64,000 bases of DNA from Actinomycetota bacterium (GTDB lineage: Bacteria > Actinomycetota > Acidimicrobiia > Spongiisociales > UBA11373): positions 1 through 64,000 of the forward strand of contig JAHLKU010000006.1 in the NCBI GenBank assembly GCA_020444505.1. The letters run 5' to 3'. The position numbers were made by a program, and so were the translations under genes. Below are positions 1-64,000 of the stretch, piece after piece. Position 1 is the stretch's first letter. Every line of letters starts with the position of its first letter. The notes below the pieces were generated by a model, which saw only the letters and a program-made list of their open reading frames with translations, had not been told where the DNA came from and ran no database searches.

Positions 1-31
1 CGGGACACTCCGTCGAGATGCCCGTCCTCCC

Positions 32-412
32 ATGTCGATGGATGCCGCGCCAGTCCCGGGCGCAGAGGAGACCATCCCCAGGGTCACCGCCCTCCCCCGG
101 CCCTGGATCCGACCCCGGCTGCTCCACACCGGACGGGCCGGCCACGCCCCCGACGACCCGGCGGTCCGCCGCTTCTGGGTGGCGCTGGTCGGCCCCGGGG
201 CCGTCGCCGACCTGCTGCGCCTCACCGCGGCCGCCCGCACCGGGCGGCAGATCCGCCGGCCCGTGCACCTCGCCGTCCTGCTGCGGGAGGGCCTCGCCGA
301 ACGCGAGGGCGACGACATCCTGGTCCACCCGCGGGTGCCGACGCTGCTCCCCTGCCACCTGCGGCGCCTGCGCCCCAGCCTCCGCGCCGAGTACCTGGCC
401 CTGCAGGCCTGA
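32..412 (+). CDS. hypothetical protein (126 aa)
   Basis: ORF followed by the Sir2 gene; no recognised domain. Confidence 0.45.
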   Translation: MSMDAAPVPGAEETIPRVTALPRPWIRPRLLHTGRAGHAPDDPAVRRFWVALVGPGAVADLLRLTAAARTGRQIRRPVHLAVLLREGLAEREGDDILVHPRVPTLLPCHLRRLRPSLRAEYLALQA

Positions 413-437
413 CGGCCGGCACCCCCGGCGGCGGCCC

Positions 438-443
438 TACCAT
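438..443 (+). promoter_or_regulatory. putative -10 element TACCAT, 7 nt before the GTG start of the Sir2 gene (leaderless architecture)
   Basis: TACCAT-cggggcc-GTG read directly. Confidence 0.45.
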
Positions 444-450
444 CGGGGCC

Positions 451-1251
451 GTGGACGCCTTCTCCTTCGAACCGGGGGGCAGCGAGGCCGGCATCGAGTC
501 GGCGCTGCGGCTGCTGGCGGACAAGCGCCGCATCCTGGTGTTCACCGGCGCCGGCGTCTCCACCGACTCCGGGATCCCCGACTTCCGCGGCCCCGATGGG
601 GTGTGGACCCGGGTGGACCCCGCGGAGTTCACGTTCAGCCGTTTCATGGAGCGCAGCGAGACCCGCCGCCGCTCGTGGCAGATGCGCGCCGAGTCGGGCA
701 TCCTCGACGCAGAGCCCAATGCGGCCCACCGGGCGCTGGTGGACCTGTGGAAGTCGCGCCGGATGCTGGCCGTGGTCACCCAGAACATCGACGGCCTGCA
801 CCAGAAGGCCGGGCTCCCCAGGCGGGCGGTGGTGGAGCTGCACGGGAACGCCCTCCAGGCGGTCTGCATGTCGTGTCGCACCAAGGTGCCGTCGAGGGTG
901 GTGCTCGAACGTGTCGCCGGCGGCGACCTCGACCCGGCGTGCACGGATTGCGGCGGGATCCTGAAGCCCGACGTGGTGCTGTTCGAGGAGACGATGCCGG
1001 TCCTCGAGACGGATCGGGCCATGCACCTGGCCTTCGACGCCGACGCCGTGGTGAGCATCGGGTCCACCCTCGGCGTGTTCCCGGCCGCCTACGTGCCGAT
1101 CCGCGCCGTCGAGACCGGCGCCGTCCTCGTGATCGTGAACCAGGGCGCCACAGAGCTCGACGACCTCGCCGACACCCGCATCGAGGGCCCCGCCGGCGAG
1201 GTGGTCCCCGAGCTGGTGAGCGGGCTGGTGCGGAGGTCCCGCCGCAAGTAA
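451..1251 (+). CDS. cobB: NAD-dependent protein deacylase, Sir2 family
   Basis: FTGAGVSTDSGIPDFRG, TQNIDGLHQKAG, ELHGN, paired CxxC zinc motifs (CMSC..CTDC). Confidence 0.93.
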   Translation: MDAFSFEPGGSEAGIESALRLLADKRRILVFTGAGVSTDSGIPDFRGPDGVWTRVDPAEFTFSRFMERSETRRRSWQMRAESGILDAEPNAAHRALVDLWKSRRMLAVVTQNIDGLHQKAGLPRRAVVELHGNALQAVCMSCRTKVPSRVVLERVAGGDLDPACTDCGGILKPDVVLFEETMPVLETDRAMHLAFDADAVVSIGSTLGVFPAAYVPIRAVETGAVLVIVNQGATELDDLADTRIEGPAGEVVPELVSGLVRRSRRK

Positions 1252-1296
1252 CGGAAAGTAGTCAAGTCCCCCACTATCCGCGTCGATGCGGAGAGT

Positions 1297-4200
1297 GTGA
1301 GACTCGACCACGCAACGTATTCACCTCTGCGCCGCAGCGCAGCCATCCTCCTGGTGGCCATGCTGCTGACCGCCCTCCAACCCGCCGGCGACGCGAGCGC
1401 CGACACCATCTTCACCTTCGAGGGCGGCGGCTACGGGCACTCGGTGGGGATGAGCCAGTTCGGGGCGTACGGCATGGCCCTCGACGGCTACACCTGGGAG
1501 GAGATCGTCACCCACTACTACACCGACACCACGGTCGGTGCGGCCGATCCCCTCTTCACCGAGGCACCCCTCTGGGTGGGCATCCGTCAGGAGCAATCCA
1601 CCGTCGAGTTCGTGGTCCGTGCCATCGGCGCCGACGCCGTGCCGGTGACCATCACGCGCGGCGAGGACACCCTCACCGCCCGGCCGGGCGAGGCCATCAC
1701 CATCCAGCAGGCCGGTGGAGGCGGGTGCACCGTCACCACCCCCGAGGGCTCGCTCACCGGCCCGTGCACGATGGACCTGGAGTGGGACGGGTGGGAGGAG
1801 TCCCCCACCTCGGCGCTGGAACTGCAGGGCTGCACCCTGCCCGACTGGAACGCACCCGGCGGGACCGTCTACAAGCCGTGCACCTACGCCCGGGGCACCA
1901 TGCACATCCGCCCCGACAACAACACCGCCACCGTCGCGATCGCACTCGAGATCGACGTGGAGGACTACGTCCTCGGCATCTCCGAGAGCCCGTACGGGTG
2001 GGGCTCCACCGGCGGGATGGCCGCCCTCGAGGCCCAGGCCGTCGCCGCCCGCTCCTACGCCATCCACCGCGCCGCCGACCGTGGCGACCCCGCCTCCCGA
2101 CCTTGGTGCTGGTGCCAGTTGTACGACACGCCCGTGGACCAGAACTACGTCGGCTGGGGCCACGGCACCCAGAACTGGATCGACGCCGTGCACGCCACCG
2201 AGGACATGGTGGTCCTGCACCCCTCTTCGACACGCCAGGGCGTGCCGCTGCCGATCGAGGCCTTCTACTCCAGCAGCACCTTCGGCTGGACCGAGCACTC
2301 CGAGGTCGGCTTCACCGCCTTCGTCCCCTACCTCCGCGGCGTCGACGACCACTGGTCGCTCGATCCCCGCACCTACAACCACTCCGGGCGCTGGACCCGC
2401 TCCTTCAGCGGCTCGACGCTGGCCGCCCGGCTCCCCGGCATGTCCAGCGTCACCGGCCTGGAGGTGACGGCCTGCAGCGACTCCGGGTCTGCCCTCGAGA
2501 TCACCTTCACCGGCTCGGGCGGCCCCCGCACCTTCACCACCCGCGAGTTGCGGGCGTACCTGGGGCTCCGCTCGATGCAGATCCTGCGCGCCGGGTCGCC
2601 GCTGCCCGCCGAGCCCGCCTGCCCCCAGCCCGGTGACCAGAGCGGCGGAGAGCCCCCCGCGGACGGTGGCCCGGCCGTGCTGGCCGGCATCACGCTCGAC
2701 GACGACGCCTCCGGCGACAGCAGCGGCAACGGCAACGGCATCGCCGAGTGCGGCGAGATCGTCGAGGTGTTCACCGACCTCACCAACGAGGGCGAGGATC
2801 TCCACGGCGTCGCCGCCACCCTCATCTCCAATGACCCCTACGTCTCGGTGGTCTGGAACACGGCCTCCACCTACCCCGACCTCGCCGCAGGCGCCACCGC
2901 CCCCAACGACGCCGACTGGGACCTCGCCGTCGCCCCCGACACCCCCGACGGCCACCCGGCGTCCCTGACGCTGCGGGTGATGGCCGACAACGGCGGCCCG
3001 TGGAACCTGGACGTCACCCTGCCGACCGCCTGTGCGGCGACCGAACCGCCGCCTCCGCCGCCCGAGCCGGGGCCCGCGACGCTCACCGGGATCACCCTCG
3101 ACGACGACGCCTCCGGCGACAGCAGCGGCAACGGCAACGGCATCGCCGAATGCGGCGAGATCGTGGAGGTGTTCACCGACCTCACCAACGAGGGCGCAGA
3201 CCTCCACGGCGTCGCCGCCACCCTCACCTCCGACGACCCCTACGTCTCGGTGGTCTGGAACACCACGTCTTCCTACCCCGACCTCGCGGCGGGGGCCACC
3301 GCCCCCAACGACGCCGACTGGGACCTCGCCGTCGCCCCCGGCACCCCCGACGGCCACCTGGCGACGCTCACCCTGGACGTGAGCGCCGCCGACGGCGGGC
3401 CGTGGAGCCACGACGTGGAGATCGCCACGTCGTGCCCCACCGTCGATGCCTCCGGCGCCGTCGGCATCGGCGACCTGGACGGCAACGGCTCGCCCGACGT
3501 CGCCACCGTCATGCGCGACGACCGGGACGACCTGGTCGTCGAGGCCTGGGACACCGCCACCGGCGCCCGCACCGGCAGGGTGAAGGTGGGCGACTCGAGG
3601 TGGGAGATGCTCGACCTCGATCGGGTCCCCGGCACCGACGGCGCCGTCGCCGTGCTGATGGTCCGCGACAACGGTGCGGCCCGGGTGGTCGCCGCCGACC
3701 TCTCGGCCGGCCAGCGCACCGGCCACGTCTACTTCGGCCGCCGCAACGATGCCGTGGCCGCCGCCGTCCTCCAGGGTGACCCGGCCCGCATCGCCGTCGC
3801 CTTCCAACGAGGCAGCGACCGCACCGTCATCCTGGTCAAGAACCTCGACAACACGTTCGACATGCGCTTCGCCGTGAGGACCGCGCCGATCGCCCTCGAG
3901 GCCTTCGACTCCGACGGCGACGGCGCCGCCACCGACCTCGCCCTGCTCGGCGCGCGCCGCAGCGGCGACGTGGGGGTCGACGCACTCGGCGGCGACACCG
4001 GCAACGACCTCTGGTACCGGCCCCTGGGCGCCGGCCCTGCGCAGGACCTCGCCGCCCTCGACACCGACGGCAGCATCGACCGCGTGGCCGTGCTCCACCA
4101 GGCCGGCGGGGTGCCGGTGGTGGAGACGCTCGGCGGCGCCGACGGCAGGGTGATCCGCTCCGTGACGGTCCCGCTCGCGTCGGCCGAGCAACTGGAGGCG

Positions 4201-4482
4201 CTGCCTCCGCTCGGAGGGTCCACCGGCGACACCGTGGCCGTGTTCGGCCTCACCGCCGACGGCGCTCCCTCCGCCGTGGTCGCCGACCCGCACCAGGGCA
4301 GGCTGGTGGCCGGGCCCATCGCCGACCCCGGCGTCGCCGTCATCGACGTCACCGTCGCCGCCCCCTACGGGCCATCCGGCGCCGCACTGGTGTCGCTCGG
4401 CGTCCGCGCGAGCATCCAGGCGGTCCTGGTGCTCAGCGACGCCGCCACCGGGGCGGGGCTCGGCACGCTCCAGATCCCGTAG
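1297..4482 (+). CDS. SpoIID/LytB-domain secreted protein with two tandem ~134-aa repeats and a C-terminal FG-GAP/VCBS-like region
   Basis: signal peptide; GGGYGHSVGMSQFGAYGMA and EAQAVAARSYA typical of SpoIID; repeated VLAGITLDDDASGDSSGNGNGIAECGEIVEVFTDLTNEG block; DLDGNGSPDVATV. Confidence 0.82.
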   Translation: MRLDHATYSPLRRSAAILLVAMLLTALQPAGDASADTIFTFEGGGYGHSVGMSQFGAYGMALDGYTWEEIVTHYYTDTTVGAADPLFTEAPLWVGIRQEQSTVEFVVRAIGADAVPVTITRGEDTLTARPGEAITIQQAGGGGCTVTTPEGSLTGPCTMDLEWDGWEESPTSALELQGCTLPDWNAPGGTVYKPCTYARGTMHIRPDNNTATVAIALEIDVEDYVLGISESPYGWGSTGGMAALEAQAVAARSYAIHRAADRGDPASRPWCWCQLYDTPVDQNYVGWGHGTQNWIDAVHATEDMVVLHPSSTRQGVPLPIEAFYSSSTFGWTEHSEVGFTAFVPYLRGVDDHWSLDPRTYNHSGRWTRSFSGSTLAARLPGMSSVTGLEVTACSDSGSALEITFTGSGGPRTFTTRELRAYLGLRSMQILRAGSPLPAEPACPQPGDQSGGEPPADGGPAVLAGITLDDDASGDSSGNGNGIAECGEIVEVFTDLTNEGEDLHGVAATLISNDPYVSVVWNTASTYPDLAAGATAPNDADWDLAVAPDTPDGHPASLTLRVMADNGGPWNLDVTLPTACAATEPPPPPPEPGPATLTGITLDDDASGDSSGNGNGIAECGEIVEVFTDLTNEGADLHGVAATLTSDDPYVSVVWNTTSSYPDLAAGATAPNDADWDLAVAPGTPDGHLATLTLDVSAADGGPWSHDVEIATSCPTVDASGAVGIGDLDGNGSPDVATVMRDDRDDLVVEAWDTATGARTGRVKVGDSRWEMLDLDRVPGTDGAVAVLMVRDNGAARVVAADLSAGQRTGHVYFGRRNDAVAAAVLQGDPARIAVAFQRGSDRTVILVKNLDNTFDMRFAVRTAPIALEAFDSDGDGAATDLALLGARRSGDVGVDALGGDTGNDLWYRPLGAGPAQDLAALDTDGSIDRVAVLHQAGGVPVVETLGGADGRVIRSVTVPLASAEQLEALPPLGGSTGDTVAVFGLTADGAPSAVVADPHQGRLVAGPIADPGVAVIDVTVAAPYGPSGAALVSLGVRASIQAVLVLSDAATGAGLGTLQIP
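2677..3032 (+). repeat. internal duplication copy 1 in the SpoIID-like gene (offset 402 bp to copy 2)
   Basis: near-identical DNA, e.g. gacgacgcctccggcgacagcagcggcaacggcaacggcatcgccga. Confidence 0.9.
3079..3438 (+). repeat. internal duplication copy 2 in the SpoIID-like gene
   Basis: same 134-aa unit in frame, shifted by 402 bp. Confidence 0.9.
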
Positions 4483-4506
4483 GAGCCCGCCCCGCCGCCG
4501 AGCGGG

Positions 4507-4545
4507 TACCATCCTGACGCTCCCGCCCCCCAGGGAGCGTCTTCC
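4507..4545 (+). promoter_or_regulatory. putative -10 (TACCAT) and 9-bp stem hairpin GACGCTCCC-gcccccca-GGGAGCGTC immediately upstream of the flippase start
   Basis: perfect inverted repeat 4516-4524 / 4533-4541; GGGAG could act as the Shine-Dalgarno. Confidence 0.5.
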
Positions 4546-5775
4546 ATGAGCGACGCAGCCATCCCCTCACCCGAGGCCGGCCGGAGATCACGGTCGGGCA
4601 CCACCTACATGGTGGTCGGGACGATGATCGCCGCCGTCGCCGCCTACCTCTTCCAGTTGATCGGCGCCCGGTCGCTGGGCCCGGAGGCCTTCGCCCCCAT
4701 CGCGGTGCTGTGGACCGTCCAGTTCCTCGTGTTCACGACGGTCTTCATGCCGATGGAGCAGCTCACCATCCGCAGGCTCAACGCCGCCGAGAGCCTGGCC
4801 GCCCCCTGGAGCCTGTTCCTCGGGCTCATCGCCGCCGCGACGGTGGGTGCGGTGCTGTACGGCGTCGCCACCCTCGACCGCTCGTTCGACGGCGACGCCT
4901 GGTACCTGCTGATCCTGGGGGTGCTGATCGTCGCCTACGGCGGGTTCGCCATCGGGCGGGGCTTCCTGGCGGGCCGGCTCCGGTACCGGGAGTACGGCCT
5001 CTCCACCTTCGCAGAGTCGATGCTCCGCCTGGTGCTCGCGGTGGCGTTGCTCGCTGCGGGGGTGGGCGCGCTCGGCCTGTCGTGGACCCTCGTCGCCGGG
5101 GCCCTCGTGATCTGGCTGTGGAACCCGCTGCGCGGCGAGCGCAGCCGGGAGGAAGGGGCCGAGCGAGAGGCGGGCTCCACCGGCACCCTGGCCACGTTCA
5201 TCACCGCCAACGCGGCGTCCCAGACCATCGTCGCCGCCGGCCCGCTCGTGGTGGGGATGCTCGGCGCCGCCAAGGCGGAGGTCAGCATCTTCTTCGAGAC
5301 CTTCCTGCTGTACCGGGCCCCGCTGACCGTGTCCTACAGCCTGGTGGCCCGGGTGCTCCCGCCGTTCACCCGCATGGTGGAACGGGGCGAGACGGCCACG
5401 ATCAAGCGGTGGGCCGCCCGCATCTCGGCGGCCGGCCTGGTTGCGGCGGGCGCGGCCTTCGGCATCGGGCTGGTGATCGGGGACGACCTGGTGGCGATCC
5501 TGCTCGGAGAGCAGTTCCGCCCGTCGAGCGAGCTCGCCGCGCTGGCGGTGGCGGGGGTGACGCTGGCCACCGTCGCCCTGTTCGAGCAGCAGTTGCTGAT
5601 CGCGATGCGCTCCACCCGCCGCATGGCGCTGGCCTGGGGCATCGCGCTGGCGGTGGCCGCCCTGTTCCTGGTGCCCGACGGCGCCGGCCCGTCCATCCGG
5701 GCGGGGCGGGCGTTCCTGGCCGGCGAGATCACCGCCCTGCTGGGGCTGACCGCAGCCATCCTCCGCCGCGACTAG
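4546..5775 (+). CDS. polysaccharide flippase/oligosaccharide exporter-like membrane protein (MATE/Wzx type)
   Basis: multi-TM protein, N-terminal GTTYMVVGTMIAAVAAYLFQLIGARSLGPEAFAPIAVLW typical of Wzx-like flippases; next to a sugar transferase. Confidence 0.75.
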   Translation: MSDAAIPSPEAGRRSRSGTTYMVVGTMIAAVAAYLFQLIGARSLGPEAFAPIAVLWTVQFLVFTTVFMPMEQLTIRRLNAAESLAAPWSLFLGLIAAATVGAVLYGVATLDRSFDGDAWYLLILGVLIVAYGGFAIGRGFLAGRLRYREYGLSTFAESMLRLVLAVALLAAGVGALGLSWTLVAGALVIWLWNPLRGERSREEGAEREAGSTGTLATFITANAASQTIVAAGPLVVGMLGAAKAEVSIFFETFLLYRAPLTVSYSLVARVLPPFTRMVERGETATIKRWAARISAAGLVAAGAAFGIGLVIGDDLVAILLGEQFRPSSELAALAVAGVTLATVALFEQQLLIAMRSTRRMALAWGIALAVAALFLVPDGAGPSIRAGRAFLAGEITALLGLTAAILRRD

Positions 5776-5778
5776 CGG

Positions 5779-7056
5779 TCAGCGGGCCCCGAAGCCCGAC
5801 ATCACCGTCCACACGCTGCGGCCCAGCACCTCGAGGTCGAGCCACACCCCGACGTGCTTGACGTAGTACAGGTCGTAGGAGAGCTTCTCGATCGTGTCGG
5901 CGTGGCCGTCGGCGTACCCGAAATTCACCTGGGCCCACCCGGTCAGCCCGGGCCGCACCAGGTGGCGGTGCGTGTAGAACGGGATGGTCTCGGAGAACCT
6001 CTCCACGAACGGCCCCTGCTCCGGGCGCGGCCCCACCAGGCTCAGATCGCCGCGCAGCACGTTCCACAGCTGCGGCAACTCGTCCACCCGGATCAGCCGC
6101 AGGAATCGGCCCACCCTGGTGAGCCGGTCGTCGGAGCGCGAGGCGAACCGCGCCTCACGCTCGCCCTCGTTGTTCGTCCGCATGGTGCGGAACTTGTAGA
6201 GCGTGAACGGCCGCCCCTCCAGGCCGATGCGGCGCTGCTTGAACACCACCGGGCCCCGGGAGTCGAGCCGGATGGCGACGGCGATCAGCCCCCCGAGCAC
6301 CAGCGCCACCGGGGCGGCCAGCAGCACGGCGAGCGTGTCGAAGAGGCGCTTGGTCCGCACGTACGGCCCCCTGCCCTCCAGCGGCACCGTCAGCTCCCAG
6401 CCCTCGTGCAGGTGGACGATCGCCAGCCGCCCGGTGTGCTCCTCGTACGCCGAGGCCAGCGAGCGCAGCGGGTACCCGGCCAGGTTGCTGGACGACACGA
6501 ACCGGGCCATCTCGTCGGAGAGCACGGACCGCAGGTCCACGGCGAGCGTCGTCCCCTTGGGCAGCGGCCGCTCCGGCACCGGCCCGGCCGGGTCGAGCAC
6601 CTCGACGATCTGGGCGTGGGGCGCGGTCAGGAGGTGGTCGACCAGTTCCTTCTCCCCGGTCACCACCACCAGCGGCTCGGTCCACGGGCGGCGGCGGCGG
6701 ACCGCCCGGTGGGCCAGTTCCAGGGCCAGCCACACGCCGGCCGCCCAGCCCAGGTACGACCGTGAGAAGTAGGCACGGGAGAACACCAGGGTGAACGCCG
6801 ACACCGTCACCGCCACCATGAAGACGGAGAACGCCCGCCCGTAGGAGGGCCGCGGCACCTCCTTGCCGGCCGATCGGTACGCGACGTAGCAGCCGACCAC
6901 CGCCCCGAACAGCAGCGAGCCGACCAGCGGCCCGACGTCCTGGCGGAAGTGCCACGGCAGCACCGTGCCGAACACCACGATCGAGGCGACGACGAGTGCG
7001 ACCAGCAGCGAGCCGATGTCGAGGCCGATCGAGAGCGCGAGCTTCCGCCCTGCCAT
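5779..7056 (-). CDS. exopolysaccharide biosynthesis polyprenyl glycosylphosphotransferase (bacterial sugar transferase)
   Basis: KRLFDTLAVLLAAPVAL, FKQRRIGLEGRPFTLYKFRTM, RVDELPQLWNVLRGDLSLVGPRPE, RHLVRPGLTGWAQVN. Confidence 0.93.
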   Translation of the reverse strand: MAGRKLALSIGLDIGSLLVALVVASIVVFGTVLPWHFRQDVGPLVGSLLFGAVVGCYVAYRSAGKEVPRPSYGRAFSVFMVAVTVSAFTLVFSRAYFSRSYLGWAAGVWLALELAHRAVRRRRPWTEPLVVVTGEKELVDHLLTAPHAQIVEVLDPAGPVPERPLPKGTTLAVDLRSVLSDEMARFVSSSNLAGYPLRSLASAYEEHTGRLAIVHLHEGWELTVPLEGRGPYVRTKRLFDTLAVLLAAPVALVLGGLIAVAIRLDSRGPVVFKQRRIGLEGRPFTLYKFRTMRTNNEGEREARFASRSDDRLTRVGRFLRLIRVDELPQLWNVLRGDLSLVGPRPEQGPFVERFSETIPFYTHRHLVRPGLTGWAQVNFGYADGHADTIEKLSYDLYYVKHVGVWLDLEVLGRSVWTVMSGFGAR

Positions 7057-7070
7057 GGTCGGTCAGCGTA

Positions 7071-8552
7071 CTAGTCCGCGGCGTTCCCGCTCGCGGTTCC
7101 GGCTCGACCCTCGGCGATCGCCGACGCCAGCGCCACGATCGTGCGCACCCCGAATCCGGTGCCGCCCTTCTGGACGTAGTGCTCGGCATCGGAGGCCCGC
7201 GCCGGTCCTGCGATGTCCAGGTGCGCCCACGGCACGTCGCCCACGAACTCCTGCAGCAGCAGCGCCGCGTTGATGGCCCCGCCGTAGCGCGGCCCGGTGT
7301 TCTTCATGTCGGCGACGTCCGAGTCGATCTTCTTGCGGTAGTCGGCGGGCAGCGGCATCTGCCACACCCGCTCGCCTGCGGCTTCCGCAGCGCGCTGCAC
7401 CGCCTCGGTGGCGTCGGCCGTCCCGAACAGTCCGGCGATCTTGTCGCCCAGCGCGATCATGCAGGCGCCGGTGAGCGTGGCCAGGTCGAGGATCATGTCG
7501 GGACCCTGCTCCACGGCCAGCGAGAGGCCGTCGGCCAGCACCAGGCGGCCCTCGGCGTCGGTGTTCAGCACTTCGATGGTCTTGCCGTTGCGCGCCGTCA
7601 GCACGTCGCCGGGGCGCTGGGCGGCGCCGCCGGTCATGTTCTCCGTCAGCGGCGTGATCCCCAGCACCTTCACCGGCAGCCCCAGCCCGGCGATCACCCG
7701 CATGGCCCCGAAGACGGCGGCGGCACCCGCCATGTCGGTCTTCATGGTCTCCATGGAGGCGGCGGGCTTGATCGAGAGGCCGCCGGAGTCGAACACGATG
7801 CCCTTGCCGACGATGGCGAGGAAGCCGCGGGCGTCCTCGGGCTCGTGCCAGATCTGCACCAGCCGCGGCGGGTTGGCGGCGCCGAGCGACACGCCCCGCA
7901 GGCCGCCGAGGCCCTCCGCCTCGATCCGGCCCTCGTCCCACACCTCGATGCGCATGCCGGCGGCCTCTGCCATCTCGGTGGCGATGCGCGCCATCTCCAC
8001 CGGCGGCTTGTACATCGCCGACTCGTTCACCAGGTCGCGGGCCATGGCCACGCCTTCGGCGACCAGCGCGCCGAGGCGGGCGGCCTCCACGTCGCCGTCG
8101 CCTGCGCCGAGCAGGGTCAGCGTCTCGGTGAGCGCCGGCTTCGGCTCACTGCGATGGCGGTCGAACCGGTACTGGCCCAGCAGGAACCCCTCGGCCACGG
8201 CACGGGCCGCGCCGTCGGCGCCGGCCCCATGCAGCGACGTGGCCACCGAGGCGGCGCGGGTGACGGCGCGGGCGCCGAGGCCGGCGGCCTGTCGGACGTC
8301 CTCGGCGTCGGGCGACTCGCCCATCCCCACGAAGACGACGGTCCGGTACGGGAGATCCCCTCCCGGGACCGACACCACCTGCCCGGGCTTGCCCTGGAAG
8401 TCTGCGTCGTCGAGGTAGCCGCCCAGCCAGTCGCCGAGCGCCCCCGCCGCCCACTCCCCCACGGGGTCGAAGGCACGGCCCTGGAGCGAGCCCACGATCA
8501 GGGCGTCTGCGGCTCCCTCGGCGGCGGCGCCGCCGGCAACGATCTCGATCAT
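7071..8552 (-). CDS. pepA: leucyl aminopeptidase (M17)
   Basis: VGKGIVFDSGGLSIKPAASMETMKTDMAGAAAV, NTDAEGRLVLADGL. Confidence 0.95.
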   Translation of the reverse strand: MIEIVAGGAAAEGAADALIVGSLQGRAFDPVGEWAAGALGDWLGGYLDDADFQGKPGQVVSVPGGDLPYRTVVFVGMGESPDAEDVRQAAGLGARAVTRAASVATSLHGAGADGAARAVAEGFLLGQYRFDRHRSEPKPALTETLTLLGAGDGDVEAARLGALVAEGVAMARDLVNESAMYKPPVEMARIATEMAEAAGMRIEVWDEGRIEAEGLGGLRGVSLGAANPPRLVQIWHEPEDARGFLAIVGKGIVFDSGGLSIKPAASMETMKTDMAGAAAVFGAMRVIAGLGLPVKVLGITPLTENMTGGAAQRPGDVLTARNGKTIEVLNTDAEGRLVLADGLSLAVEQGPDMILDLATLTGACMIALGDKIAGLFGTADATEAVQRAAEAAGERVWQMPLPADYRKKIDSDVADMKNTGPRYGGAINAALLLQEFVGDVPWAHLDIAGPARASDAEHYVQKGGTGFGVRTIVALASAIAEGRAGTASGNAAD

Positions 8553-8556
8553 CCGG

Positions 8557-9099
8557 TCACTCCTCTCGGCTGGGCGTCCAGGTGCCTTCGGCGGCCCTGG
8601 CCAGCATGTACACGTAGTCGGCGAGGCGGTTCAGGTAGGGCACCGCCTCGCTGTCGTCGATGCCTGCGACGCGGCAGTGGGCCACGGCGCGCCGCTCGGC
8701 GCGCCGGATGACCGACCGGGCCTCGTCGAGTGCGGCGGCCAACGGTGACCCGCCGGGGACGACGAACTCGGTCGGCATGCCCACCCGGTCCACGACGCCG
8801 TCGATCGCCGGCTCCAACGCCGCCACCATCTCCGCCGTGACCCGGCTGACACCGTCGGCCAGCTTGCGACGGTTCTCCGTCTCCGTGGCCAGTTCGGCAC
8901 CGACCACGAACAGGTCGCGTTGCACGGCCAGCAGCGCGGCGGCGGTCTCCTCGTCGGCGGCCGCTCTCGCCACCCCGAGCGCCGACACCGCTTCGTCCAC
9001 CGCGCCGGTGGCCTCGGGCCCGGTGCCGTCCTTGGCCACCCGGCCCCCGTAGAGCCTCCCGGTGGAGCCGTCGTCTCCGCTGCGCGTGTAGATCTTCAT
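8557..9099 (-). CDS. cob(I)yrinic acid a,c-diamide adenosyltransferase, PduO type
   Basis: MKIYTRSGDDGSTGRLYGGRVAKD, VPGGSPLAAALDEARSVIRRAERRAV, YLNRLADYVYMLAR. Confidence 0.93.
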   Translation of the reverse strand: MKIYTRSGDDGSTGRLYGGRVAKDGTGPEATGAVDEAVSALGVARAAADEETAAALLAVQRDLFVVGAELATETENRRKLADGVSRVTAEMVAALEPAIDGVVDRVGMPTEFVVPGGSPLAAALDEARSVIRRAERRAVAHCRVAGIDDSEAVPYLNRLADYVYMLARAAEGTWTPSREE

Positions 9100-9123
9100 G
9101 GCCGAGGGGGATTGTACGGGCGA

Positions 9124-9771
9124 TCAGCCGAGCACCGGTCCGGCGGCGAGCAGACGGCCGAGCACCACCGTCCCGATGGCCGTCAGCACCGCCAGGTAGG
9201 ACAGGCCGGTGGCCGCCATCACCGCCGGGTACCCCTCCTCGCCCAGCGCCGCCCACACCGCCGCAGCCAGGGCCACGGTGGTGGCTGCGAGGACCAGGTA
9301 CCCGATGCCGACCGGAGCGTCCCCCGACACCCAGGGGACGGCTCCGAGCACGGCGAGGACGGCGACGTCCACCACCATCCCGGCCCCCGCAGCGGCGTCG
9401 AGGCGCCGCAGCGACCAGCGGGGCAGCCGGGGGTCGACCAGGAACCAGTGGCCCAGCATCATCTCGGCGGTGATCGCCCCCAGCGCCACCGCCCCCGACA
9501 CGCTCGCCGCGACGCCGCCGTCGGGGATCGCAGCCACCACCAGGGCCACTGCGGCGACGGCGAACGACCACGCAGGCGCCCTGGTCCGCACCCCGGCCAC
9601 CGCCAGCGCCGCCGCCGCGCACCCGGCCGCAGCCCACCCCCCGGCGCCGGCGAGCGCGGCGGGGACGCCGAAGAGCAGGATCGTGCCCGCGCTCAGCCAG
9701 ACGTAGCCGGCACCGACCACCCGCCACCAGGCGACCACCGCCGACGCGGCGGCGACACCGCCCGCCCACAT
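9124..9771 (-). CDS. hypothetical multi-pass membrane protein; start uncertain
   Basis: repeated hydrophobic segments; the 271-aa track ORF has an unlikely Arg/Pro-rich N-terminus, so an internal ATG at 9771 was chosen. Confidence 0.6.
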   Translation of the reverse strand: MWAGGVAAASAVVAWWRVVGAGYVWLSAGTILLFGVPAALAGAGGWAAAGCAAAALAVAGVRTRAPAWSFAVAAVALVVAAIPDGGVAASVSGAVALGAITAEMMLGHWFLVDPRLPRWSLRRLDAAAGAGMVVDVAVLAVLGAVPWVSGDAPVGIGYLVLAATTVALAAAVWAALGEEGYPAVMAATGLSYLAVLTAIGTVVLGRLLAAGPVLG

Positions 9772-9941
9772 GGCGAGCACCGACGATGGGGTGATGTCCA
9801 GGGGGGCCTCCGGTCGCGGGCGGCGATCATACCGGGGGTGTGATTCGGGTCCCCGATGCCGAACCGATACAATCCGCGTCACCCCGCGGCCGCTGCGTGC
9901 CTCGCCGCGGCACTCCACCGAAGTTCCAGGAAGGATCAACC

Positions 9942-11669
9942 GTGCCCGACAGCCTCATCGCCCCCCACGGCGGCACGCTCGTCGACCTCATGGCCGCCGA
10001 GCCCCGCGTCGGGGAGCTCTCCAAGGCGTCCCGCGACTTCCCGTCGCTCGACCTCACCGCCCGCCACCTGTGCGACCTCGAACTCCTCATGAACGGGGGC
10101 TTCTCACCGCTCACCGGCTTCCTCGGAAAGGCCGACTACGACTCGGTGTGCGCCGACATGCGCCTCGCCGACGGGACGCTGTGGCCGATGCCGATCATGC
10201 TCGACGTGGACGAGGAGTTCGCCTCCGAAGTCGGTGAGGGCTCCCAGGTGGCGCTGCGCGACGCCGAGGGCGTCATGCTGGCCGTCCTGTCGGTGTCGGA
10301 CGTCTGGAAGCCGGACCGTGAGGCCGAGGCCCGGGCCGTCTTCGGCACCGACGACCCCGAGCACCCCGGCGTGGACTTCCTCCTCAACCAGACCAAGCCC
10401 TACTACCTGGGCGGACGCATCGAGGGCGTGCAGGCGCCCATCCACTACGACTTCCGCACCCTGCGGATGACGCCCGCCGAGGTGCGGGCGCGCTTCACCA
10501 AGCGGGGATGGCGGAAGGTGGTGGCCTTCCAGACCCGCAACCCGATGCACCGGGCCCACCTGGAACTGACGGCCCGTGCCGCCAAGGACGTCGAGGGCAA
10601 CCTGCTGATCCACCCCGTGGTCGGGATGACCAAGCCCGGCGACGTGGACCACTACACCCGGGTGCGGGCGTACCAGGCCATCATGGACCGCTACCCCCGC
10701 AACACGGCCGAACTGGCGCTGCTGCCGCTGGCCATGCGGATGGGCGGCCCCCGCGAGGCCGTGTGGCACGCCATCATCCGCAAGAACCACGGCTGCACCC
10801 ATCTGATCGTCGGGCGGGACCACGCCGGTCCCGGCTCCGACTCGTCGGGCACCCCGTTCTACGGCCCCTACGACGCCCAGGAGCTCCTCGCCGCGCACGA
10901 GGAGGAGATCGGTGTCGTCCAGGTGCCCTTCAAGATGATGACCTACCTCCCCGACGAGGGCACCTACATGCCGGTGGACCAGGTCTCCGAGGGGACCAAG
11001 ACGCTGTCGATCTCCGGCACCGAACTGCGGGAGCGGCTCGCAGACGGACGGGAGATCCCCGAGTGGTTCACCTTCCCCTCCGTCGCCGAGGAACTGCGCA
11101 AGACCCACCCGCCGCGGGCCCGCCAGGGGTTCACCGTGTTCTTCACCGGCCTGTCCGGCTCCGGCAAGTCCACCATCGCCAACGTGCTGCAGGTGCGGCT
11201 GCTGGAGATGGGCGGGCGGCCGGTGACCCTGCTCGACGGCGACCTGGTCCGCAAGAACCTGTCGAGTGAACTGGGCTTCTCCAAGGAGCACCGCGATCTG
11301 AACATCCAGCGGATCGGCTACGTCGCCTCGGAGATCACGAAGAACGGCGGGATCGCCCTGTGCGCCCCCATCGCCCCGTACGACGCGGTCCGCAAGGTGG
11401 TGCGCAACACGATCGAACCCCACGGCGGCTTCATCCTGGTGCACGTGGCCACCCCGCTCGAGGTGTGCGAGGAGCGGGACCGCAAGGGCCTGTACGCCAA
11501 GGCACGGGCGGGGATCATCAAGGAGTTCACCGGCATCTCCGACCCCTACGAGGTGCCCGAGGACGCCGACATCGTCATCGACACCACCTCGATGTCCGCC
11601 GCCGAGGCGGCCCACAAGGTGATCCTGCACCTGGAGCACCTGGGCTACATCGGGCCCCGCCGCGACTGA
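9942..11669 (+). CDS. cysC: bifunctional sulfate adenylyltransferase / adenylylsulfate kinase
   Basis: ATP sulfurylase FQTRNPMHRAHLEL and VGRDHAGPGSDSSG; APS kinase FFTGLSGSGKSTIAN, LDGDLVRKNLSSELGFSKEHRDLNIQRIGYVA; GTG start after AGGAAGGA. Confidence 0.93.
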   Translation: MPDSLIAPHGGTLVDLMAAEPRVGELSKASRDFPSLDLTARHLCDLELLMNGGFSPLTGFLGKADYDSVCADMRLADGTLWPMPIMLDVDEEFASEVGEGSQVALRDAEGVMLAVLSVSDVWKPDREAEARAVFGTDDPEHPGVDFLLNQTKPYYLGGRIEGVQAPIHYDFRTLRMTPAEVRARFTKRGWRKVVAFQTRNPMHRAHLELTARAAKDVEGNLLIHPVVGMTKPGDVDHYTRVRAYQAIMDRYPRNTAELALLPLAMRMGGPREAVWHAIIRKNHGCTHLIVGRDHAGPGSDSSGTPFYGPYDAQELLAAHEEEIGVVQVPFKMMTYLPDEGTYMPVDQVSEGTKTLSISGTELRERLADGREIPEWFTFPSVAEELRKTHPPRARQGFTVFFTGLSGSGKSTIANVLQVRLLEMGGRPVTLLDGDLVRKNLSSELGFSKEHRDLNIQRIGYVASEITKNGGIALCAPIAPYDAVRKVVRNTIEPHGGFILVHVATPLEVCEERDRKGLYAKARAGIIKEFTGISDPYEVPEDADIVIDTTSMSAAEAAHKVILHLEHLGYIGPRRD

Positions 11670-11686
11670 CGACGGACCCGACCGAT

Positions 11687-11712
11687 CTGCGGCCCCCGCG
11701 CGGGGGCCGCAG
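11687..11712. terminator. perfect 26-bp palindrome CTGCGGCCCCCGCGCGGGGGCCGCAG, probable terminator hairpin
   Basis: read directly 18 nt after the sat-cysC stop; no U tract. Confidence 0.6.
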
Positions 11713-11848
11713 GCCCCTCCGGCCGGCACCGCTCATCCCACCATTCGTTAGGGTGGAGCGTGCGGCTGCGCACCGCACTCGCAGCCGTGAACCGAAGCCC
11801 CGGGGCTGCGCTGCGCGGCGCCCCCGGATGGTGGGAAGGAGCCCCCGA

Positions 11849-13153
11849 ATGATCGGCGCCGACGCCGTCCACGACACCCTCCGCAAGCATCAGTTGGTCG
11901 ACGGGTACCCCGTGGTCCTCGACCTGGAGAAGTCCGAGGGCGTGTGGATGCACGATGCCGTCACCGGCACCCGCTACCTGGATGCGTTCTCGTTCTTCGC
12001 CTCGTGGCCGATGGGCTACCGGCACCCGATGCTGGAGGACCCCGACTTCCAGCACGAACTGGTGCGTGCCGCCACCACCAAGGTGGCCAACAGCGACATC
12101 TACACCGTCGAGATGGCCAAGTTCGTGGACGCCTTCGGCTCCCGGGTCACCCCGGAGGGGTACCCGCACCACTTCTGGATCGCCGGCGGCGCCCTCGCCG
12201 TCGAGAACGCCATGAAGACGGCGTTCGACTGGAAGGCCCGCAAGCTGGGGAGGACCGCATTCACCGACCCGGTCGAGGACCTGGTGATCCTGCACTTCCG
12301 CCAGGCGTTCCACGGCCGCAGCGGCTACACGCTGAGCGTCACCAACACCCTCCCCGACAAGATCGGGCTGTTCCCCAAGTTCGACTGGCCCCGGGTGCAC
12401 AACCCGGCCATCGTCTTCGACCTCGAGGGCGGCATCGCCAACGACATCGAGGCCGAGGAGGCCCGGGCCCTCGCCGAGATCGACGCGGCCTTCGAGCGGC
12501 ACGGCGACAAGGTGGCCGCGATCCTCATCGAGCCCATGCAGGGCGAGGGCGGCGACAACTACTTCCGCGGCGAGTTCCTGGCAGCGCTGCGCCGGATCGC
12601 CGACGAGCGCGACGCGCTGCTGATCTTCGACGAGGTGCAGACGGGCTTCTTCTCGAGCGGCCCGGCCTGGATGTGGCAGCGCTACGGCGTCGCCCCCGAC
12701 GTGGTCGCCTTCGGCAAGAAGGCCCAGATCTGCGGCATCTACGCCTCCGCCCGCATCGATGAGGTCCCCGACAACGTGTTCCAGCGCTCCAGCCGCATCA
12801 ACAGCACCTGGGGCGGCAGCCTCACCGACATGGTGCGATCGCGCCGGTTCATCGAGATCATCGAGAAGGAGGACCTCGGCAACCGCGTCGCCGAGATGGG
12901 CGATCGCCTGGTGGCCGGCCTGCGGCGCATCGCCTCCGAGACCGGCAAGTTCACCAACCCGCGCGGCGCCGGATCGCTGGTGGCGGTGACGCTGGAATCC
13001 GGCGAGGCCCGCAACGCCCTGCTGCGCCGCATGTTCGAGAACGAGACGCTGGCGCTGCCGTCGGGGCCGCTGGCCATCAGGTTCCGGCTGCCGTTCGTGA
13101 TCCGGCCGGCCGAGGTGGACGAACTGCTCGCCCGGGTGGAGGCCAGCCTCTAG
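11849..13153 (+). CDS. lat: L-lysine 6-transaminase (class III aminotransferase)
   Basis: SEGVWMHDAVTGTRYLDAFSFFASWPMGYRHPML, ILIEPMQGEGGDNYF, IFDEVQTGF, VVAFGKKAQICGI. Confidence 0.88.
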   Translation: MIGADAVHDTLRKHQLVDGYPVVLDLEKSEGVWMHDAVTGTRYLDAFSFFASWPMGYRHPMLEDPDFQHELVRAATTKVANSDIYTVEMAKFVDAFGSRVTPEGYPHHFWIAGGALAVENAMKTAFDWKARKLGRTAFTDPVEDLVILHFRQAFHGRSGYTLSVTNTLPDKIGLFPKFDWPRVHNPAIVFDLEGGIANDIEAEEARALAEIDAAFERHGDKVAAILIEPMQGEGGDNYFRGEFLAALRRIADERDALLIFDEVQTGFFSSGPAWMWQRYGVAPDVVAFGKKAQICGIYASARIDEVPDNVFQRSSRINSTWGGSLTDMVRSRRFIEIIEKEDLGNRVAEMGDRLVAGLRRIASETGKFTNPRGAGSLVAVTLESGEARNALLRRMFENETLALPSGPLAIRFRLPFVIRPAEVDELLARVEASL

Positions 13154-15141
13154 CCGCCGCCGGGCACCGCCGCCGGAGGGTCGCAGTCGTAGAGCGCCGC
13201 CCCGACGCCGCCTCCGTAGGCGGCGGGCGGCACGACGCTGCAGCGGCCAGCGACCACCTGCGCCCACCCCTCCGCCCGGCCCCGGGACGGCGAGAGCAAG
13301 ACGAAGCGCAACGCGCCGGAGTCGAGGTACCCCTCCAGTTCCTCCGTGGTCGGCGCCGGGTCGCCTCCGCTGAAGCCCCCCATGGCCATCACGGCCTCGC
13401 CGGTCTCCAGGATCAGGGCCGAGGCGGTGCCGCTGCCGACCGCCGCCGCAATCCAGGTCTCCCCGTCGTGAGCGTCCACGAGGAACCGGGCGAGCAGAGC
13501 CAGCCGTTGGCCGCCCCGGCCGGCGTCGTCCTGCGGCCCGCCGCTGGGGGCGGCGCCGGGCCGATCGGGTGCTCCCGCTCCCCCTCCGGGCCGGGGCCGC
13601 CCCTCTCCCATGGGGGGTGCCTCCTCGCCCGGCCGGGCGGCGGGGGCGGCGGGGACGGGACGCCCGGTCTCGCCGGGCCCCGCCTTCGGGTTGCCCCCGG
13701 AGTAGTCGGTGCCGATGGAGGCCAGGGCAAAGGAGACCGGTCCCGCCACCAGCACCGCGCCCACTGCGGCCGCCGCGGCCCACCGGTGCCATCCCGCAGC
13801 GGGACGGGCTCGCACCAGAGGGATCGCCAGCCCGGCGAGGACGGCCGCGGCAACGATCACCGTCCCCAGGCCCGGGGCGAAGTCGGGGGTCCGCCCCAGG
13901 ACGACGGCCGACCACACCCCGGTGCCGGCCACCGCCAGCCCGAACGCCCAGGCGGCGGCAGCCGACCGCGCGGCGGCCCGCCACCACTCGACCACCCCTG
14001 CGCCCGCCAGGGCGGCCACCGGTGCGGCCAGGGTCATCACGTAGTACGGGTGGAAGACGCCCTCCATCAGGCTGAACGTGGCCATCTGCACGGCGAAGAA
14101 GGTGCCCCACATCAGCCACCCCGCCCGCTCGCCGTCGGTGCGCGGCGCCCGGCGTGCGCTCCACAGGCCCAAAACCAGCGACGCCGCCGCCAGCGGGATC
14201 AGCCAGGACACCTGGCCGCCCACCTCGCCGTTGAACACCCGGGCCCAGCCGCCGGTGCCGCCGAAGGGGTCCCCCGGCCCGACCCCGTCACCGGTGATCC
14301 TGCCCAGCCCGTTGATGCCGAACACGTACTCCCCGAAACCCCCGTTCTGCGTCTGCCCGAAGAAGGGCGCCGACGGCACCGCGACGGCCAGCACCACCCA
14401 CCACCCGGCTGCGGCGACGGCGGCTCCCGCAGCAGCCGCCCCGTGCGCCAGCCTGCGCCGCAGCGGCACCGGGGCGGCCACCAGGTACACCACGGCCACG
14501 GCGGGCACCACCAGCAGCGCCTGCGTGGTCTTGGTGAGGAAGGCCAGGCCGACCAGCGCGCCGGAGGCGGCCAGTCGCCGCACGCTGCCCTGCCGGGCCG
14601 CCGAGTACGCCAGCGCGGCGGACGACGTCAGCAGCAGCGTGAGGATGGCGTCGGGGTTGTTGTAGCGGGCCATCACCACGAACACCGGGGTGACGGCCAG
14701 CAGGCCGGCGGCGGCGAGCGCCGCGGCGGGGCCGTGCCAGCGGCGCACCGTCCGGTGCAGCACCAGCACCGTGCCCACCCCGGCGAGGGCATGCGGCACC
14801 AGCACGCTCCAGGAGGAGAGCCCGAACACCCGCACCGAGAGCCCACTCACCCACAGCGACAACGGCGGCTTATCCACCGAGATGAAGGACGCAGTGTCCA
14901 GGGAGCCGAACAGCCAGGCGTGCCAGTCGAGCGAGCCGCTGTACGCCGCGGCGGCGTAGTACTCGTTGCCGTACCCGCTGGCGTCGAGCGACCACAGCAG
15001 CAGCACCGCCGACAGCGCCGTCACCCCCACCAGGCCGGGCCGCGCCCACCAGGGATCGGCCTCGGGGCCGCGCAGCCATCTCCGGACGCGGCCGGGCGGC
15101 GGCGCCGGCGGCCCGGGATCTCGGAACGGCGGAGCATCCAT
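13150..15141 (-). CDS. glycosyltransferase family 39-like membrane protein
   Basis: GYGNEYYAAAAYSGSLDWHAWLFGSLDTASFISVDKPPLSLWVSGLSVRVFGLSSWSVLVPHALAG; many TM segments. Confidence 0.8.
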   Translation of the reverse strand: MDAPPFRDPGPPAPPPGRVRRWLRGPEADPWWARPGLVGVTALSAVLLLWSLDASGYGNEYYAAAAYSGSLDWHAWLFGSLDTASFISVDKPPLSLWVSGLSVRVFGLSSWSVLVPHALAGVGTVLVLHRTVRRWHGPAAALAAAGLLAVTPVFVVMARYNNPDAILTLLLTSSAALAYSAARQGSVRRLAASGALVGLAFLTKTTQALLVVPAVAVVYLVAAPVPLRRRLAHGAAAAGAAVAAAGWWVVLAVAVPSAPFFGQTQNGGFGEYVFGINGLGRITGDGVGPGDPFGGTGGWARVFNGEVGGQVSWLIPLAAASLVLGLWSARRAPRTDGERAGWLMWGTFFAVQMATFSLMEGVFHPYYVMTLAAPVAALAGAGVVEWWRAAARSAAAAWAFGLAVAGTGVWSAVVLGRTPDFAPGLGTVIVAAAVLAGLAIPLVRARPAAGWHRWAAAAAVGAVLVAGPVSFALASIGTDYSGGNPKAGPGETGRPVPAAPAARPGEEAPPMGEGRPRPGGGAGAPDRPGAAPSGGPQDDAGRGGQRLALLARFLVDAHDGETWIAAAVGSGTASALILETGEAVMAMGGFSGGDPAPTTEELEGYLDSGALRFVLLSPSRGRAEGWAQVVAGRCSVVPPAAYGGGVGAALYDCDPPAAVPGGG

Positions 15142-15211
15142 GGCGCCAGGATCGGCCCGCGCTGTTCGAGAGCCTGCGCGCAACCCGTGAAGACCGTGTA
15201 AAACGGCACCC

Positions 15212-15709
15212 ATGCCGATGATGCCGCCCGACGCCAACCGGATGCAGGACGATCACGCCCCCACCCCCTTCTCCGCCGCCGACATCGCCGCCGCCTGCGG
15301 GCCGGGCAGGGTCACCACCTACCGCGTGTCCCGGCAGGACGGCCCGACGGTGCTCCTGCGCTGGGAGTTCACCTCGGCGGACGACGAGGGCGCGGAGTCG
15401 GTATCAGAGACCTTCGACACCGAAGGCCGGTCCCTCGGCCCCGCCGAGACGTCCACCGCCCGCTGGGTGGACCTGCAGCGCCACGCCTCCACGCCGGCCG
15501 ACCTCACCACCGTCGAGGCCGACGAGGTCGAGGTGCCTGCCGGCCGCTTCCGGTGCTGGCGCTACACGGTGCAGGGCGACGGCGGCCACTCGGTGTCGTG
15601 GTTCGCCGTCGGCCTCCCCGGCCCGCCCGTCCGCCGGATCGAGGTCAGGGACGGGGTGGAGGTGTCGGAGATGACACTGGTCGCGGTGGAGGACCCCCGC
15701 ACCGGGTGA
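15212..15709 (+). CDS. hypothetical protein (165 aa)
   Basis: isolated intact ORF with coherent codon bias. Confidence 0.6.
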   Translation: MPMMPPDANRMQDDHAPTPFSAADIAAACGPGRVTTYRVSRQDGPTVLLRWEFTSADDEGAESVSETFDTEGRSLGPAETSTARWVDLQRHASTPADLTTVEADEVEVPAGRFRCWRYTVQGDGGHSVSWFAVGLPGPPVRRIEVRDGVEVSEMTLVAVEDPRTG

Positions 15710-15712
15710 GCC

Positions 15713-15988
15713 TCAGCCGTCGGAGACCTCCCCCGGTTCCGGGTCGTCGCCGGAGTCGTCCTGGTCGCCCCGCGCCGCCTCCGAGGACCGCTCGTCGATG
15801 ACGTGTTCCATGGACGGCTGGTAGATCGTCTCCAGCAGGCCCAGCGACCCGGTCCGTGCGGGGTGCGGGTTGTGCTTGTTGTAGATCCACCCCCGCTCGG
15901 CGAGCCACCGCGAACGCGACGCCCAGAAGACGAACGCGAGGAAGGCGAAGACCAGGACGATCGCAGCGACGGCCAGGAACCCCGACAT
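15713..15988 (-). CDS. small single-TM hypothetical protein; start uncertain
   Basis: MSGFLAVAAIVLVFAFLAFVFWASRSRWLAERGWIYNKHNP; TM followed by an acidic tail. Confidence 0.6.
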   Translation of the reverse strand: MSGFLAVAAIVLVFAFLAFVFWASRSRWLAERGWIYNKHNPHPARTGSLGLLETIYQPSMEHVIDERSSEAARGDQDDSGDDPEPGEVSDG

Positions 15989-16015
15989 CACGCCGCATCC
16001 TGGCACATCGGGCGG

Positions 16016-18013
16016 CTAGCGCCCCCCGGCCAGCCACTCCCGGATACGGGCGGCCACGTGCTCGGGGGTGAACCCGAAGTGCTCGGCGAGCACCCCGGCG
16101 GGCGCCGACGCCCCGAAGTGATCGATGCCGATCGACAGGCCGGCGCCCACGATGCCTGCCCACCCGAAGGTGGAACCGGCCTCGATCGAAGCGACCGGCA
16201 CCCCGGGGGGGAGCACCGAGGCCCGGTAGGCGTCGTCCTGGCCCTCGAACACCTCCACGCACGGCATGCTGACCACCCGCAGCGAGACGCCGTCTGCGTC
16301 CAGCAGGCCGGCGGCCGCGAGCGCCAGGCCGACCTCGGAGCCGGTGGCCACCAGCACGGCGTCGCCGCCGTCCCGCACCACGTAGCCGCCGCGATGGGCC
16401 GAGCCGGGCTCCCGCTCGAACTCGGGGACCCCCTGGCGGGTCAGCGCCAGGCAGGTGGGGCCGTCGGTGCGCGCCAGGGCCATCTCCCACGCCTCGGCCG
16501 TCTCGGACGCCGAGGCGGGCCGGATCACCCATGTGTTCGGCATCGCCCGCAGCGAGGCCAGGTGCTCGATCGGCTGGTGCGTGGGGCCGTCCTCCCCCAG
16601 GAAGAACGAGTCGTGGGTGAACACGAAGATGCTGGGCGCCCCCATGAGGGCGGCCAGGCGCAGCGACGGCCGCAGGTAGTCGCTGAACACCAGGAACGTG
16701 CCGCCGTAGGCGCGCAGCCCGCCGTGGAGGTTCATCCCGTTGACGGCGGCGCCCATGGCGTGCTCCCGCACCCCGAAGTGGAAGTTGCGGCCCCCCGGCG
16801 TGGCCGACTGGAACGCCGCTTCACCGTCGATCATCGTGTTGTTCGACGGCGCGAGGTCTGCCGAGCCGCCCACCAGCGCGGGCATCGCCGCGGCGACGGC
16901 GTTGATCACGAGGCCGGAGGCCTTCCGGGTGGCCATCTTCTCGCCCACCGCCACCTCCGGCGCCGGCGCCTCCACCGGCTGCGGCTCCCAGTGCGCCGCC
17001 CACCGGCCGGCGAGGGCGGCGTCGGCGGCGAACGCCTCGGCCCGCCGCTGCTCCCAGGCGGCCCTGCGCCCGGCGTTGGCGGCCATCCGGTCGCGGAAGA
17101 GGCCGTACACCTCGTCGGGGACCTCGAAGTCGCCTCCGCTCCAGCCGAGCGCCTGCTTGGTCCGCACGATCTCCTCGGCGCCGAGCGGGCTCCCGTGGGC
17201 GGCGGCGGTGTCCTGCTTGGCGGGCGACCCGTAGCCGATGTGGGTGCGGCACGACACCAGGGTCGGCCTGCCGTCGTCGCGCACGGCGTCGGTGATGGCC
17301 TCGTCCAGCGCGGCGTGGTCGTGCCCGTCCACCTCGAGCGTGGCCCACCCCATCGCCCGCAGCCGGGCCGCCGGGTCCTCGGTGAACGCCAGCGACGTGC
17401 TCCCGTCGATGGAGATGCCGTTGTCGTCGTACAGCACCACCAGGCGACCCAGCCCGAGGTGGCCCGCCAGCGACGCCGCCTCCGACGAGACGCCCTCCAT
17501 CAGGTCGCCGTCGCCGCAGAACACGTAGGTGCGGTGGTTCTGCAGCCCCTCGCCGAACACCTCCCTGAGGTGCGCCTCGGCGATCGCCATGCCGACGGCG
17601 GTGCCGAACCCCTGGCCGAGCGGTCCGGTGGTCATCTCGATGCCCAGGTGCGGCTCCCGCTCGGGGTGCCCGGCCGTCACCGACCCCCACTGCCGGAACC
17701 GGCGGAGGTCGTCCATGGCGAGATCGAACCCCGACAGGTGCGCCAGCGCGTACAGCAGCATCGACCCGTGCCCGTTGCTGAGCACGAATCGATCCCGATC
17801 GGGCCAGGTGGGATCGGCAGGATCCACCACCAGGTGCCGCGTCCACAGCACCGTGGCGATGTCGGCCATCCCCATCGGCATGCCGGGGTGGCCGCTCTCG
17901 GCACGCTGCACGGCGTCCATGGCCAGCACCCGGAGGGTGGTGGCGGCGAGTTGATCGACGTTGGTGGGTGCTCCGGTGCTCACTGCGGCTCCTCCCGCGG
18001 CCCCGACGGGCAC
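16016..18013 (-). CDS. tkt: transketolase
   Basis: TTLRVLAMDAVQRAESGHPGMPMGMADIA, GDGDLMEGVSSEAASLAGHLGLGRLVVLYDDNGISIDG, FLVFSDYLRPSLRLAALM. Confidence 0.95.
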   Translation of the reverse strand: MPVGAAGGAAVSTGAPTNVDQLAATTLRVLAMDAVQRAESGHPGMPMGMADIATVLWTRHLVVDPADPTWPDRDRFVLSNGHGSMLLYALAHLSGFDLAMDDLRRFRQWGSVTAGHPEREPHLGIEMTTGPLGQGFGTAVGMAIAEAHLREVFGEGLQNHRTYVFCGDGDLMEGVSSEAASLAGHLGLGRLVVLYDDNGISIDGSTSLAFTEDPAARLRAMGWATLEVDGHDHAALDEAITDAVRDDGRPTLVSCRTHIGYGSPAKQDTAAAHGSPLGAEEIVRTKQALGWSGGDFEVPDEVYGLFRDRMAANAGRRAAWEQRRAEAFAADAALAGRWAAHWEPQPVEAPAPEVAVGEKMATRKASGLVINAVAAAMPALVGGSADLAPSNNTMIDGEAAFQSATPGGRNFHFGVREHAMGAAVNGMNLHGGLRAYGGTFLVFSDYLRPSLRLAALMGAPSIFVFTHDSFFLGEDGPTHQPIEHLASLRAMPNTWVIRPASASETAEAWEMALARTDGPTCLALTRQGVPEFEREPGSAHRGGYVVRDGGDAVLVATGSEVGLALAAAGLLDADGVSLRVVSMPCVEVFEGQDDAYRASVLPPGVPVASIEAGSTFGWAGIVGAGLSIGIDHFGASAPAGVLAEHFGFTPEHVAARIREWLAGGR

Positions 18014-18021
18014 GCGTGCGA

Positions 18022-19116
18022 CTACTCGACGATGCTCAGATCCCGGTCCGAGCGATTGAGACGCTCCCCGCCGTCCCCGGTGACGGCGACGATGTCCTCG
18101 ATCCTCATCCCGAACGCACCCGGCACGTAGATGCCCGGTTCGACCGAGAAGGTGTTGCCCCGCTCCAGCGGCCTGCCGTTGCCCTCCACCACGTACGGGT
18201 CCTCGTGCACCTCGATGCCGATGCCGTGGCCGGTGCGATGGACGAAGAACTCCCCGAAGCCCCCGGCAGCGATGATCCCGCGGGCGATGCGGTCGATCTC
18301 CTCGGCCGGCACCCCCGGCGCCACCGCCTCCACGGCGGCGTCCTGAGCGGCCCGCAGGACGGCGAAGGCCTCGGCGTAGCGGGCCGGGGGCTCCCCGACG
18401 TGGAAGTTCCGGGTGGTGTCGCTGTAGTACCCGCCGAGACGGCCGCCGAAGTCCACGACCACGGCGTCCCCGTCGCCGATCTCCCTGCCCCCCGGCTCGT
18501 GGTGAGGCGACGCCCCGTTGGGGCCCGAGGCGACGATGGCGAACGCGGCCACGTCGTGGCCCTCCTCCACGAGCATCTCCCTCACCAGCCCTGCGATCTG
18601 GGCCTCGGTGCGGCCCCCGAAGCGCTCCGAGACCAGGCGGGCCGCCACCCGGTCGGCGGCGTGCCCCGCCCGGCGGAGCAGGTCGAGCTCCTGGTCGTCC
18701 TTGCGAATCCGCAACTCCGCCGTCAGCGGCGTCGCCGGGACGAACCGCGTCGCCGGCGACCGCTCCTGCATGGCGAGCAGGAACCGCGCCCAGGTGTGGT
18801 CGCCGATCGCAGCCACCTGCGGGGAGCCTGCCAGGCGCAGGGCGATCGCCACCGGGTCGTCGGTCTCGTCCCAGGCCAGGATCTCGAAGGCGCTGCGATC
18901 CACCACGGCGGGCGCCTCGAGACGCGGCACCACCAGCGTGGCATCGCCGGCGGCGGGGACGACCAGCATGGTGAGCCGCTCGAGTTGCGGGGCCTCGTAC
19001 CCGGCGAGGTACGGCAGATCGGCGCCCACGGACACCATGAGCGCCCCCACGCCCCGGTCGGCCATCACGGCCCTGGCACGGTCGAGCCGGGCGGCGTAGT
19101 CGGCGTCGGGGAACAT
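18022..19116 (-). CDS. Xaa-Pro peptidase, M24 family
   Basis: DAVVVDFGGRLGGYYSDTTRNFHVG, FFVHRTGHGIGIEVHEDPYVVEGN, SVEPGIYVPGAFGMRIEDIV. Confidence 0.92.
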   Translation of the reverse strand: MFPDADYAARLDRARAVMADRGVGALMVSVGADLPYLAGYEAPQLERLTMLVVPAAGDATLVVPRLEAPAVVDRSAFEILAWDETDDPVAIALRLAGSPQVAAIGDHTWARFLLAMQERSPATRFVPATPLTAELRIRKDDQELDLLRRAGHAADRVAARLVSERFGGRTEAQIAGLVREMLVEEGHDVAAFAIVASGPNGASPHHEPGGREIGDGDAVVVDFGGRLGGYYSDTTRNFHVGEPPARYAEAFAVLRAAQDAAVEAVAPGVPAEEIDRIARGIIAAGGFGEFFVHRTGHGIGIEVHEDPYVVEGNGRPLERGNTFSVEPGIYVPGAFGMRIEDIVAVTGDGGERLNRSDRDLSIVE

Positions 19117-19147
19117 CACGGCGGAGGCTAGCGGCCGCCGGGCGCCG

Positions 19148-20785
19148 TCACGACGCCGCCGCCCTGGCCTCCCTGGCGTGGTACGACGACCGCACCAGCG
19201 GGCCCGATTCGACGTGCGGCAGGCCGATCTCCCTGCCGTAGGCGGCGTACTCGTCGAACTCGTCGGGATGGACGTAGCGATCCACCGGACGGTGCCTCGC
19301 CGTGGGCCGCAGGTACTGGCCGATGGTGACGATGTCCACGCCCACCGCCCGCAGGTCGGCCAGTGCACCGAGCACCTCGTCCTTGGACTCCCCCATGCCG
19401 ACGATCAGACCCGACTTGACGGCGCCGCCCGAGGTCATGCCCCGCGCCCGCCACAGCAGGGCCAGCGACCTCCCGTAGGAGGCGGCGGTGCGGATGTCGC
19501 GCTGCAGGCGGACCACCGTCTCGGTGTTGTGGTTGAGCACCTCGGGCCGGGCCTTCATCACGGTGGCCAGCGCCTCCGGGTCGCCCTTGAAGTCGGGGAT
19601 CAGCACCTCCACCTCGCACCCCGGCCGGGCGGCACGGATCTCCTCGATGCTGCGGGCGAAGACGGCGGCGCCGCCGTCGGGGAGGTCGTCGCGGTTCACC
19701 GAGGTGAGCACCGCGTGACTCAGGTCCATGGTGGCGATCGCCTCCGCCACGCGGCGCGGCTCGTCCTCGTCCACCTCGCCGGGGCGGCCGGTGGTGACGT
19801 CGCAGAACGAGCAGGCCCGGGTGCAGACGTCGCCGAGCAGCATGAACGTGGCGGTGCCGGCCGCCCAGCACTCGTAGATGTTGGGGCACGACGCCTCCTG
19901 GCACACCGTGTGCAGGTCGAGACCGTCCACCAGGCCCTTCAGGTCCCGGTAGGGCTGCCCCAGCTCGACCCTGGCCTTCATCCACCGGGGCTTCTCCGGC
20001 TCGCCGGGGAGCCTGCCCTTCATGGTGATCTGGATCTGCCCGGCCCGGTCGGGTGCGAACGAGCCGCCGGCGACCAGGCGGTCGATCTCGTAGTCGTCCG
20101 ACCCCCTGCCGGTCCCGCGGCTGAAGGCGGCCATCTGGGTCTCGACGTCGCGGTACCCGAACGCCTCGGCGAACCGGGGCAGCAGCGCCTCGGCCGTCTC
20201 CTCGATGCTCACCCGCCGCCCGAGGACCTCGGACGCCGAGGTCACCGCCCGGTCGGTGATCCCGCACGGGTTGATGTGACCGAACCAGCCCAGGTCGGTG
20301 GAGGCGTTGACGGCGAACCCGTGCGTCGTGACCCGGCGGGAGGCCCGCACCCCGATGGCGGCGATCTTGCCCCGGTCGGTCCAGACGCCGGTGAGGCCCG
20401 GCTCGCGCCGGGCGGCGATGCCCAGGTCGCCGAGCGCCGCCACGATGGCCTCCTCCATCATCCGCACGTGGTCGGAGACGGCGGGGCGGCTCCCCAGGTG
20501 GCGGATGGGGTACCCCACCAGCTGCCCCGGGCCGTGGAAGGTGACGTCGCCGCCACGGTCCACCATGCGGACCTGTGCGCCCGCCTCCTCCAGCGCCCCC
20601 TGCGGCACCAGCACGTTGGCCCGGTCGCCGAAGCGGCCGACGGTGTAGACCGGCGGGTGCTCGAGGAGCAGCAGGTAGTCGTCGGGGGTGCGCCCCTCGA
20701 CCCTGCCCTCGTGCAGGGCGCGCTGCAGGTCCCAGGCCTCGTCGTAGGGCAGCCGGCCCAGCCAGCGTGCCCGCAGCCGGGTCAC
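19148..20785 (-). CDS. LipB-LipA fusion: octanoyltransferase (N) + radical-SAM lipoyl synthase (C)
   Basis: single 545-aa ORF; LipB: RGGDVTFHGPGQLVGYPI, GKIAAIGVRASRRVTTHGFAVN, INPCGI; LipA: CQEASCPNIYEC, CTRACSFCDV, HNTETV, SGLIVGMGE, RSSYHA. Confidence 0.92.
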   Translation of the reverse strand: MTRLRARWLGRLPYDEAWDLQRALHEGRVEGRTPDDYLLLLEHPPVYTVGRFGDRANVLVPQGALEEAGAQVRMVDRGGDVTFHGPGQLVGYPIRHLGSRPAVSDHVRMMEEAIVAALGDLGIAARREPGLTGVWTDRGKIAAIGVRASRRVTTHGFAVNASTDLGWFGHINPCGITDRAVTSASEVLGRRVSIEETAEALLPRFAEAFGYRDVETQMAAFSRGTGRGSDDYEIDRLVAGGSFAPDRAGQIQITMKGRLPGEPEKPRWMKARVELGQPYRDLKGLVDGLDLHTVCQEASCPNIYECWAAGTATFMLLGDVCTRACSFCDVTTGRPGEVDEDEPRRVAEAIATMDLSHAVLTSVNRDDLPDGGAAVFARSIEEIRAARPGCEVEVLIPDFKGDPEALATVMKARPEVLNHNTETVVRLQRDIRTAASYGRSLALLWRARGMTSGGAVKSGLIVGMGESKDEVLGALADLRAVGVDIVTIGQYLRPTARHRPVDRYVHPDEFDEYAAYGREIGLPHVESGPLVRSSYHAREARAAAS

Positions 20786-22353
20786 GAGAGCTCGTGCTCC
20801 CAGTCCCAGGTCTCGATGGCGTCCTTGATGTGACGCAGGAACAGCACCGCCGCCGAGCCGTCGAACGCACGGTGGTCCCAGGTGAGCCCCAGGTTGCCGA
20901 CGTGATGGATGGCGATGGCATCCATGCCCTGCTGGTCGGTGACCGCCACCGGCCGCTTCTGGACGGTGTCGGTGGACAGGATCGCCACGTTCGGCACGTT
21001 GATGATCGGCGCCGACATCAGCGATCCGAACGGGCCCGGGTTGGTGATGGTGAACGTGCTGCCGGTGACGTCGTCGAGGCCGTACTCCCCCGATCGCGCC
21101 TTGCCGGCGACGGCGCGGATCTCGCGGGCGAGGCGCCGCATGCGCATGCTCTCGGCGCCGCGCACGGTCATCACGATCAGGCCCTCCTGGTCCAGGTCCA
21201 CGGCGATGCCAAGATCCACCCGATCGTGCAGCACCCGCTGCTCCTCCTCCTGGAAGAAGGCGCTGTTGACCGCCGGAAACGCCTTGAGGGCGTCGACGGT
21301 GGCACGGGCGATGAACGGCAGGTAGGTGAGCGAGAACCCTTCGTCGGCCTTGTAGGCCGCCTTGTGGCGCTGCCGCACCTGCTCGACGCGCTCGAAGTCC
21401 ACTTCCACCAGCGTCCAGACGTGGGCGGCGGTGCGACGGGACTCCACCATGTTGTCGGCGATCCGCTTGCGGAGCCGGCTGATGGATTCGACCCGGTCAC
21501 CGGGGCGCAGCGGGATGCCGCGCGGTCCGGTGCCCTCGTCCCCCGCCGGAGCCGGGGCAGGGGCGGACGCAGGGGTAGTGGCGGGCGCAGAGGCAGGCGC
21601 TGCCGGCGCAGGAGCGGGCGCCGGGGCAGGCGCCGGGGCAGGCGCCGGGGCGGGGGCGGGCACTGCCGTGGGAGCCGTGCCGGCGGCACGGGCGTCGAGG
21701 TGCGCCTGCACGTCCTTGCGGGTGATCCTCCCGTCGAGGCCGGTGCCGGTGACCAGCCTCAGATCGACGCCGTGCTCGGCGGCCAGTTTGCGGACCACCG
21801 GGGACAACAGGCCGAGATCACCGTCGGCGGGCACGATCTCGACCTCGGCCGTGGGCGTGGGCGCAGGGGCGGGCGCAGGAGCAGGGGCCGGCGCGGGTTC
21901 GGGCGCCGGAGCGGGCGCAGGAGCCGGGGCGGGCGCAGGCGCCGGTGCCGGAGCGGGCGCAGGAGCCGGGGCGGGCTCGGCAGCCGGAGCAGGAGCCGGG
22001 GCGGGCTCGGCAGCCGGAGCAGGAGCCGGGGCGGGCTCGGGCGCCGGCGCGGGCGTCGGGGCCGGGGCGGTCTCGGCAGCCGGCGCGGCGGCCGGGGCGG
22101 GCGCGGGTGCTTCGTCGGCGGTCGTGATGACGGCGAGCGGGGCGCCCACCTCCACGGTGGTGCCCTCGGCGACGAGGATCTCCGCCACGACACCGGTGAC
22201 CGGCGAGGGCACCTCGGTGTCCACCTTGTCGGTGGAGATCTCCACCAGCACTTCGTCCTGGGCGATCGTCTCGCCGGGCTGCTTCGCCCAGCGGAGGATC
22301 GTCCCCTCCGTGACCGTCTCGCCCAACTGGGGCATCGTCACCGTGAACGACAT
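20782..22353 (-). CDS. 2-oxo acid dehydrogenase E2 (dihydrolipoyl acyltransferase), one lipoyl domain and a long Ala-Pro linker
   Basis: VLVEISTDKVDTEVPSPVTG lipoyl motif; RKDVQAHL PSBD; C-terminal TWDHRAFDGSAAVLFL. Confidence 0.93.
   Translation of the reverse strand: MSFTVTMPQLGETVTEGTILRWAKQPGETIAQDEVLVEISTDKVDTEVPSPVTGVVAEILVAEGTTVEVGAPLAVITTADEAPAPAPAAAPAAETAPAPTPAPAPEPAPAPAPAAEPAPAPAPAAEPAPAPAPAPAPAPAPAPAPAPAPAPEPAPAPAPAPAPAPTPTAEVEIVPADGDLGLLSPVVRKLAAEHGVDLRLVTGTGLDGRITRKDVQAHLDARAAGTAPTAVPAPAPAPAPAPAPAPAPAPAAPASAPATTPASAPAPAPAGDEGTGPRGIPLRPGDRVESISRLRKRIADNMVESRRTAAHVWTLVEVDFERVEQVRQRHKAAYKADEGFSLTYLPFIARATVDALKAFPAVNSAFFQEEEQRVLHDRVDLGIAVDLDQEGLIVMTVRGAESMRMRRLAREIRAVAGKARSGEYGLDDVTGSTFTITNPGPFGSLMSAPIINVPNVAILSTDTVQKRPVAVTDQQGMDAIAIHHVGNLGLTWDHRAFDGSAAVLFLRHIKDAIETWDWEHELS
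21540..22110 (-). repeat. low-complexity (Ala-Pro)n linker-coding region; includes perfect 30-bp tandem units at 21961-22040
   Basis: aggagccggggcgggctcggcagccggagc repeated 2.7 times. Confidence 0.9.
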
Positions 22354-22422
22354 CGTCTCCTGCCTCCTGCCCTCGTCCCAGAGAGTGTACGGACCATCGC
22401 CTCGACGGCCGAGGTCATCCGC

Positions 22423-23796
22423 CTAGTGCAGCGACCGCCCGGCCGCGGCGAGCAATGTCTCCCCCACCGCCTCCGCCAGCGTCGGATGGGCGTGCACGAA
22501 CGCAGCGGCCTCCGACGGCAGCGCCTCCCAACCGACGGCAAACATCAGTTCGTGGATCAACTCCCCCGCCGCGGGGCCCACCACCGTGGCACCGAGGATG
22601 GGGCCGCCCTTCTGGGCCACCACCTTCACGGTGCCCTCGGCCCGGCCCTGGATCATCGCCCTGGCCACGCCCCCGAACCCGTGGGAGTGCACGTCCACCT
22701 CGTAGCCCTGCTCCTTCGCCTGCGCTTCGGTGAGCCCCACCGACGCCACCTCGGGGTCGCTGTAGACGATCAGCGGGATGGCCCGGTAGTCGGGTCCGGC
22801 GGACCGCCCGGTGGCGAGGTGCGTGATCGCCGCCATGCCCTCGGCGAAGCCGGCATGCGCCAGTTGCGGGGTCCCGGCGACGATGTCGCCGACGGCGTAG
22901 AGGCCGGGCTCGGCCGTCTGCATGGTGGCGAGGTCCACGCGTACGAACCCCCGGTCCAGGACGGCCCTCGTCGTGTCCACGCCGATGCCCTCGGCGACGG
23001 GAGCGCGGCCCACCGCCACCAGCACCACGTCCACCTCCACGGACCCGCCCGGGTACGGCACGGTGACCCCGGTCGGCGTCACCTGGGCCGGCTCCACCCC
23101 CACCCCGGTGTGGACGTCCACGCCCCGCTTGGTGAGGGCCCGGGTGAGCAGGCGCGCGGCCTGCGGCTCCAGGCCCGGCACCACCTGGTCCATCATCTCG
23201 AACAGGTGCACCGTGGACCCCACGTCGGTCAGCATCGAGGCGAACTCCACTCCGATGGCCCCGGCGCCGATGATCGCCACCCGCTGCGGCCGCGCCTCCC
23301 AGTCGAGGGCGTGGTCGCTGGTGACGATCCGGTAGCCGTCGAGCGGGTATCCGGGGATGGTGCGGGGCACCGATCCGGTGGCCAGGATCACGTTGCGGGC
23401 CTCCACCCGCCGGGTGGTGCCGTCGTGCAGGGAGACGTCCACCGCACCGGGCCCGGCCAGACGGCCGCTGCCCTCGAGGACGTCCACCTTGCGCTGCTTG
23501 AGCAGCCCGCTGAGCCCGCCGTGGAGGCGCTCGACCACCGCGTTCTTGCGGGCCAGCGCCGCAGGCCAGTCCAGCGCCGGGGCGGAGGCGATCACCCCGA
23601 ACTCGGCGGCGCCGGCCACCTCGGTGAACACCTCGGCGGTCTGCAGCCACGACTTCGCGGGGATGCAGCCCCGGTGCAGGCAGGTGCCGCCGACCAGATC
23701 GCGCTCGACGAGGGCGACCTGCAACCCGAAGTTGTGGGCGTACAGGGCGGCGGCGTACCCGCCGGGCCCCCCGCCGATGATGGCTACGTCGTACAC
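22423..23796 (-). CDS. lpdA: dihydrolipoyl dehydrogenase (E3)
   Basis: VYDVAIIGGGPGGYAAALYAHNFGLQVALVERDLVGGTCLHRGCIPAKSWL; GTG start at 23796 preferred over the track start. Confidence 0.94.
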   Translation of the reverse strand: MYDVAIIGGGPGGYAAALYAHNFGLQVALVERDLVGGTCLHRGCIPAKSWLQTAEVFTEVAGAAEFGVIASAPALDWPAALARKNAVVERLHGGLSGLLKQRKVDVLEGSGRLAGPGAVDVSLHDGTTRRVEARNVILATGSVPRTIPGYPLDGYRIVTSDHALDWEARPQRVAIIGAGAIGVEFASMLTDVGSTVHLFEMMDQVVPGLEPQAARLLTRALTKRGVDVHTGVGVEPAQVTPTGVTVPYPGGSVEVDVVLVAVGRAPVAEGIGVDTTRAVLDRGFVRVDLATMQTAEPGLYAVGDIVAGTPQLAHAGFAEGMAAITHLATGRSAGPDYRAIPLIVYSDPEVASVGLTEAQAKEQGYEVDVHSHGFGGVARAMIQGRAEGTVKVVAQKGGPILGATVVGPAAGELIHELMFAVGWEALPSEAAAFVHAHPTLAEAVGETLLAAAGRSLH

Positions 23797-23877
23797 GGTG
23801 GCTCCCGGATTCGGCTCAACCCGGCAGCGTAGCGGGAGCCTCCCGCCAGCCACCGGGGCGGGGGTACGCTGGCGCCC

Positions 23878-23967
23878 GTGCAGACCCGCTATCTCCTCAT
23901 CGCCTCGGTGGTGACCCTGTTCGCCATCCTCGCCGCTTCGGCGGTGTGGTTCCTCATGGCGGGTTGA
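23878..23967 (+). CDS. putative 29-aa single-TM small protein MQTRYLLIASVVTLFAILAASAVWFLMAG
   Basis: TACGCT-N7-GTG leaderless promoter geometry; hydrophobic peptide; ends just before the next gene. Confidence 0.4.
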   Translation: MQTRYLLIASVVTLFAILAASAVWFLMAG

Positions 23968-23971
23968 GAGG

Positions 23972-24604
23972 TTGCCGCAGACGACGATCACCACCGGCAC
24001 CGGCCTCGACCTCGAGGCCGCCTGGGACCTGCCCGATCACGACCCGGCCGTGGTGGTGGTGCTGTGCCATCCCCATCCCCTCATGGGCGGGACGATGGAC
24101 GCCCCGCTGCTGCGGGGCGTCTCCAGGGTCCTGGTCGCAGCCGGCATCGCCGTGCTGCGATTCAACTTCCGGGGCGTGGGGCGCAGCGAGGGCGGCTGGG
24201 GCGGGGGGACCGGGGAGATCGAGGACGTCGCCACCGCCGTGGCCGCCGCCGAGGCGGCCCGCCCCGCCGCCGCCCACGGGATCGCCGGGTGGTCGTTCGG
24301 CGCCCACACCGCCCTCCGATGGCAGGCCAGGGCCGACGACGCCCGCCCCTACGCAGGCATCGCCCCGCCGGTCAGCCTCACCGGTTCGATAGCGCTGCCG
24401 GCGCCGCAAGCGCTGCCGCCCGCCGATCGGCTCTTCGTGATCGGCGATCGCGACCAGTTCACGGCCGCCGCCGACCTGCAGGCGTACGCCGACGCCGCCG
24501 GGGCGCGGTGCGAGGTGCTGGCCGGCTCCGACCACTTCTTCGCGTTCCGGGAGCGCCAGGTGGGCGATCTCCTCGCCGCTCACTTCGCCCCCGACGCCCC
24601 CTGA
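23972..24604 (+). CDS. alpha/beta hydrolase (dienelactone hydrolase-like)
   Basis: VVVLCHPHPLMGGTMDAPLLRGVSRVL, FNFRGVGRSEGGWGGGTGE, GWSFGA; TTG start after GAGAGG. Confidence 0.83.
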   Translation: MPQTTITTGTGLDLEAAWDLPDHDPAVVVVLCHPHPLMGGTMDAPLLRGVSRVLVAAGIAVLRFNFRGVGRSEGGWGGGTGEIEDVATAVAAAEAARPAAAHGIAGWSFGAHTALRWQARADDARPYAGIAPPVSLTGSIALPAPQALPPADRLFVIGDRDQFTAAADLQAYADAAGARCEVLAGSDHFFAFRERQVGDLLAAHFAPDAP

Positions 24605-24613
24605 GGCGCCGCC

Positions 24614-25441
24614 TCAGCCGCCCAGTCCGAACACCCGGGCCGCCGTGCCGGTGCGCACCGCGGCGTCGGCCTCGGCAGACGGGCCTAGCGCCGCCCATCC
24701 CTCGAGCCACGAGTCGGGATCGCCGAACGGGTGCCCAGAGCCGATCATCGTCTTGTGCGCCAGGGGGCCGGCCACGGCCTCCTGCACCACGACGCCGGCC
24801 CGGTCGGGGCGCCGTCCTGGGGCGAGGAAGACGTTGGGCTTGTGGGCGGCGACCATCACGGCCTGCTCCTCCCACGGCGGCGAGACACCGGCCAGCACGA
24901 TCGTGAGCCCCGGATGGGTGGCGGCGACCCGGTCCATCCGCATCGGGTCGGCGACGTCGAGGGCGATGCCTGCGCCCCCGGGGCGGCCGGCGCCCATCGC
25001 GGTCGCCCCGCAATGAACCACCACGGGAAGGCCGAGGTCCTCCGCCATCCCCCACACCGCATCTGCCCGGCGCCCCGCCGGGTCGAATCGCTGGGCGGCG
25101 GGGTGGAAGAAGAGGCCGCGCAGGCCCATGCGGTGGACGTCGTGCACCGCCACCACGGCCGCTGCGCCGCGCTGGGGGTCCACGCACCCGAGGCCGGCGA
25201 GCGCACCGGCGTGGGGTTCCACCGCCGCCGCCAGCACTGCGTCGTCCAGCGCCGCCGAGCCGAGGACCGATGCGGCGTCGAAGGCATGCACCAGGCCGAC
25301 GGCGTCACGTTGCCGGTAGTAGGCGGCGAGAGCGGCGAAGTCGGCGGGGCCGTCCGGCGGGGGGTCCAGGTAGGGGCGGTAGCCGTCGGCCACGAGCACC
25401 GTGGCCGGAGGGTGCACCAGGACGTCGACGAAGCTGCTCAC
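24614..25441 (-). CDS. amidohydrolase-family (TIM-barrel) protein
   Basis: GLVHAFDAASVLG, MGLRGLFFHPAAQRFD, GLPVVVHCGATAMG, HPGLTIVLAG, MIGSGHPFGD. Confidence 0.75.
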   Translation of the reverse strand: MSSFVDVLVHPPATVLVADGYRPYLDPPPDGPADFAALAAYYRQRDAVGLVHAFDAASVLGSAALDDAVLAAAVEPHAGALAGLGCVDPQRGAAAVVAVHDVHRMGLRGLFFHPAAQRFDPAGRRADAVWGMAEDLGLPVVVHCGATAMGAGRPGGAGIALDVADPMRMDRVAATHPGLTIVLAGVSPPWEEQAVMVAAHKPNVFLAPGRRPDRAGVVVQEAVAGPLAHKTMIGSGHPFGDPDSWLEGWAALGPSAEADAAVRTGTAARVFGLGG

Positions 25442-25641
25442 CGGGGCGTGAAGCCCCGGTTCCTCGCCTCCGCCAGCGTGTCGGGGCTCACCGCCGACAG
25501 CAGCGTGCGCCGCACCAGGTCCTCGTTCGCCACCCGCTGCTCCAGTTCGGCGAACTGGGCCTCGTCGTCGCAGTCGTACACGGTCATGCGGTCCCGCACG
25601 CCGATGAAGCGCTTGTCGGGGAACCTTCGCAGTCGGCCCAT
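25438..25641 (-). CDS. hypothetical small protein (67 aa)
   Basis: 4-bp overlap with the downstream gene; AGGAGG Shine-Dalgarno upstream. Confidence 0.65.
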   Translation of the reverse strand: MGRLRRFPDKRFIGVRDRMTVYDCDDEAQFAELEQRVANEDLVRRTLLSAVSPDTLAEARNRGFTPR

Positions 25642-25660
25642 GGCACCTCCTGGCCCGACC

Positions 25661-26131
25661 CTACCCGCTCGAAGGTGGGGCGAAGCGCCGCACGGTGACG
25701 AGCGACGTCACCATCCCGGCGTCGCCCGAGACCTCGATGGTGCCCTCCAGGTTGAGCCGGTTGAAGGCGATCAGCCAGCCGTCGCCGGAGGCCGCCGACG
25801 TCTCCACCACGTACCCGGCGCTGACCAGGCCCACCGTGTGGGCGCTGACGGCGTCGACCACCGTCCCTGCCGTCACCACCTTCAGCGTGATCTCGCCGGT
25901 CTCCGGGTCGAAGCTGGGGTCTCCGACGCCGGCGCCGACCGGGATCGGGAAGTCGTCCGGCAGCTCCTCGGGGATCGCCCCACCGGTGCCGCCGTCGTCG
26001 TCGATCGCCGTCCGGTCCAGGATGAGGAAGCCGGCCCACACCACGAGGCCTGCGGCGACCACCACGAGCGCGGCGGTGACCACCCAGTTGCCCCGCAGCC
26101 GCCTCCCCCGCCCGAACAGGCTCCGCCTCAC
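25661..26131 (-). CDS. hypothetical membrane-anchored protein
   Basis: TM near N-terminus (NWVVTAALVVVAAGLVVWAGFLIL); GTG start overlaps the upstream stop by 4 bp. Confidence 0.65.
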   Translation of the reverse strand: MRRSLFGRGRRLRGNWVVTAALVVVAAGLVVWAGFLILDRTAIDDDGGTGGAIPEELPDDFPIPVGAGVGDPSFDPETGEITLKVVTAGTVVDAVSAHTVGLVSAGYVVETSAASGDGWLIAFNRLNLEGTIEVSGDAGMVTSLVTVRRFAPPSSG

Positions 26132-26305
26132 TGCAGGCCTCCCCGGCGGGCTGCCGCCCGATGGGGCAGGGACGGCACCGGCTCGCCGACGGCGAGCACC
26201 ACTGCGGGGCGCTCCCCCGGCAGGAACCGGTGCAGCGGCACCTCGCCGGGCGCCACCGACAGCCACCCCGACAGCACCGACCGCTGCAGCGCCCGGCGCA
26301 ACGGC

Positions 26306-26325
<20 letters not shown>
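26128..26325 (-). CDS. hypothetical small protein (65 aa)
   Basis: translationally coupled between the mutase and the 25661-26131 gene. Confidence 0.5.
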
Positions 26326-27942
<1,617 letters not shown>

Positions 27943-27946
<4 letters not shown>

Positions 27947-28224
27947 GGTGTGGGCTCCTCCCGCTCGATCTCCACGTCGGCACCGCACATGGGGCACGGC
28001 GCCACCGCCACGTCGCCCACGATGAACCGGAACCCGCATGCACCGCACTCCGCCCGCGGCGACGGGGTGGCCGGCTCGGGTGGGGCGGGCGGCGGAGCCA
28101 CGAACCCGGGGTCGTCGGCGGGGGCCCGGCGGACCTCGTTGGCTGCCCCGCACGCCGGACAGGCGAAGCGTCCCTCCCCCGGTGCCTGGAACTGCGTCTG
28201 GCAACGGCCGCAGCGGACGATCAC
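27943..28224 (-). CDS. zinc-ribbon protein with two CxxC...CxxC pairs (93 aa)
   Basis: CGRCQ..CPACG and CGACG..CPMCG; GTGA overlap with the mutase gene. Confidence 0.75.
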
Positions 28225-28637
28225 GGCGCCTCCTCCTCGACGATCTCTCCGACGGCGCCGATCGACACCAGGTAGGCGGCCTCCAGATCCAGCACCAGGC
28301 GGAGGTCGCCGTCGTCGTAGCGGCGACCCTCGGCCGCCGCCTGCTCGGCGACGTACGCGGCCGCCGCCGGCCCGCCGATCACCGCGATGCCCTCGGCGGA
28401 GCGGGGCACCACCACCTGGCTGTGGTAGCGAGACCACTCCAGGATGCGGCGCACGTCGCCGGCGTCGAGTCGTGCCGCCGCGTCGGCCGGGAGGCCGCCG
28501 TGGACGAACTCGATGGCCTGCGGGACCAGGTAGGTGGCGCGCTCGGGGCCGCCCACCCTCCCCGACTGCCACACCAGGACGGCGACGGCGAGCAGCAGGA
28601 CGGCGAACAGGATCGCACCGGCGGCAACGGCACCCAT
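28221..28637 (-). CDS. hypothetical membrane-anchored protein
   Basis: N-terminal TM; TACGAT-N7-ATG supports the start at 28637 rather than 28646. Confidence 0.65.
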
Positions 28638-28662
28638 GGGCGCCATCGTACCGGGGGCGGGC

Positions 28663-28839
28663 TCAGAGGTCCCTGGCCGGGAGCGGGATCGGCCGTACGA
28701 GCCGCCATCGGACGGGGGTGGCGCCGCTCATCGCACACAGCGGTGCGGGCTCGCCGGGCCGGAGCAGGAGGCGGTGGCCGTGCTCGTCCACGTACCACCC
28801 CGACGTCACCGCCGGCTGGCCGCTGAACAGGATCGGCAT
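28663..28839 (-). CDS. hypothetical small protein (58 aa)
   Basis: MPILFSGQPAVTSGWYVDEHGHRLLLRPGEPAPLCAMSGATPVRW; C-terminal part of a longer track ORF with an implausible N-terminus. Confidence 0.5.
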   Translation of the reverse strand: MPILFSGQPAVTSGWYVDEHGHRLLLRPGEPAPLCAMSGATPVRWRLVRPIPLPARDL

Positions 28840-28941
28840 GTCCACCTCCTCGCCGCGGTATCGGCGCCGCGCGGCCGCCCTTGAGCGTGCACAATCGGCG
28901 GCGAAGGCCCATAATCCCACGTCGCCGCATCGAGGGGGACC

Positions 28942-29496
28942 ATGTTCATCGACGCACTCACCACCTTCTTCGCGCTGAGCGCCGTCGTGATCCTCGCCCT
29001 GTTCGGCCTGTGGGCGATCGTCTGGGCAGCGGCGCGGCGCTCGCCGGCGGCGGCCCGCCTCCGGGAGGCGATCGTGGATTCGCTGGGGCCGGCCGCCCCG
29101 TGGCTCGCCTGGGGGATGGCGCTGGTGGCCATGGCCGGCAGCCTCACCTACTCCGAGGTGGCCCACTACGCCCCCTGCGAGTTCTGCTGGTACCAGCGCA
29201 TCGCCATGTACCCCCTGGCGCTCACCCTCGGCATCGCTGCGGTGCGCCGGGACCGCGGGCACTGGCGGTACTCCCTGCCGGTGGTGGCGATCGGGGCGGC
29301 CCTCTCCACCTACCACTACCTGATGCAGCAGTTCCCCGACCTCTCTGCCGGGTCGTGCAGCGCCGCGACCCCGTGCACCGCCGCCTGGGTGTGGGAGTTC
29401 GGGTTCGTCTCGATCCCCCTCATGGCGCTGGCCTGCTTCGCCGCCATCGCGGCGCTGGTGACGATCGGCCGGGCCCATGCCGCCGGTACTGCCTGA
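28942..29496 (+). CDS. disulfide bond formation protein, DsbB family
   Basis: EVAHYAPCEFCWYQRIAMYPLALTLGIAAVRRD plus a second Cys pair GSCSAATPC; four TM segments. Confidence 0.9.
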   Translation: MFIDALTTFFALSAVVILALFGLWAIVWAAARRSPAAARLREAIVDSLGPAAPWLAWGMALVAMAGSLTYSEVAHYAPCEFCWYQRIAMYPLALTLGIAAVRRDRGHWRYSLPVVAIGAALSTYHYLMQQFPDLSAGSCSAATPCTAAWVWEFGFVSIPLMALACFAAIAALVTIGRAHAAGTA

Positions 29497-29542
29497 CCGC
29501 CTCTAATCTCTGCGCACTCGCCCGCCGGACGACAGGACTCAG

Positions 29543-30193
29543 ATGGCCTCCACCAACCGCAACGCCACCGACGCCCAGGGCTCGAAGCGCCGCTCCTTCC
29601 CGCTGGGGTGGGTCCTCGGCGGCGTCTTCACGGTGCTCCTGATCATCACCGTGTTCCTCACCCTCGGCGACGAAGGCACCGCCGCCGCGGACGAGTACGG
29701 CACCCCGTCGGTCACCGGCGCCGCGCTCCCCACGCTGGTCGACACGCTGGAGGACCCGGCGGTGGGTTCGGTCCCGCCGGAGGCCGCCGGCGCCGACTTC
29801 GACGGCACCGACGTCGCCATCACCGACGACGGGCGGCCCAAGATGATCGTCTTCCTGGCCCACTGGTGCCCGCACTGCCAGAACGAGATGCCGGAGGTGT
29901 CCGCCTGGGTGGCCGCAGGCGGCCTGCCGGACACCGTCGATCTCTACGCCGTCGCCACCTCCATCGACCCGTCCCGGGACAACTACCCGCCGTCGGCGTG
30001 GTTCGAGCGCGAGTCCCTGGACGTGCCCACGATCGTGGACGACGCCCGCAACACCATCGGCAACGCCTTCGGCCTCAACGCCTACCCGTTCTGGGTGTTC
30101 GTCCAGGACGACGGCACCATCGCCGCCAGGATCTCCGGGGTCCTCAGCCAGGACGACCTCACCCAGATCGCCACCAGCCTCGCCGACCAATGA
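29543..30193 (+). CDS. TlpA/ResA-like membrane-anchored thiol-disulfide protein 1
   Basis: N-terminal TM; MIVFLAHWCPHCQNEMP; NAFGLNAYPFWVFVQDDG. Confidence 0.87.
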   Translation: MASTNRNATDAQGSKRRSFPLGWVLGGVFTVLLIITVFLTLGDEGTAAADEYGTPSVTGAALPTLVDTLEDPAVGSVPPEAAGADFDGTDVAITDDGRPKMIVFLAHWCPHCQNEMPEVSAWVAAGGLPDTVDLYAVATSIDPSRDNYPPSAWFERESLDVPTIVDDARNTIGNAFGLNAYPFWVFVQDDGTIAARISGVLSQDDLTQIATSLADQ

Positions 30194-31011
30194 CCGACCG
30201 GCACCGCACCCTCGGCCACGGCACCGGAGGCGGCCCCTCGCCCGAGGGAGCGGACGCCGGTGACGGCGCCGCAGCCCCCGAAGGCGCGACGGCGACCCGC
30301 CCCGTCCGGGCGCCCCGGTGGGTGCCGGCGGCCATCGCCGGCGCCCTGGTGGTGGGCGCCGCGCTGGGCGCCACCGTCACCCTGCTGGTGACCGGTGACG
30401 ACGCCCCCGATGCCCAGGGAGCCGCAGCCGCGGCGGCGGGACCCGGGGACGGCACGGCATCCACGATCACGCTCCCCCAGACCGGCGTCGACGACCCCGA
30501 CGCCTACGGGACGGTGGAGGTGACCGGGGCGGTGCTGCCCCGCTACGGCAGCGCCACCGACCTCGCCGTCGGCATGGCCGCCCCCGAGGTGCAGGGCGCC
30601 GACTTCGACGGCAACGACGTGGCGATCACCGCCGACGGCCGGGCCAAGCTCATCGTGTTCCTGGCCCACTGGTGCCCCTACTGCGGCCAGGAGGCACCGG
30701 TGATCCGGGAGTGGTACGCCGCCACCGAACTGCCCGACGGCGTGGACGTGTACACCGTCGACACTCTCACCGACTTCACCCGGTCCAACTACCCGCCCCG
30801 CGCCTGGTACGAGCAGCAGTCCTGGAACGTCCCGCTGCTGGTGGACGACCACCTCGACACCGTCGCCGAGGCCTTCGGGCTGAACGCCGTGCCGTTCTGG
30901 GTGCTGGTGAACGCCGACGGCACCATCGCCGGGCGCTACGCAGGCGGCGGCGTGCCCGCCGACACGCTGACCGAGATCGTCACCCAGTTGGCGGGCGGCG
31001 CCACGCCCTGA
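30190..31011 (+). CDS. TlpA/ResA-like membrane-anchored thiol-disulfide protein 2
   Basis: LIVFLAHWCPYCGQEAPVI; EAFGLNAVPFWVLVNADG; 4-bp overlap with the previous gene. Confidence 0.87.
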   Translation: MTDRHRTLGHGTGGGPSPEGADAGDGAAAPEGATATRPVRAPRWVPAAIAGALVVGAALGATVTLLVTGDDAPDAQGAAAAAAGPGDGTASTITLPQTGVDDPDAYGTVEVTGAVLPRYGSATDLAVGMAAPEVQGADFDGNDVAITADGRAKLIVFLAHWCPYCGQEAPVIREWYAATELPDGVDVYTVDTLTDFTRSNYPPRAWYEQQSWNVPLLVDDHLDTVAEAFGLNAVPFWVLVNADGTIAGRYAGGGVPADTLTEIVTQLAGGATP

Positions 31012-31064
31012 CCGGGCTGCCGCCGCCCTGCCAGAGTGAGGGGACCCGAGCCGCGAGGAGCGCC

Positions 31065-31997
31065 ATGGAATTCGGCCTCATGACCGAGCCCCAACTGGGC
31101 ATGACGTACGCCCAACTGGCCGACACGGCGCGGTTCGCCGAGGAGATCGGGCTGGACGTGTTCGCCCGGTCCGACCACTTCGCCTTCCCCCGCTTCGATG
31201 CGCCGCACGCCACCGAGGCCTTCGCCACCCTCGCCGGCCTCGCCCGGGAGACGAGCCGCATCCAGTTGTGCGTGCTGGTGTCGCCCATCACCTTCCGCCA
31301 CCCCGGGCTCATCGCCAAGACGGCCGCCACCATCGACGAGATGTCGGGCGGACGGCTGCTGCTCGGCATCGGGACCGGGTGGATGCCCGAGGAGCACGAC
31401 CTGCTGGGCATGGAGTTCCCCGACACCGGAGAGCGATTCGACCGCATGGAGGAGGCCCTCGCCTACCTGCGGGCGGCGTTCGACCCCGACGGCCCCGGCT
31501 TCACCGGCGAGCACTACACCCTGGCCCCGGCGCCGCTGCGGCCGTCCCCCACCGGCATCGGCATCGTGGTGGGCGGCAAGGGGCCCCGCAGGACGCCCCG
31601 GCTGGCCGGCACCTACGCCGACGAGTTCAACGTGTTCTCCAGCCCGCTGGACGAGATGGCCGGGCGCATCGCCGCGGCCAGGGCGGCGGCCGCCGCCGCC
31701 GGCAGGGACCCGGCGGCGTTGAAGGTCAGCATGATGTGCCAGGCCGTCGCCGGGACCGACCAGGCCTCCTACCGCTCGAACCTGGAGCAGATCGCCGGCG
31801 CCGACCCGTTCGGCAGGAGCGCGGACGAGGTGGCGGCGGCCCTGGCCGCACGGGGGCTGCCGGTGGGCACCGGCCCCGAGGCGCGCGAGGCCGTGGCGAG
31901 GCTCGCCGAAGCCGGCGTGGACCGCCTCTACGTCCAGCACTTCGGCCCGTGGGGCCACGGCCTCCTGGAGGACGTGTTCGCCGCCGTGCGGGGTTGA
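31065..31997 (+). CDS. LLM-class flavin/F420-dependent oxidoreductase
   Basis: EFGLMTEPQLGMTYAQLADTARFAEEIGLDVFARSDHF, RLLLGIGTGWMPEEHDLLGMEFP. Confidence 0.9.
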   Translation: MEFGLMTEPQLGMTYAQLADTARFAEEIGLDVFARSDHFAFPRFDAPHATEAFATLAGLARETSRIQLCVLVSPITFRHPGLIAKTAATIDEMSGGRLLLGIGTGWMPEEHDLLGMEFPDTGERFDRMEEALAYLRAAFDPDGPGFTGEHYTLAPAPLRPSPTGIGIVVGGKGPRRTPRLAGTYADEFNVFSSPLDEMAGRIAAARAAAAAAGRDPAALKVSMMCQAVAGTDQASYRSNLEQIAGADPFGRSADEVAAALAARGLPVGTGPEAREAVARLAEAGVDRLYVQHFGPWGHGLLEDVFAAVRG

Positions 31998-32081
31998 GAC
32001 CGCGCGACGCGGCCCCGACGCCGACACGCCCCCTGCACCCGGTGGAGTAGGTTCGGGGACATCCGCCGCCCGGGAGCCACC

Positions 32082-33068
32082 ATGGGACGCCGCATCGCCG
32101 CATTGCTCGCCGTGACGCTCCTCGCCGCCGCCTGCGGCACCGACGCGTCGGGGACCGGGGAGCCCGGCACCGTCCTGCTCCGCTACGGGTACCAGCCGGG
32201 CGACGTGATCGCCTACGACCTCCGCCAGGAGGTGCAGGTGACGATCGGGGACCAGGGGCACACCACCACCTCCGCCCTGCAGACCGACGGCACCGCCACG
32301 TACACCTTCTCCGAGGGCCCCGTGCCCGACACCGTGGAGATGTCACTGGCCGGCGGCCTCACCGTGGTGTCCGCCACGGTCGGCATCGACGACGGGGAGC
32401 CCGTGGACGCTCCCGCAGGGACCGTGATGGACCTGGACCTCACGGTGGTCGTCGACCCCAGGGGCCGGGTCGTCTCCGGCACCGTCGGCGAGTACGACCT
32501 CCCGCCGGGGCTGGCCGAGCTCTTCAGCGGTGCCGCAGGCTCGGGCGGCCAGATGTTCGGACCGGTGCTGCCCGAGGAGCCGGTCGCGGTGGGCTCCACC
32601 TGGACCACGACCCAGCGGGCCCAGGGCCTGGGGATGGACTTCACCACCACGATCGAAGGCGTCGTGGCCGCCGAGGAGACCATCGACGGCAGGGCCGTGA
32701 TCCGCGTCGAGACCACGACGTCGATGCCAGCCGTCGAGGTGGACGTGATCGAGATGGCCGCCCAACTGGCGGCCGACCCCGAGGCCTACAGCCGGTTCTT
32801 CGGGGAGGGCTTCACCGCCGAGGACATCCGGGCCGCCGCCGCCGGCCTGGCCATGCTCGAGGCCGCCGGCGCCGAGCTGACCTACGTCATCGAGGAGTCG
32901 ACGACCACGACGACCGCGTGGATGGACCCTGCCACCGGCGACGTGGTGCGCATGGAGGTGTCGATGCTGGTGGTCGCCGTCATGGAGGGACGCGGCGTCC
33001 CCGGCGAGGACGACTCGACGATGGACTGGGAGATGCGCAACCACCAGGTGTACACCCTGGCCGGCTGA
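32082..33068 (+). CDS. putative lipoprotein, unknown function
   Basis: lipobox-like LLAAAC after the signal sequence. Confidence 0.75.
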   Translation: MGRRIAALLAVTLLAAACGTDASGTGEPGTVLLRYGYQPGDVIAYDLRQEVQVTIGDQGHTTTSALQTDGTATYTFSEGPVPDTVEMSLAGGLTVVSATVGIDDGEPVDAPAGTVMDLDLTVVVDPRGRVVSGTVGEYDLPPGLAELFSGAAGSGGQMFGPVLPEEPVAVGSTWTTTQRAQGLGMDFTTTIEGVVAAEETIDGRAVIRVETTTSMPAVEVDVIEMAAQLAADPEAYSRFFGEGFTAEDIRAAAAGLAMLEAAGAELTYVIEESTTTTTAWMDPATGDVVRMEVSMLVVAVMEGRGVPGEDDSTMDWEMRNHQVYTLAG

Positions 33069-33113
33069 GGAACCCGTTCCGGTATCGGGGGCTGCGCCGA
33101 TATGCTGGCGGCC

Positions 33114-33863
33114 ATGCCCGAAGCACCCCTGCTCGTCATCGACGACCTGCGCGCCTCCGTCGACGGCACCGAGATCCTCAAAGGCGTGACCCTGACCGTG
33201 CGGCGTGGCGAGATCCACGCCCTGATGGGCCCCAACGGCTCGGGGAAGTCCACCCTGGCCAACGTGCTGATGGGCCATCCCGACTACGAGGTGACCGGCG
33301 GGAGCATCCGGTTCCTCGGCGAGGACGTCACCGAGTGGTCGCCCGACGCCCGCGGCCGGGCCGGCATGTTCCTGGCGTTCCAGTACCCCGAGGAGATCCC
33401 CGGCGTGTCGGTGGTCAACTTCCTGCGCTCCGCCCTCTCCAACCGCACCGGCACCGACTTCACCGTGCTGGAGCTGCGGCTGAAGGTGATGGACACCATG
33501 AAGGAGCTGGGCATGGACGCCTCCTTCGCCGACCGGTACCTCAACGAGGGCTTCTCCGGCGGCGAGCGGAAGCGCAACGAGGTGCTGCAGATGGCCGTGC
33601 TCGAGCCGGAGCTGGCCATCATGGACGAGACCGACTCCGGGCTCGACATCGACGCCCTGCGCACCGTCGCCGAGGGCGTGACCAAGGTCGCCTCCCCCGA
33701 ACGGGGCTTCCTCATCATCACCCACTACCAGCGGATGCTCGACTACATCACCCCCGACGTCGTCCACGTGTTCGTGGACGGGCGGGTCGTGGAGACCGGC
33801 GACGCCCGCCTGGCCGTGCGGATCGAGGAAGACGGCTACGAGGCCTTCCGGCCGGTGGGGTGA
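33114..33863 (+). CDS. sufC: Fe-S cluster assembly ATPase SufC (copy 1)
   Basis: [69 protein letters not shown]7-ATG supports start 33114. Confidence 0.94.
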   Translation: MPEAPLLVIDDLRASVDGTEILKGVTLTVRRGEIHALMGPNGSGKSTLANVLMGHPDYEVTGGSIRFLGEDVTEWSPDARGRAGMFLAFQYPEEIPGVSVVNFLRSALSNRTGTDFTVLELRLKVMDTMKELGMDASFADRYLNEGFSGGERKRNEVLQMAVLEPELAIMDETDSGLDIDALRTVAEGVTKVASPERGFLIITHYQRMLDYITPDVVHVFVDGRVVETGDARLAVRIEEDGYEAFRPVG

Positions 33864-33865
33864 CG

Positions 33866-35095
33866 ATGGGCGACCTGTCCCACCTCCGGGACGACTTCCC
33901 GATCCTCTCCACGGAGATGAACGGGCACCCGCTCGTCTACCTGGACAGCGCCGCCACCACCCAGAAGCCGGTGCAGGTCCTCGACGCGATGGACGGCTAC
34001 TACCGCACCACCAACGCCAACGTCCATCGCGGCGCGTATGCCCTGGCCGTCGAGGCCACCGATGCCTACGAGGGCGCCAGGGCCAAGGTCGCCCGGTTCG
34101 TCAACGCCGCCACCCCGGCCGAGATCGTGTTCACCCGCGGCACCACCACGGCCATCAACGCCATCGCCTACGGGTGGGGCCTCGACCACCTCGGCCCCGG
34201 CGACCGGGTGCTGCTGACCATGCTCGAGCACCACGCCAACGTGGTGCCGTGGCAGATCGTGGCCCGCCACACCGGCGCCGAGCTCGTCTACCTGCCGCTC
34301 ACCGACGGGTACCTCGTGGACACCTCGGCGCTCGACGGCCTGCTCGACGAGCGGGTGAAGGTGGTCGGCTTCTCCGGCATGTCGAACGTGCTGGGGACCA
34401 TCGGCCCCGTCGCCGAGCTCGCCGCCGCCGCCCGCAGCGTCGGGGCGATCTCGGTGGTGGACGCCGCCCAGATGGTGCCGCACATGCCGGTGGACGTGCA
34501 GGCGCTGGGGGTGGACTTCGTGGCCTTCGGCGCCCACAAGATGCTGGGCCCCACCGGCATCGGGGCCCTGTGGGGCCCCATGGATCGGCTGGAGCGGCTG
34601 GAGCCGGCCGAGGGGGGCGGGGAGATGATCCTGGACGTGGGCCTGCAGGAGTCCACCTGGGCCGACATCCCCCACCGCTTCGAGGCGGGCACCCCGCCGA
34701 TCGCCGAAGCCGTCGGCTTCGGGGCGGCGGTGGACTACCTGGAGGCCGTCGGCATGGCGGCGGTGCGGGCGCACGAGGAGCAGATCACCGCCTACGCACT
34801 GGAACGGCTCGCCACCGTGCCCGACCTCACCGTGTACGGCCCCTCCGACGTGTCCGCCCGGGGCGGGGCCGTGTCGTTCACCCTCGCCGACATCCACCCC
34901 CACGACCTGGCCACCATCCTGGACCAGCAGGGCATCGCGGTGCGGGCCGGGCACCACTGCACCCGGCCGCTCCACCGCCTGCTCGACGTGCCGGCCACGG
35001 CCCGGGCGTCGTTCTACGTCTACAGCGTCCCCGGGGAGGTGGACCTCCTGGTCGCCGCCCTCGAGGAGGCGAGGAGGATCTTCGGTGTCGCTTGA
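33866..35095 (+). CDS. sufS: cysteine desulfurase SufS
   Basis: YLDSAATTQKPVQVLDAMDGYYRTTNANVHRG, FGAHKMLGPTGIGALWG, RAGHHCTRPLH. Confidence 0.95.
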   Translation: MGDLSHLRDDFPILSTEMNGHPLVYLDSAATTQKPVQVLDAMDGYYRTTNANVHRGAYALAVEATDAYEGARAKVARFVNAATPAEIVFTRGTTTAINAIAYGWGLDHLGPGDRVLLTMLEHHANVVPWQIVARHTGAELVYLPLTDGYLVDTSALDGLLDERVKVVGFSGMSNVLGTIGPVAELAAAARSVGAISVVDAAQMVPHMPVDVQALGVDFVAFGAHKMLGPTGIGALWGPMDRLERLEPAEGGGEMILDVGLQESTWADIPHRFEAGTPPIAEAVGFGAAVDYLEAVGMAAVRAHEEQITAYALERLATVPDLTVYGPSDVSARGGAVSFTLADIHPHDLATILDQQGIAVRAGHHCTRPLHRLLDVPATARASFYVYSVPGEVDLLVAALEEARRIFGVA

Positions 35096-35534
35096 CGAGC
35101 TGTACCGCGAGGTGATCCTCGACCACTACCGCAACCCCCGGCACCGGGGCCGTCTGGAGCACGCCACCGCCCACGCCGAGGGGCAGAACCCGCTGTGCGG
35201 CGACGAGGTGCGCATCGACCTGGTGGTCGACGGCGGGCGCGTGGTCGAGATCGGCGTGACCGGGCAGGGGTGCTCGATCAGCCAGGCGTCTGCTTCGATG
35301 ATGGCCGAGGCCGTCGCCGGCAAGAGCGTCGCCGAGATCGAGGGCCTCTCGTCCCGCTTCCGGGCGATGATGGACCTCGAGGAGGGCGACGCCGGCATCG
35401 ACGAGTCCCGGCCGGGCGAGTCGCTCGGCGACCTGGAGGCCCTGCAGGGGGTCCGCCGCTTCCCGGTCCGCATCAAGTGCGCGGCCCTGCCCTGGACCAC
35501 CCTCAAGGAGGCGCTGGAGGGGGACGCCGGCTAG
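35085..35534 (+). CDS. sufU: Fe-S scaffold / sulfur transfer protein SufU
   Basis: LYREVILDHYRNPRHRG, NPLCGDEVRIDL, GQGCSISQASASMM, RIKCAALPW. Confidence 0.94.
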   Translation: MSLDELYREVILDHYRNPRHRGRLEHATAHAEGQNPLCGDEVRIDLVVDGGRVVEIGVTGQGCSISQASASMMAEAVAGKSVAEIEGLSSRFRAMMDLEEGDAGIDESRPGESLGDLEALQGVRRFPVRIKCAALPWTTLKEALEGDAG

Positions 35535-35596
35535 GTGACCTTGTCCTCTGGCGGGGCCGCCGCCCCGGCACCACCCTGGCCGGGGAGGTGGTCGTG

Positions 35597-36091
35597 ATGT
35601 CCCGCGAGACCCTGCACCCCGATCGGCTCGCCGAGGTGGCCCTGGCCCTCGAGGCGATGCCCGCCGGCGAGCGGCCCCACTACGGCCTGAGCGCCGACGA
35701 GTTCTCCTTCACGTCGGGGTTCCGCAGCCTCACCTCGTGGTCGGCGGGTGACGCCTACCGGCGGGTCCGGGTGCTCGTCCTGGCCGGCGGCCTCAGGCTC
35801 GAGGGAGGCCGCGCCCGGGCACCGAGGGAGTTCCACCACGGGGACCTGGTGGAGGTCGTCACCCGGGGCGGACGCGGCGCCGGGCTCCGCTTCGCCTCCG
35901 GGGCGAAGGTCCGGCTCCGCCGGGTGCCCTCCCACCTGCTGGAGCCCCTGGCGGGCTACGCGTCGCTGGGGACCGGCGCGCTGGCGTGGGACGCCCTCGA
36001 CGACGCCCAGCGCTCGGAGTGCGCCAGGACCTGGCTGGCCGCCGGGCTGATCCCGGACGCATCGGCCTCGCCGCCCGGGCGCGGCGCCTGA
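35597..36091 (+). CDS. hypothetical protein (164 aa)
   Basis: intact ORF downstream of sufU. Confidence 0.5.
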   Translation: MSRETLHPDRLAEVALALEAMPAGERPHYGLSADEFSFTSGFRSLTSWSAGDAYRRVRVLVLAGGLRLEGGRARAPREFHHGDLVEVVTRGGRGAGLRFASGAKVRLRRVPSHLLEPLAGYASLGTGALAWDALDDAQRSECARTWLAAGLIPDASASPPGRGA

Positions 36092-36092
36092 C

Positions 36093-36620
36093 CTAGCCCA
36101 GCCCCTCCAGCCAGGCGCGGACCTCTGCAGGCGTGCGCAGCCGCACCCACCGCAGGTGGGACCACTCCCCCGACGCCGCGTCCCGCGCGTACCGGGCGTT
36201 GGTGCGGCGATGGGTCCTCACCAGCCACCACAGGATGGAGTCCCGGCTGCAGAAGGCCTTGCGGAACGTCTCCCGGTTGCCGGCCCACAACTCCTCGCGG
36301 CCGCGCACCCGGCGCCGGGTGCGCCGCAGCAGCCGCCACAGGTTCGTACGGAACGGCAGGTCCAGCCACACCACGGTGTCGGCGGCGGCCCAGACCAGGT
36401 CCTGGGAGACGCTGCGGTAGTTCCCGTCCACCACCCAGGCGCCGCCCGCGACGGCCTCCGCCACCTCGGCGCGGATCGTGTCCCGGTCGCGCATCTGCCA
36501 CCCCGGGCCCCAGTGGAGCGCATCCATCTCGACCACGGGGATGCCGAGACGGGCGCCGACGGCAGCGGCGACGGTGGTCTTGCCGGACCCGGTGGGCCCT
36601 ACGACGGAGATGCGGCGCAT
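36093..36620 (-). CDS. P-loop NTPase, adenylate kinase/topology-modulation-like
   Basis: ISVVGPTGSGKTTVAAAVGARLGIPVVEMDALHWGPGW, WVVDGNY. Confidence 0.85.
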   Translation of the reverse strand: MRRISVVGPTGSGKTTVAAAVGARLGIPVVEMDALHWGPGWQMRDRDTIRAEVAEAVAGGAWVVDGNYRSVSQDLVWAAADTVVWLDLPFRTNLWRLLRRTRRRVRGREELWAGNRETFRKAFCSRDSILWWLVRTHRRTNARYARDAASGEWSHLRWVRLRTPAEVRAWLEGLG

Positions 36621-36630
36621 GGCGCCCGCA

Positions 36631-37506
36631 TCATGGCAGGCCGGAGCCGGCCGCCGATCGGGCGAGGAGGAAGGCCCCGTACAGGCCCGCCCTCGCCCCG
36701 AAGTGCGGAGCCTCCACCCGCGGGGCCGGCACGTAGCCGTCCAGTGCCTCGACCATCCGGGCGGCGGCCCGGTCGTGGAGGCCCCTGGCCATGACGCCGC
36801 CGCCGACCACGATCACCTCGGGCGACCAGGCGAGCGTCACCAGGGACAGCCCGGTCCCCACGTACCAGGCCACCAGGTCCCACGCCTCGTGGTCGTCGGG
36901 CAGGTCCTCCCCGGCGATGCCGTAGCGCCGGCGCAGCGACGGCCCCGCCGTCATGCCCTCCCAGCACCCGACGTGGGCGCCGCAGGTGCCCTCGTGATCG
37001 TCGCCCGGCATGCGGGGCACCGGGAGGTGCCCGATCTCGGGGTGCTGCAGGCCCCGGACCGTCCCTCCGTTGGCCACCAGGCCGCCGCCGACCCCGGTGC
37101 CGATGGTGAGGTACGCCGCCACGTCGGCGCCCCCGGCCGCTCCCCATCGCCACTCGGCGAGGGCGGCGGCGTTGACGTCGGTGTCGATGGCCACCGGGGC
37201 GTCGAGGCGGGCCCGGCACTCCTCGACCAGGGGGAACCCCGCCCACCCCCGCTTGGGGGTGGGACCCATCCTCCCCGCCCGCAGGTTCACCGGGCCGAAC
37301 GATGCGATGCCCACCCCGGCGATCTCGTCGCCGCCGGCGGCCTCGCCGACGGCGTCCCTCACCGCATCCCAGGTGCGGTGCGGGTCGTGGCCGGTGGGGA
37401 CCACGGTCTCGGGAGCGGCCAGGACCGGCCGGCCGTCCTCGAAGGCGGCGACGGCGGCGACCACCTTGGTGCCCCCGGTCTCGATGCCCACGTACCACCC
37501 GTCCAT
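36631..37506 (-). CDS. ROK-family sugar kinase (fructokinase/glucokinase-like)
   Basis: YVGIETGGTKVVAAVA, IDTDVNAAALAEWRWGAA, TIGTGVGGGLVANG, CGAHVGCWEGMTAG. Confidence 0.9.
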   Translation of the reverse strand: MDGWYVGIETGGTKVVAAVAAFEDGRPVLAAPETVVPTGHDPHRTWDAVRDAVGEAAGGDEIAGVGIASFGPVNLRAGRMGPTPKRGWAGFPLVEECRARLDAPVAIDTDVNAAALAEWRWGAAGGADVAAYLTIGTGVGGGLVANGGTVRGLQHPEIGHLPVPRMPGDDHEGTCGAHVGCWEGMTAGPSLRRRYGIAGEDLPDDHEAWDLVAWYVGTGLSLVTLAWSPEVIVVGGGVMARGLHDRAAARMVEALDGYVPAPRVEAPHFGARAGLYGAFLLARSAAGSGLP

Positions 37507-37526
37507 GGGCGCAGTCTGGCAGGCGG

Positions 37527-38933
37527 CTACGGGATGCCGCCCTCGGTCATGCCGCGGAGGTCGAGTGCGGCGTCGAGCTCGTCGGCCGGGAGCACGCCCA
37601 TCTCCAGCGCCACCTCGCGCACCGGGCGCCCCTCGGCGGCCGCCCGCTTGGCCACCTCGGCGGCCCGGTCGTAGCCGATCCGGGGGGCCAGGGCGGTGAC
37701 GATGATCACGTTGCGGCCCACCAGGTCGGCGGCGCGGGCCTCGTCGGCGGTGATGCCGTCGACACACCGCTCGGCCAGGAGGTCGGCCGACACCGCCAGC
37801 AGTCCGATCGACTCCAGCAGGTTGCGTGCGATCAACGGCATCATCACGTTCAGCTCCAGCGTGCCGTTGGCCCCGCCCCAGGTGACGGCGGCGTCGTTGC
37901 CGAACACCTGGGCGGCCGCCTGCAGCACCGCCTCGGGGATCACCGGGTTCACCTTGCCCGGCATGATCGACGACCCCGGCTGCAGGGCGGGGAGGCGGAT
38001 CTCGCCGATCCCGGTGGCGGGCCCGGACGCCAGCCAGCGCAGGTCGTTGGCGACCTTGAACATGCCCCCGGCCAGCGCCTTGAGGGCGCCGGAGGCCGCC
38101 ACGGCGGCGTCCTTGCCGCCCTGCGCCTCGAAGTGGTCGTCTGCCTCCCGGAACGGCAGGCCGGTCCGCCGGGCGATCCCTTCGATCACCGCCGCCGCGA
38201 ACCCCTCCGGGGCGTTGATCCCGGTGCCGACCGCCGTGCCGCCCAGGGCCAGCTCGCACAGGCCGTCGAGGGCGGCGTCGACGCGGGCGGCCCCCTTGCG
38301 GATCTGGGCCGCGTAGCCGCCGAACTCCTGGCCGAGACGCACCGGCGTGGCGTCCATCAGATGGGTGCGGCCCGACTTGACCACCCCGTCGAACTCGTCT
38401 GCCTTGGCCTCCAGCGAGGCGGCGAGGCGGTCGAGGGCGGGCAGCAGGTCGGCGGTGATGCCGAGCGCGGCGGCGATGTGGATGGCCGTGGGCACGACGT
38501 CGTTGGACGACTGGCCGGCGTTGACGTGGTCGTTGGGGTGCACGGCCCGCTCCCCCTGCGGGGCGCCGAGGATCTCGGCCGCCCGGTTGGCGATCACCTC
38601 GTTGGCGTTCATGTTCATCGACGTGCCCGACCCGCTCTGGAACAGGCCGGTGGTGAAGCGGCCGCCGCCCACCCGGAACTGCCCGTCGTGGGCCCCGCCT
38701 GCGACCTCGTCGGCGGCGGCCGCCACCGCCTCGGCGAGCGGGCCGTCCAGGATGCCGAGCGCAGCGTTGGCGCGAGCGGCCTCGGCCTTGACCATGCCGA
38801 GGGCGTGCACGAACCGGATGCCGGAGCGGTCGGCTCGCTCCGGGAAGTTGTCGATGGCGCGCTGGGTCTGCGCCCCCCACCTGGCGTCGTCGGGGACCTG
38901 CATCTCCCCCATCGAGTCGCGTTCGGTCCTCAT
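37527..38933 (-). CDS. fumC: fumarate hydratase class II
   Basis: [48 protein letters not shown]. Confidence 0.95.
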
Positions 38934-39682
38934 GCGTCCACCTCCAGGGCTGCCGCCACCGTCTCCAGGTAGCGGTCGTACACGGCGGGCTCGCGGTGGG
39001 CCGAGTGCCCCGACCCCTCCAGCACCACGTAGTCGATCATGGGGTTCTCGGCGGCGAACCACTCGCCGATGGTCACCGGCACGATGCCGCCGTGCTCGGG
39101 GTCTCCGCCGACGATGGTGGTCGGCACCCCCAGCGCGGCGGTCTCGGCGATCAGGTTCCAGCCCGGGTTGTCCCGCACCGTGGCCTCCACCACCTCCTCC
39201 GGGCACTGGTCCATGGCGTCCAGTTTGCGCCGGACCTCCTCGGGGTGCCAGGTCGGGCTCTCGGCCGCCACCGCCTCGACCGTGCGGGGGTGGCGGTACG
39301 GCTCCACCAGCCAGGCGACGGCCTCCTCGGTGGGCACGGCCGCCATCAGCAGCGCCGGGTCCTGCAGGATCAGGCGCCGGGCGAAGCCGGGGTCGGCCGT
39401 CTGCGCCAGCACGGCGACGGCGCCGCCCAGGGAGTGGCCGACCACGCCGTCCCACCCCGAGCCGAGCGCTGCGACGTCGGCGGTGTAGCCCCCCAGCGTG
39501 TAGTCGCCGGCACGGGGGCTCCGCCCGTGGCCCCGCAGATCGGCCGCCGTCACCTCGTACCCGAGGGCGGCCAGGTCGGGCCCGACCCTCCACCACCCCT
39601 CGGTGTTCCAGGTGATGCCGTGGAGGAGCAGCAGGCGGCGCCGGCCCCGCCCCCACGTCCGGGTGTGGAGCGGCAGCGGCAC
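38930..39682 (-). CDS. alpha/beta hydrolase
   Basis: [59 protein letters not shown]. Confidence 0.87.
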
Positions 39683-39687
39683 CGGCC

Positions 39688-40473
39688 CTAGAGCCCGGCC
39701 AGGAAGTCGGCGCCGTCGTCGTCCTCGGGTTCGGAGAGGTCGATGCCGAGGTCGGCGGCGATGGCGTCGTAGCCCTTCGCCTCCAGTTCCTCGGCCAGTT
39801 CTGGCCCGCCCGAGCGCACGATCCGGCCCGCCATCATCACGTGCACCCGATCGGGGGTGACGTAGCGGAGGATCCGGCTGTAGTGGGTGATGAGCAGCAC
39901 GCCGAGGGCGGGGCTCCGCATCGCCTCGACGGCGGCGGCCACCTCGCGGACGGCGTCGATGTCGAGGCCGCTGTCGATCTCGTCGAGGATCGCCACCTTG
40001 GGCGCCATCGACATCAACTGGAAGATCTCCGATCGCTTCTTCTCGCCGCCCGACAGCCCCTCGTTGACCGGACGCTCCAGGAATCGATCCATGCCCAGTT
40101 CGGCGACGGCGGCGGCCATCCGGTCCCCGAACCCGTCGCCGCTCCCCGCCGCCTGGGCGATCTCGCCCATCAGGTCGTCGAGGGTGACGCCCGGCACCTC
40201 CACCGGGTACTGGAACGCCTCGAACAGCCCGAGGCGGGCGCGCTCGTCCACCGGCAGGCCGAGCACGTCGGTGCCGCCCACCCGGGCCGAGCCGGATGCG
40301 TGGTACTCGGGCTTGCCCATCAGCACGTGGCACAGCGTGGACTTGCCGGAGCCGTTGGGGCCCATGAGCGCATGGACCTCGCCGAACGGCACCTCGAGGT
40401 CGACGCCCTTGAGGATCTGGAGCTCGCCGAGGCCGGCCTGCAGCCCGGTGATGGAGAGTGCGGGTCCGCTCAC
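39688..40473 (-). CDS. sufC: Fe-S cluster assembly ATPase SufC (copy 2)
   Basis: [62 protein letters not shown]. Confidence 0.93.
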
Positions 40474-40799
40474 GATGCCACCTCCAGGGGCTCCAGGGTC
40501 ACGAAGACGTCGCCGTCCTCCACCGCGACGGCGTAGACCTCCACCGGCTTGGTCGCCGGGAAGGAGCCCGGTTCTCCCGTGCGCAGGTCGAACTCGGAGC
40601 CGTGCCGTGGGCACTCGACTGCGCCGTCGAACAGCTCGCCGTCGGCCAGCGACGCCTCGGCGTGGCTGCAGCGGTCGGCGAGGGCGAACACCTCTCCTCC
40701 CACCCGGAACACCGCGATGCGGTGGCCGAAGGCGTCCACCCGGACGCCCCGTCCGTCGGGCAGGTCGGCCAGCGGGGCGATGCGCACCTTCTCGCTCAC
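40470..40799 (-). CDS. Rieske-type [2Fe-2S] ferredoxin
   Basis: CSHAEASLADGELFDGAVECPRHGSEFDLRTGEP. Confidence 0.93.
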   Translation of the reverse strand: MSEKVRIAPLADLPDGRGVRVDAFGHRIAVFRVGGEVFALADRCSHAEASLADGELFDGAVECPRHGSEFDLRTGEPGSFPATKPVEVYAVAVEDGDVFVTLEPLEVAS

Positions 40800-42061
40800 G
40801 TGGCGCTCCCGCCGATGATCCCGGCGTACTTGGCCATCGCGGCCTGCCGCAGCGGGGGCTCCAACTGCTGATGGCGGTACCGGGTGAGCACCTCTTCGAA
40901 GAAGCCCTTCACCTGCAGCCGGTCGGCGGCGGCGCGGTCGAGGCCCCGGCTCATCAGGTAGTAGCGCTGCTCGGCGTCGAGGGGGCCGACGGCGGAACCG
41001 TGCCCGCAGCGCACGTCGTTGGCGAGGATCTCCAGGTTGGGCACGGAGTGGGCCTCGGCGCCGTCGCTGAGCACCAGATTGCGGTTGGTCTGGTGGGCGT
41101 TGGTCTTCTGGCCGGCGGGCTCGATGCGGATGAGCCCGGTGAACACCGAGCGGGCCGTGTCGCCGACGGCGCCCTTCAGGAACATGTCCGAGGTGGTGTT
41201 GGGGGCGTTGTGGTTCACGAACGCCCGGTAGTCGAGCGTCTGCTGCCGGTCGCCGAAGTACAGGCCGAGCACCCGGGCGTCGGCGCCGGGGCCGTCGAGA
41301 TCCACGGTCAGGTGGAGGCGGGCGAACCTGCCGCCGAGACCGGTCTCGGCCAGTTCGACCGCGCCGTCGCGGCCGGCGACGTGGTGGTGCTGGGAGATCG
41401 CCGTGGTCTGATCGCCCCAGGTCTGCACCACGGTGACGGACACCCTCGCGTTGGCGCCCCCGCCCACCTCGACGTGGGGGACGGCGGTGAGGGCGACGCC
41501 GTCGGGCGAGCGGTAGTGGACGACGACCGCCGCCTCGGCGCCGTCGCCGGCGGCGACGACGATGCGGGGCAGCACCAGCGACCCGGGGGTGACGGCCTGC
41601 ACCTCGATCAGGTACGGGGCCCCGACGGCGGTGCCGGCGGGCACATCCACACGCACCCCATCGCGCCCGAAGGCGTGGTGGGCTGCGGCGAAGCGGTCGA
41701 GGTCGGCGGGGATGCCCGCCCTGCCCGCTGCCTCCCAGGCGGCGGCGCCGGCGTCGTGCAGCGCCTGCAGGCCATCGCCGGACGCTTCGACGGTGAAGCC
41801 GTCCACCGACAGGGCGCGGCCCGCCACCTCGCCGAGGGCGGCGGCGACGACGCCCTCGCCGGGCATCGGGGCGCCGGGCGCCTCGGGCAGCGCCGCGTCG
41901 TCGAGGTCCATGCCCAGTTCGACGTAGCGCCAATCCTCCCCGCGGGGGTCCGGCATCGGCATCTTCTCGTAGAGGGCCGCGCCGTGCTCGATGCGGGCGC
42001 GGACCGGTTCTGGGAGCCCTGTTGCGGCGCGCGCCGCGGTGTCCTGGGTCAGTGGAAGCAC
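40796..42061 (-). CDS. sufD: Fe-S cluster assembly protein SufD
   Basis: PRGEDWRYVELG, AEAHSVPNLEILANDVRCGHGSAVGPLDAEQRYYLMSRGL; GTG start chosen at 42061. Confidence 0.93.
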   Translation of the reverse strand: MLPLTQDTAARAATGLPEPVRARIEHGAALYEKMPMPDPRGEDWRYVELGMDLDDAALPEAPGAPMPGEGVVAAALGEVAGRALSVDGFTVEASGDGLQALHDAGAAAWEAAGRAGIPADLDRFAAAHHAFGRDGVRVDVPAGTAVGAPYLIEVQAVTPGSLVLPRIVVAAGDGAEAAVVVHYRSPDGVALTAVPHVEVGGGANARVSVTVVQTWGDQTTAISQHHHVAGRDGAVELAETGLGGRFARLHLTVDLDGPGADARVLGLYFGDRQQTLDYRAFVNHNAPNTTSDMFLKGAVGDTARSVFTGLIRIEPAGQKTNAHQTNRNLVLSDGAEAHSVPNLEILANDVRCGHGSAVGPLDAEQRYYLMSRGLDRAAADRLQVKGFFEEVLTRYRHQQLEPPLRQAAMAKYAGIIGGSAT

Positions 42062-42124
42062 TCGATCACCTCGGTGCGGCACTCTATTCGCAACCACCCC
42101 CGTACCCAAAGCGGTTTCTGCGCC

Positions 42125-42799
42125 TCAGCAGTGGGCCGCAGCGGCGGCGAACACGGCGTCGAACATCACCTCGGTGAGGCGCCCGGTGAAGGTGTTCTGC
42201 TGGCTGGGGTGATAGGACCCGATGACCATCGGGCCGGAGGTCGGCGCCTCCGCGCCGTGGCCGAATCGGGGCCGCGGCGACGGCACCTCCACACCCCGCC
42301 GCTCCAGCACCCTGAGCACGTGCCCGAAGGCGAACCCGCCGAGCGCCACCACCACCCGCACCGCCGGCAGCAGGTCGAGCTCCCGCTCGAGGAACGGGCT
42401 GCAGGCGTCCCGTTCGGCCGCCGTCGGCGTGTTGGCGGGAGGGGCGCAGCGAACCGGGGCGGTCACCCAGGCCCCCCGCAGGGCGAGCCCATCGTCCCGG
42501 TGCTCGGACGTGGGCTGGTTGGCGAAGCCGGCGCGGTGCAGCGCCCGGTACAGCCAGTCTCCGGAGCGGTCGCCGGTGAACATGCGGCCGGTGCGGTTGG
42601 CGCCGTGGGCCGCAGGCGCCAGGCCCACCACCAGCAGCCGGGCGTCCGGGTCTCCGAAGCCCGGCACCGGCTTGCCCCAGTACTCCTGGTCCCCGAACGC
42701 GGCCCGCTTGACCCGGGCCACCTCCTCGCGCCACGCCACCAGCCGGGGGCACGCCCGGCAGGCGGCGATCTCGGCGGCGAGGGCGTCGAGGTCCGGCAT
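42125..42799 (-). CDS. udgB: uracil-DNA glycosylase, family 5 (UdgB-like)
   Basis: [82 protein letters not shown]. Confidence 0.9.
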
Positions 42800-42949
42800 G
42801 GGCGGCCACCCTAGGACGGCGGCGCACCGGCCCGCCACCCGCACCCATCCCGCCCGGCCACGCTCCGTGGTCGGTGCGCGGCGCCGCCCCCGACCTGCGT
42901 ACACCACCCCTGACATGGGGGTATGCGGTGGTTCCGACGCGGTGTCACG

Positions 42950-42979
42950 TTGCGCGCCCACCGAGCGTCGTGATAGCGT
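42950..42979 (+). promoter_or_regulatory. putative sigma70-type promoter (TTGCGC-N18-TAGCGT) of the sigma-factor gene
   Basis: -35/-10-like hexamers read upstream of 43010. Confidence 0.35.
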
Positions 42980-43009
42980 GACCTTCCGCTTTCGGACGGG
43001 AGGTCGAGG

Positions 43010-43942
43010 GTGGCGAAGTCGATGAGAGACAACCCGACGCTCTCCGACAGCGTCGGCATGTACCTCGAGTCGGTGGCGGACCACGACCTCCTCACTGCAG
43101 AAGACGAAGTGCGGTTGGCGCGCGCCATGGAGCGCGGCAAGAAGGCGCAGCGCCGGTTGGACGCCGACAGGGATCTGTCCTCCTACGAGCGGGCCGAGTT
43201 GTTCCGGGCCGTCCACGAGTCCGACGAGGCCAAGGCCGAGTTCATCCGCAGCAACCTGCGCCTCGTCATCTCCATCGCCAAGCGCTACACGGGGCGCGGC
43301 CTCGACCTCCTCGACCTGGTGCAGGAGGGCAACCTGGGCCTGATCCGGGCGGTCGAGAAGTTCGACTGGCGCAAGGGCTTCAAGTTCTCCACCTACGCCA
43401 CCTGGTGGATCCGCCAGGCCATCACGAGGGGCCTCGGCAACCAGGGCCGCACCATCCGCCTCCCCGTGCACATGGTGGACGTGGTCCGCACCGTGCAGGA
43501 GACGGCGCTCAGCCTGGGCGAGCGGCTGCGGCGCAGCCCGACGCTGGAGGAGATCGCCGAGGCGAGCGGCCTCGACCTGGAGCGCGTCCGGGTGGCCATG
43601 GAGGCCCCCGGCGACACCGTCAGCCTCGACCGCCCCGTCGGCGCCGACGGCGACGCCGAACTGAGCGACTTCGTCGAGGACGACGCGGCCGCCGACCCGT
43701 TCGCCGCCGCCGTCGAGGTGTCGGCACGCCAGAGTCTGGAGCAGGCGATGTGCCTGCTCGACGAGCGGGAGCAGGAGGTGGTCCGGCTCCGCTACGGCCT
43801 GGAGGGCGGCACCCCCCGCACCCTGTCGGACGTCGGCAAGCACTTCGACCTCACCCGGGAGCGCATCCGCCAGATCGAGGGCCGGGCACTGGCCAAGCTG
43901 CGCCACCCCTCGTGCGCCTTCGACCTGGAGAGCCTGCTCTAG
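43010..43942 (+). CDS. RNA polymerase sigma-70 family factor (group 1/2-like)
   Basis: [81 protein letters not shown]. Confidence 0.95.
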
Positions 43943-44598
43943 AAGAGCCGCAGCACGTTGGACTCGATCCCCCGCAGGGCGTCGTAGTCCACCTCGACAC
44001 AGCCGATACCCCGGTCGGCGGCCAGCGTCTTCGCCTGCGGCTTGATCGCCTGGGCGGCCAGCACTCCCCGCACCGGCGCCAGCAGCGGGTCGCGGTTGAG
44101 GAACTCCAGGTAGCGGGTCAGTTGCTCGACGCCGTCGATCTCGCCCCGCCGCTTGATCTCGACGGCGACCACCTGGCCGTCGGCCGCACGGCACAGCAGG
44201 TCGACGGGGCCGATGTCGGTGGCGTACTCCCGCTCCAGCAGGGTCATGCCCTCCTCGATCTCCCCGGGGTGGTCGGCGAGGAGCACCTGCAGGTCGGCCT
44301 CCACGCCGTCCTTGTCGAGGCCGGGGTCGGTGCCGAGGTCGTGGCTCGAGTCGCTGAGCACCTCCTCCAGGGTGATGACCAGCGTCTCGCCCTTGGGGTT
44401 GGTGATCGTCCACCGCCCCTCCCCCTCCTCGACGTGGTTGGGGGCGTTCATCCAGTTGAGCGGCTTGTAGGAGCCGCCGTCGGCGTGCACCAGCACCGAG
44501 CCGTCCGCCTTCACCATGATCAGCCGCACCGCGGAGGGGAGGCGCGCCGACAGGCGGCCGGCGTAGTCCACGGAACAGCGGGCGACGATGAGGCGCAT
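43939..44598 (-). CDS. nucS: endonuclease NucS/EndoMS (non-canonical mismatch repair)
   Basis: [73 protein letters not shown]. Confidence 0.95.
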
Positions 44599-44622
44599 GG
44601 GGGCCGAGCGTACCGCGCCCGG

Positions 44623-45105
44623 CTAGATCACCTTGTCGCCGATGCCGGCGACCTGGCGCAGCAGTTCGGCCTGGCCGGTGTGGTAGGTGTCGTGGAAGTA
44701 GCGGAAGTGCACCTTGGCGCCGAGCGTCTCGTCGTCGTCGGGGGACACCGGCGCCGCCAGGCCCTCGGGGCCCAGCGCCCGGACCGCTGCGGCGATCTCC
44801 TCACCGCTCCTCCGCAGGCCGTCGAGCAGGCGGCCCAGCGCCAGCACGTCGGGGCCGTCCTCGAGCACCGGGTCGGACTCGCGGGCGTACCGGGCGGTCT
44901 CCGCCGCGGGGACCACCCTGGGGCGCCCCAGCATCTCCAGCACCAGGCCTCGACCCTCCAGCAGGTGGCCGAGCACCCAGTTGAGGCAATTGACGGGATA
45001 CGGGGTCTGCAGCAACGCGTCGGCGTGGGAGAGGCCCTTCGCCTGCGCCTCCAGGATCCAGGTGTTCCGCTCGAAGCCGTCGGCGAGCAGGCCGGGGTCG
45101 ATCAC
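44623..45105 (-). CDS. DinB-family / damage-inducible-like protein
   Basis: [19 protein letters not shown] and [22 protein letters not shown] metal-site His pattern. Confidence 0.75.
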
Positions 45106-46040
45106 GTCGTGCCCGCCAGGTCGGCCCTGCTCCGCAGGTCGGCGTGCTCCTCGCCGAAGGCGAAGTCCCAGAAGGCGTTGGATGCGGCAGTGCCCGCCAC
45201 CTCGGGGTTGCGGATCATGTACAGCGTCGTGGTGATCTCCATGCCCTCGACCGGCACGATCGCCAGGTTGCCGGCCTCCACGGCCTCGGAGGCGACCAGC
45301 GTGGAGACGAAGGCAAGGCCCAGCCCCTCCTGGACCGCCATCCGGATGGCCTCGCTGTTGCCGAGCGTCATCGACAGCGGCAGGTCCTCGGGGGCCAGGT
45401 CGTGCCAGGCCAGCGCCTCCCGAACGGCGACGGCGGTGCCCGAGGTGTCCTCCCGCGAGATGTACCGCTCGGTGGGCAGCTCCTCGGGGAGGACCGGCGC
45501 GGTGCGGGTGGCCCACGGGTGGTCGACCGGAGCGATGAGCCCGATGCGGTCGGTCATGAACGGGCGGTACTCCAGGCCCCGCACCGACTCGAGCACGCTG
45601 GCCAGGCCGATGTGGGCCTCGCCGTCGGCGAGGCGGCCGATCGCCACCGCGCGCGGCACGACGAGGCAGGTGGTCTCCACCTGGGGGTGCGCCTCCTGGA
45701 AGCGGGCGAGGAGGCGGGGCAGGACGTACTTCCCGGCGGTGGTGGTGCAGACCAGGCGCAGCGCGCCGATCACCTCGCCCATGATGGAGGCCATCGCCTC
45801 CTGCATCGACACCGCCCGGTGCGTGAGGTCGCGGGCCATGGGGATGAGCGCCTCGCCGGCCTCGGTGAGGGCGACGCTGCGGCCCGAGCGCTGGAACAGG
45901 TCCACCCCGAGCTGCTCCTCCAGCGACCGGATCTGCATGCTCACCGCCGGTTGGGAGATGCCGACGCGGCGGGCGGTCTCGGAGAAGTTCTCGGTCTCGG
46001 CGGCGACCAGGAAGACACGGAGCTCGGAGAGCGACAGCAT
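45102..46040 (-). CDS. LysR-family transcriptional regulator (CysB/CbbR-like)
   Basis: LSELRVFLVAAETENFSETARRVGISQPAVSMQIRSLEEQLGVDLFQRSGRSVALTEAGEAL. Confidence 0.93.
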   Translation of the reverse strand: MLSLSELRVFLVAAETENFSETARRVGISQPAVSMQIRSLEEQLGVDLFQRSGRSVALTEAGEALIPMARDLTHRAVSMQEAMASIMGEVIGALRLVCTTTAGKYVLPRLLARFQEAHPQVETTCLVVPRAVAIGRLADGEAHIGLASVLESVRGLEYRPFMTDRIGLIAPVDHPWATRTAPVLPEELPTERYISREDTSGTAVAVREALAWHDLAPEDLPLSMTLGNSEAIRMAVQEGLGLAFVSTLVASEAVEAGNLAIVPVEGMEITTTLYMIRNPEVAGTAASNAFWDFAFGEEHADLRSRADLAGTT

Positions 46041-46080
46041 AACGATTCCAAGGATATCAGCCCGTCACCGGTCATCTCAC

Positions 46081-46109
46081 GTTATCGACTGTAAGGGCGG
46101 CCTGATAAC
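46081..46109. promoter_or_regulatory. inverted repeat GTTATC-N17-GATAAC in the divergent lysR / octaheme cytochrome intergenic region; candidate LysR operator
   Basis: read directly in a region that is less GC-rich than its surroundings. Confidence 0.4.
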
Positions 46110-46205
46110 CAGACGGGATGCTCATACGAGGTCACTAGCATGGCCCCTGATACGTGGGGGATGACGACATCGTGTCGCCATCCCGGGACCGACAGAGAGG
46201 TGCGC

Positions 46206-47921
46206 ATGTCGAAGAAGATGCCCCGCTGGGGCGGCGTCGTGGTCGCCGCCGCTGCGGCCGCGGTCGTCCTCGTGCTCGGGGTCGTGGCCGCAGGCGCCCA
46301 GGACGGCGGGACGATGGACCATTCCCAGCTCCCCCAGTTGGCCGGCCCGTTCGAGACCGGCCCGGACGTCACCGCCGCCTGCCTGCAGTGCCATGCCGGC
46401 GTCGGGGAGGACATCCTCCACACCGTCCACTGGACGTGGGAGTACGAGAGCGAAGCCACGGGCGAGACCTACGGCAAGCGCAACGTGATCAACAACTACT
46501 GCGTGTCGGTGGCGCCCAACGAGCCGCGCTGCACCAGTTGCCACATCGGCTACGGCTGGACCGGTGACGACTTCGACTTCGGCGACGCAGGCAACATCGA
46601 CTGCCTGGCCTGCCACGACACCACCGGCACCTACAAGAAGTTCCCGACCGCCGCCGGCCACCCGGTCTACGGCGACCCGGTGCTCTTCAACGGCACCGAG
46701 TGGACGGCGCCCGACCTGGCGGCCGTCGCCCAGAACGTCGGGGAGCCGAGCCGCACCAACTGCGGCTCGTGCCACTTCACCGGCGGCGGCGGGGACGCCG
46801 TCAAGCACGGCGACCTCGACACCAGCCTCGCTGCGCCGGACCGCTCGCTCGACGTCCACATGGCCGTCGACGGCGCCGACATGTCGTGCCAGACCTGCCA
46901 CGTCACCACCGACCATGCCATCGCCGGCAGCCGCTACGTGGGCGACGAGCACACCGGCGGCGCGGCCCAGTGCTCGACGTGCCACACCGACGCCCCGCAC
47001 GGCGACGAGGTCCTCAACACCCACGCCGAGAAGGTCGCCTGCCAGACGTGCCACATCCCCGAGTACGCCCGGGCGCAGCCCACCAAGATGACCTGGGACT
47101 GGACCACCGCCGGCACCCCCACCGACGAGGGCACCCAGCCCAACGTCATCACCGACGAGGCCACCGGCAAGGTGATCTACGACAGCCGCAAGGGCTCGTT
47201 CACCTGGGAGGCCGACGTCGTCCCGGTGTACCTGTGGAGCAACGGCGTGTACGACTACTCGCTGCCGGAGGAGGGCGTGGACCCCGGCACCGGGTTCATC
47301 ATCAACGAGGCGCTCGGCGGCCGCGGCGACGGGAAGATCTGGCCCTACAAGCTGTTCACCGGGACCCAGCCCTACGACGCCGGCAACGACACGATCGCCC
47401 CGCTCAACCTGTTCCCCAAGAACGAGGAGGACGGCGCGACGGCGTTCTGGAAGAACTGGGACATGACGCTCGCCGTCGAGGGCGGCATGGCGGCATGGGG
47501 CCTGCCGTTCAGCGGGGAGATCGGTGACATCGACAGCGAGATGCTGTGGCCCATCACCCACATGGTCGCCCCTGCGAGCGACGCGCTCGGCTGCACCGAC
47601 TGCCACGCCGCCGAGGGCAGGCTCGACTGGGTGGCGCTGGGCTACACCGCAGACGAGGCCGAGGGGCTCGGGGCCTTCCCGCCCACGCTGGGCGCCCCGG
47701 AGACCACGACCACCACCGAGGCCGCCGCCACCACCACCACCGAAGCAGCCACGACCACCACGGAGGCCGCCACCACCACGGAGGCGGCCACGACCACCAC
47801 GGTCGTGGCGATGGACGACGAGGGCGGCGGGAGCGGGCCGATGCCGCTGGTGCTGCTCATCGCCGGGCTGGTGCTGCTGGCCGCCGCCGGGGGCTACGCC
47901 CTCGGCACCCGGGAGCGGTAG
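46206..47921 (+). CDS. octaheme c-type cytochrome, OTR (octaheme tetrathionate reductase)-like, with Thr-rich linker and C-terminal TM anchor
   Basis: eight CxxCH: CLQCH CTSCH CLACH CGSCH CQTCH CSTCH CQTCH CTDCH; IDCLACHDTTGTYKK; FTGGGGDAVKHGDLD; TTTEAA repeats then LVLLIAGLVLLAAAGGYALGTRER. Confidence 0.9.
   Translation: MSKKMPRWGGVVVAAAAAAVVLVLGVVAAGAQDGGTMDHSQLPQLAGPFETGPDVTAACLQCHAGVGEDILHTVHWTWEYESEATGETYGKRNVINNYCVSVAPNEPRCTSCHIGYGWTGDDFDFGDAGNIDCLACHDTTGTYKKFPTAAGHPVYGDPVLFNGTEWTAPDLAAVAQNVGEPSRTNCGSCHFTGGGGDAVKHGDLDTSLAAPDRSLDVHMAVDGADMSCQTCHVTTDHAIAGSRYVGDEHTGGAAQCSTCHTDAPHGDEVLNTHAEKVACQTCHIPEYARAQPTKMTWDWTTAGTPTDEGTQPNVITDEATGKVIYDSRKGSFTWEADVVPVYLWSNGVYDYSLPEEGVDPGTGFIINEALGGRGDGKIWPYKLFTGTQPYDAGNDTIAPLNLFPKNEEDGATAFWKNWDMTLAVEGGMAAWGLPFSGEIGDIDSEMLWPITHMVAPASDALGCTDCHAAEGRLDWVALGYTADEAEGLGAFPPTLGAPETTTTTEAAATTTTEAATTTTEAATTTEAATTTTVVAMDDEGGGSGPMPLVLLIAGLVLLAAAGGYALGTRER
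47702..47804 (+). repeat. Thr-rich (TTTEAA)n low-complexity linker-coding repeat
   Basis: imperfect accacgaccaccaccgaggccgcc units. Confidence 0.85.
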
Positions 47922-47948
47922 CCCCGCTCCCCCGACACCGCACCACGT

Positions 47949-47979
47949 GCGAGGGCCCCCCGAACCGGGGGGCCCTCGC
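47949..47979. terminator. bidirectional terminator hairpin, 13-bp perfect stem GCGAGGGCCCCCC-gaacc-GGGGGGCCCTCGC
   Basis: between convergent octaheme cytochrome and sufB genes. Confidence 0.8.
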
Positions 47980-48002
47980 CATTCGGCACGCGAACCGAAC
48001 CC

Positions 48003-49406
48003 TCAGCCGACCGAGCCCTCCATCTGCAGTTCGATGAGGCGGTTGAGCTCGACGGCGTACTCCATCGGCAGCTCCTTGACGATCGGCTCGATGAACCCGG
48101 CGACGATCATCGCCGTCGCCTCCTCCTCGGTGAGCCCCCGGCTCATGAGATAGAACAGCTGGTCGTCGCCGACCTTGGAGACCGTGGCCTCGTGGCCGAT
48201 CTGGGCGTTGGCCTCCTCGATCTCCATGTACGGGTAGGTGTCGGAGCGGCTGTCCTCGTCGAGGATCAGCGCGTCGCAACGGACGAACGACTTCACGTCG
48301 CCGGCGTGCTCCTCCACCCGCAGCAGGCCCCGGTACCCGGCCCGCCCGCCGTCCTTGGAGATGGACTTCGACGTGATCAGCGACGTCGTGTGGGGGGCGG
48401 CGTGGACGATCTTGGCCCCGGCGTCCTGGTGCTGGCCCTTCCCGGCGAAGGCGATGGAGAGCACCTCGCCGTGGGCGCCTTCCTCCATCAGCCAGACGGC
48501 CGGGTACTTCATGGTCAGCTTGGACCCCAGGTTGCCGTCGACCCACTCCATCGTGGCGTTGCGGTAGGCGACGGCCCGCTTGGTCACCAGGTTGTAGACG
48601 TTGTCCGACCAGTTCTGGATGGTGGTGTAGCGGCACCTGCCGCCTTCCTTCACCACGATCTCCACGACGGCGGCGTGCAGCGAGTCGCTGGAGTACACCG
48701 GGGCCGAGCAACCCTCCACGTAGTGGCAGTAGGCGCCCTCGTCCACGATGATCAGCGTCCGCTCGAACTGCCCCATGTTCTCGGCGTTGATGCGGAAGTA
48801 CGCCTGGAGCGGCTGGTCCAGGTGGACGCCCGGCGGCACGTAGATGAACGACCCGCCCGACCACACGGCCGAGTTGAGGGCGGCGTACTTGTTGTCGTTG
48901 GGCGGGATGATCGTCCCGAAGTACTCCCGGACGATCTCGGGGTACTCCCGGAGCGCCGTGTCCATGTCGCAGAACAGGACGCCCAGCGCCTCGAGGTCCT
49001 CGCGGTTGCGGTGGTAGACGACCTCCGACTCGTACTGGGCCGTGACGCCGGCGAGGTACTTGCGCTCGGCCTCGGGGATGCCCAGCTTCTCGTACGTGGC
49101 CTTGATGCTCTGCGGGACCATGTCCCAGTCCTTCACCTGGCCCTCGGTCGGCTTGATGTAGTAGTAGATGTCGTCGAAGTCGATGGTCTCCAGCAGGCCG
49201 CCGCCGCCCCAGGAGGGGGTCGGCTTCTTCAGGAAGCGCCGGTACGCCTTGAGCCGGAACTCGAGCATCCACTCGGGCTCGCCCTTCATCGCCGACATCT
49301 CGCGGATGATCTCCTCGTTCAGGCCCTTGCGGGGCTTGAAGACGTAGTCCTCCTCGTCGTGCCAGCCGAGGGAGTACTTGCCGAGATCGAGATCGACGGT
49401 GCTCAT
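48003..49406 (-). CDS. sufB: Fe-S cluster assembly protein SufB
   Basis: [107 protein letters not shown]. Confidence 0.96.
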
Positions 49407-49594
49407 GTCTGTTCCACGCTCCTCCAGGACCGAGGGCGGATTGTGTCACGCGCCGGGGCCCCACTCAACCCCCAAACACCTGCGGTGGCGCCGGACCCGC
49501 GTGGGGGAGTGGGGGAAGACCGACCCGTGTCCGGCGCCAACCGCCCTCTCATTGAACCACCGGCCCGGGGCTATGCAGACCCTATCCTCGGCGC

Positions 49595-50017
49595 ATGCCG
49601 GTGATCGTCGTGGGCGCGGGGTGCCCGCTGGGCAAGGCCGTGGTCGAGGCACTGCAGCCGCACCTGCGGGAGGTGAGGGCGTTCGTCGCCGACGCCGCGG
49701 CCCCCGCCGGCGCAGCGTTGCGGGCCGCCGGCGCCCGGGTCGCCATCGGCGATCCGGCCGACGCCTCCCACGTCGCGGCGGCCGCCGACGGCGCCTTCAC
49801 CGCAGTGCTGCTGGCGGACGAGGCCCCCTCCCCCGGCGCGCTGCGCGGGTGGGCGGAGGCGGTGGCCGAGGCCGGGGTCACCCGTTCGCTGTGGGTGGGC
49901 GGCGCACCCGACGAGGGCCCGCCGACCCCGGAGTCGGCCGAGGTGGCCGCCGCCGGCAGGCCGCTCGGGGAGGTCGCCGCCGAGGTCGTGGCACTCGACG
50001 ACCGCGCCGCGCTCTGA
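49595..50017 (+). CDS. small NAD(P)-binding-like / hypothetical protein
   Basis: MPVIVVGAGCPLGKAVVEAL Rossmann-like N-terminus; TATCCT-N6-ATG. Confidence 0.55.
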   Translation: MPVIVVGAGCPLGKAVVEALQPHLREVRAFVADAAAPAGAALRAAGARVAIGDPADASHVAAAADGAFTAVLLADEAPSPGALRGWAEAVAEAGVTRSLWVGGAPDEGPPTPESAEVAAAGRPLGEVAAEVVALDDRAAL

Positions 50018-50021
50018 GCGC

Positions 50022-51080
50022 CTAGACCTCGCGGAACAGGTACGGGCGGATCACGTCGATCCGGTCCTCGAAGCCGTCGGGGTGCAGGTACCAGAGCGTG
50101 GCGGCCAGCGACGACAGCAGGGCGTTGCCGTCCTGGGGGGTGAAGCAGAACCCCACCAGTTCGTTGCCGTTGCGGACGGTCAGGGTCTCGAACGGCACCA
50201 CCGTCTGGCTGAGGATGCGGCCGAAGTGTCCGTGGTCCCGACCGAACGAGAACACCTGGTTGGCGGACCGCTTGTAGGTCAGGGCGATCCGGGGATTGGC
50301 CCGCAACCGGTCGATCGCCTCGTCCACCGTGGCCTCGCGGTCCAGCACCAGGCTGAAGTGGAGCGCGTGCATGTACTGGGTGTTCAGCTTCACCGCCGAG
50401 GAGAACACCGGCAGGTCGTGGCCCAGGGTGGCGAACAACCCGTGGGCGTCGCGGGCGTGGTGGGTGCCGAAGCGCTCGTCGCCGTGCCCGCCCACGGTGG
50501 GGCTCGGGGCGAACGAGCCGTCCTGGCTGATGTCGTTCGCTCGCCGCATGCAGAGGAAGCGGCCGTTCTCCAGGTGCGAGGTGCCGTCGGGGTCGAACGC
50601 CAGCGACTTGATCAGCACCGCGATGTTGTGGGTGTTGCACGACACCACGTGGATGAAGCGGTCCTCGCCCCGCACCAGCGCCTCGTCGTTGATGCCGCGG
50701 GCGTACATCTTCCCGAAGCCGTACTCCGAGCCCTGGGCGAGGAAGCCGAGCGGGCCGTCGGCGTGCTCGTACACCTCGGCCTTGTTGGTGTTCCCCGCCG
50801 GCGTGCAGTCGATGACCACCGTCGCCCGATCGATCGCCTCCCGGGCATCGAGCCCGGGCTCGAGGCCGATCTCCCGGAAGCCATCCACCGCGCCCTCGTC
50901 CACGGCCAGCGTCGCCCCCCGCCGCAGCAGGTCGGCGACCTTGGCCCGCTCGTGGCGCAGCGGCGTGCGCTTGTGGAAGGTGACCTCGTCGATCCCGAAG
51001 GCGTCCCGATCGTCTTCGAGCAGCCCGATCAGCGGCTCACCGATCGTGCCGGTTCCGACGACGTGGACGATGTTGGGCAT
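50022..51080 (-). CDS. archaeal-type (type II) glyceraldehyde-3-phosphate dehydrogenase-like protein
   Basis: VHVVGTGTIGEPLIGLL Rossmann; DCTPAGNTNKAE; HVVSCNTHNIAVLIKSL catalytic-Cys-like segment. Confidence 0.65.
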   Translation of the reverse strand: MPNIVHVVGTGTIGEPLIGLLEDDRDAFGIDEVTFHKRTPLRHERAKVADLLRRGATLAVDEGAVDGFREIGLEPGLDAREAIDRATVVIDCTPAGNTNKAEVYEHADGPLGFLAQGSEYGFGKMYARGINDEALVRGEDRFIHVVSCNTHNIAVLIKSLAFDPDGTSHLENGRFLCMRRANDISQDGSFAPSPTVGGHGDERFGTHHARDAHGLFATLGHDLPVFSSAVKLNTQYMHALHFSLVLDREATVDEAIDRLRANPRIALTYKRSANQVFSFGRDHGHFGRILSQTVVPFETLTVRNGNELVGFCFTPQDGNALLSSLAATLWYLHPDGFEDRIDVIRPYLFREV

Positions 51081-51154
51081 GGGTGTCCTCCTCCCGGGGC
51101 CCGCCCGACGGGCCGACCTCATGCTACGTGGCGGTCCGCAGCCGCCGGCGGCTC

Positions 51155-52282
51155 CTACGCCGGCACCCCCAGCGCCTCGGCCAGCATGCCGGCCGCCTCC
51201 GGCGGCGTCGTGGCGTGGGGCGACAGGCGCACCCAGTCGCCGCGATGGGACACGATGAGCCCGGCGTCGAGCAGATGGGCGGTCGTCGCCGCCGGCTCCG
51301 CCCCCGGCAACCGGAAGCAGAGGATCCCGGCCCGTTCCGCCGGCGACGCCCAGGGTGCGCGGATGTCCGCCCCGGCCCGGCGCAGTACCTGCTCGAGTTC
51401 GGCCACCCGGTGGTGCACGACCGTGGAGATCGCCTCGATCCCGGCGAGGCCGGCCACCTCCACCGCCGCGGCAAACTGAAAGGCGCCCACGATCGGCGGC
51501 GTCCCCTCCTGGTACCGGCCCGCCCCTGCGGCGGCGGGGTGGGGAGGAGGGACGGCCGTAGCCATGGGCTCCTCCACGCCGAGCCACCCGCACAGCGCCG
51601 GCGACAGGCGATCCAGGGCACGGTCGGACACCGCCATCACCCCGCTCCCCCAGCCGGCCCGCATCCACTTCTGCCCTCCGGCGACCATCACGTCGGCGGG
51701 CCCGATCCCACGGTGCACCGCCCCCAGGCCCTGGATGGCGTCCACCACCAGCAGCGCGTCCCCTGCTGCCTCCCGCATCCCGTCGAGATCCGCCCGGAAG
51801 CCGGTCTCGAACCCGACCAGGCTGAGCGCCACCGCCCGGGTCGCGCCGTCCACCGCGGCGGCCACCACGTCCGGGGTCAGCCGCCCCCCGGGCGCCTCGA
51901 CCCATCGCACCTCGGGCCCGCCCGCCTCGGCCGCCCGGAGCCACGGGTACACGTTGGCGGGGAACTCCCCGGCGGGCACGACGACGTTGCCGCCGCTCCC
52001 GAGGAGCCCGAACGCCACCTGGAACAACCCCGCCGACGTCATGGGCAGCGGGGTGGCATGCGTCGCCGGCACACCCATGAAGCCGGCGATCGCGCCGACC
52101 GCCTCCTCGTAGCGGGGCAGGATCGCGTCCGCCAGCGCGCCTTCGGCGGAGGCGATCTCGGCCAGCAGGGCGTCGACGACGGATCGCACCCGGCGGGACA
52201 CGGGCCCGATGGAGGCGTAGTTGACGTACCCGGCTGGCTCGGAGAACTCGTCCAGGTAGGCGTCGGGCAGCAGGCTCATCAC
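51155..52282 (-). CDS. PLP-dependent aminotransferase class V
   Basis: VDAIQGLGAVHRGIGPADVMVAGGQKWMRAGWGSGVMAVSDRALDRL. Confidence 0.83.
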   Translation of the reverse strand: MMSLLPDAYLDEFSEPAGYVNYASIGPVSRRVRSVVDALLAEIASAEGALADAILPRYEEAVGAIAGFMGVPATHATPLPMTSAGLFQVAFGLLGSGGNVVVPAGEFPANVYPWLRAAEAGGPEVRWVEAPGGRLTPDVVAAAVDGATRAVALSLVGFETGFRADLDGMREAAGDALLVVDAIQGLGAVHRGIGPADVMVAGGQKWMRAGWGSGVMAVSDRALDRLSPALCGWLGVEEPMATAVPPPHPAAAGAGRYQEGTPPIVGAFQFAAAVEVAGLAGIEAISTVVHHRVAELEQVLRRAGADIRAPWASPAERAGILCFRLPGAEPAATTAHLLDAGLIVSHRGDWVRLSPHATTPPEAAGMLAEALGVPA

Positions 52283-53667
52283 AGGTCCTCTCTTCCCAGC
52301 AGACCGATCGGCGGGGCGCCGTGCGACAGGATCTCGTCGTGCGAGAGGCCCCCTTCAACGCACGCAGCGATCCGGCGGCGGCCCAGCGCCGCACTCCACC
52401 GCCACGGGTCGGCGGCGCAGGCGTCCGCCTCGGCGGCTGCAGCCGGCTCTCCCAGCCCGGCCCTCGCCGCCAGCCTGCGGGCCGCGTCGCCCACCGGCAG
52501 CCGGTCGGCGTGGATCTCCACCACCGCCAGCAGCCGGGCGTCGTCGAGCACCCGGAGCGGGTCCGGCCCGGCGAGGCCGGCGGCGTAGGCGGCCCACCCC
52601 GCGGTGAAGGCCGGCGATGCGGTGCGGCGCAGCGGCTCCGACGGGGCAGCGGAGTGGTGGAGCGCCTGCAGCGCGCGGCCGGGGAACACCTCCCGCGCCA
52701 GCAGCGCCCGCAACGCCGCCGGGCTCGCCGCGGCGCCGGGCCGCACCCCGCAGCGGACGGTGCGCTCGCCCTCCTCCAACGGGCCCGGCACGTCCACCGC
52801 CACCACCCGCCCCTCCGGGAGCGGCTCCTCCTCTGCCCGCACCCCTGCGCCGGGGGGAAGGGGCGCCACGGCACCGGCGGCGGACTCCAGGGCGGCGAGC
52901 AGGCCCCGCACCTCCTCCACGGTCACCGGATGCTCCTCGGCGGGCGCCGCCGCCACCGGATCCCCCACCCCGGCCCGCACCTCGCCCACCTCGATGCCCA
53001 GCGCCTCGCCGTCGGTCAGCATCGCCTGCAGGGCGGGCTCCCCCAGCGCCGCCTCCGGCAGTGCCGACGGCAGCGCCTCCTCCAGGCGGGCCCAGTACGA
53101 ACCGAGCGCGGCGGCGGCGCGCTGCGCAGACTCCACCAGCGCCGCCGCTGCCGCACGGTCCTCGGCACCGCGCACCCGCGCCGGCAGGCCGTGCTCCAGC
53201 CACCAGGCGGCCTCGCCGACCCGGCGGACCGCACGGCGCAGCACCGGGGCCGGGACCCCGTCGACCGGAGCGTCGAGCACCTCCGGTGCCGCGTCCAGCA
53301 GGGCGGCCGCCGCCTCCGCCCGGTGCCCGAACGGGGCGTAGGGGCGGGCCAGGTAGGGGCGCACGTCGAACGGCGCCGCGGACGACCACGGGTCGCGTCG
53401 TCGAGGCCCTCCCGGGCCCCAGTCGAAAAGGGCACGGTCGGCGGCGGCGCGGAGCACCAGGGCGTCGAAGGCGGCGGCGGGATCGAGCCCCGCCGGCGGC
53501 GCGAGGCGGTCCCCCAGCAGCCGGAGCCGGCCCAGCCGCGCGTCGAGCGCCTCCTCACCGGGCTCGGGCACCGTGCCGTCGTAGTGGTGCATCCCGAACG
53601 CCACCGCCGACGAGGGCTCCAGACCCCACAGCGCAGCGCTCACCCCGTCGGCGACCCGGTCGAACAT
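52279..53667 (-). CDS. DUF885-like protein with apparently degenerate metal-binding motif
   Basis: LAREVFPGRALQALHH and FTAGWAAYAAGL resemble DUF885 HExxPGHHLQ and EGWA-Y with catalytic residues substituted. Confidence 0.5.
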   Translation of the reverse strand: MFDRVADGVSAALWGLEPSSAVAFGMHHYDGTVPEPGEEALDARLGRLRLLGDRLAPPAGLDPAAAFDALVLRAAADRALFDWGPGGPRRRDPWSSAAPFDVRPYLARPYAPFGHRAEAAAALLDAAPEVLDAPVDGVPAPVLRRAVRRVGEAAWWLEHGLPARVRGAEDRAAAAALVESAQRAAAALGSYWARLEEALPSALPEAALGEPALQAMLTDGEALGIEVGEVRAGVGDPVAAAPAEEHPVTVEEVRGLLAALESAAGAVAPLPPGAGVRAEEEPLPEGRVVAVDVPGPLEEGERTVRCGVRPGAAASPAALRALLAREVFPGRALQALHHSAAPSEPLRRTASPAFTAGWAAYAAGLAGPDPLRVLDDARLLAVVEIHADRLPVGDAARRLAARAGLGEPAAAAEADACAADPWRWSAALGRRRIAACVEGGLSHDEILSHGAPPIGLLGREDL

Positions 53668-53699
53668 GAGCCGAGGCTACCCGGCAGGGTGGCTCCGCC

Positions 53700-55460
53700 T
53701 CAGCGGAGGATCCCCCGCTCCCACACCGCCACGAGCCGGGCGTAGCCGGGGTGGCTCACGGCGAGTTCGGCGTGGGGGCCGACCGCCGTGATGCGGCCCT
53801 GGTCCATCATCACCACCCGGTCGGCGCCCTCGGCGGTGCGGAGCCGGTGGGCGATGACCACTGCGGTCCGCCCGGCGAGCACGGTCGCCAGCGCCCGCTC
53901 CACCCGCACCTCGGTCTCGGGGTCGAGGTTCGAGGTGGCCTCGTCGAGCACGATCACGCCCGGGCCGGCCAGCAACGCCCTCCCCAGCGCCACCAGTTGG
54001 CGCTCCCCCGCCGAGAACCGGCTGCCCCGCTCCCGCACCAGGGTGTCGAGCCGTTCCGGCAGCGCCCGCACCCACGGCTCGATCCCCACCTCGCGGCACA
54101 CTTCCCACACCTCGCCGTCGGTGGCGTCGGGGCGGGCGTAGCGGAGGTTGTCGCGCAGCGTGCCGTTGAAGAGGAACCCCTCCTGGGGGATCAGCACCAC
54201 CCTGCGGGCCCGCTCTGCGGCGGTGATGGTGCGCAGGTCGACGCCGTCCACCACCACCCTCCCCTCGGTGGGGTCGTAGAAGCGCAGGACGAGGCGCGCC
54301 AGCGTCGACTTGCCGGCGCCGGTCTCCCCGACGATGGCCACTCGCTCGCCGGGCGCCACCACCAGGTCCACGCCCTCCACCACCGGGAGGCCGGGCACGT
54401 AGGCGAACGTGACGCCCTCCAGCCGCACCTCCCCCCGCACCTCGTCCGGCCACGACGCCGGCGCCTCCGGGTCCTGCACGGTGGGCGGCGTGTCGAGCAG
54501 GCGGAACAGCTTGCCGAACGCCGCCGCCGCCGACTGCATCTGGTTGTAGGTGTTGGAGAGATTGATGATCGGCTGGAAGAACCAGTCGAGGTACAACAGC
54601 ATCACGACCAGCGACCCGAACGACATCTGCCCGTCCAGCACCCGGCGCCCGCCGAGCAGCAGCACCAGGCCGATGCCGACGGCCCGCAGGAACGCCACCC
54701 CGGGGAAGTACCAGGCGACCGCCCGGGCGGCCCGCATGTTGGCTTCGAAGTAGCGCTCGTTGACCCTGCCGAAGGCGCCCGCCTGCTGCTCCTCCTGGGT
54801 GAAGGCCTGCACCACCCGGACGCCGGTGATCCCCTCCTGCAGCGTGGCCAGCACCCGCCCGATCTGCTCCCGCACCTCGCGGTAGGCCCTCCCGGCGAAG
54901 CGCTGGAACACCCAGGAGATGGCGATCACCGCCGTGATGAGGACGAACACCTCCAGGGCCAGCGAGGCGTCCACCAGCAGCATCGCCACCGACACCCCGA
55001 TCAGGGTGAGCAGGTTGATGGCGAGGCTCACCGCTCCCTCCTCGGCGAACTCCTGGATCGACTCGATGTCGTTGGTCATGCGGCTGACCAGCACCCCGGC
55101 CTTCGATCTCCCGAAGAAGGCCATGTCGAGCTCCATGAGATGCCGGAAGACGGCGCTCCGCAATCGCCGCAGGTACTGCTCGCCCACCCACGCCACCGCG
55201 TACTGGGCGGTGCGCTGCGACGCGTACTGCAGCACCATCAGCCCCAGGTACACCAGGGCGGCGACGGTCACCACGCCCCGGTCACCGGCACCCATGCCGT
55301 CGTCGATGCCCACCCGCACCGCCTGCGGGCCGGCGAGGCGGGCCACCGTCGCCACCACCGTCGCCAGCAGCGCGCCGACGGCCGGCCACGCCAGGAACCG
55401 GGCCAGGCCGACCGCCCTGCGCAGCAGGCGGCCGGTGCGGCGCTCCTCACGGACGGTCAC
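53700..55460 (-). CDS. ABC transporter, fused permease/ATPase (subunit 1)
   Basis: AIVGETGAGKSTLARLVLRFYDPTEG, FSAGERQLVALGRALLAGPGVIVLDEATSNLD. Confidence 0.92.
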   Translation of the reverse strand: MTVREERRTGRLLRRAVGLARFLAWPAVGALLATVVATVARLAGPQAVRVGIDDGMGAGDRGVVTVAALVYLGLMVLQYASQRTAQYAVAWVGEQYLRRLRSAVFRHLMELDMAFFGRSKAGVLVSRMTNDIESIQEFAEEGAVSLAINLLTLIGVSVAMLLVDASLALEVFVLITAVIAISWVFQRFAGRAYREVREQIGRVLATLQEGITGVRVVQAFTQEEQQAGAFGRVNERYFEANMRAARAVAWYFPGVAFLRAVGIGLVLLLGGRRVLDGQMSFGSLVVMLLYLDWFFQPIINLSNTYNQMQSAAAAFGKLFRLLDTPPTVQDPEAPASWPDEVRGEVRLEGVTFAYVPGLPVVEGVDLVVAPGERVAIVGETGAGKSTLARLVLRFYDPTEGRVVVDGVDLRTITAAERARRVVLIPQEGFLFNGTLRDNLRYARPDATDGEVWEVCREVGIEPWVRALPERLDTLVRERGSRFSAGERQLVALGRALLAGPGVIVLDEATSNLDPETEVRVERALATVLAGRTAVVIAHRLRTAEGADRVVMMDQGRITAVGPHAELAVSHPGYARLVAVWERGILR

Positions 55461-57205
55461 GACGCCTCCTCCACCTGGGCGAGCACCTGGGAGTAGCGGG
55501 GCACCGTCGTGATCAGCTCGCGATGGGTGCCCACCGCAGCGATGCGGCCGTCCTCCAGGAACACCACCTGATCCACCAGGTCGAGCGTCGAGGTGCGGTG
55601 GGCGATGATGATCGTGGTGCGGCCCACCATGACCCGCTCCAGTGCGGCCAGCATCTCGGCCTCGACGATCGCGTCGACCGACGACGTGGCATCGTCCAGG
55701 ATCAGCACCCGGGGATCGCGCAGCACCGCCCTGGCCAGGGCCACCCGCTGCCGCTGGCCGCCCGACAGCGAGTGCCCCCGCTCCCCGACCACGGTGTCGT
55801 ACCCGTCGGGCAGCGCGGCGATGAAGTCGTGGGCCTGGGCGAGGCGGGCGGCCAGGCGGATCTGGTGGTCGGAGGCATCGACGTCGCCGAAGGCGATGTT
55901 GTCGCGAACCGACGCCGAGAACAGGAACGTCTCCTGGAAGACGACGGCCACCTCGTTGCGCAGTTCGTCGAGGCGCAGCATCCGGATGTCGGTGCCGTCC
56001 AGGGTGATGGCGCCGTGGCCCACGTCGTGGAACCGGGGCACGAGGTGTGCCAGCGTGGTCTTGCCGGCGCCGGTGCCGCCGACCAGCGCCACCGACCCGC
56101 CCCCGGGGATGACCAGGTCGATGCCGTCGAGCACCGGGGGGCTGTCCGGGTAGCCGAATCGGACATCGTGGAATCGCACCTCACCGGGCCCGGGCCGGAG
56201 GGTCTCGGCGGGATCCGGGTCGGCGATGGCGGGCGCGGTCGCCAGCAGGGCCTGGATGCGGGAGGCGGCCGCCCCGGCCCGAGGCAACTGGGCGAAGAAC
56301 CACCCGGTCAGCCGGAGCGGGAAGTTCAGGACGGCCAGGTACTGCGTGAACGAGACGAACTCGCCGAGGGACAGGCTGCCGTCGATGACCCGCATGCCGC
56401 CCAGCCACAGGACGGCCAGGTTGGCGATGGTGGGGATCATCTCGAACGCCGGCTGATAGGCCGCCCGGATCCACGCCAGGCGCACCGCCCGCCCGTAGAT
56501 GCGCGCGGCCGCGCGGTCGAGCCGCGCCTGCTCCTGGGGCTCCTGCCCGTACGACTTGATCACCTGGACGCCCCCGACGGCCTCCTCCACCACCCGGGTC
56601 AGGTCGGCGAGCCGCTGCTGCACCTCGAAGGAGAGGCCGATGACCCGCCCGGCGTAGCGCCGCGACGCCAGCAGCAGGATGGGCACGGTCAGCGACGACA
56701 CCAGGCCGAGCACCGGGTCGAGCACGATCAGCACGGTCACCACGGACAGGAACATGCCGATGTTGGCCACCGTGATGGGGAGCATCGCGAACACCAGCCG
56801 CATCTGCGACAGGTCGCTCGACGCACGGGCCATCAACTCGCCGGTGCTGGTGACGTCGTGGAAGGAGAAGGCGAGCCGCTGGATGTGCTCGAACATGCGG
56901 TTCCGCAGGTCGGCCTCGGCGCGGTACGACAGCTTGAACCCGAAGTAGCGGCGCACGCCGATGCCGACGCCGAGCAGCAGCCCTGCCCCCAGCACCAGCG
57001 TCACGCCCGGCACCAGCCGGTCCCGGTCCCCGGCGGCGATGGCGACGTCCACCACCCTGCCCACCAGGTACGGCACCGTCACCACCATCGCCATCCACAG
57101 CAGCGCCCCGCCCACCGCAGGCACCAGGGCGGCGCGGTAGCCCACCAGCGTCCGGCGCATCAACCCGAGGCCGGATCGCAGCTCGCCGTCGTTGGCGTCG
57201 CTCAC
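55457..57205 (-). CDS. ABC transporter, fused permease/ATPase (subunit 2)
   Basis: ALVGGTGAGKTTLAHLVPRFHD, LSGGQRQRVALARAVLRDPRVLILDDATSSVD. Confidence 0.92.
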   Translation of the reverse strand: MSDANDGELRSGLGLMRRTLVGYRAALVPAVGGALLWMAMVVTVPYLVGRVVDVAIAAGDRDRLVPGVTLVLGAGLLLGVGIGVRRYFGFKLSYRAEADLRNRMFEHIQRLAFSFHDVTSTGELMARASSDLSQMRLVFAMLPITVANIGMFLSVVTVLIVLDPVLGLVSSLTVPILLLASRRYAGRVIGLSFEVQQRLADLTRVVEEAVGGVQVIKSYGQEPQEQARLDRAAARIYGRAVRLAWIRAAYQPAFEMIPTIANLAVLWLGGMRVIDGSLSLGEFVSFTQYLAVLNFPLRLTGWFFAQLPRAGAAASRIQALLATAPAIADPDPAETLRPGPGEVRFHDVRFGYPDSPPVLDGIDLVIPGGGSVALVGGTGAGKTTLAHLVPRFHDVGHGAITLDGTDIRMLRLDELRNEVAVVFQETFLFSASVRDNIAFGDVDASDHQIRLAARLAQAHDFIAALPDGYDTVVGERGHSLSGGQRQRVALARAVLRDPRVLILDDATSSVDAIVEAEMLAALERVMVGRTTIIIAHRTSTLDLVDQVVFLEDGRIAAVGTHRELITTVPRYSQVLAQVEEAS

Positions 57206-58056
57206 GCCGAGGCCTCCCCGTTGCGGGACGCCCGCCAGCGCAGGGTGTACGCCACCACCATCGCCCCGGCGAGGATGGCGGCGGCGCCCAGGTAGAGCCA
57301 CACCAGCGCCAGGGCGACCGCCCCGAGCACGCCGAAGGTGGCGCCGAGCACCGGGGTGGCCCCCAGGTACAGCCCGAAGGCGAGGCTGGCCAGCAGCACC
57401 CCGCCGGTCCCCACGGCGGCGGCCAGCCACGGCTTGGGCAGCGGCTCCGGCGGGCCCCAGCGGTAGAACGCCAGCAGGAAGGCGAACAGGCCCCCGGCGA
57501 CGATCGGCAGCCGCACCCACGCCCACAGCACGTCGAGCCATCCCGCCCCGGTCAGCTCCTCCAGGAACCCGACCAGGGCCTTGCCCGCCAGCAGCAGCGC
57601 CGACGCCAGCAGCAGCACGGCGCCGCCCCCGATCGTCAGCCCCACCGCCACCAGCCGCATCTGCACCAGCGGCCGCCGGTCGGTCCGGTTCTCCACGGCG
57701 GCCAGGGCCTTCTGCAGCGCGGCGATGGCGCGGGAGCCGAGGAACAGGGCGAGCAGCACCGAGAGGGCGATGACCCACCACTGCATGCCGCCGAGCCGGG
57801 CCTCGGCGTCCACGAGCACCTGGATGATGAACTCACGGACCGGCCCGGGCACCAGCGGGGCCAGCGTCGAGTCGACCCTGGCCAGGGCGGCGTCCGACTC
57901 GCCGATGAACGAGGCCGCCCCCAACAGTGCCAGCCCAAGCGGCACCATGGCCAGGAAGGCGTTGTAGGCGACGGCGGCGGCGTTGATGCCCAGGTCCGCC
58001 TCGCGGAAGCGGGCCACGAGGCCCGCGAGCAGGTCCCTGGCCGGTCCGGCGCGCAT
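57202..58056 (-). CDS. YihY/BrkB-family inner membrane protein
   Basis: DLGINAAAVAYNAFLAMVPLGLALLGAASFIG; six TM; GVLGAVALALVWLYLGAAAILAGAMV; TATCCT-N7-ATG. Confidence 0.88.
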   Translation of the reverse strand: MRAGPARDLLAGLVARFREADLGINAAAVAYNAFLAMVPLGLALLGAASFIGESDAALARVDSTLAPLVPGPVREFIIQVLVDAEARLGGMQWWVIALSVLLALFLGSRAIAALQKALAAVENRTDRRPLVQMRLVAVGLTIGGGAVLLLASALLLAGKALVGFLEELTGAGWLDVLWAWVRLPIVAGGLFAFLLAFYRWGPPEPLPKPWLAAAVGTGGVLLASLAFGLYLGATPVLGATFGVLGAVALALVWLYLGAAAILAGAMVVAYTLRWRASRNGEASA

Positions 58057-58087
58057 GGGCAGGAGGATAGGGCCGCCCCGGGCCTGC

Positions 58088-58363
58088 TCAGCGGGGCCGG
58101 AGACCCTCGAGATCGAGGTCGATCACGAGGGGACACTCCCCCGGGCCGGTGCACGACGACCCGCAGGCCCCGCCGGCGGCACACCCGCCGGGCGGCTCTC
58201 CGGCGCCGCCGCCGGTGTCGGGGGCGAGGCGGCCCGCAGCGCGGAGGGCGTCGAGCACCGAGCGCACCTCCGGCACCCGGAGCCCGGTGCGGTCGGCCAG
58301 TTCGAGCGCGGTGAGCGGCCGCCCTGCGTCCTCGACGGCGCGGAGCACGGGCCCCAGGCTCAT
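58088..58363 (-). CDS. FeoC-like winged-helix protein with C-X5-C-X3-C-X5-C cluster
   Basis: upstream coupled feoB; ALELADRTGLRVPEVRSVLDALRAAGRL; CAAGGACGSSCTGPGEC. Confidence 0.72.
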   Translation of the reverse strand: MSLGPVLRAVEDAGRPLTALELADRTGLRVPEVRSVLDALRAAGRLAPDTGGGAGEPPGGCAAGGACGSSCTGPGECPLVIDLDLEGLRPR

Positions 58364-60549
58364 CCGAGCCCCAGCAGCCGGCCGCCCTGGAACACCAGGA
58401 CCGCCATCAACCACGCGATGCCCAGCTGCCCGAGCACCGACACCAGCATCCACCGGGACCCGAACTCGTGGCGGAACGCCGCGACCGCCGCCATGCACGG
58501 GGTGTAGAGCAGCACGAAGACCATGAACGCCAGCGCCGCCAGGGCGCCGTGCCCGCCGCTGGCCTGCTCGAACGACGCCCGGATCCGCCCGTCCACCGCA
58601 TCGGTGGTGCCGTCGTCGACGTCGGTGAAGTCGAGCCCGACGAGACCGGGGATCGACTTCACCGTGCCCCACGCGGCATCCAGGAAGCCCGAGCCGATCT
58701 CGGCGAGGTCGTCGGCGAAGCCCGGGGCGGGCCCGTCCGGCTCGCCGCTGCCGCCGTACAACTGGCTCATCGTGCTGACGACCACTTCCTTGGCCACGAA
58801 GCCCGACATCAGCGCGCCGGTCTGCTCCCACGCTCCCATCCCGGCGGGCTCCAGCAGGGGCGACACGGCGCCGGCGACGGCGCCGAAGGCGCTGTCCTCC
58901 ACCTCGGTGTCCCCGAACGATCCCCCGCCGACGGGGATGGCCAGCAGCAGCCACACGGCGACGCTGGCGCCGAGGATCATCGTCCCGGCGCCCTGGATGA
59001 ACGCCCACGTCCGCTGCTTCACCAGTGTCCAGACGGTCCGCACGTTGGGCAGGCGGTAATCGGGCAGCACCATGACGAACGGGGCCGGATCGTCGTCGCG
59101 GAGCACCGTCCTCCCCATCACCAGGCCCACCAGGATCGCGACCACCACCCCCAGCAGGTACATGGCGAACACCACCGACCCGCTGTGGGCGGCGAAGAAG
59201 ATCGACGCCAGCAGCACGTAGACCGGCAGGCGGGCGCTGCAGGACATGAACGGCACCATCAACCCGGTCAGCAGCCGGTCGCGGTGGCTGTCGAGCGTCC
59301 TGGTGGCGTAGATGGCCGGCACCGTGCAGCCGAACCCCACCATCATCGGCAGGAACGCCTTGCCCGGGATGCCGACGGCGCGCATCGCCCGATCCATCAC
59401 CAGCGCCGCCCGGGCCATGTACCCGGAGTCCTCCAGCACCGCCAGCGTCAGGTACAGCCCGAACAGCACCGGCACGAACGCCAGCACCCCGCCGACCCCG
59501 GCCAGCACGCCGTCGACCACCAGGCCCTCGACCCACCCACCGCCGAGCCCGGAGGCGCCCAGCCCGGCGGCTGCCCACCGGCTAAGGGGGCCGGAGACGA
59601 CCGCGTCCACCCAGTCGAGGAACGGCGCCGTGACGTCGGTGGTGATCTTCAGCACCAGCCACATGACGGCCAGGAAGGCGGGCAGGCCGAGCCAGCGGTG
59701 AGTGAGCACCCGGTCGAGGCGCTGCGACCACAGCGAGCCCCGCCCGGCGCCCGCCGACTGCTCGGCCACCCGGTGCACCCACACGTGGCGGCGCTCGGCC
59801 ACGGCGAGCCCGGCGTCGAGGCCGGTGTCGTCGGCGATGCCGTCCGCGGCCCTGGCCGCCGCCTCGAGCACCGCTGCACCGCCGGCGAGGGCCGCCACCC
59901 GCTCGTGCACCGTCTCCTCGCCGGCCACCAGCTGCACGGCCAGCCAGTGGGCGGGCGCGAGCGCCGCCACCTCGGCGTTCTCCACGACCTCCGCCACCAC
60001 CGTGGACAGGTACCGCTCGATGACGGGGCCGTAGTCCACCACCAGGGGCTGGACCCCGGGGCGGGAGAGGGCGGCGGCCGCCGCGGCCCGCACCTCGCCG
60101 ACCCCCTCGCCGCGTCGGGCGACGGTCGGCACCACCCGGGTGCGCAGCGCCGCGCCGAGCCGCTCGTGGTCGACCTCGATGCCGCGCCGCGCCGCCACAT
60201 CCGACATGTTGCAGGCCACCACCTGACGCAGGCCCAGTTCGGCGATCTGCGCCACCAGATGGAGGCTGCGCTCCAGGTTGGCGGCGTCCACCACGGTGAT
60301 CACCACGTCGGGCCGGTCCAGCAGGAACGACACGGCGATCGACTCCTCGGCGGACACCGGCACCAGCCCGTAGATGCCGGGGAGGTCCACCACGGCGAAG
60401 CGGTGGCCTCCTTCCTCGAACTCCCCGCTCTGCCGCTCCACCGTCTTGCCCGGCCAGTTGCCGACGTGCTGGTGCGCCCCGGTCAACTCGTTGAAGAGCG
60501 AGGTCTTGCCGATGTTGGGGTTCCCGGCGAGGGCAACGGTGGGCGTCAT
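58360..60549 (-). CDS. feoB: ferrous iron transporter FeoB
   Basis: VALAGNPNIGKTSLFNELTG, DLPGIYGL; Gate motifs CTVPAIYATRTL, SCSARLPVYVLL. Confidence 0.95.
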   Translation of the reverse strand: MTPTVALAGNPNIGKTSLFNELTGAHQHVGNWPGKTVERQSGEFEEGGHRFAVVDLPGIYGLVPVSAEESIAVSFLLDRPDVVITVVDAANLERSLHLVAQIAELGLRQVVACNMSDVAARRGIEVDHERLGAALRTRVVPTVARRGEGVGEVRAAAAAALSRPGVQPLVVDYGPVIERYLSTVVAEVVENAEVAALAPAHWLAVQLVAGEETVHERVAALAGGAAVLEAAARAADGIADDTGLDAGLAVAERRHVWVHRVAEQSAGAGRGSLWSQRLDRVLTHRWLGLPAFLAVMWLVLKITTDVTAPFLDWVDAVVSGPLSRWAAAGLGASGLGGGWVEGLVVDGVLAGVGGVLAFVPVLFGLYLTLAVLEDSGYMARAALVMDRAMRAVGIPGKAFLPMMVGFGCTVPAIYATRTLDSHRDRLLTGLMVPFMSCSARLPVYVLLASIFFAAHSGSVVFAMYLLGVVVAILVGLVMGRTVLRDDDPAPFVMVLPDYRLPNVRTVWTLVKQRTWAFIQGAGTMILGASVAVWLLLAIPVGGGSFGDTEVEDSAFGAVAGAVSPLLEPAGMGAWEQTGALMSGFVAKEVVVSTMSQLYGGSGEPDGPAPGFADDLAEIGSGFLDAAWGTVKSIPGLVGLDFTDVDDGTTDAVDGRIRASFEQASGGHGALAALAFMVFVLLYTPCMAAVAAFRHEFGSRWMLVSVLGQLGIAWLMAVLVFQGGRLLGLG

Positions 60550-60899
60550 GCGCCGCCGTCCTCCGGCTCGATCTCCACCTGGACGGCGGCCGCCACCACG
60601 CGGTCCACCGCGACCCGGGTATGGCCCACTTCCACCAGCGCCGGGCCCCGGCTCCGGTCCACGACGAGGCAGGCGCCGGGCACGATGCCGAGGGCTGCGA
60701 GGCGGTGGACCAGGCGCCGCCCGCCGTCCACCCTCACCACCCGCACCCGTGCGCCGGGCGCCACGGTGGCGATGGTGGCTGCGCCGGAGGCGGCCGCGCC
60801 GAGGCGGCCCCGTCCCGCTCCGTGCCGGCGGCGGCCTCCCCGCCGCCCGTGACGCCTGCGGGCGCGGCGCTCAGGCACGGCCGGCGGCCCCCCGGGCAC
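60546..60899 (-). CDS. feoA: FeoA-like ferrous iron transport protein; start uncertain
   Basis: GARVRVVRVDGGRRLVHRLAALGIVPGACLVV; 4-bp overlap with feoB; N-terminal Arg-rich part is probably not translated. Confidence 0.7.
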   Translation of the reverse strand: MPGGPPAVPERRARRRHGRRGGRRRHGAGRGRLGAAASGAATIATVAPGARVRVVRVDGGRRLVHRLAALGIVPGACLVVDRSRGPALVEVGHTRVAVDRVVAAAVQVEIEPEDGGA

Positions 60900-61596
60900 G
60901 GACCAGGACCGAGTCGGCGGTCGCCGGGTCCAGGTGCACGTCGCCCTCGGGGCCGGCCACCAGCACGCCGCGTCGCCCGGTGGCCGCCACCGTCACCACG
61001 GCGCCCGGGCCCAGGCCCGATGCGGTGAGGAACTCCCCCGCCCGCCGGCCGGCCGCGACCGCCACCACCTCGACGACCGTCCCGGCGGGGACTCCCCCCA
61101 ACGCCTCGGCGCCGGTGTGCGCCTCCGCATCGCCGCCGCCGGGGATCTGGGCGCCCAACGGCCCGGCCTTCGGGTGCCCCAGGTACTCGTCGAGACGGTC
61201 GGCGGTGCCTGCCGCGGTGACGTGCTCCAGGTCGCAGGCGAGGTCGTCGGCCTGCTGCGGCGTGTAGCCGAGGTGGTCGGCGAGGAATCGCGCCCACAAC
61301 CGCCGGGTGCGCAGCACCCGGTCGGCGACCCCCTCACCGGTCGCGGTGAGCGAAGCGCCCTTGTACGGCTCGTAGGAGACCAGGCCCTTCCCGGCGAGCT
61401 TGCGGACCATCTCGTTGGCCGATGCGGGCGACACCCCCAGCCGCGACGCCAGCGGTGCGAGGCCGAGCGGGCCGGCGTGGCCCTCCTCCACGGCGCGGCG
61501 GATGGTGATGAGGTACATCTCCTCGCTCTCGCTGGTTTCAGGCGCACCAGCGACCTTTGGGACAGAATGTTCTGGCATGCCCAAACATTCTGCCAT
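60871..61596 (-). CDS. DtxR/SirR/MntR-family metal-dependent regulator; start uncertain (61596 or 61578)
   Basis: EEMYLITIRRAVEEGHAGPLGLAPLASRLGVSPASANEMVRKLAGKGLVSYEPYKGASLTATGEGVADRVLRTRRLWARFL. Confidence 0.9.
   Translation of the reverse strand: MAECLGMPEHSVPKVAGAPETSESEEMYLITIRRAVEEGHAGPLGLAPLASRLGVSPASANEMVRKLAGKGLVSYEPYKGASLTATGEGVADRVLRTRRLWARFLADHLGYTPQQADDLACDLEHVTAAGTADRLDEYLGHPKAGPLGAQIPGGGDAEAHTGAEALGGVPAGTVVEVVAVAAGRRAGEFLTASGLGPGAVVTVAATGRRGVLVAGPEGDVHLDPATADSVLVRARGAAGRA
61563..61592. promoter_or_regulatory. 30-bp near-perfect palindrome (26/30) cagaatgttctggcatgcccaaacattctg at the start of the DtxR-like gene; candidate operator
   Basis: CAGAATGTT..GGCATGCC..AACATTCTG share the same symmetry centre. 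Confidence 0.65.
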
Positions 61597-61680
61597 CGAT
61601 CGCTCCCGCTCCGCCGGGGCCGAAAGTCCCTACTCCCGCGCACCGGGAGAACCCCCGCACCCCGGTAGAGTCGCGTCCAC

Positions 61681-63306
61681 ATGCCCCCCGACCGCAATCC
61701 CTGGATCACCGGGCTCCTGACCGGGGCCGTGCTGGCGACCACCAGCGTGATCCTCTTCGTGCTGTTCTCCTCGTCCGGCGGCGAGACCCCCGGCACCACC
61801 CTGGCCGGCTCCACCTCCACCACCACCGGGGACGGCTCGACCTCCTCCACGGAGCCTTCCACCACCGCCACCACCGGGGGGGACACCACCGAGGCCACCA
61901 CCAGCACCACCACGACCACGACGGTCCCGCTCGACCCGTGGGTGGACCGGCGCACCGTCGGGCAGCCGTGGGGCGACGCCGTGGACGGCCTGCTCACCTT
62001 CCGGGGCAACCCCACCAACACCTGGTACGGCACCGGCCCGATCCCCGAGACCGTCCCGACCCGGCTGTGGCGCTACCCCGACAGCCCGATGTGCTCGGAC
62101 TCCACCGACCTGGGCACCACGAGCCGCTGGTGCGGGAACGGGTGGACCGGCCAGCCGGTCATCTGGGAGCGCCCCGACGGGGTCACCGAGATGATCTTCG
62201 GCGCCTACGACCGGCGGCTCCACTTCGTGGACGCCGACACCGGCGAGGACACCCGGTCGTCGGTGCTCACCGGCGACATCATCAAGGGCACGCCGACCAT
62301 CGACCCCGACGGCTACCCCCTGGTGTACTTCGGTTCGCGCGACAACTTCTACCGCATCATGGCGCTCGACCGGGGCGACGCCGTCGAGTTGTGGAAGGCC
62401 GAGGCCAACCTGGCGGTCGAGGGGCGCTGGAACGACGACTGGGACGCCAGCGGCCGCATCGTCAACGACATCCTCTTCGAAGGCGCCGAGAACGGGCTCT
62501 TCTACATCTGGAAGCTGAACCGGGGCTACGACGCCCAGGGCAAGGTGACGGTGGACCCCGAACTGCTCTTCAAGATGGAGTCGTACGACGACGAGTTGCT
62601 CGCCGCGATCGGGCCCTCCTACCCGGCGGTGAGCGTGGAGGACTCGGCGGCGCTGTTCGAGGGCGTCGTCTACTTCGCCAACTCCGGCGGGAGGATCCTG
62701 GGGCTCGACATCACCGACGTGGAGAACGGCAACGCCCCGATCGTCTTCGACTACTGGGTGGGCGACGACGTGGACTCCGCGATCGTCATCGACGACGAGG
62801 GGATGCTGTACGTCTCGGCGCAGTACGAGCGCTACCTGCAGCGGGCGCGGGACCTGGGCCAGGTGATCAAGCTCGACCCGTCCAAGCCCGACGATCCCTA
62901 CGTCTGGGGCATGTACTCCCTCACCAACTCCCCGTGCAAGGGCGGCACCTGGACCACCCCGGCCCTCGGCGACGGCGTGGTGTACACCGTCACCAACAAG
63001 GGGTACCTGGTGGCGATCGACCAGGAGACCGGCGAGGAGTTGTGGGTGGACGACATCGACGACGGCAGCGGCTGCTACGCCGCCCCCCACCACATGTCGT
63101 CGCCGGTGATCGTCGACGGCCACCTGATCCTGGCGCTGGTCGACGGCCGCATCCGCAACTACGACCTGGCCGACCCCGCGGCCCCGGAGCTGGTCTGGGA
63201 GATGCAGCTCACCAGCGGGCGGATCGAGGCGACCCCCGCCGTCTGGGACGGCAGGATCTACGTCGCCGCCTGGGACGGCTACATGTACGCCGTCGGAGCC
63301 GGCTGA
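61681..63306 (+). CDS. PQQ/WD-like beta-propeller repeat protein, membrane-anchored with Ser/Thr-rich linker
   Basis: N-terminal TM, STTTGDGSTSSTEPSTTATTGGDTTEATTSTTTTTT, repeated blade motifs (LHFVDADTGE, VAIDQETGEELWVDDID, GRIYVAAWDGYMYAVGAG). Confidence 0.8.
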   Translation: MPPDRNPWITGLLTGAVLATTSVILFVLFSSSGGETPGTTLAGSTSTTTGDGSTSSTEPSTTATTGGDTTEATTSTTTTTTVPLDPWVDRRTVGQPWGDAVDGLLTFRGNPTNTWYGTGPIPETVPTRLWRYPDSPMCSDSTDLGTTSRWCGNGWTGQPVIWERPDGVTEMIFGAYDRRLHFVDADTGEDTRSSVLTGDIIKGTPTIDPDGYPLVYFGSRDNFYRIMALDRGDAVELWKAEANLAVEGRWNDDWDASGRIVNDILFEGAENGLFYIWKLNRGYDAQGKVTVDPELLFKMESYDDELLAAIGPSYPAVSVEDSAALFEGVVYFANSGGRILGLDITDVENGNAPIVFDYWVGDDVDSAIVIDDEGMLYVSAQYERYLQRARDLGQVIKLDPSKPDDPYVWGMYSLTNSPCKGGTWTTPALGDGVVYTVTNKGYLVAIDQETGEELWVDDIDDGSGCYAAPHHMSSPVIVDGHLILALVDGRIRNYDLADPAAPELVWEMQLTSGRIEATPAVWDGRIYVAAWDGYMYAVGAG

Positions 63307-63374
63307 GCCGGGCGGGCAGGCCGGCGAGCGGAGCCGGGGGCGGTTGGCGCAGCCCTCCACCACAATGGGGGCCC

Positions 63375-64000
63375 ATGGACCCTGCGCCCGCACCTCCCCG
63401 TCGCTCCCCGTGGTGGCTCGCCGCGGCGGTGGTGGTGGTGATCGGAGCCGCCGCCTGGGCGGCCGGCGCCTCCGGGAGCGGCACGAGCGACCCGGTCCCC
63501 ACGACCGGCCCCGCCGCCACCGACCCTTCCGGCCTGGAGCGGGTCGTGCAGGCCGAGGCGTTCTGGTGGGCTCTGGGTGACGGGGACCTCGCCACGGTGA
63601 TGGGCTTCTTCTCGCCCGGCACAGGGTCGCCGCTCACCCACTACGCCGGGTACACGGCGGCGTTCGAGGCAGGGTACGAGCCGCAGGGGTGCCGGGTGGT
63701 GGCCGCCGACAGCGTCCGGTGCACGCTGCGGTCGTCCAACCCCGACCTCATCGACCTCTACTGGGTGCGGTCGCAGACCACCGAGTGGGTGAGCGCCGGG
63801 ACGGTGGCGTTCGACGAGGGCGGCATCACCGGCTTCCAGGAGCCCGGCCTCGTCACCACGGCCACCCCCCGCCTGGTCGAGGCCGCGGTCGCCGCAAGGG
63901 GCGCCCTGCCGGATGCGTGCGACCGGCTGCACCACGACGCCGCCGACCTGCCGCCCATCGACACGGGGGTCGCCCTGACGGCCGACTGTGCCGCCGCCCT
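63375..64000 (+). CDS. hypothetical membrane-anchored protein, truncated by window end
   Basis: MDPAPAPPRRSPWWLAAAVVVVIGAAAWAAGASGS..., open to 64000 without a stop. Confidence 0.6.
   Translation, partial: MDPAPAPPRRSPWWLAAAVVVVIGAAAWAAGASGSGTSDPVPTTGPAATDPSGLERVVQAEAFWWALGDGDLATVMGFFSPGTGSPLTHYAGYTAAFEAGYEPQGCRVVAADSVRCTLRSSNPDLIDLYWVRSQTTEWVSAGTVAFDEGGITGFQEPGLVTTATPRLVEAAVAARGALPDACDRLHHDAADLPPIDTGVALTADCAAA

Follow-up and report, generated by a model that had tools for sequence, protein, structure and literature searches.

Although its structure has been solved, OTR, an octaheme cytochrome, continues to be described as an enzyme whose function is cryptic (PMC11024163). Once purified, the protein can use tetrathionate, nitrite or hydroxylamine as a substrate for reduction in vitro, and it has a conserved lysine on haem 2 (PMC11024163). 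The transcript of one Acidobacteriota otr was up 36-fold on tetrathionate (PMC8528874). A cytochrome b beside otr has already been noted in single genomes (PMC7509429; PMC4911364). The branch of the family with a C-terminal membrane anchor is scarcely described so far. Our literature search for octaheme with Acidimicrobi- found no paper on OTR in that group, and a search for OTR with Lys153 found no paper. In Mowat's 2004 account, Lys153 of OTR is said to be the distal ligand of the active haem.

We identified a gene for an anchored, OTR-family octaheme cytochrome of 571 amino acids at 46206-47921 on the forward strand of the window (the whole 64,000-nucleotide stretch of actinobacterial DNA analysed here). 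NucS, the high G+C content and the range of relatives recovered indicate that the host probably belongs to Actinomycetota. The reading frame extends from an ATG at 46206, preceded by the ribosome-binding-like AGAGAGGTG, through 571 codons to a stop at 47919-47921. The best NCBIfam match of the protein is octaheme_Shew (TIGR04315; 559.5 bits, above the curated cut-off of 375 bits; E 5.7e-168; model positions 2-440 of 440), and phmmer against the Shewanella oneidensis OTR (1sp3_A) gives 411 bits. When an AlphaFold2 model built from 30 sequences (mean pLDDT 73) was compared with the PDB, 1sp3 alone matched significantly (E 2.2e-42; TM-score 0.80 when normalised by target length). Membership in the OTR family, which the original prediction had proposed, is near certain.

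The octaheme domain (residues 38-480; 46317-47645), delimited by the TIGR04315 match and by alignment of haem sites, contains exactly eight CxxCH motifs, as had been counted before, at residues 59, 109, 133, 186, 228, 256, 279 and 463. All eight sites have this form; the CX15CH motif of the SirA/MccA octaheme sulfite reductases and the CXXCK motif of NrfA and octaheme nitrite reductases are absent. Across 62 aligned OTR proteins, including that of Shewanella, the equivalent of Lys153 is Lys200 (46803-46805), which sits in GGGGDAVKHGD and is identical in 62/62. A different lysine, in a YKK motif, had been put forward as the candidate ligand. This motif corresponds to residues 108-110 of 1sp3 and is ruled out by the alignment. 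Also present is a non-haem cysteine, Cys99 (46500-46502), equivalent to Cys64 of 1sp3, which is near-invariant (98% of the 62 sequences) and invariant in the haem-site alignment. Lys200 and Cys99 are the residues to mutate.

The domain is preceded by a predicted signal peptide (residues 1-31; 46206-46298), for which the model gives a helix at residues 5-31; the cleavage site between VVAAGA and QD is our reading of the sequence. It is followed by a 57-residue Thr-rich stalk (residues 489-545; 47670-47840) that is predicted to be disordered (model pLDDT about 33); its Thr/Glu/Ala-rich repeat is encoded by direct repeats at 47695-47800. The protein then continues into a C-terminal transmembrane (TM) helix (residues 546-570; 47841-47915; Kyte-Doolittle 2.42), evident from hydrophobicity, from the model and from comparison with the TM helices of relatives, and terminates in RER. 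The stalk, the single TM segment and the RxR end were all part of the original prediction.

The anchor is a property of a large clade. In a tree of 62 OTR sequences (469 columns), presence of the C-terminal TM segment separates 33 anchored from 29 non-anchored proteins by one change (support 100/100). Sequences from outside the window's order were gathered using patterns from the window protein and the others by TIGR04315 in relatives, so the sampling is uneven. The anchored clade includes Pseudomonadota, Thermodesulfobacteriota, Bacteroidota, Ignavibacteriota and Chloroflexota as well as three sequences from the window's own order (the window, G016 and G236), and placement of the window OTR within it is well supported. 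The membrane attachment proposed earlier stands, given the TM segment, but it is peculiar neither to this gene nor to Gram-positive bacteria, as the clade spans several phyla including Pseudomonadota and Bacteroidota. The idea of an actinobacterial novelty is rejected on the basis of this tree. The window OTR is sister to that of G016 (99/94) inside a Chloroflexota-rich clade (100/98). The anchored OTRs of Chloroflexota are its closest relatives (up to 62% identity); most of them (L058-L065, L108) carry a fused stretch with about seven additional CxxCH haems ahead of the TM helix, for a total of 15-16.

Above-cut-off OTR was detected in only 8 of 296 genomes of the class and is absent from G001, a member of the same genus as the window's genome. 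This patchiness, together with a broken anchored copy in G274, could indicate a recently acquired or decaying orphan of little function. We consider this very improbable, given that the frame is intact, that almost all residues invariant across the 62-protein alignment are retained, and that a partnerless anchored OTR of equal layout, 62% identical, occurs in another family. The G274 copy (L119; contig C9, about 6200-7800) has an in-frame TGA and a frame change. G236 and G296 have related copies whose frames stay open over the sequence available on their contigs.

Most anchored OTRs are encoded next to genes that could connect them to quinones. Cytochrome b561 adjoins 18 of the 33 and an FeS protein with NrfD adjoins nine. 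Three of the remaining six keep the TM motif described below, with no b561 found, one lies at a contig end, and the last two are the window OTR and L117, a same-order relative that also has the Thr-rich stalk. No quinone module of either type is located beside these two, as opposed to 27/33 anchored OTRs with one. Because the adjacent module is absent, the window OTR is, at this locus, an orphan variant within the anchored clade. The original statement that the gene has no partner is correct for the locus, where neither ccm genes nor a quinol module are adjacent. It does not hold generally, since most anchored relatives adjoin b561 or FeS and NrfD, nor at the genome level, since a second OTR in the same genome has a b561 partner. 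Partnerless anchored OTRs are thereby identified in an actinobacterial order, and comparison of partnered with orphan proteins makes the question of the electron donor testable.

The TM helix itself shows a pattern suggestive of a link to partner type. An H[GA]..R motif occurs in 18/18 b561-linked anchored OTRs and is absent from 9/9 NrfD-linked OTRs, from the window OTR and from L117; as this pattern follows phylogeny, it amounts to about one change. The His and Arg of the motif (L067-L084, L106-L109, L118) may make contact with b561, or act as a ligand, where the two proteins meet.

We found no NrfD in the window's genome or in G016. Two b561 proteins above cut-off are encoded in the window's genome, a multihaem-b561 fusion on contig C86 and a b561-cytochrome c on contig C6; G016 has one, of the C6 type. 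The region on C6 (L139; G000:C6:7001-27000) encodes CcmF, CcmH, a TlpA-like protein, a cytochrome with nine CxxCH motifs, the b561-cytochrome c fusion, a NapC/NirT-like protein and a lipoprotein-like protein with ten CxxCH motifs. The nonahaem/b561-c pair is also encoded in G016 and in G001. As G001 lacks OTR, the C6 modules are not OTR-specific and are only a candidate donor.

Exposure on a flexible stalk, lack of a dedicated quinone partner, and the presence of other large multihaem proteins in the genome, including the lipoprotein-like decahaem protein, would also suit a surface electron conduit (to metals or humics, or for extracellular electron transfer more generally) resembling MmcA or OcwA. 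We consider this role quite improbable. The haem 2 motif and Lys200 are both present in the window OTR, whereas the conduit MmcA has seven haems and has lost haem 2 and the Lys ligand (PMC11024163). The near-invariant cysteine is kept too. With these three features retained, the enzymatic site seems to be maintained.

Divergent from the OTR gene, as originally noted, is a gene for a LysR-type regulator of 312 amino acids (45102-46040, reverse strand; PF00126 and PF03466), for which the best NCBIfam match, NF040786, scores 199.6 bits, under the cut-off of 250. Close relatives of this regulator occur in 7 of 198 genomes of the class, the window's own included. The divergent arrangement with OTR recurs in G016. 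In G023 and G030, from the same genus as G016, the HflX-LysR locus (L154, L155) has no OTR between the genes and no detectable OTR remnant there. Since these genomes keep LysR without OTR, the regulator is independent of OTR, and the case for a dedicated OTR regulator is weakened. Set against L117, the two loci offer a natural comparison, inside one genus, of presence and absence of OTR.

A second LysR copy in the window's genome is 54% identical. It is divergent from an operon (L151; G000:C13, 1374-9298) encoding TusA, DsrE2, DsrE, a GcvH-like protein, a [NiFe] hydrogenase small subunit, TmcC-like and DsrK/HmcF-like proteins and a hydrogenase large subunit, which looks like an Isp-type hydrogenase with sulfur carriers. 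This context suits a role for the regulator in sulfur or hydrogen respiration. LysR genes also adjoin OTR in two Chloroflexota loci (L060, L066), but this is weak evidence because their products share 42-45% identity with the window LysR, less than does the unlinked paralogue. The earlier suggestion of substrate induction through LysR is weakened by the OTR-free loci, although the paralogue does adjoin sulfur and hydrogenase genes. The shared intergenic region includes a dyad, GTTATC-N17-GATAAC (46081-46109), that is a candidate LysR site. It has one match in the window and none in 100 shuffles, for a pattern picked after the sequence had been seen. The dyad is not conserved in L117, and we found no operator common to the two loci.

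Clues to the substrate come from the neighbours of relatives. For 24 of the non-anchored OTRs, 1.5 kb or more of downstream sequence is available, and genes for Sulf_transp (YeeE/YedE) proteins adjoin 21 of these; one YeeE/YedE type, scanned in the window's genome, carries a rhodanese domain. The second OTR of this genome, on contig C86, belongs to the non-anchored branch and is 43% identical to the window OTR. Its locus (L004) comprises the OTR gene (9722-11188), the multihaem-b561 fusion (7239-9824) and a YeeE/YedE-rhodanese gene (5467-6687). Rhodanese genes lie next to nine of the 33 anchored OTRs, and genes for ArsR regulators next to ten. The sampled family thus splits into a non-anchored branch with sulfur transporters and an anchored branch with two alternative quinone modules. 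Because YeeE/YedE, rhodanese and ArsR genes adjoin OTR relatives, sulfur compounds are favoured over nitrogen oxides, and the split by neighbours points to them as the physiological substrate class. Reduction of a sulfur compound is the most likely function of the window OTR, at roughly even odds.

Reduction of nitrite or hydroxylamine, either ammonifying or detoxifying, is in our estimation unlikely. The S. oneidensis OTR has these activities in vitro (PMC11024163; PMC7509429) and no sulfur gene adjoins the window OTR, but the genes that recur beside OTR across the family encode sulfur transporters, rhodaneses and regulators of the ArsR type and are not nitrogen genes, and the protein has no CXXCK haem motif. 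The reaction might instead run oxidatively, for example from thiosulfate to tetrathionate, with electrons passed to the respiratory chain. Some anchored relatives are from Sulfuritalea and Sulfurisoma, genera that include sulfur oxidisers, and a cytochrome anchored without a partner could be wired to any nearby acceptor. We judge this direction improbable, as the LysR paralogue adjoins a hydrogenase operon, a source of electrons, and as the haem potentials reported for OTR, in a range similar to the -100 to -450 mV of MmcA (PMC11024163), suit reduction.

Genes for haem attachment are located elsewhere in the genome. As CcmF, CcmH and a CcmG/TlpA-like protein are encoded on contig C6, it is unremarkable that no ccm genes adjoin OTR; ResB was not found in the genome. 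The dsbB gene placed about 17 kb from OTR in the original prediction was identified (DsbB at 28942), with one TlpA/redoxin-like protein at 29543. The hairpin reported downstream of OTR corresponds to a perfect 14-bp inverted repeat with a 3-nt loop (47949-47979) that separates OTR from sufB, the two genes being convergent. Neither flank of the repeat carries a T run, and for this reason it was not called by the terminator scan, which revealed no relevant consensus promoter or terminator.

The explanation that we favour, with a probability of about 0.5, is that the window OTR is a surface-held reductase of the C-anchored clade that is fed from quinone via other cytochromes and reduces an oxidised sulfur compound. 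The protein would be exported by Sec and receive its haems from the Ccm system encoded on C6, and the TM helix and flexible 57-residue stalk would hold it on the outer face of the cytoplasmic membrane. We infer the outward orientation from the signal peptide and the requirement for haem to be attached outside. Electrons may pass from the quinone pool to another cytochrome module of the genome and from there to the OTR, with no dedicated subunit, probably through exposed haem-to-haem contact. Candidate donors are the b561-cytochrome c/nonahaem/NapC-like set on C6 and the multihaem-b561 fusion on C86. Haem 2, with His113 and Lys200 as putative ligands, would reduce a compound such as tetrathionate or thiosulfate, and Cys99, close to haem 2 in sequence, may have a role. 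More tentatively, it is possible that the anchored OTR of this actinobacterial order has shed its quinone subunit and become a free-standing, tethered surface reductase that draws on a general surface multihaem network. In that case, shared cytochromes instead of a dedicated complex would supply the electrons with which extracellular sulfur compounds are reduced.

Several known systems share parts of this organization. The SirACD and NrfABCD layout (a multihaem reductase with FeS and NrfD proteins) resembles the Chloroflexota OTR loci, but includes an NrfD component that the window's genome lacks. The OTR-FeS-NrfD loci of Chloroflexota (L058-L066) encode the closest relatives, two with LysR beside OTR, and differ from the window locus in having the FeS and NrfD module. 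The C-anchored OTRs with b561 from Sulfuritalea, Rhodoferax and Ignavibacteria share the clade and the C-terminal anchor, but have an adjoining b561 and the TM motif (18/18), neither of which is found for the window OTR. MmcA of Methanosarcina is likewise an OTR-related multihaem cytochrome, but without the haem 2 and lysine that are kept here (PMC11024163). The OTR of S. oneidensis (SO4144, PDB 1sp3) is periplasmic and has no tail, whereas the window OTR has a stalk and TM anchor, and the two lie in opposite halves of the OTR tree. They are nonetheless 46% identical over 450 residues and share TIGR04315, the eight haems, the equivalents of Lys153 and Cys64, and the fold.
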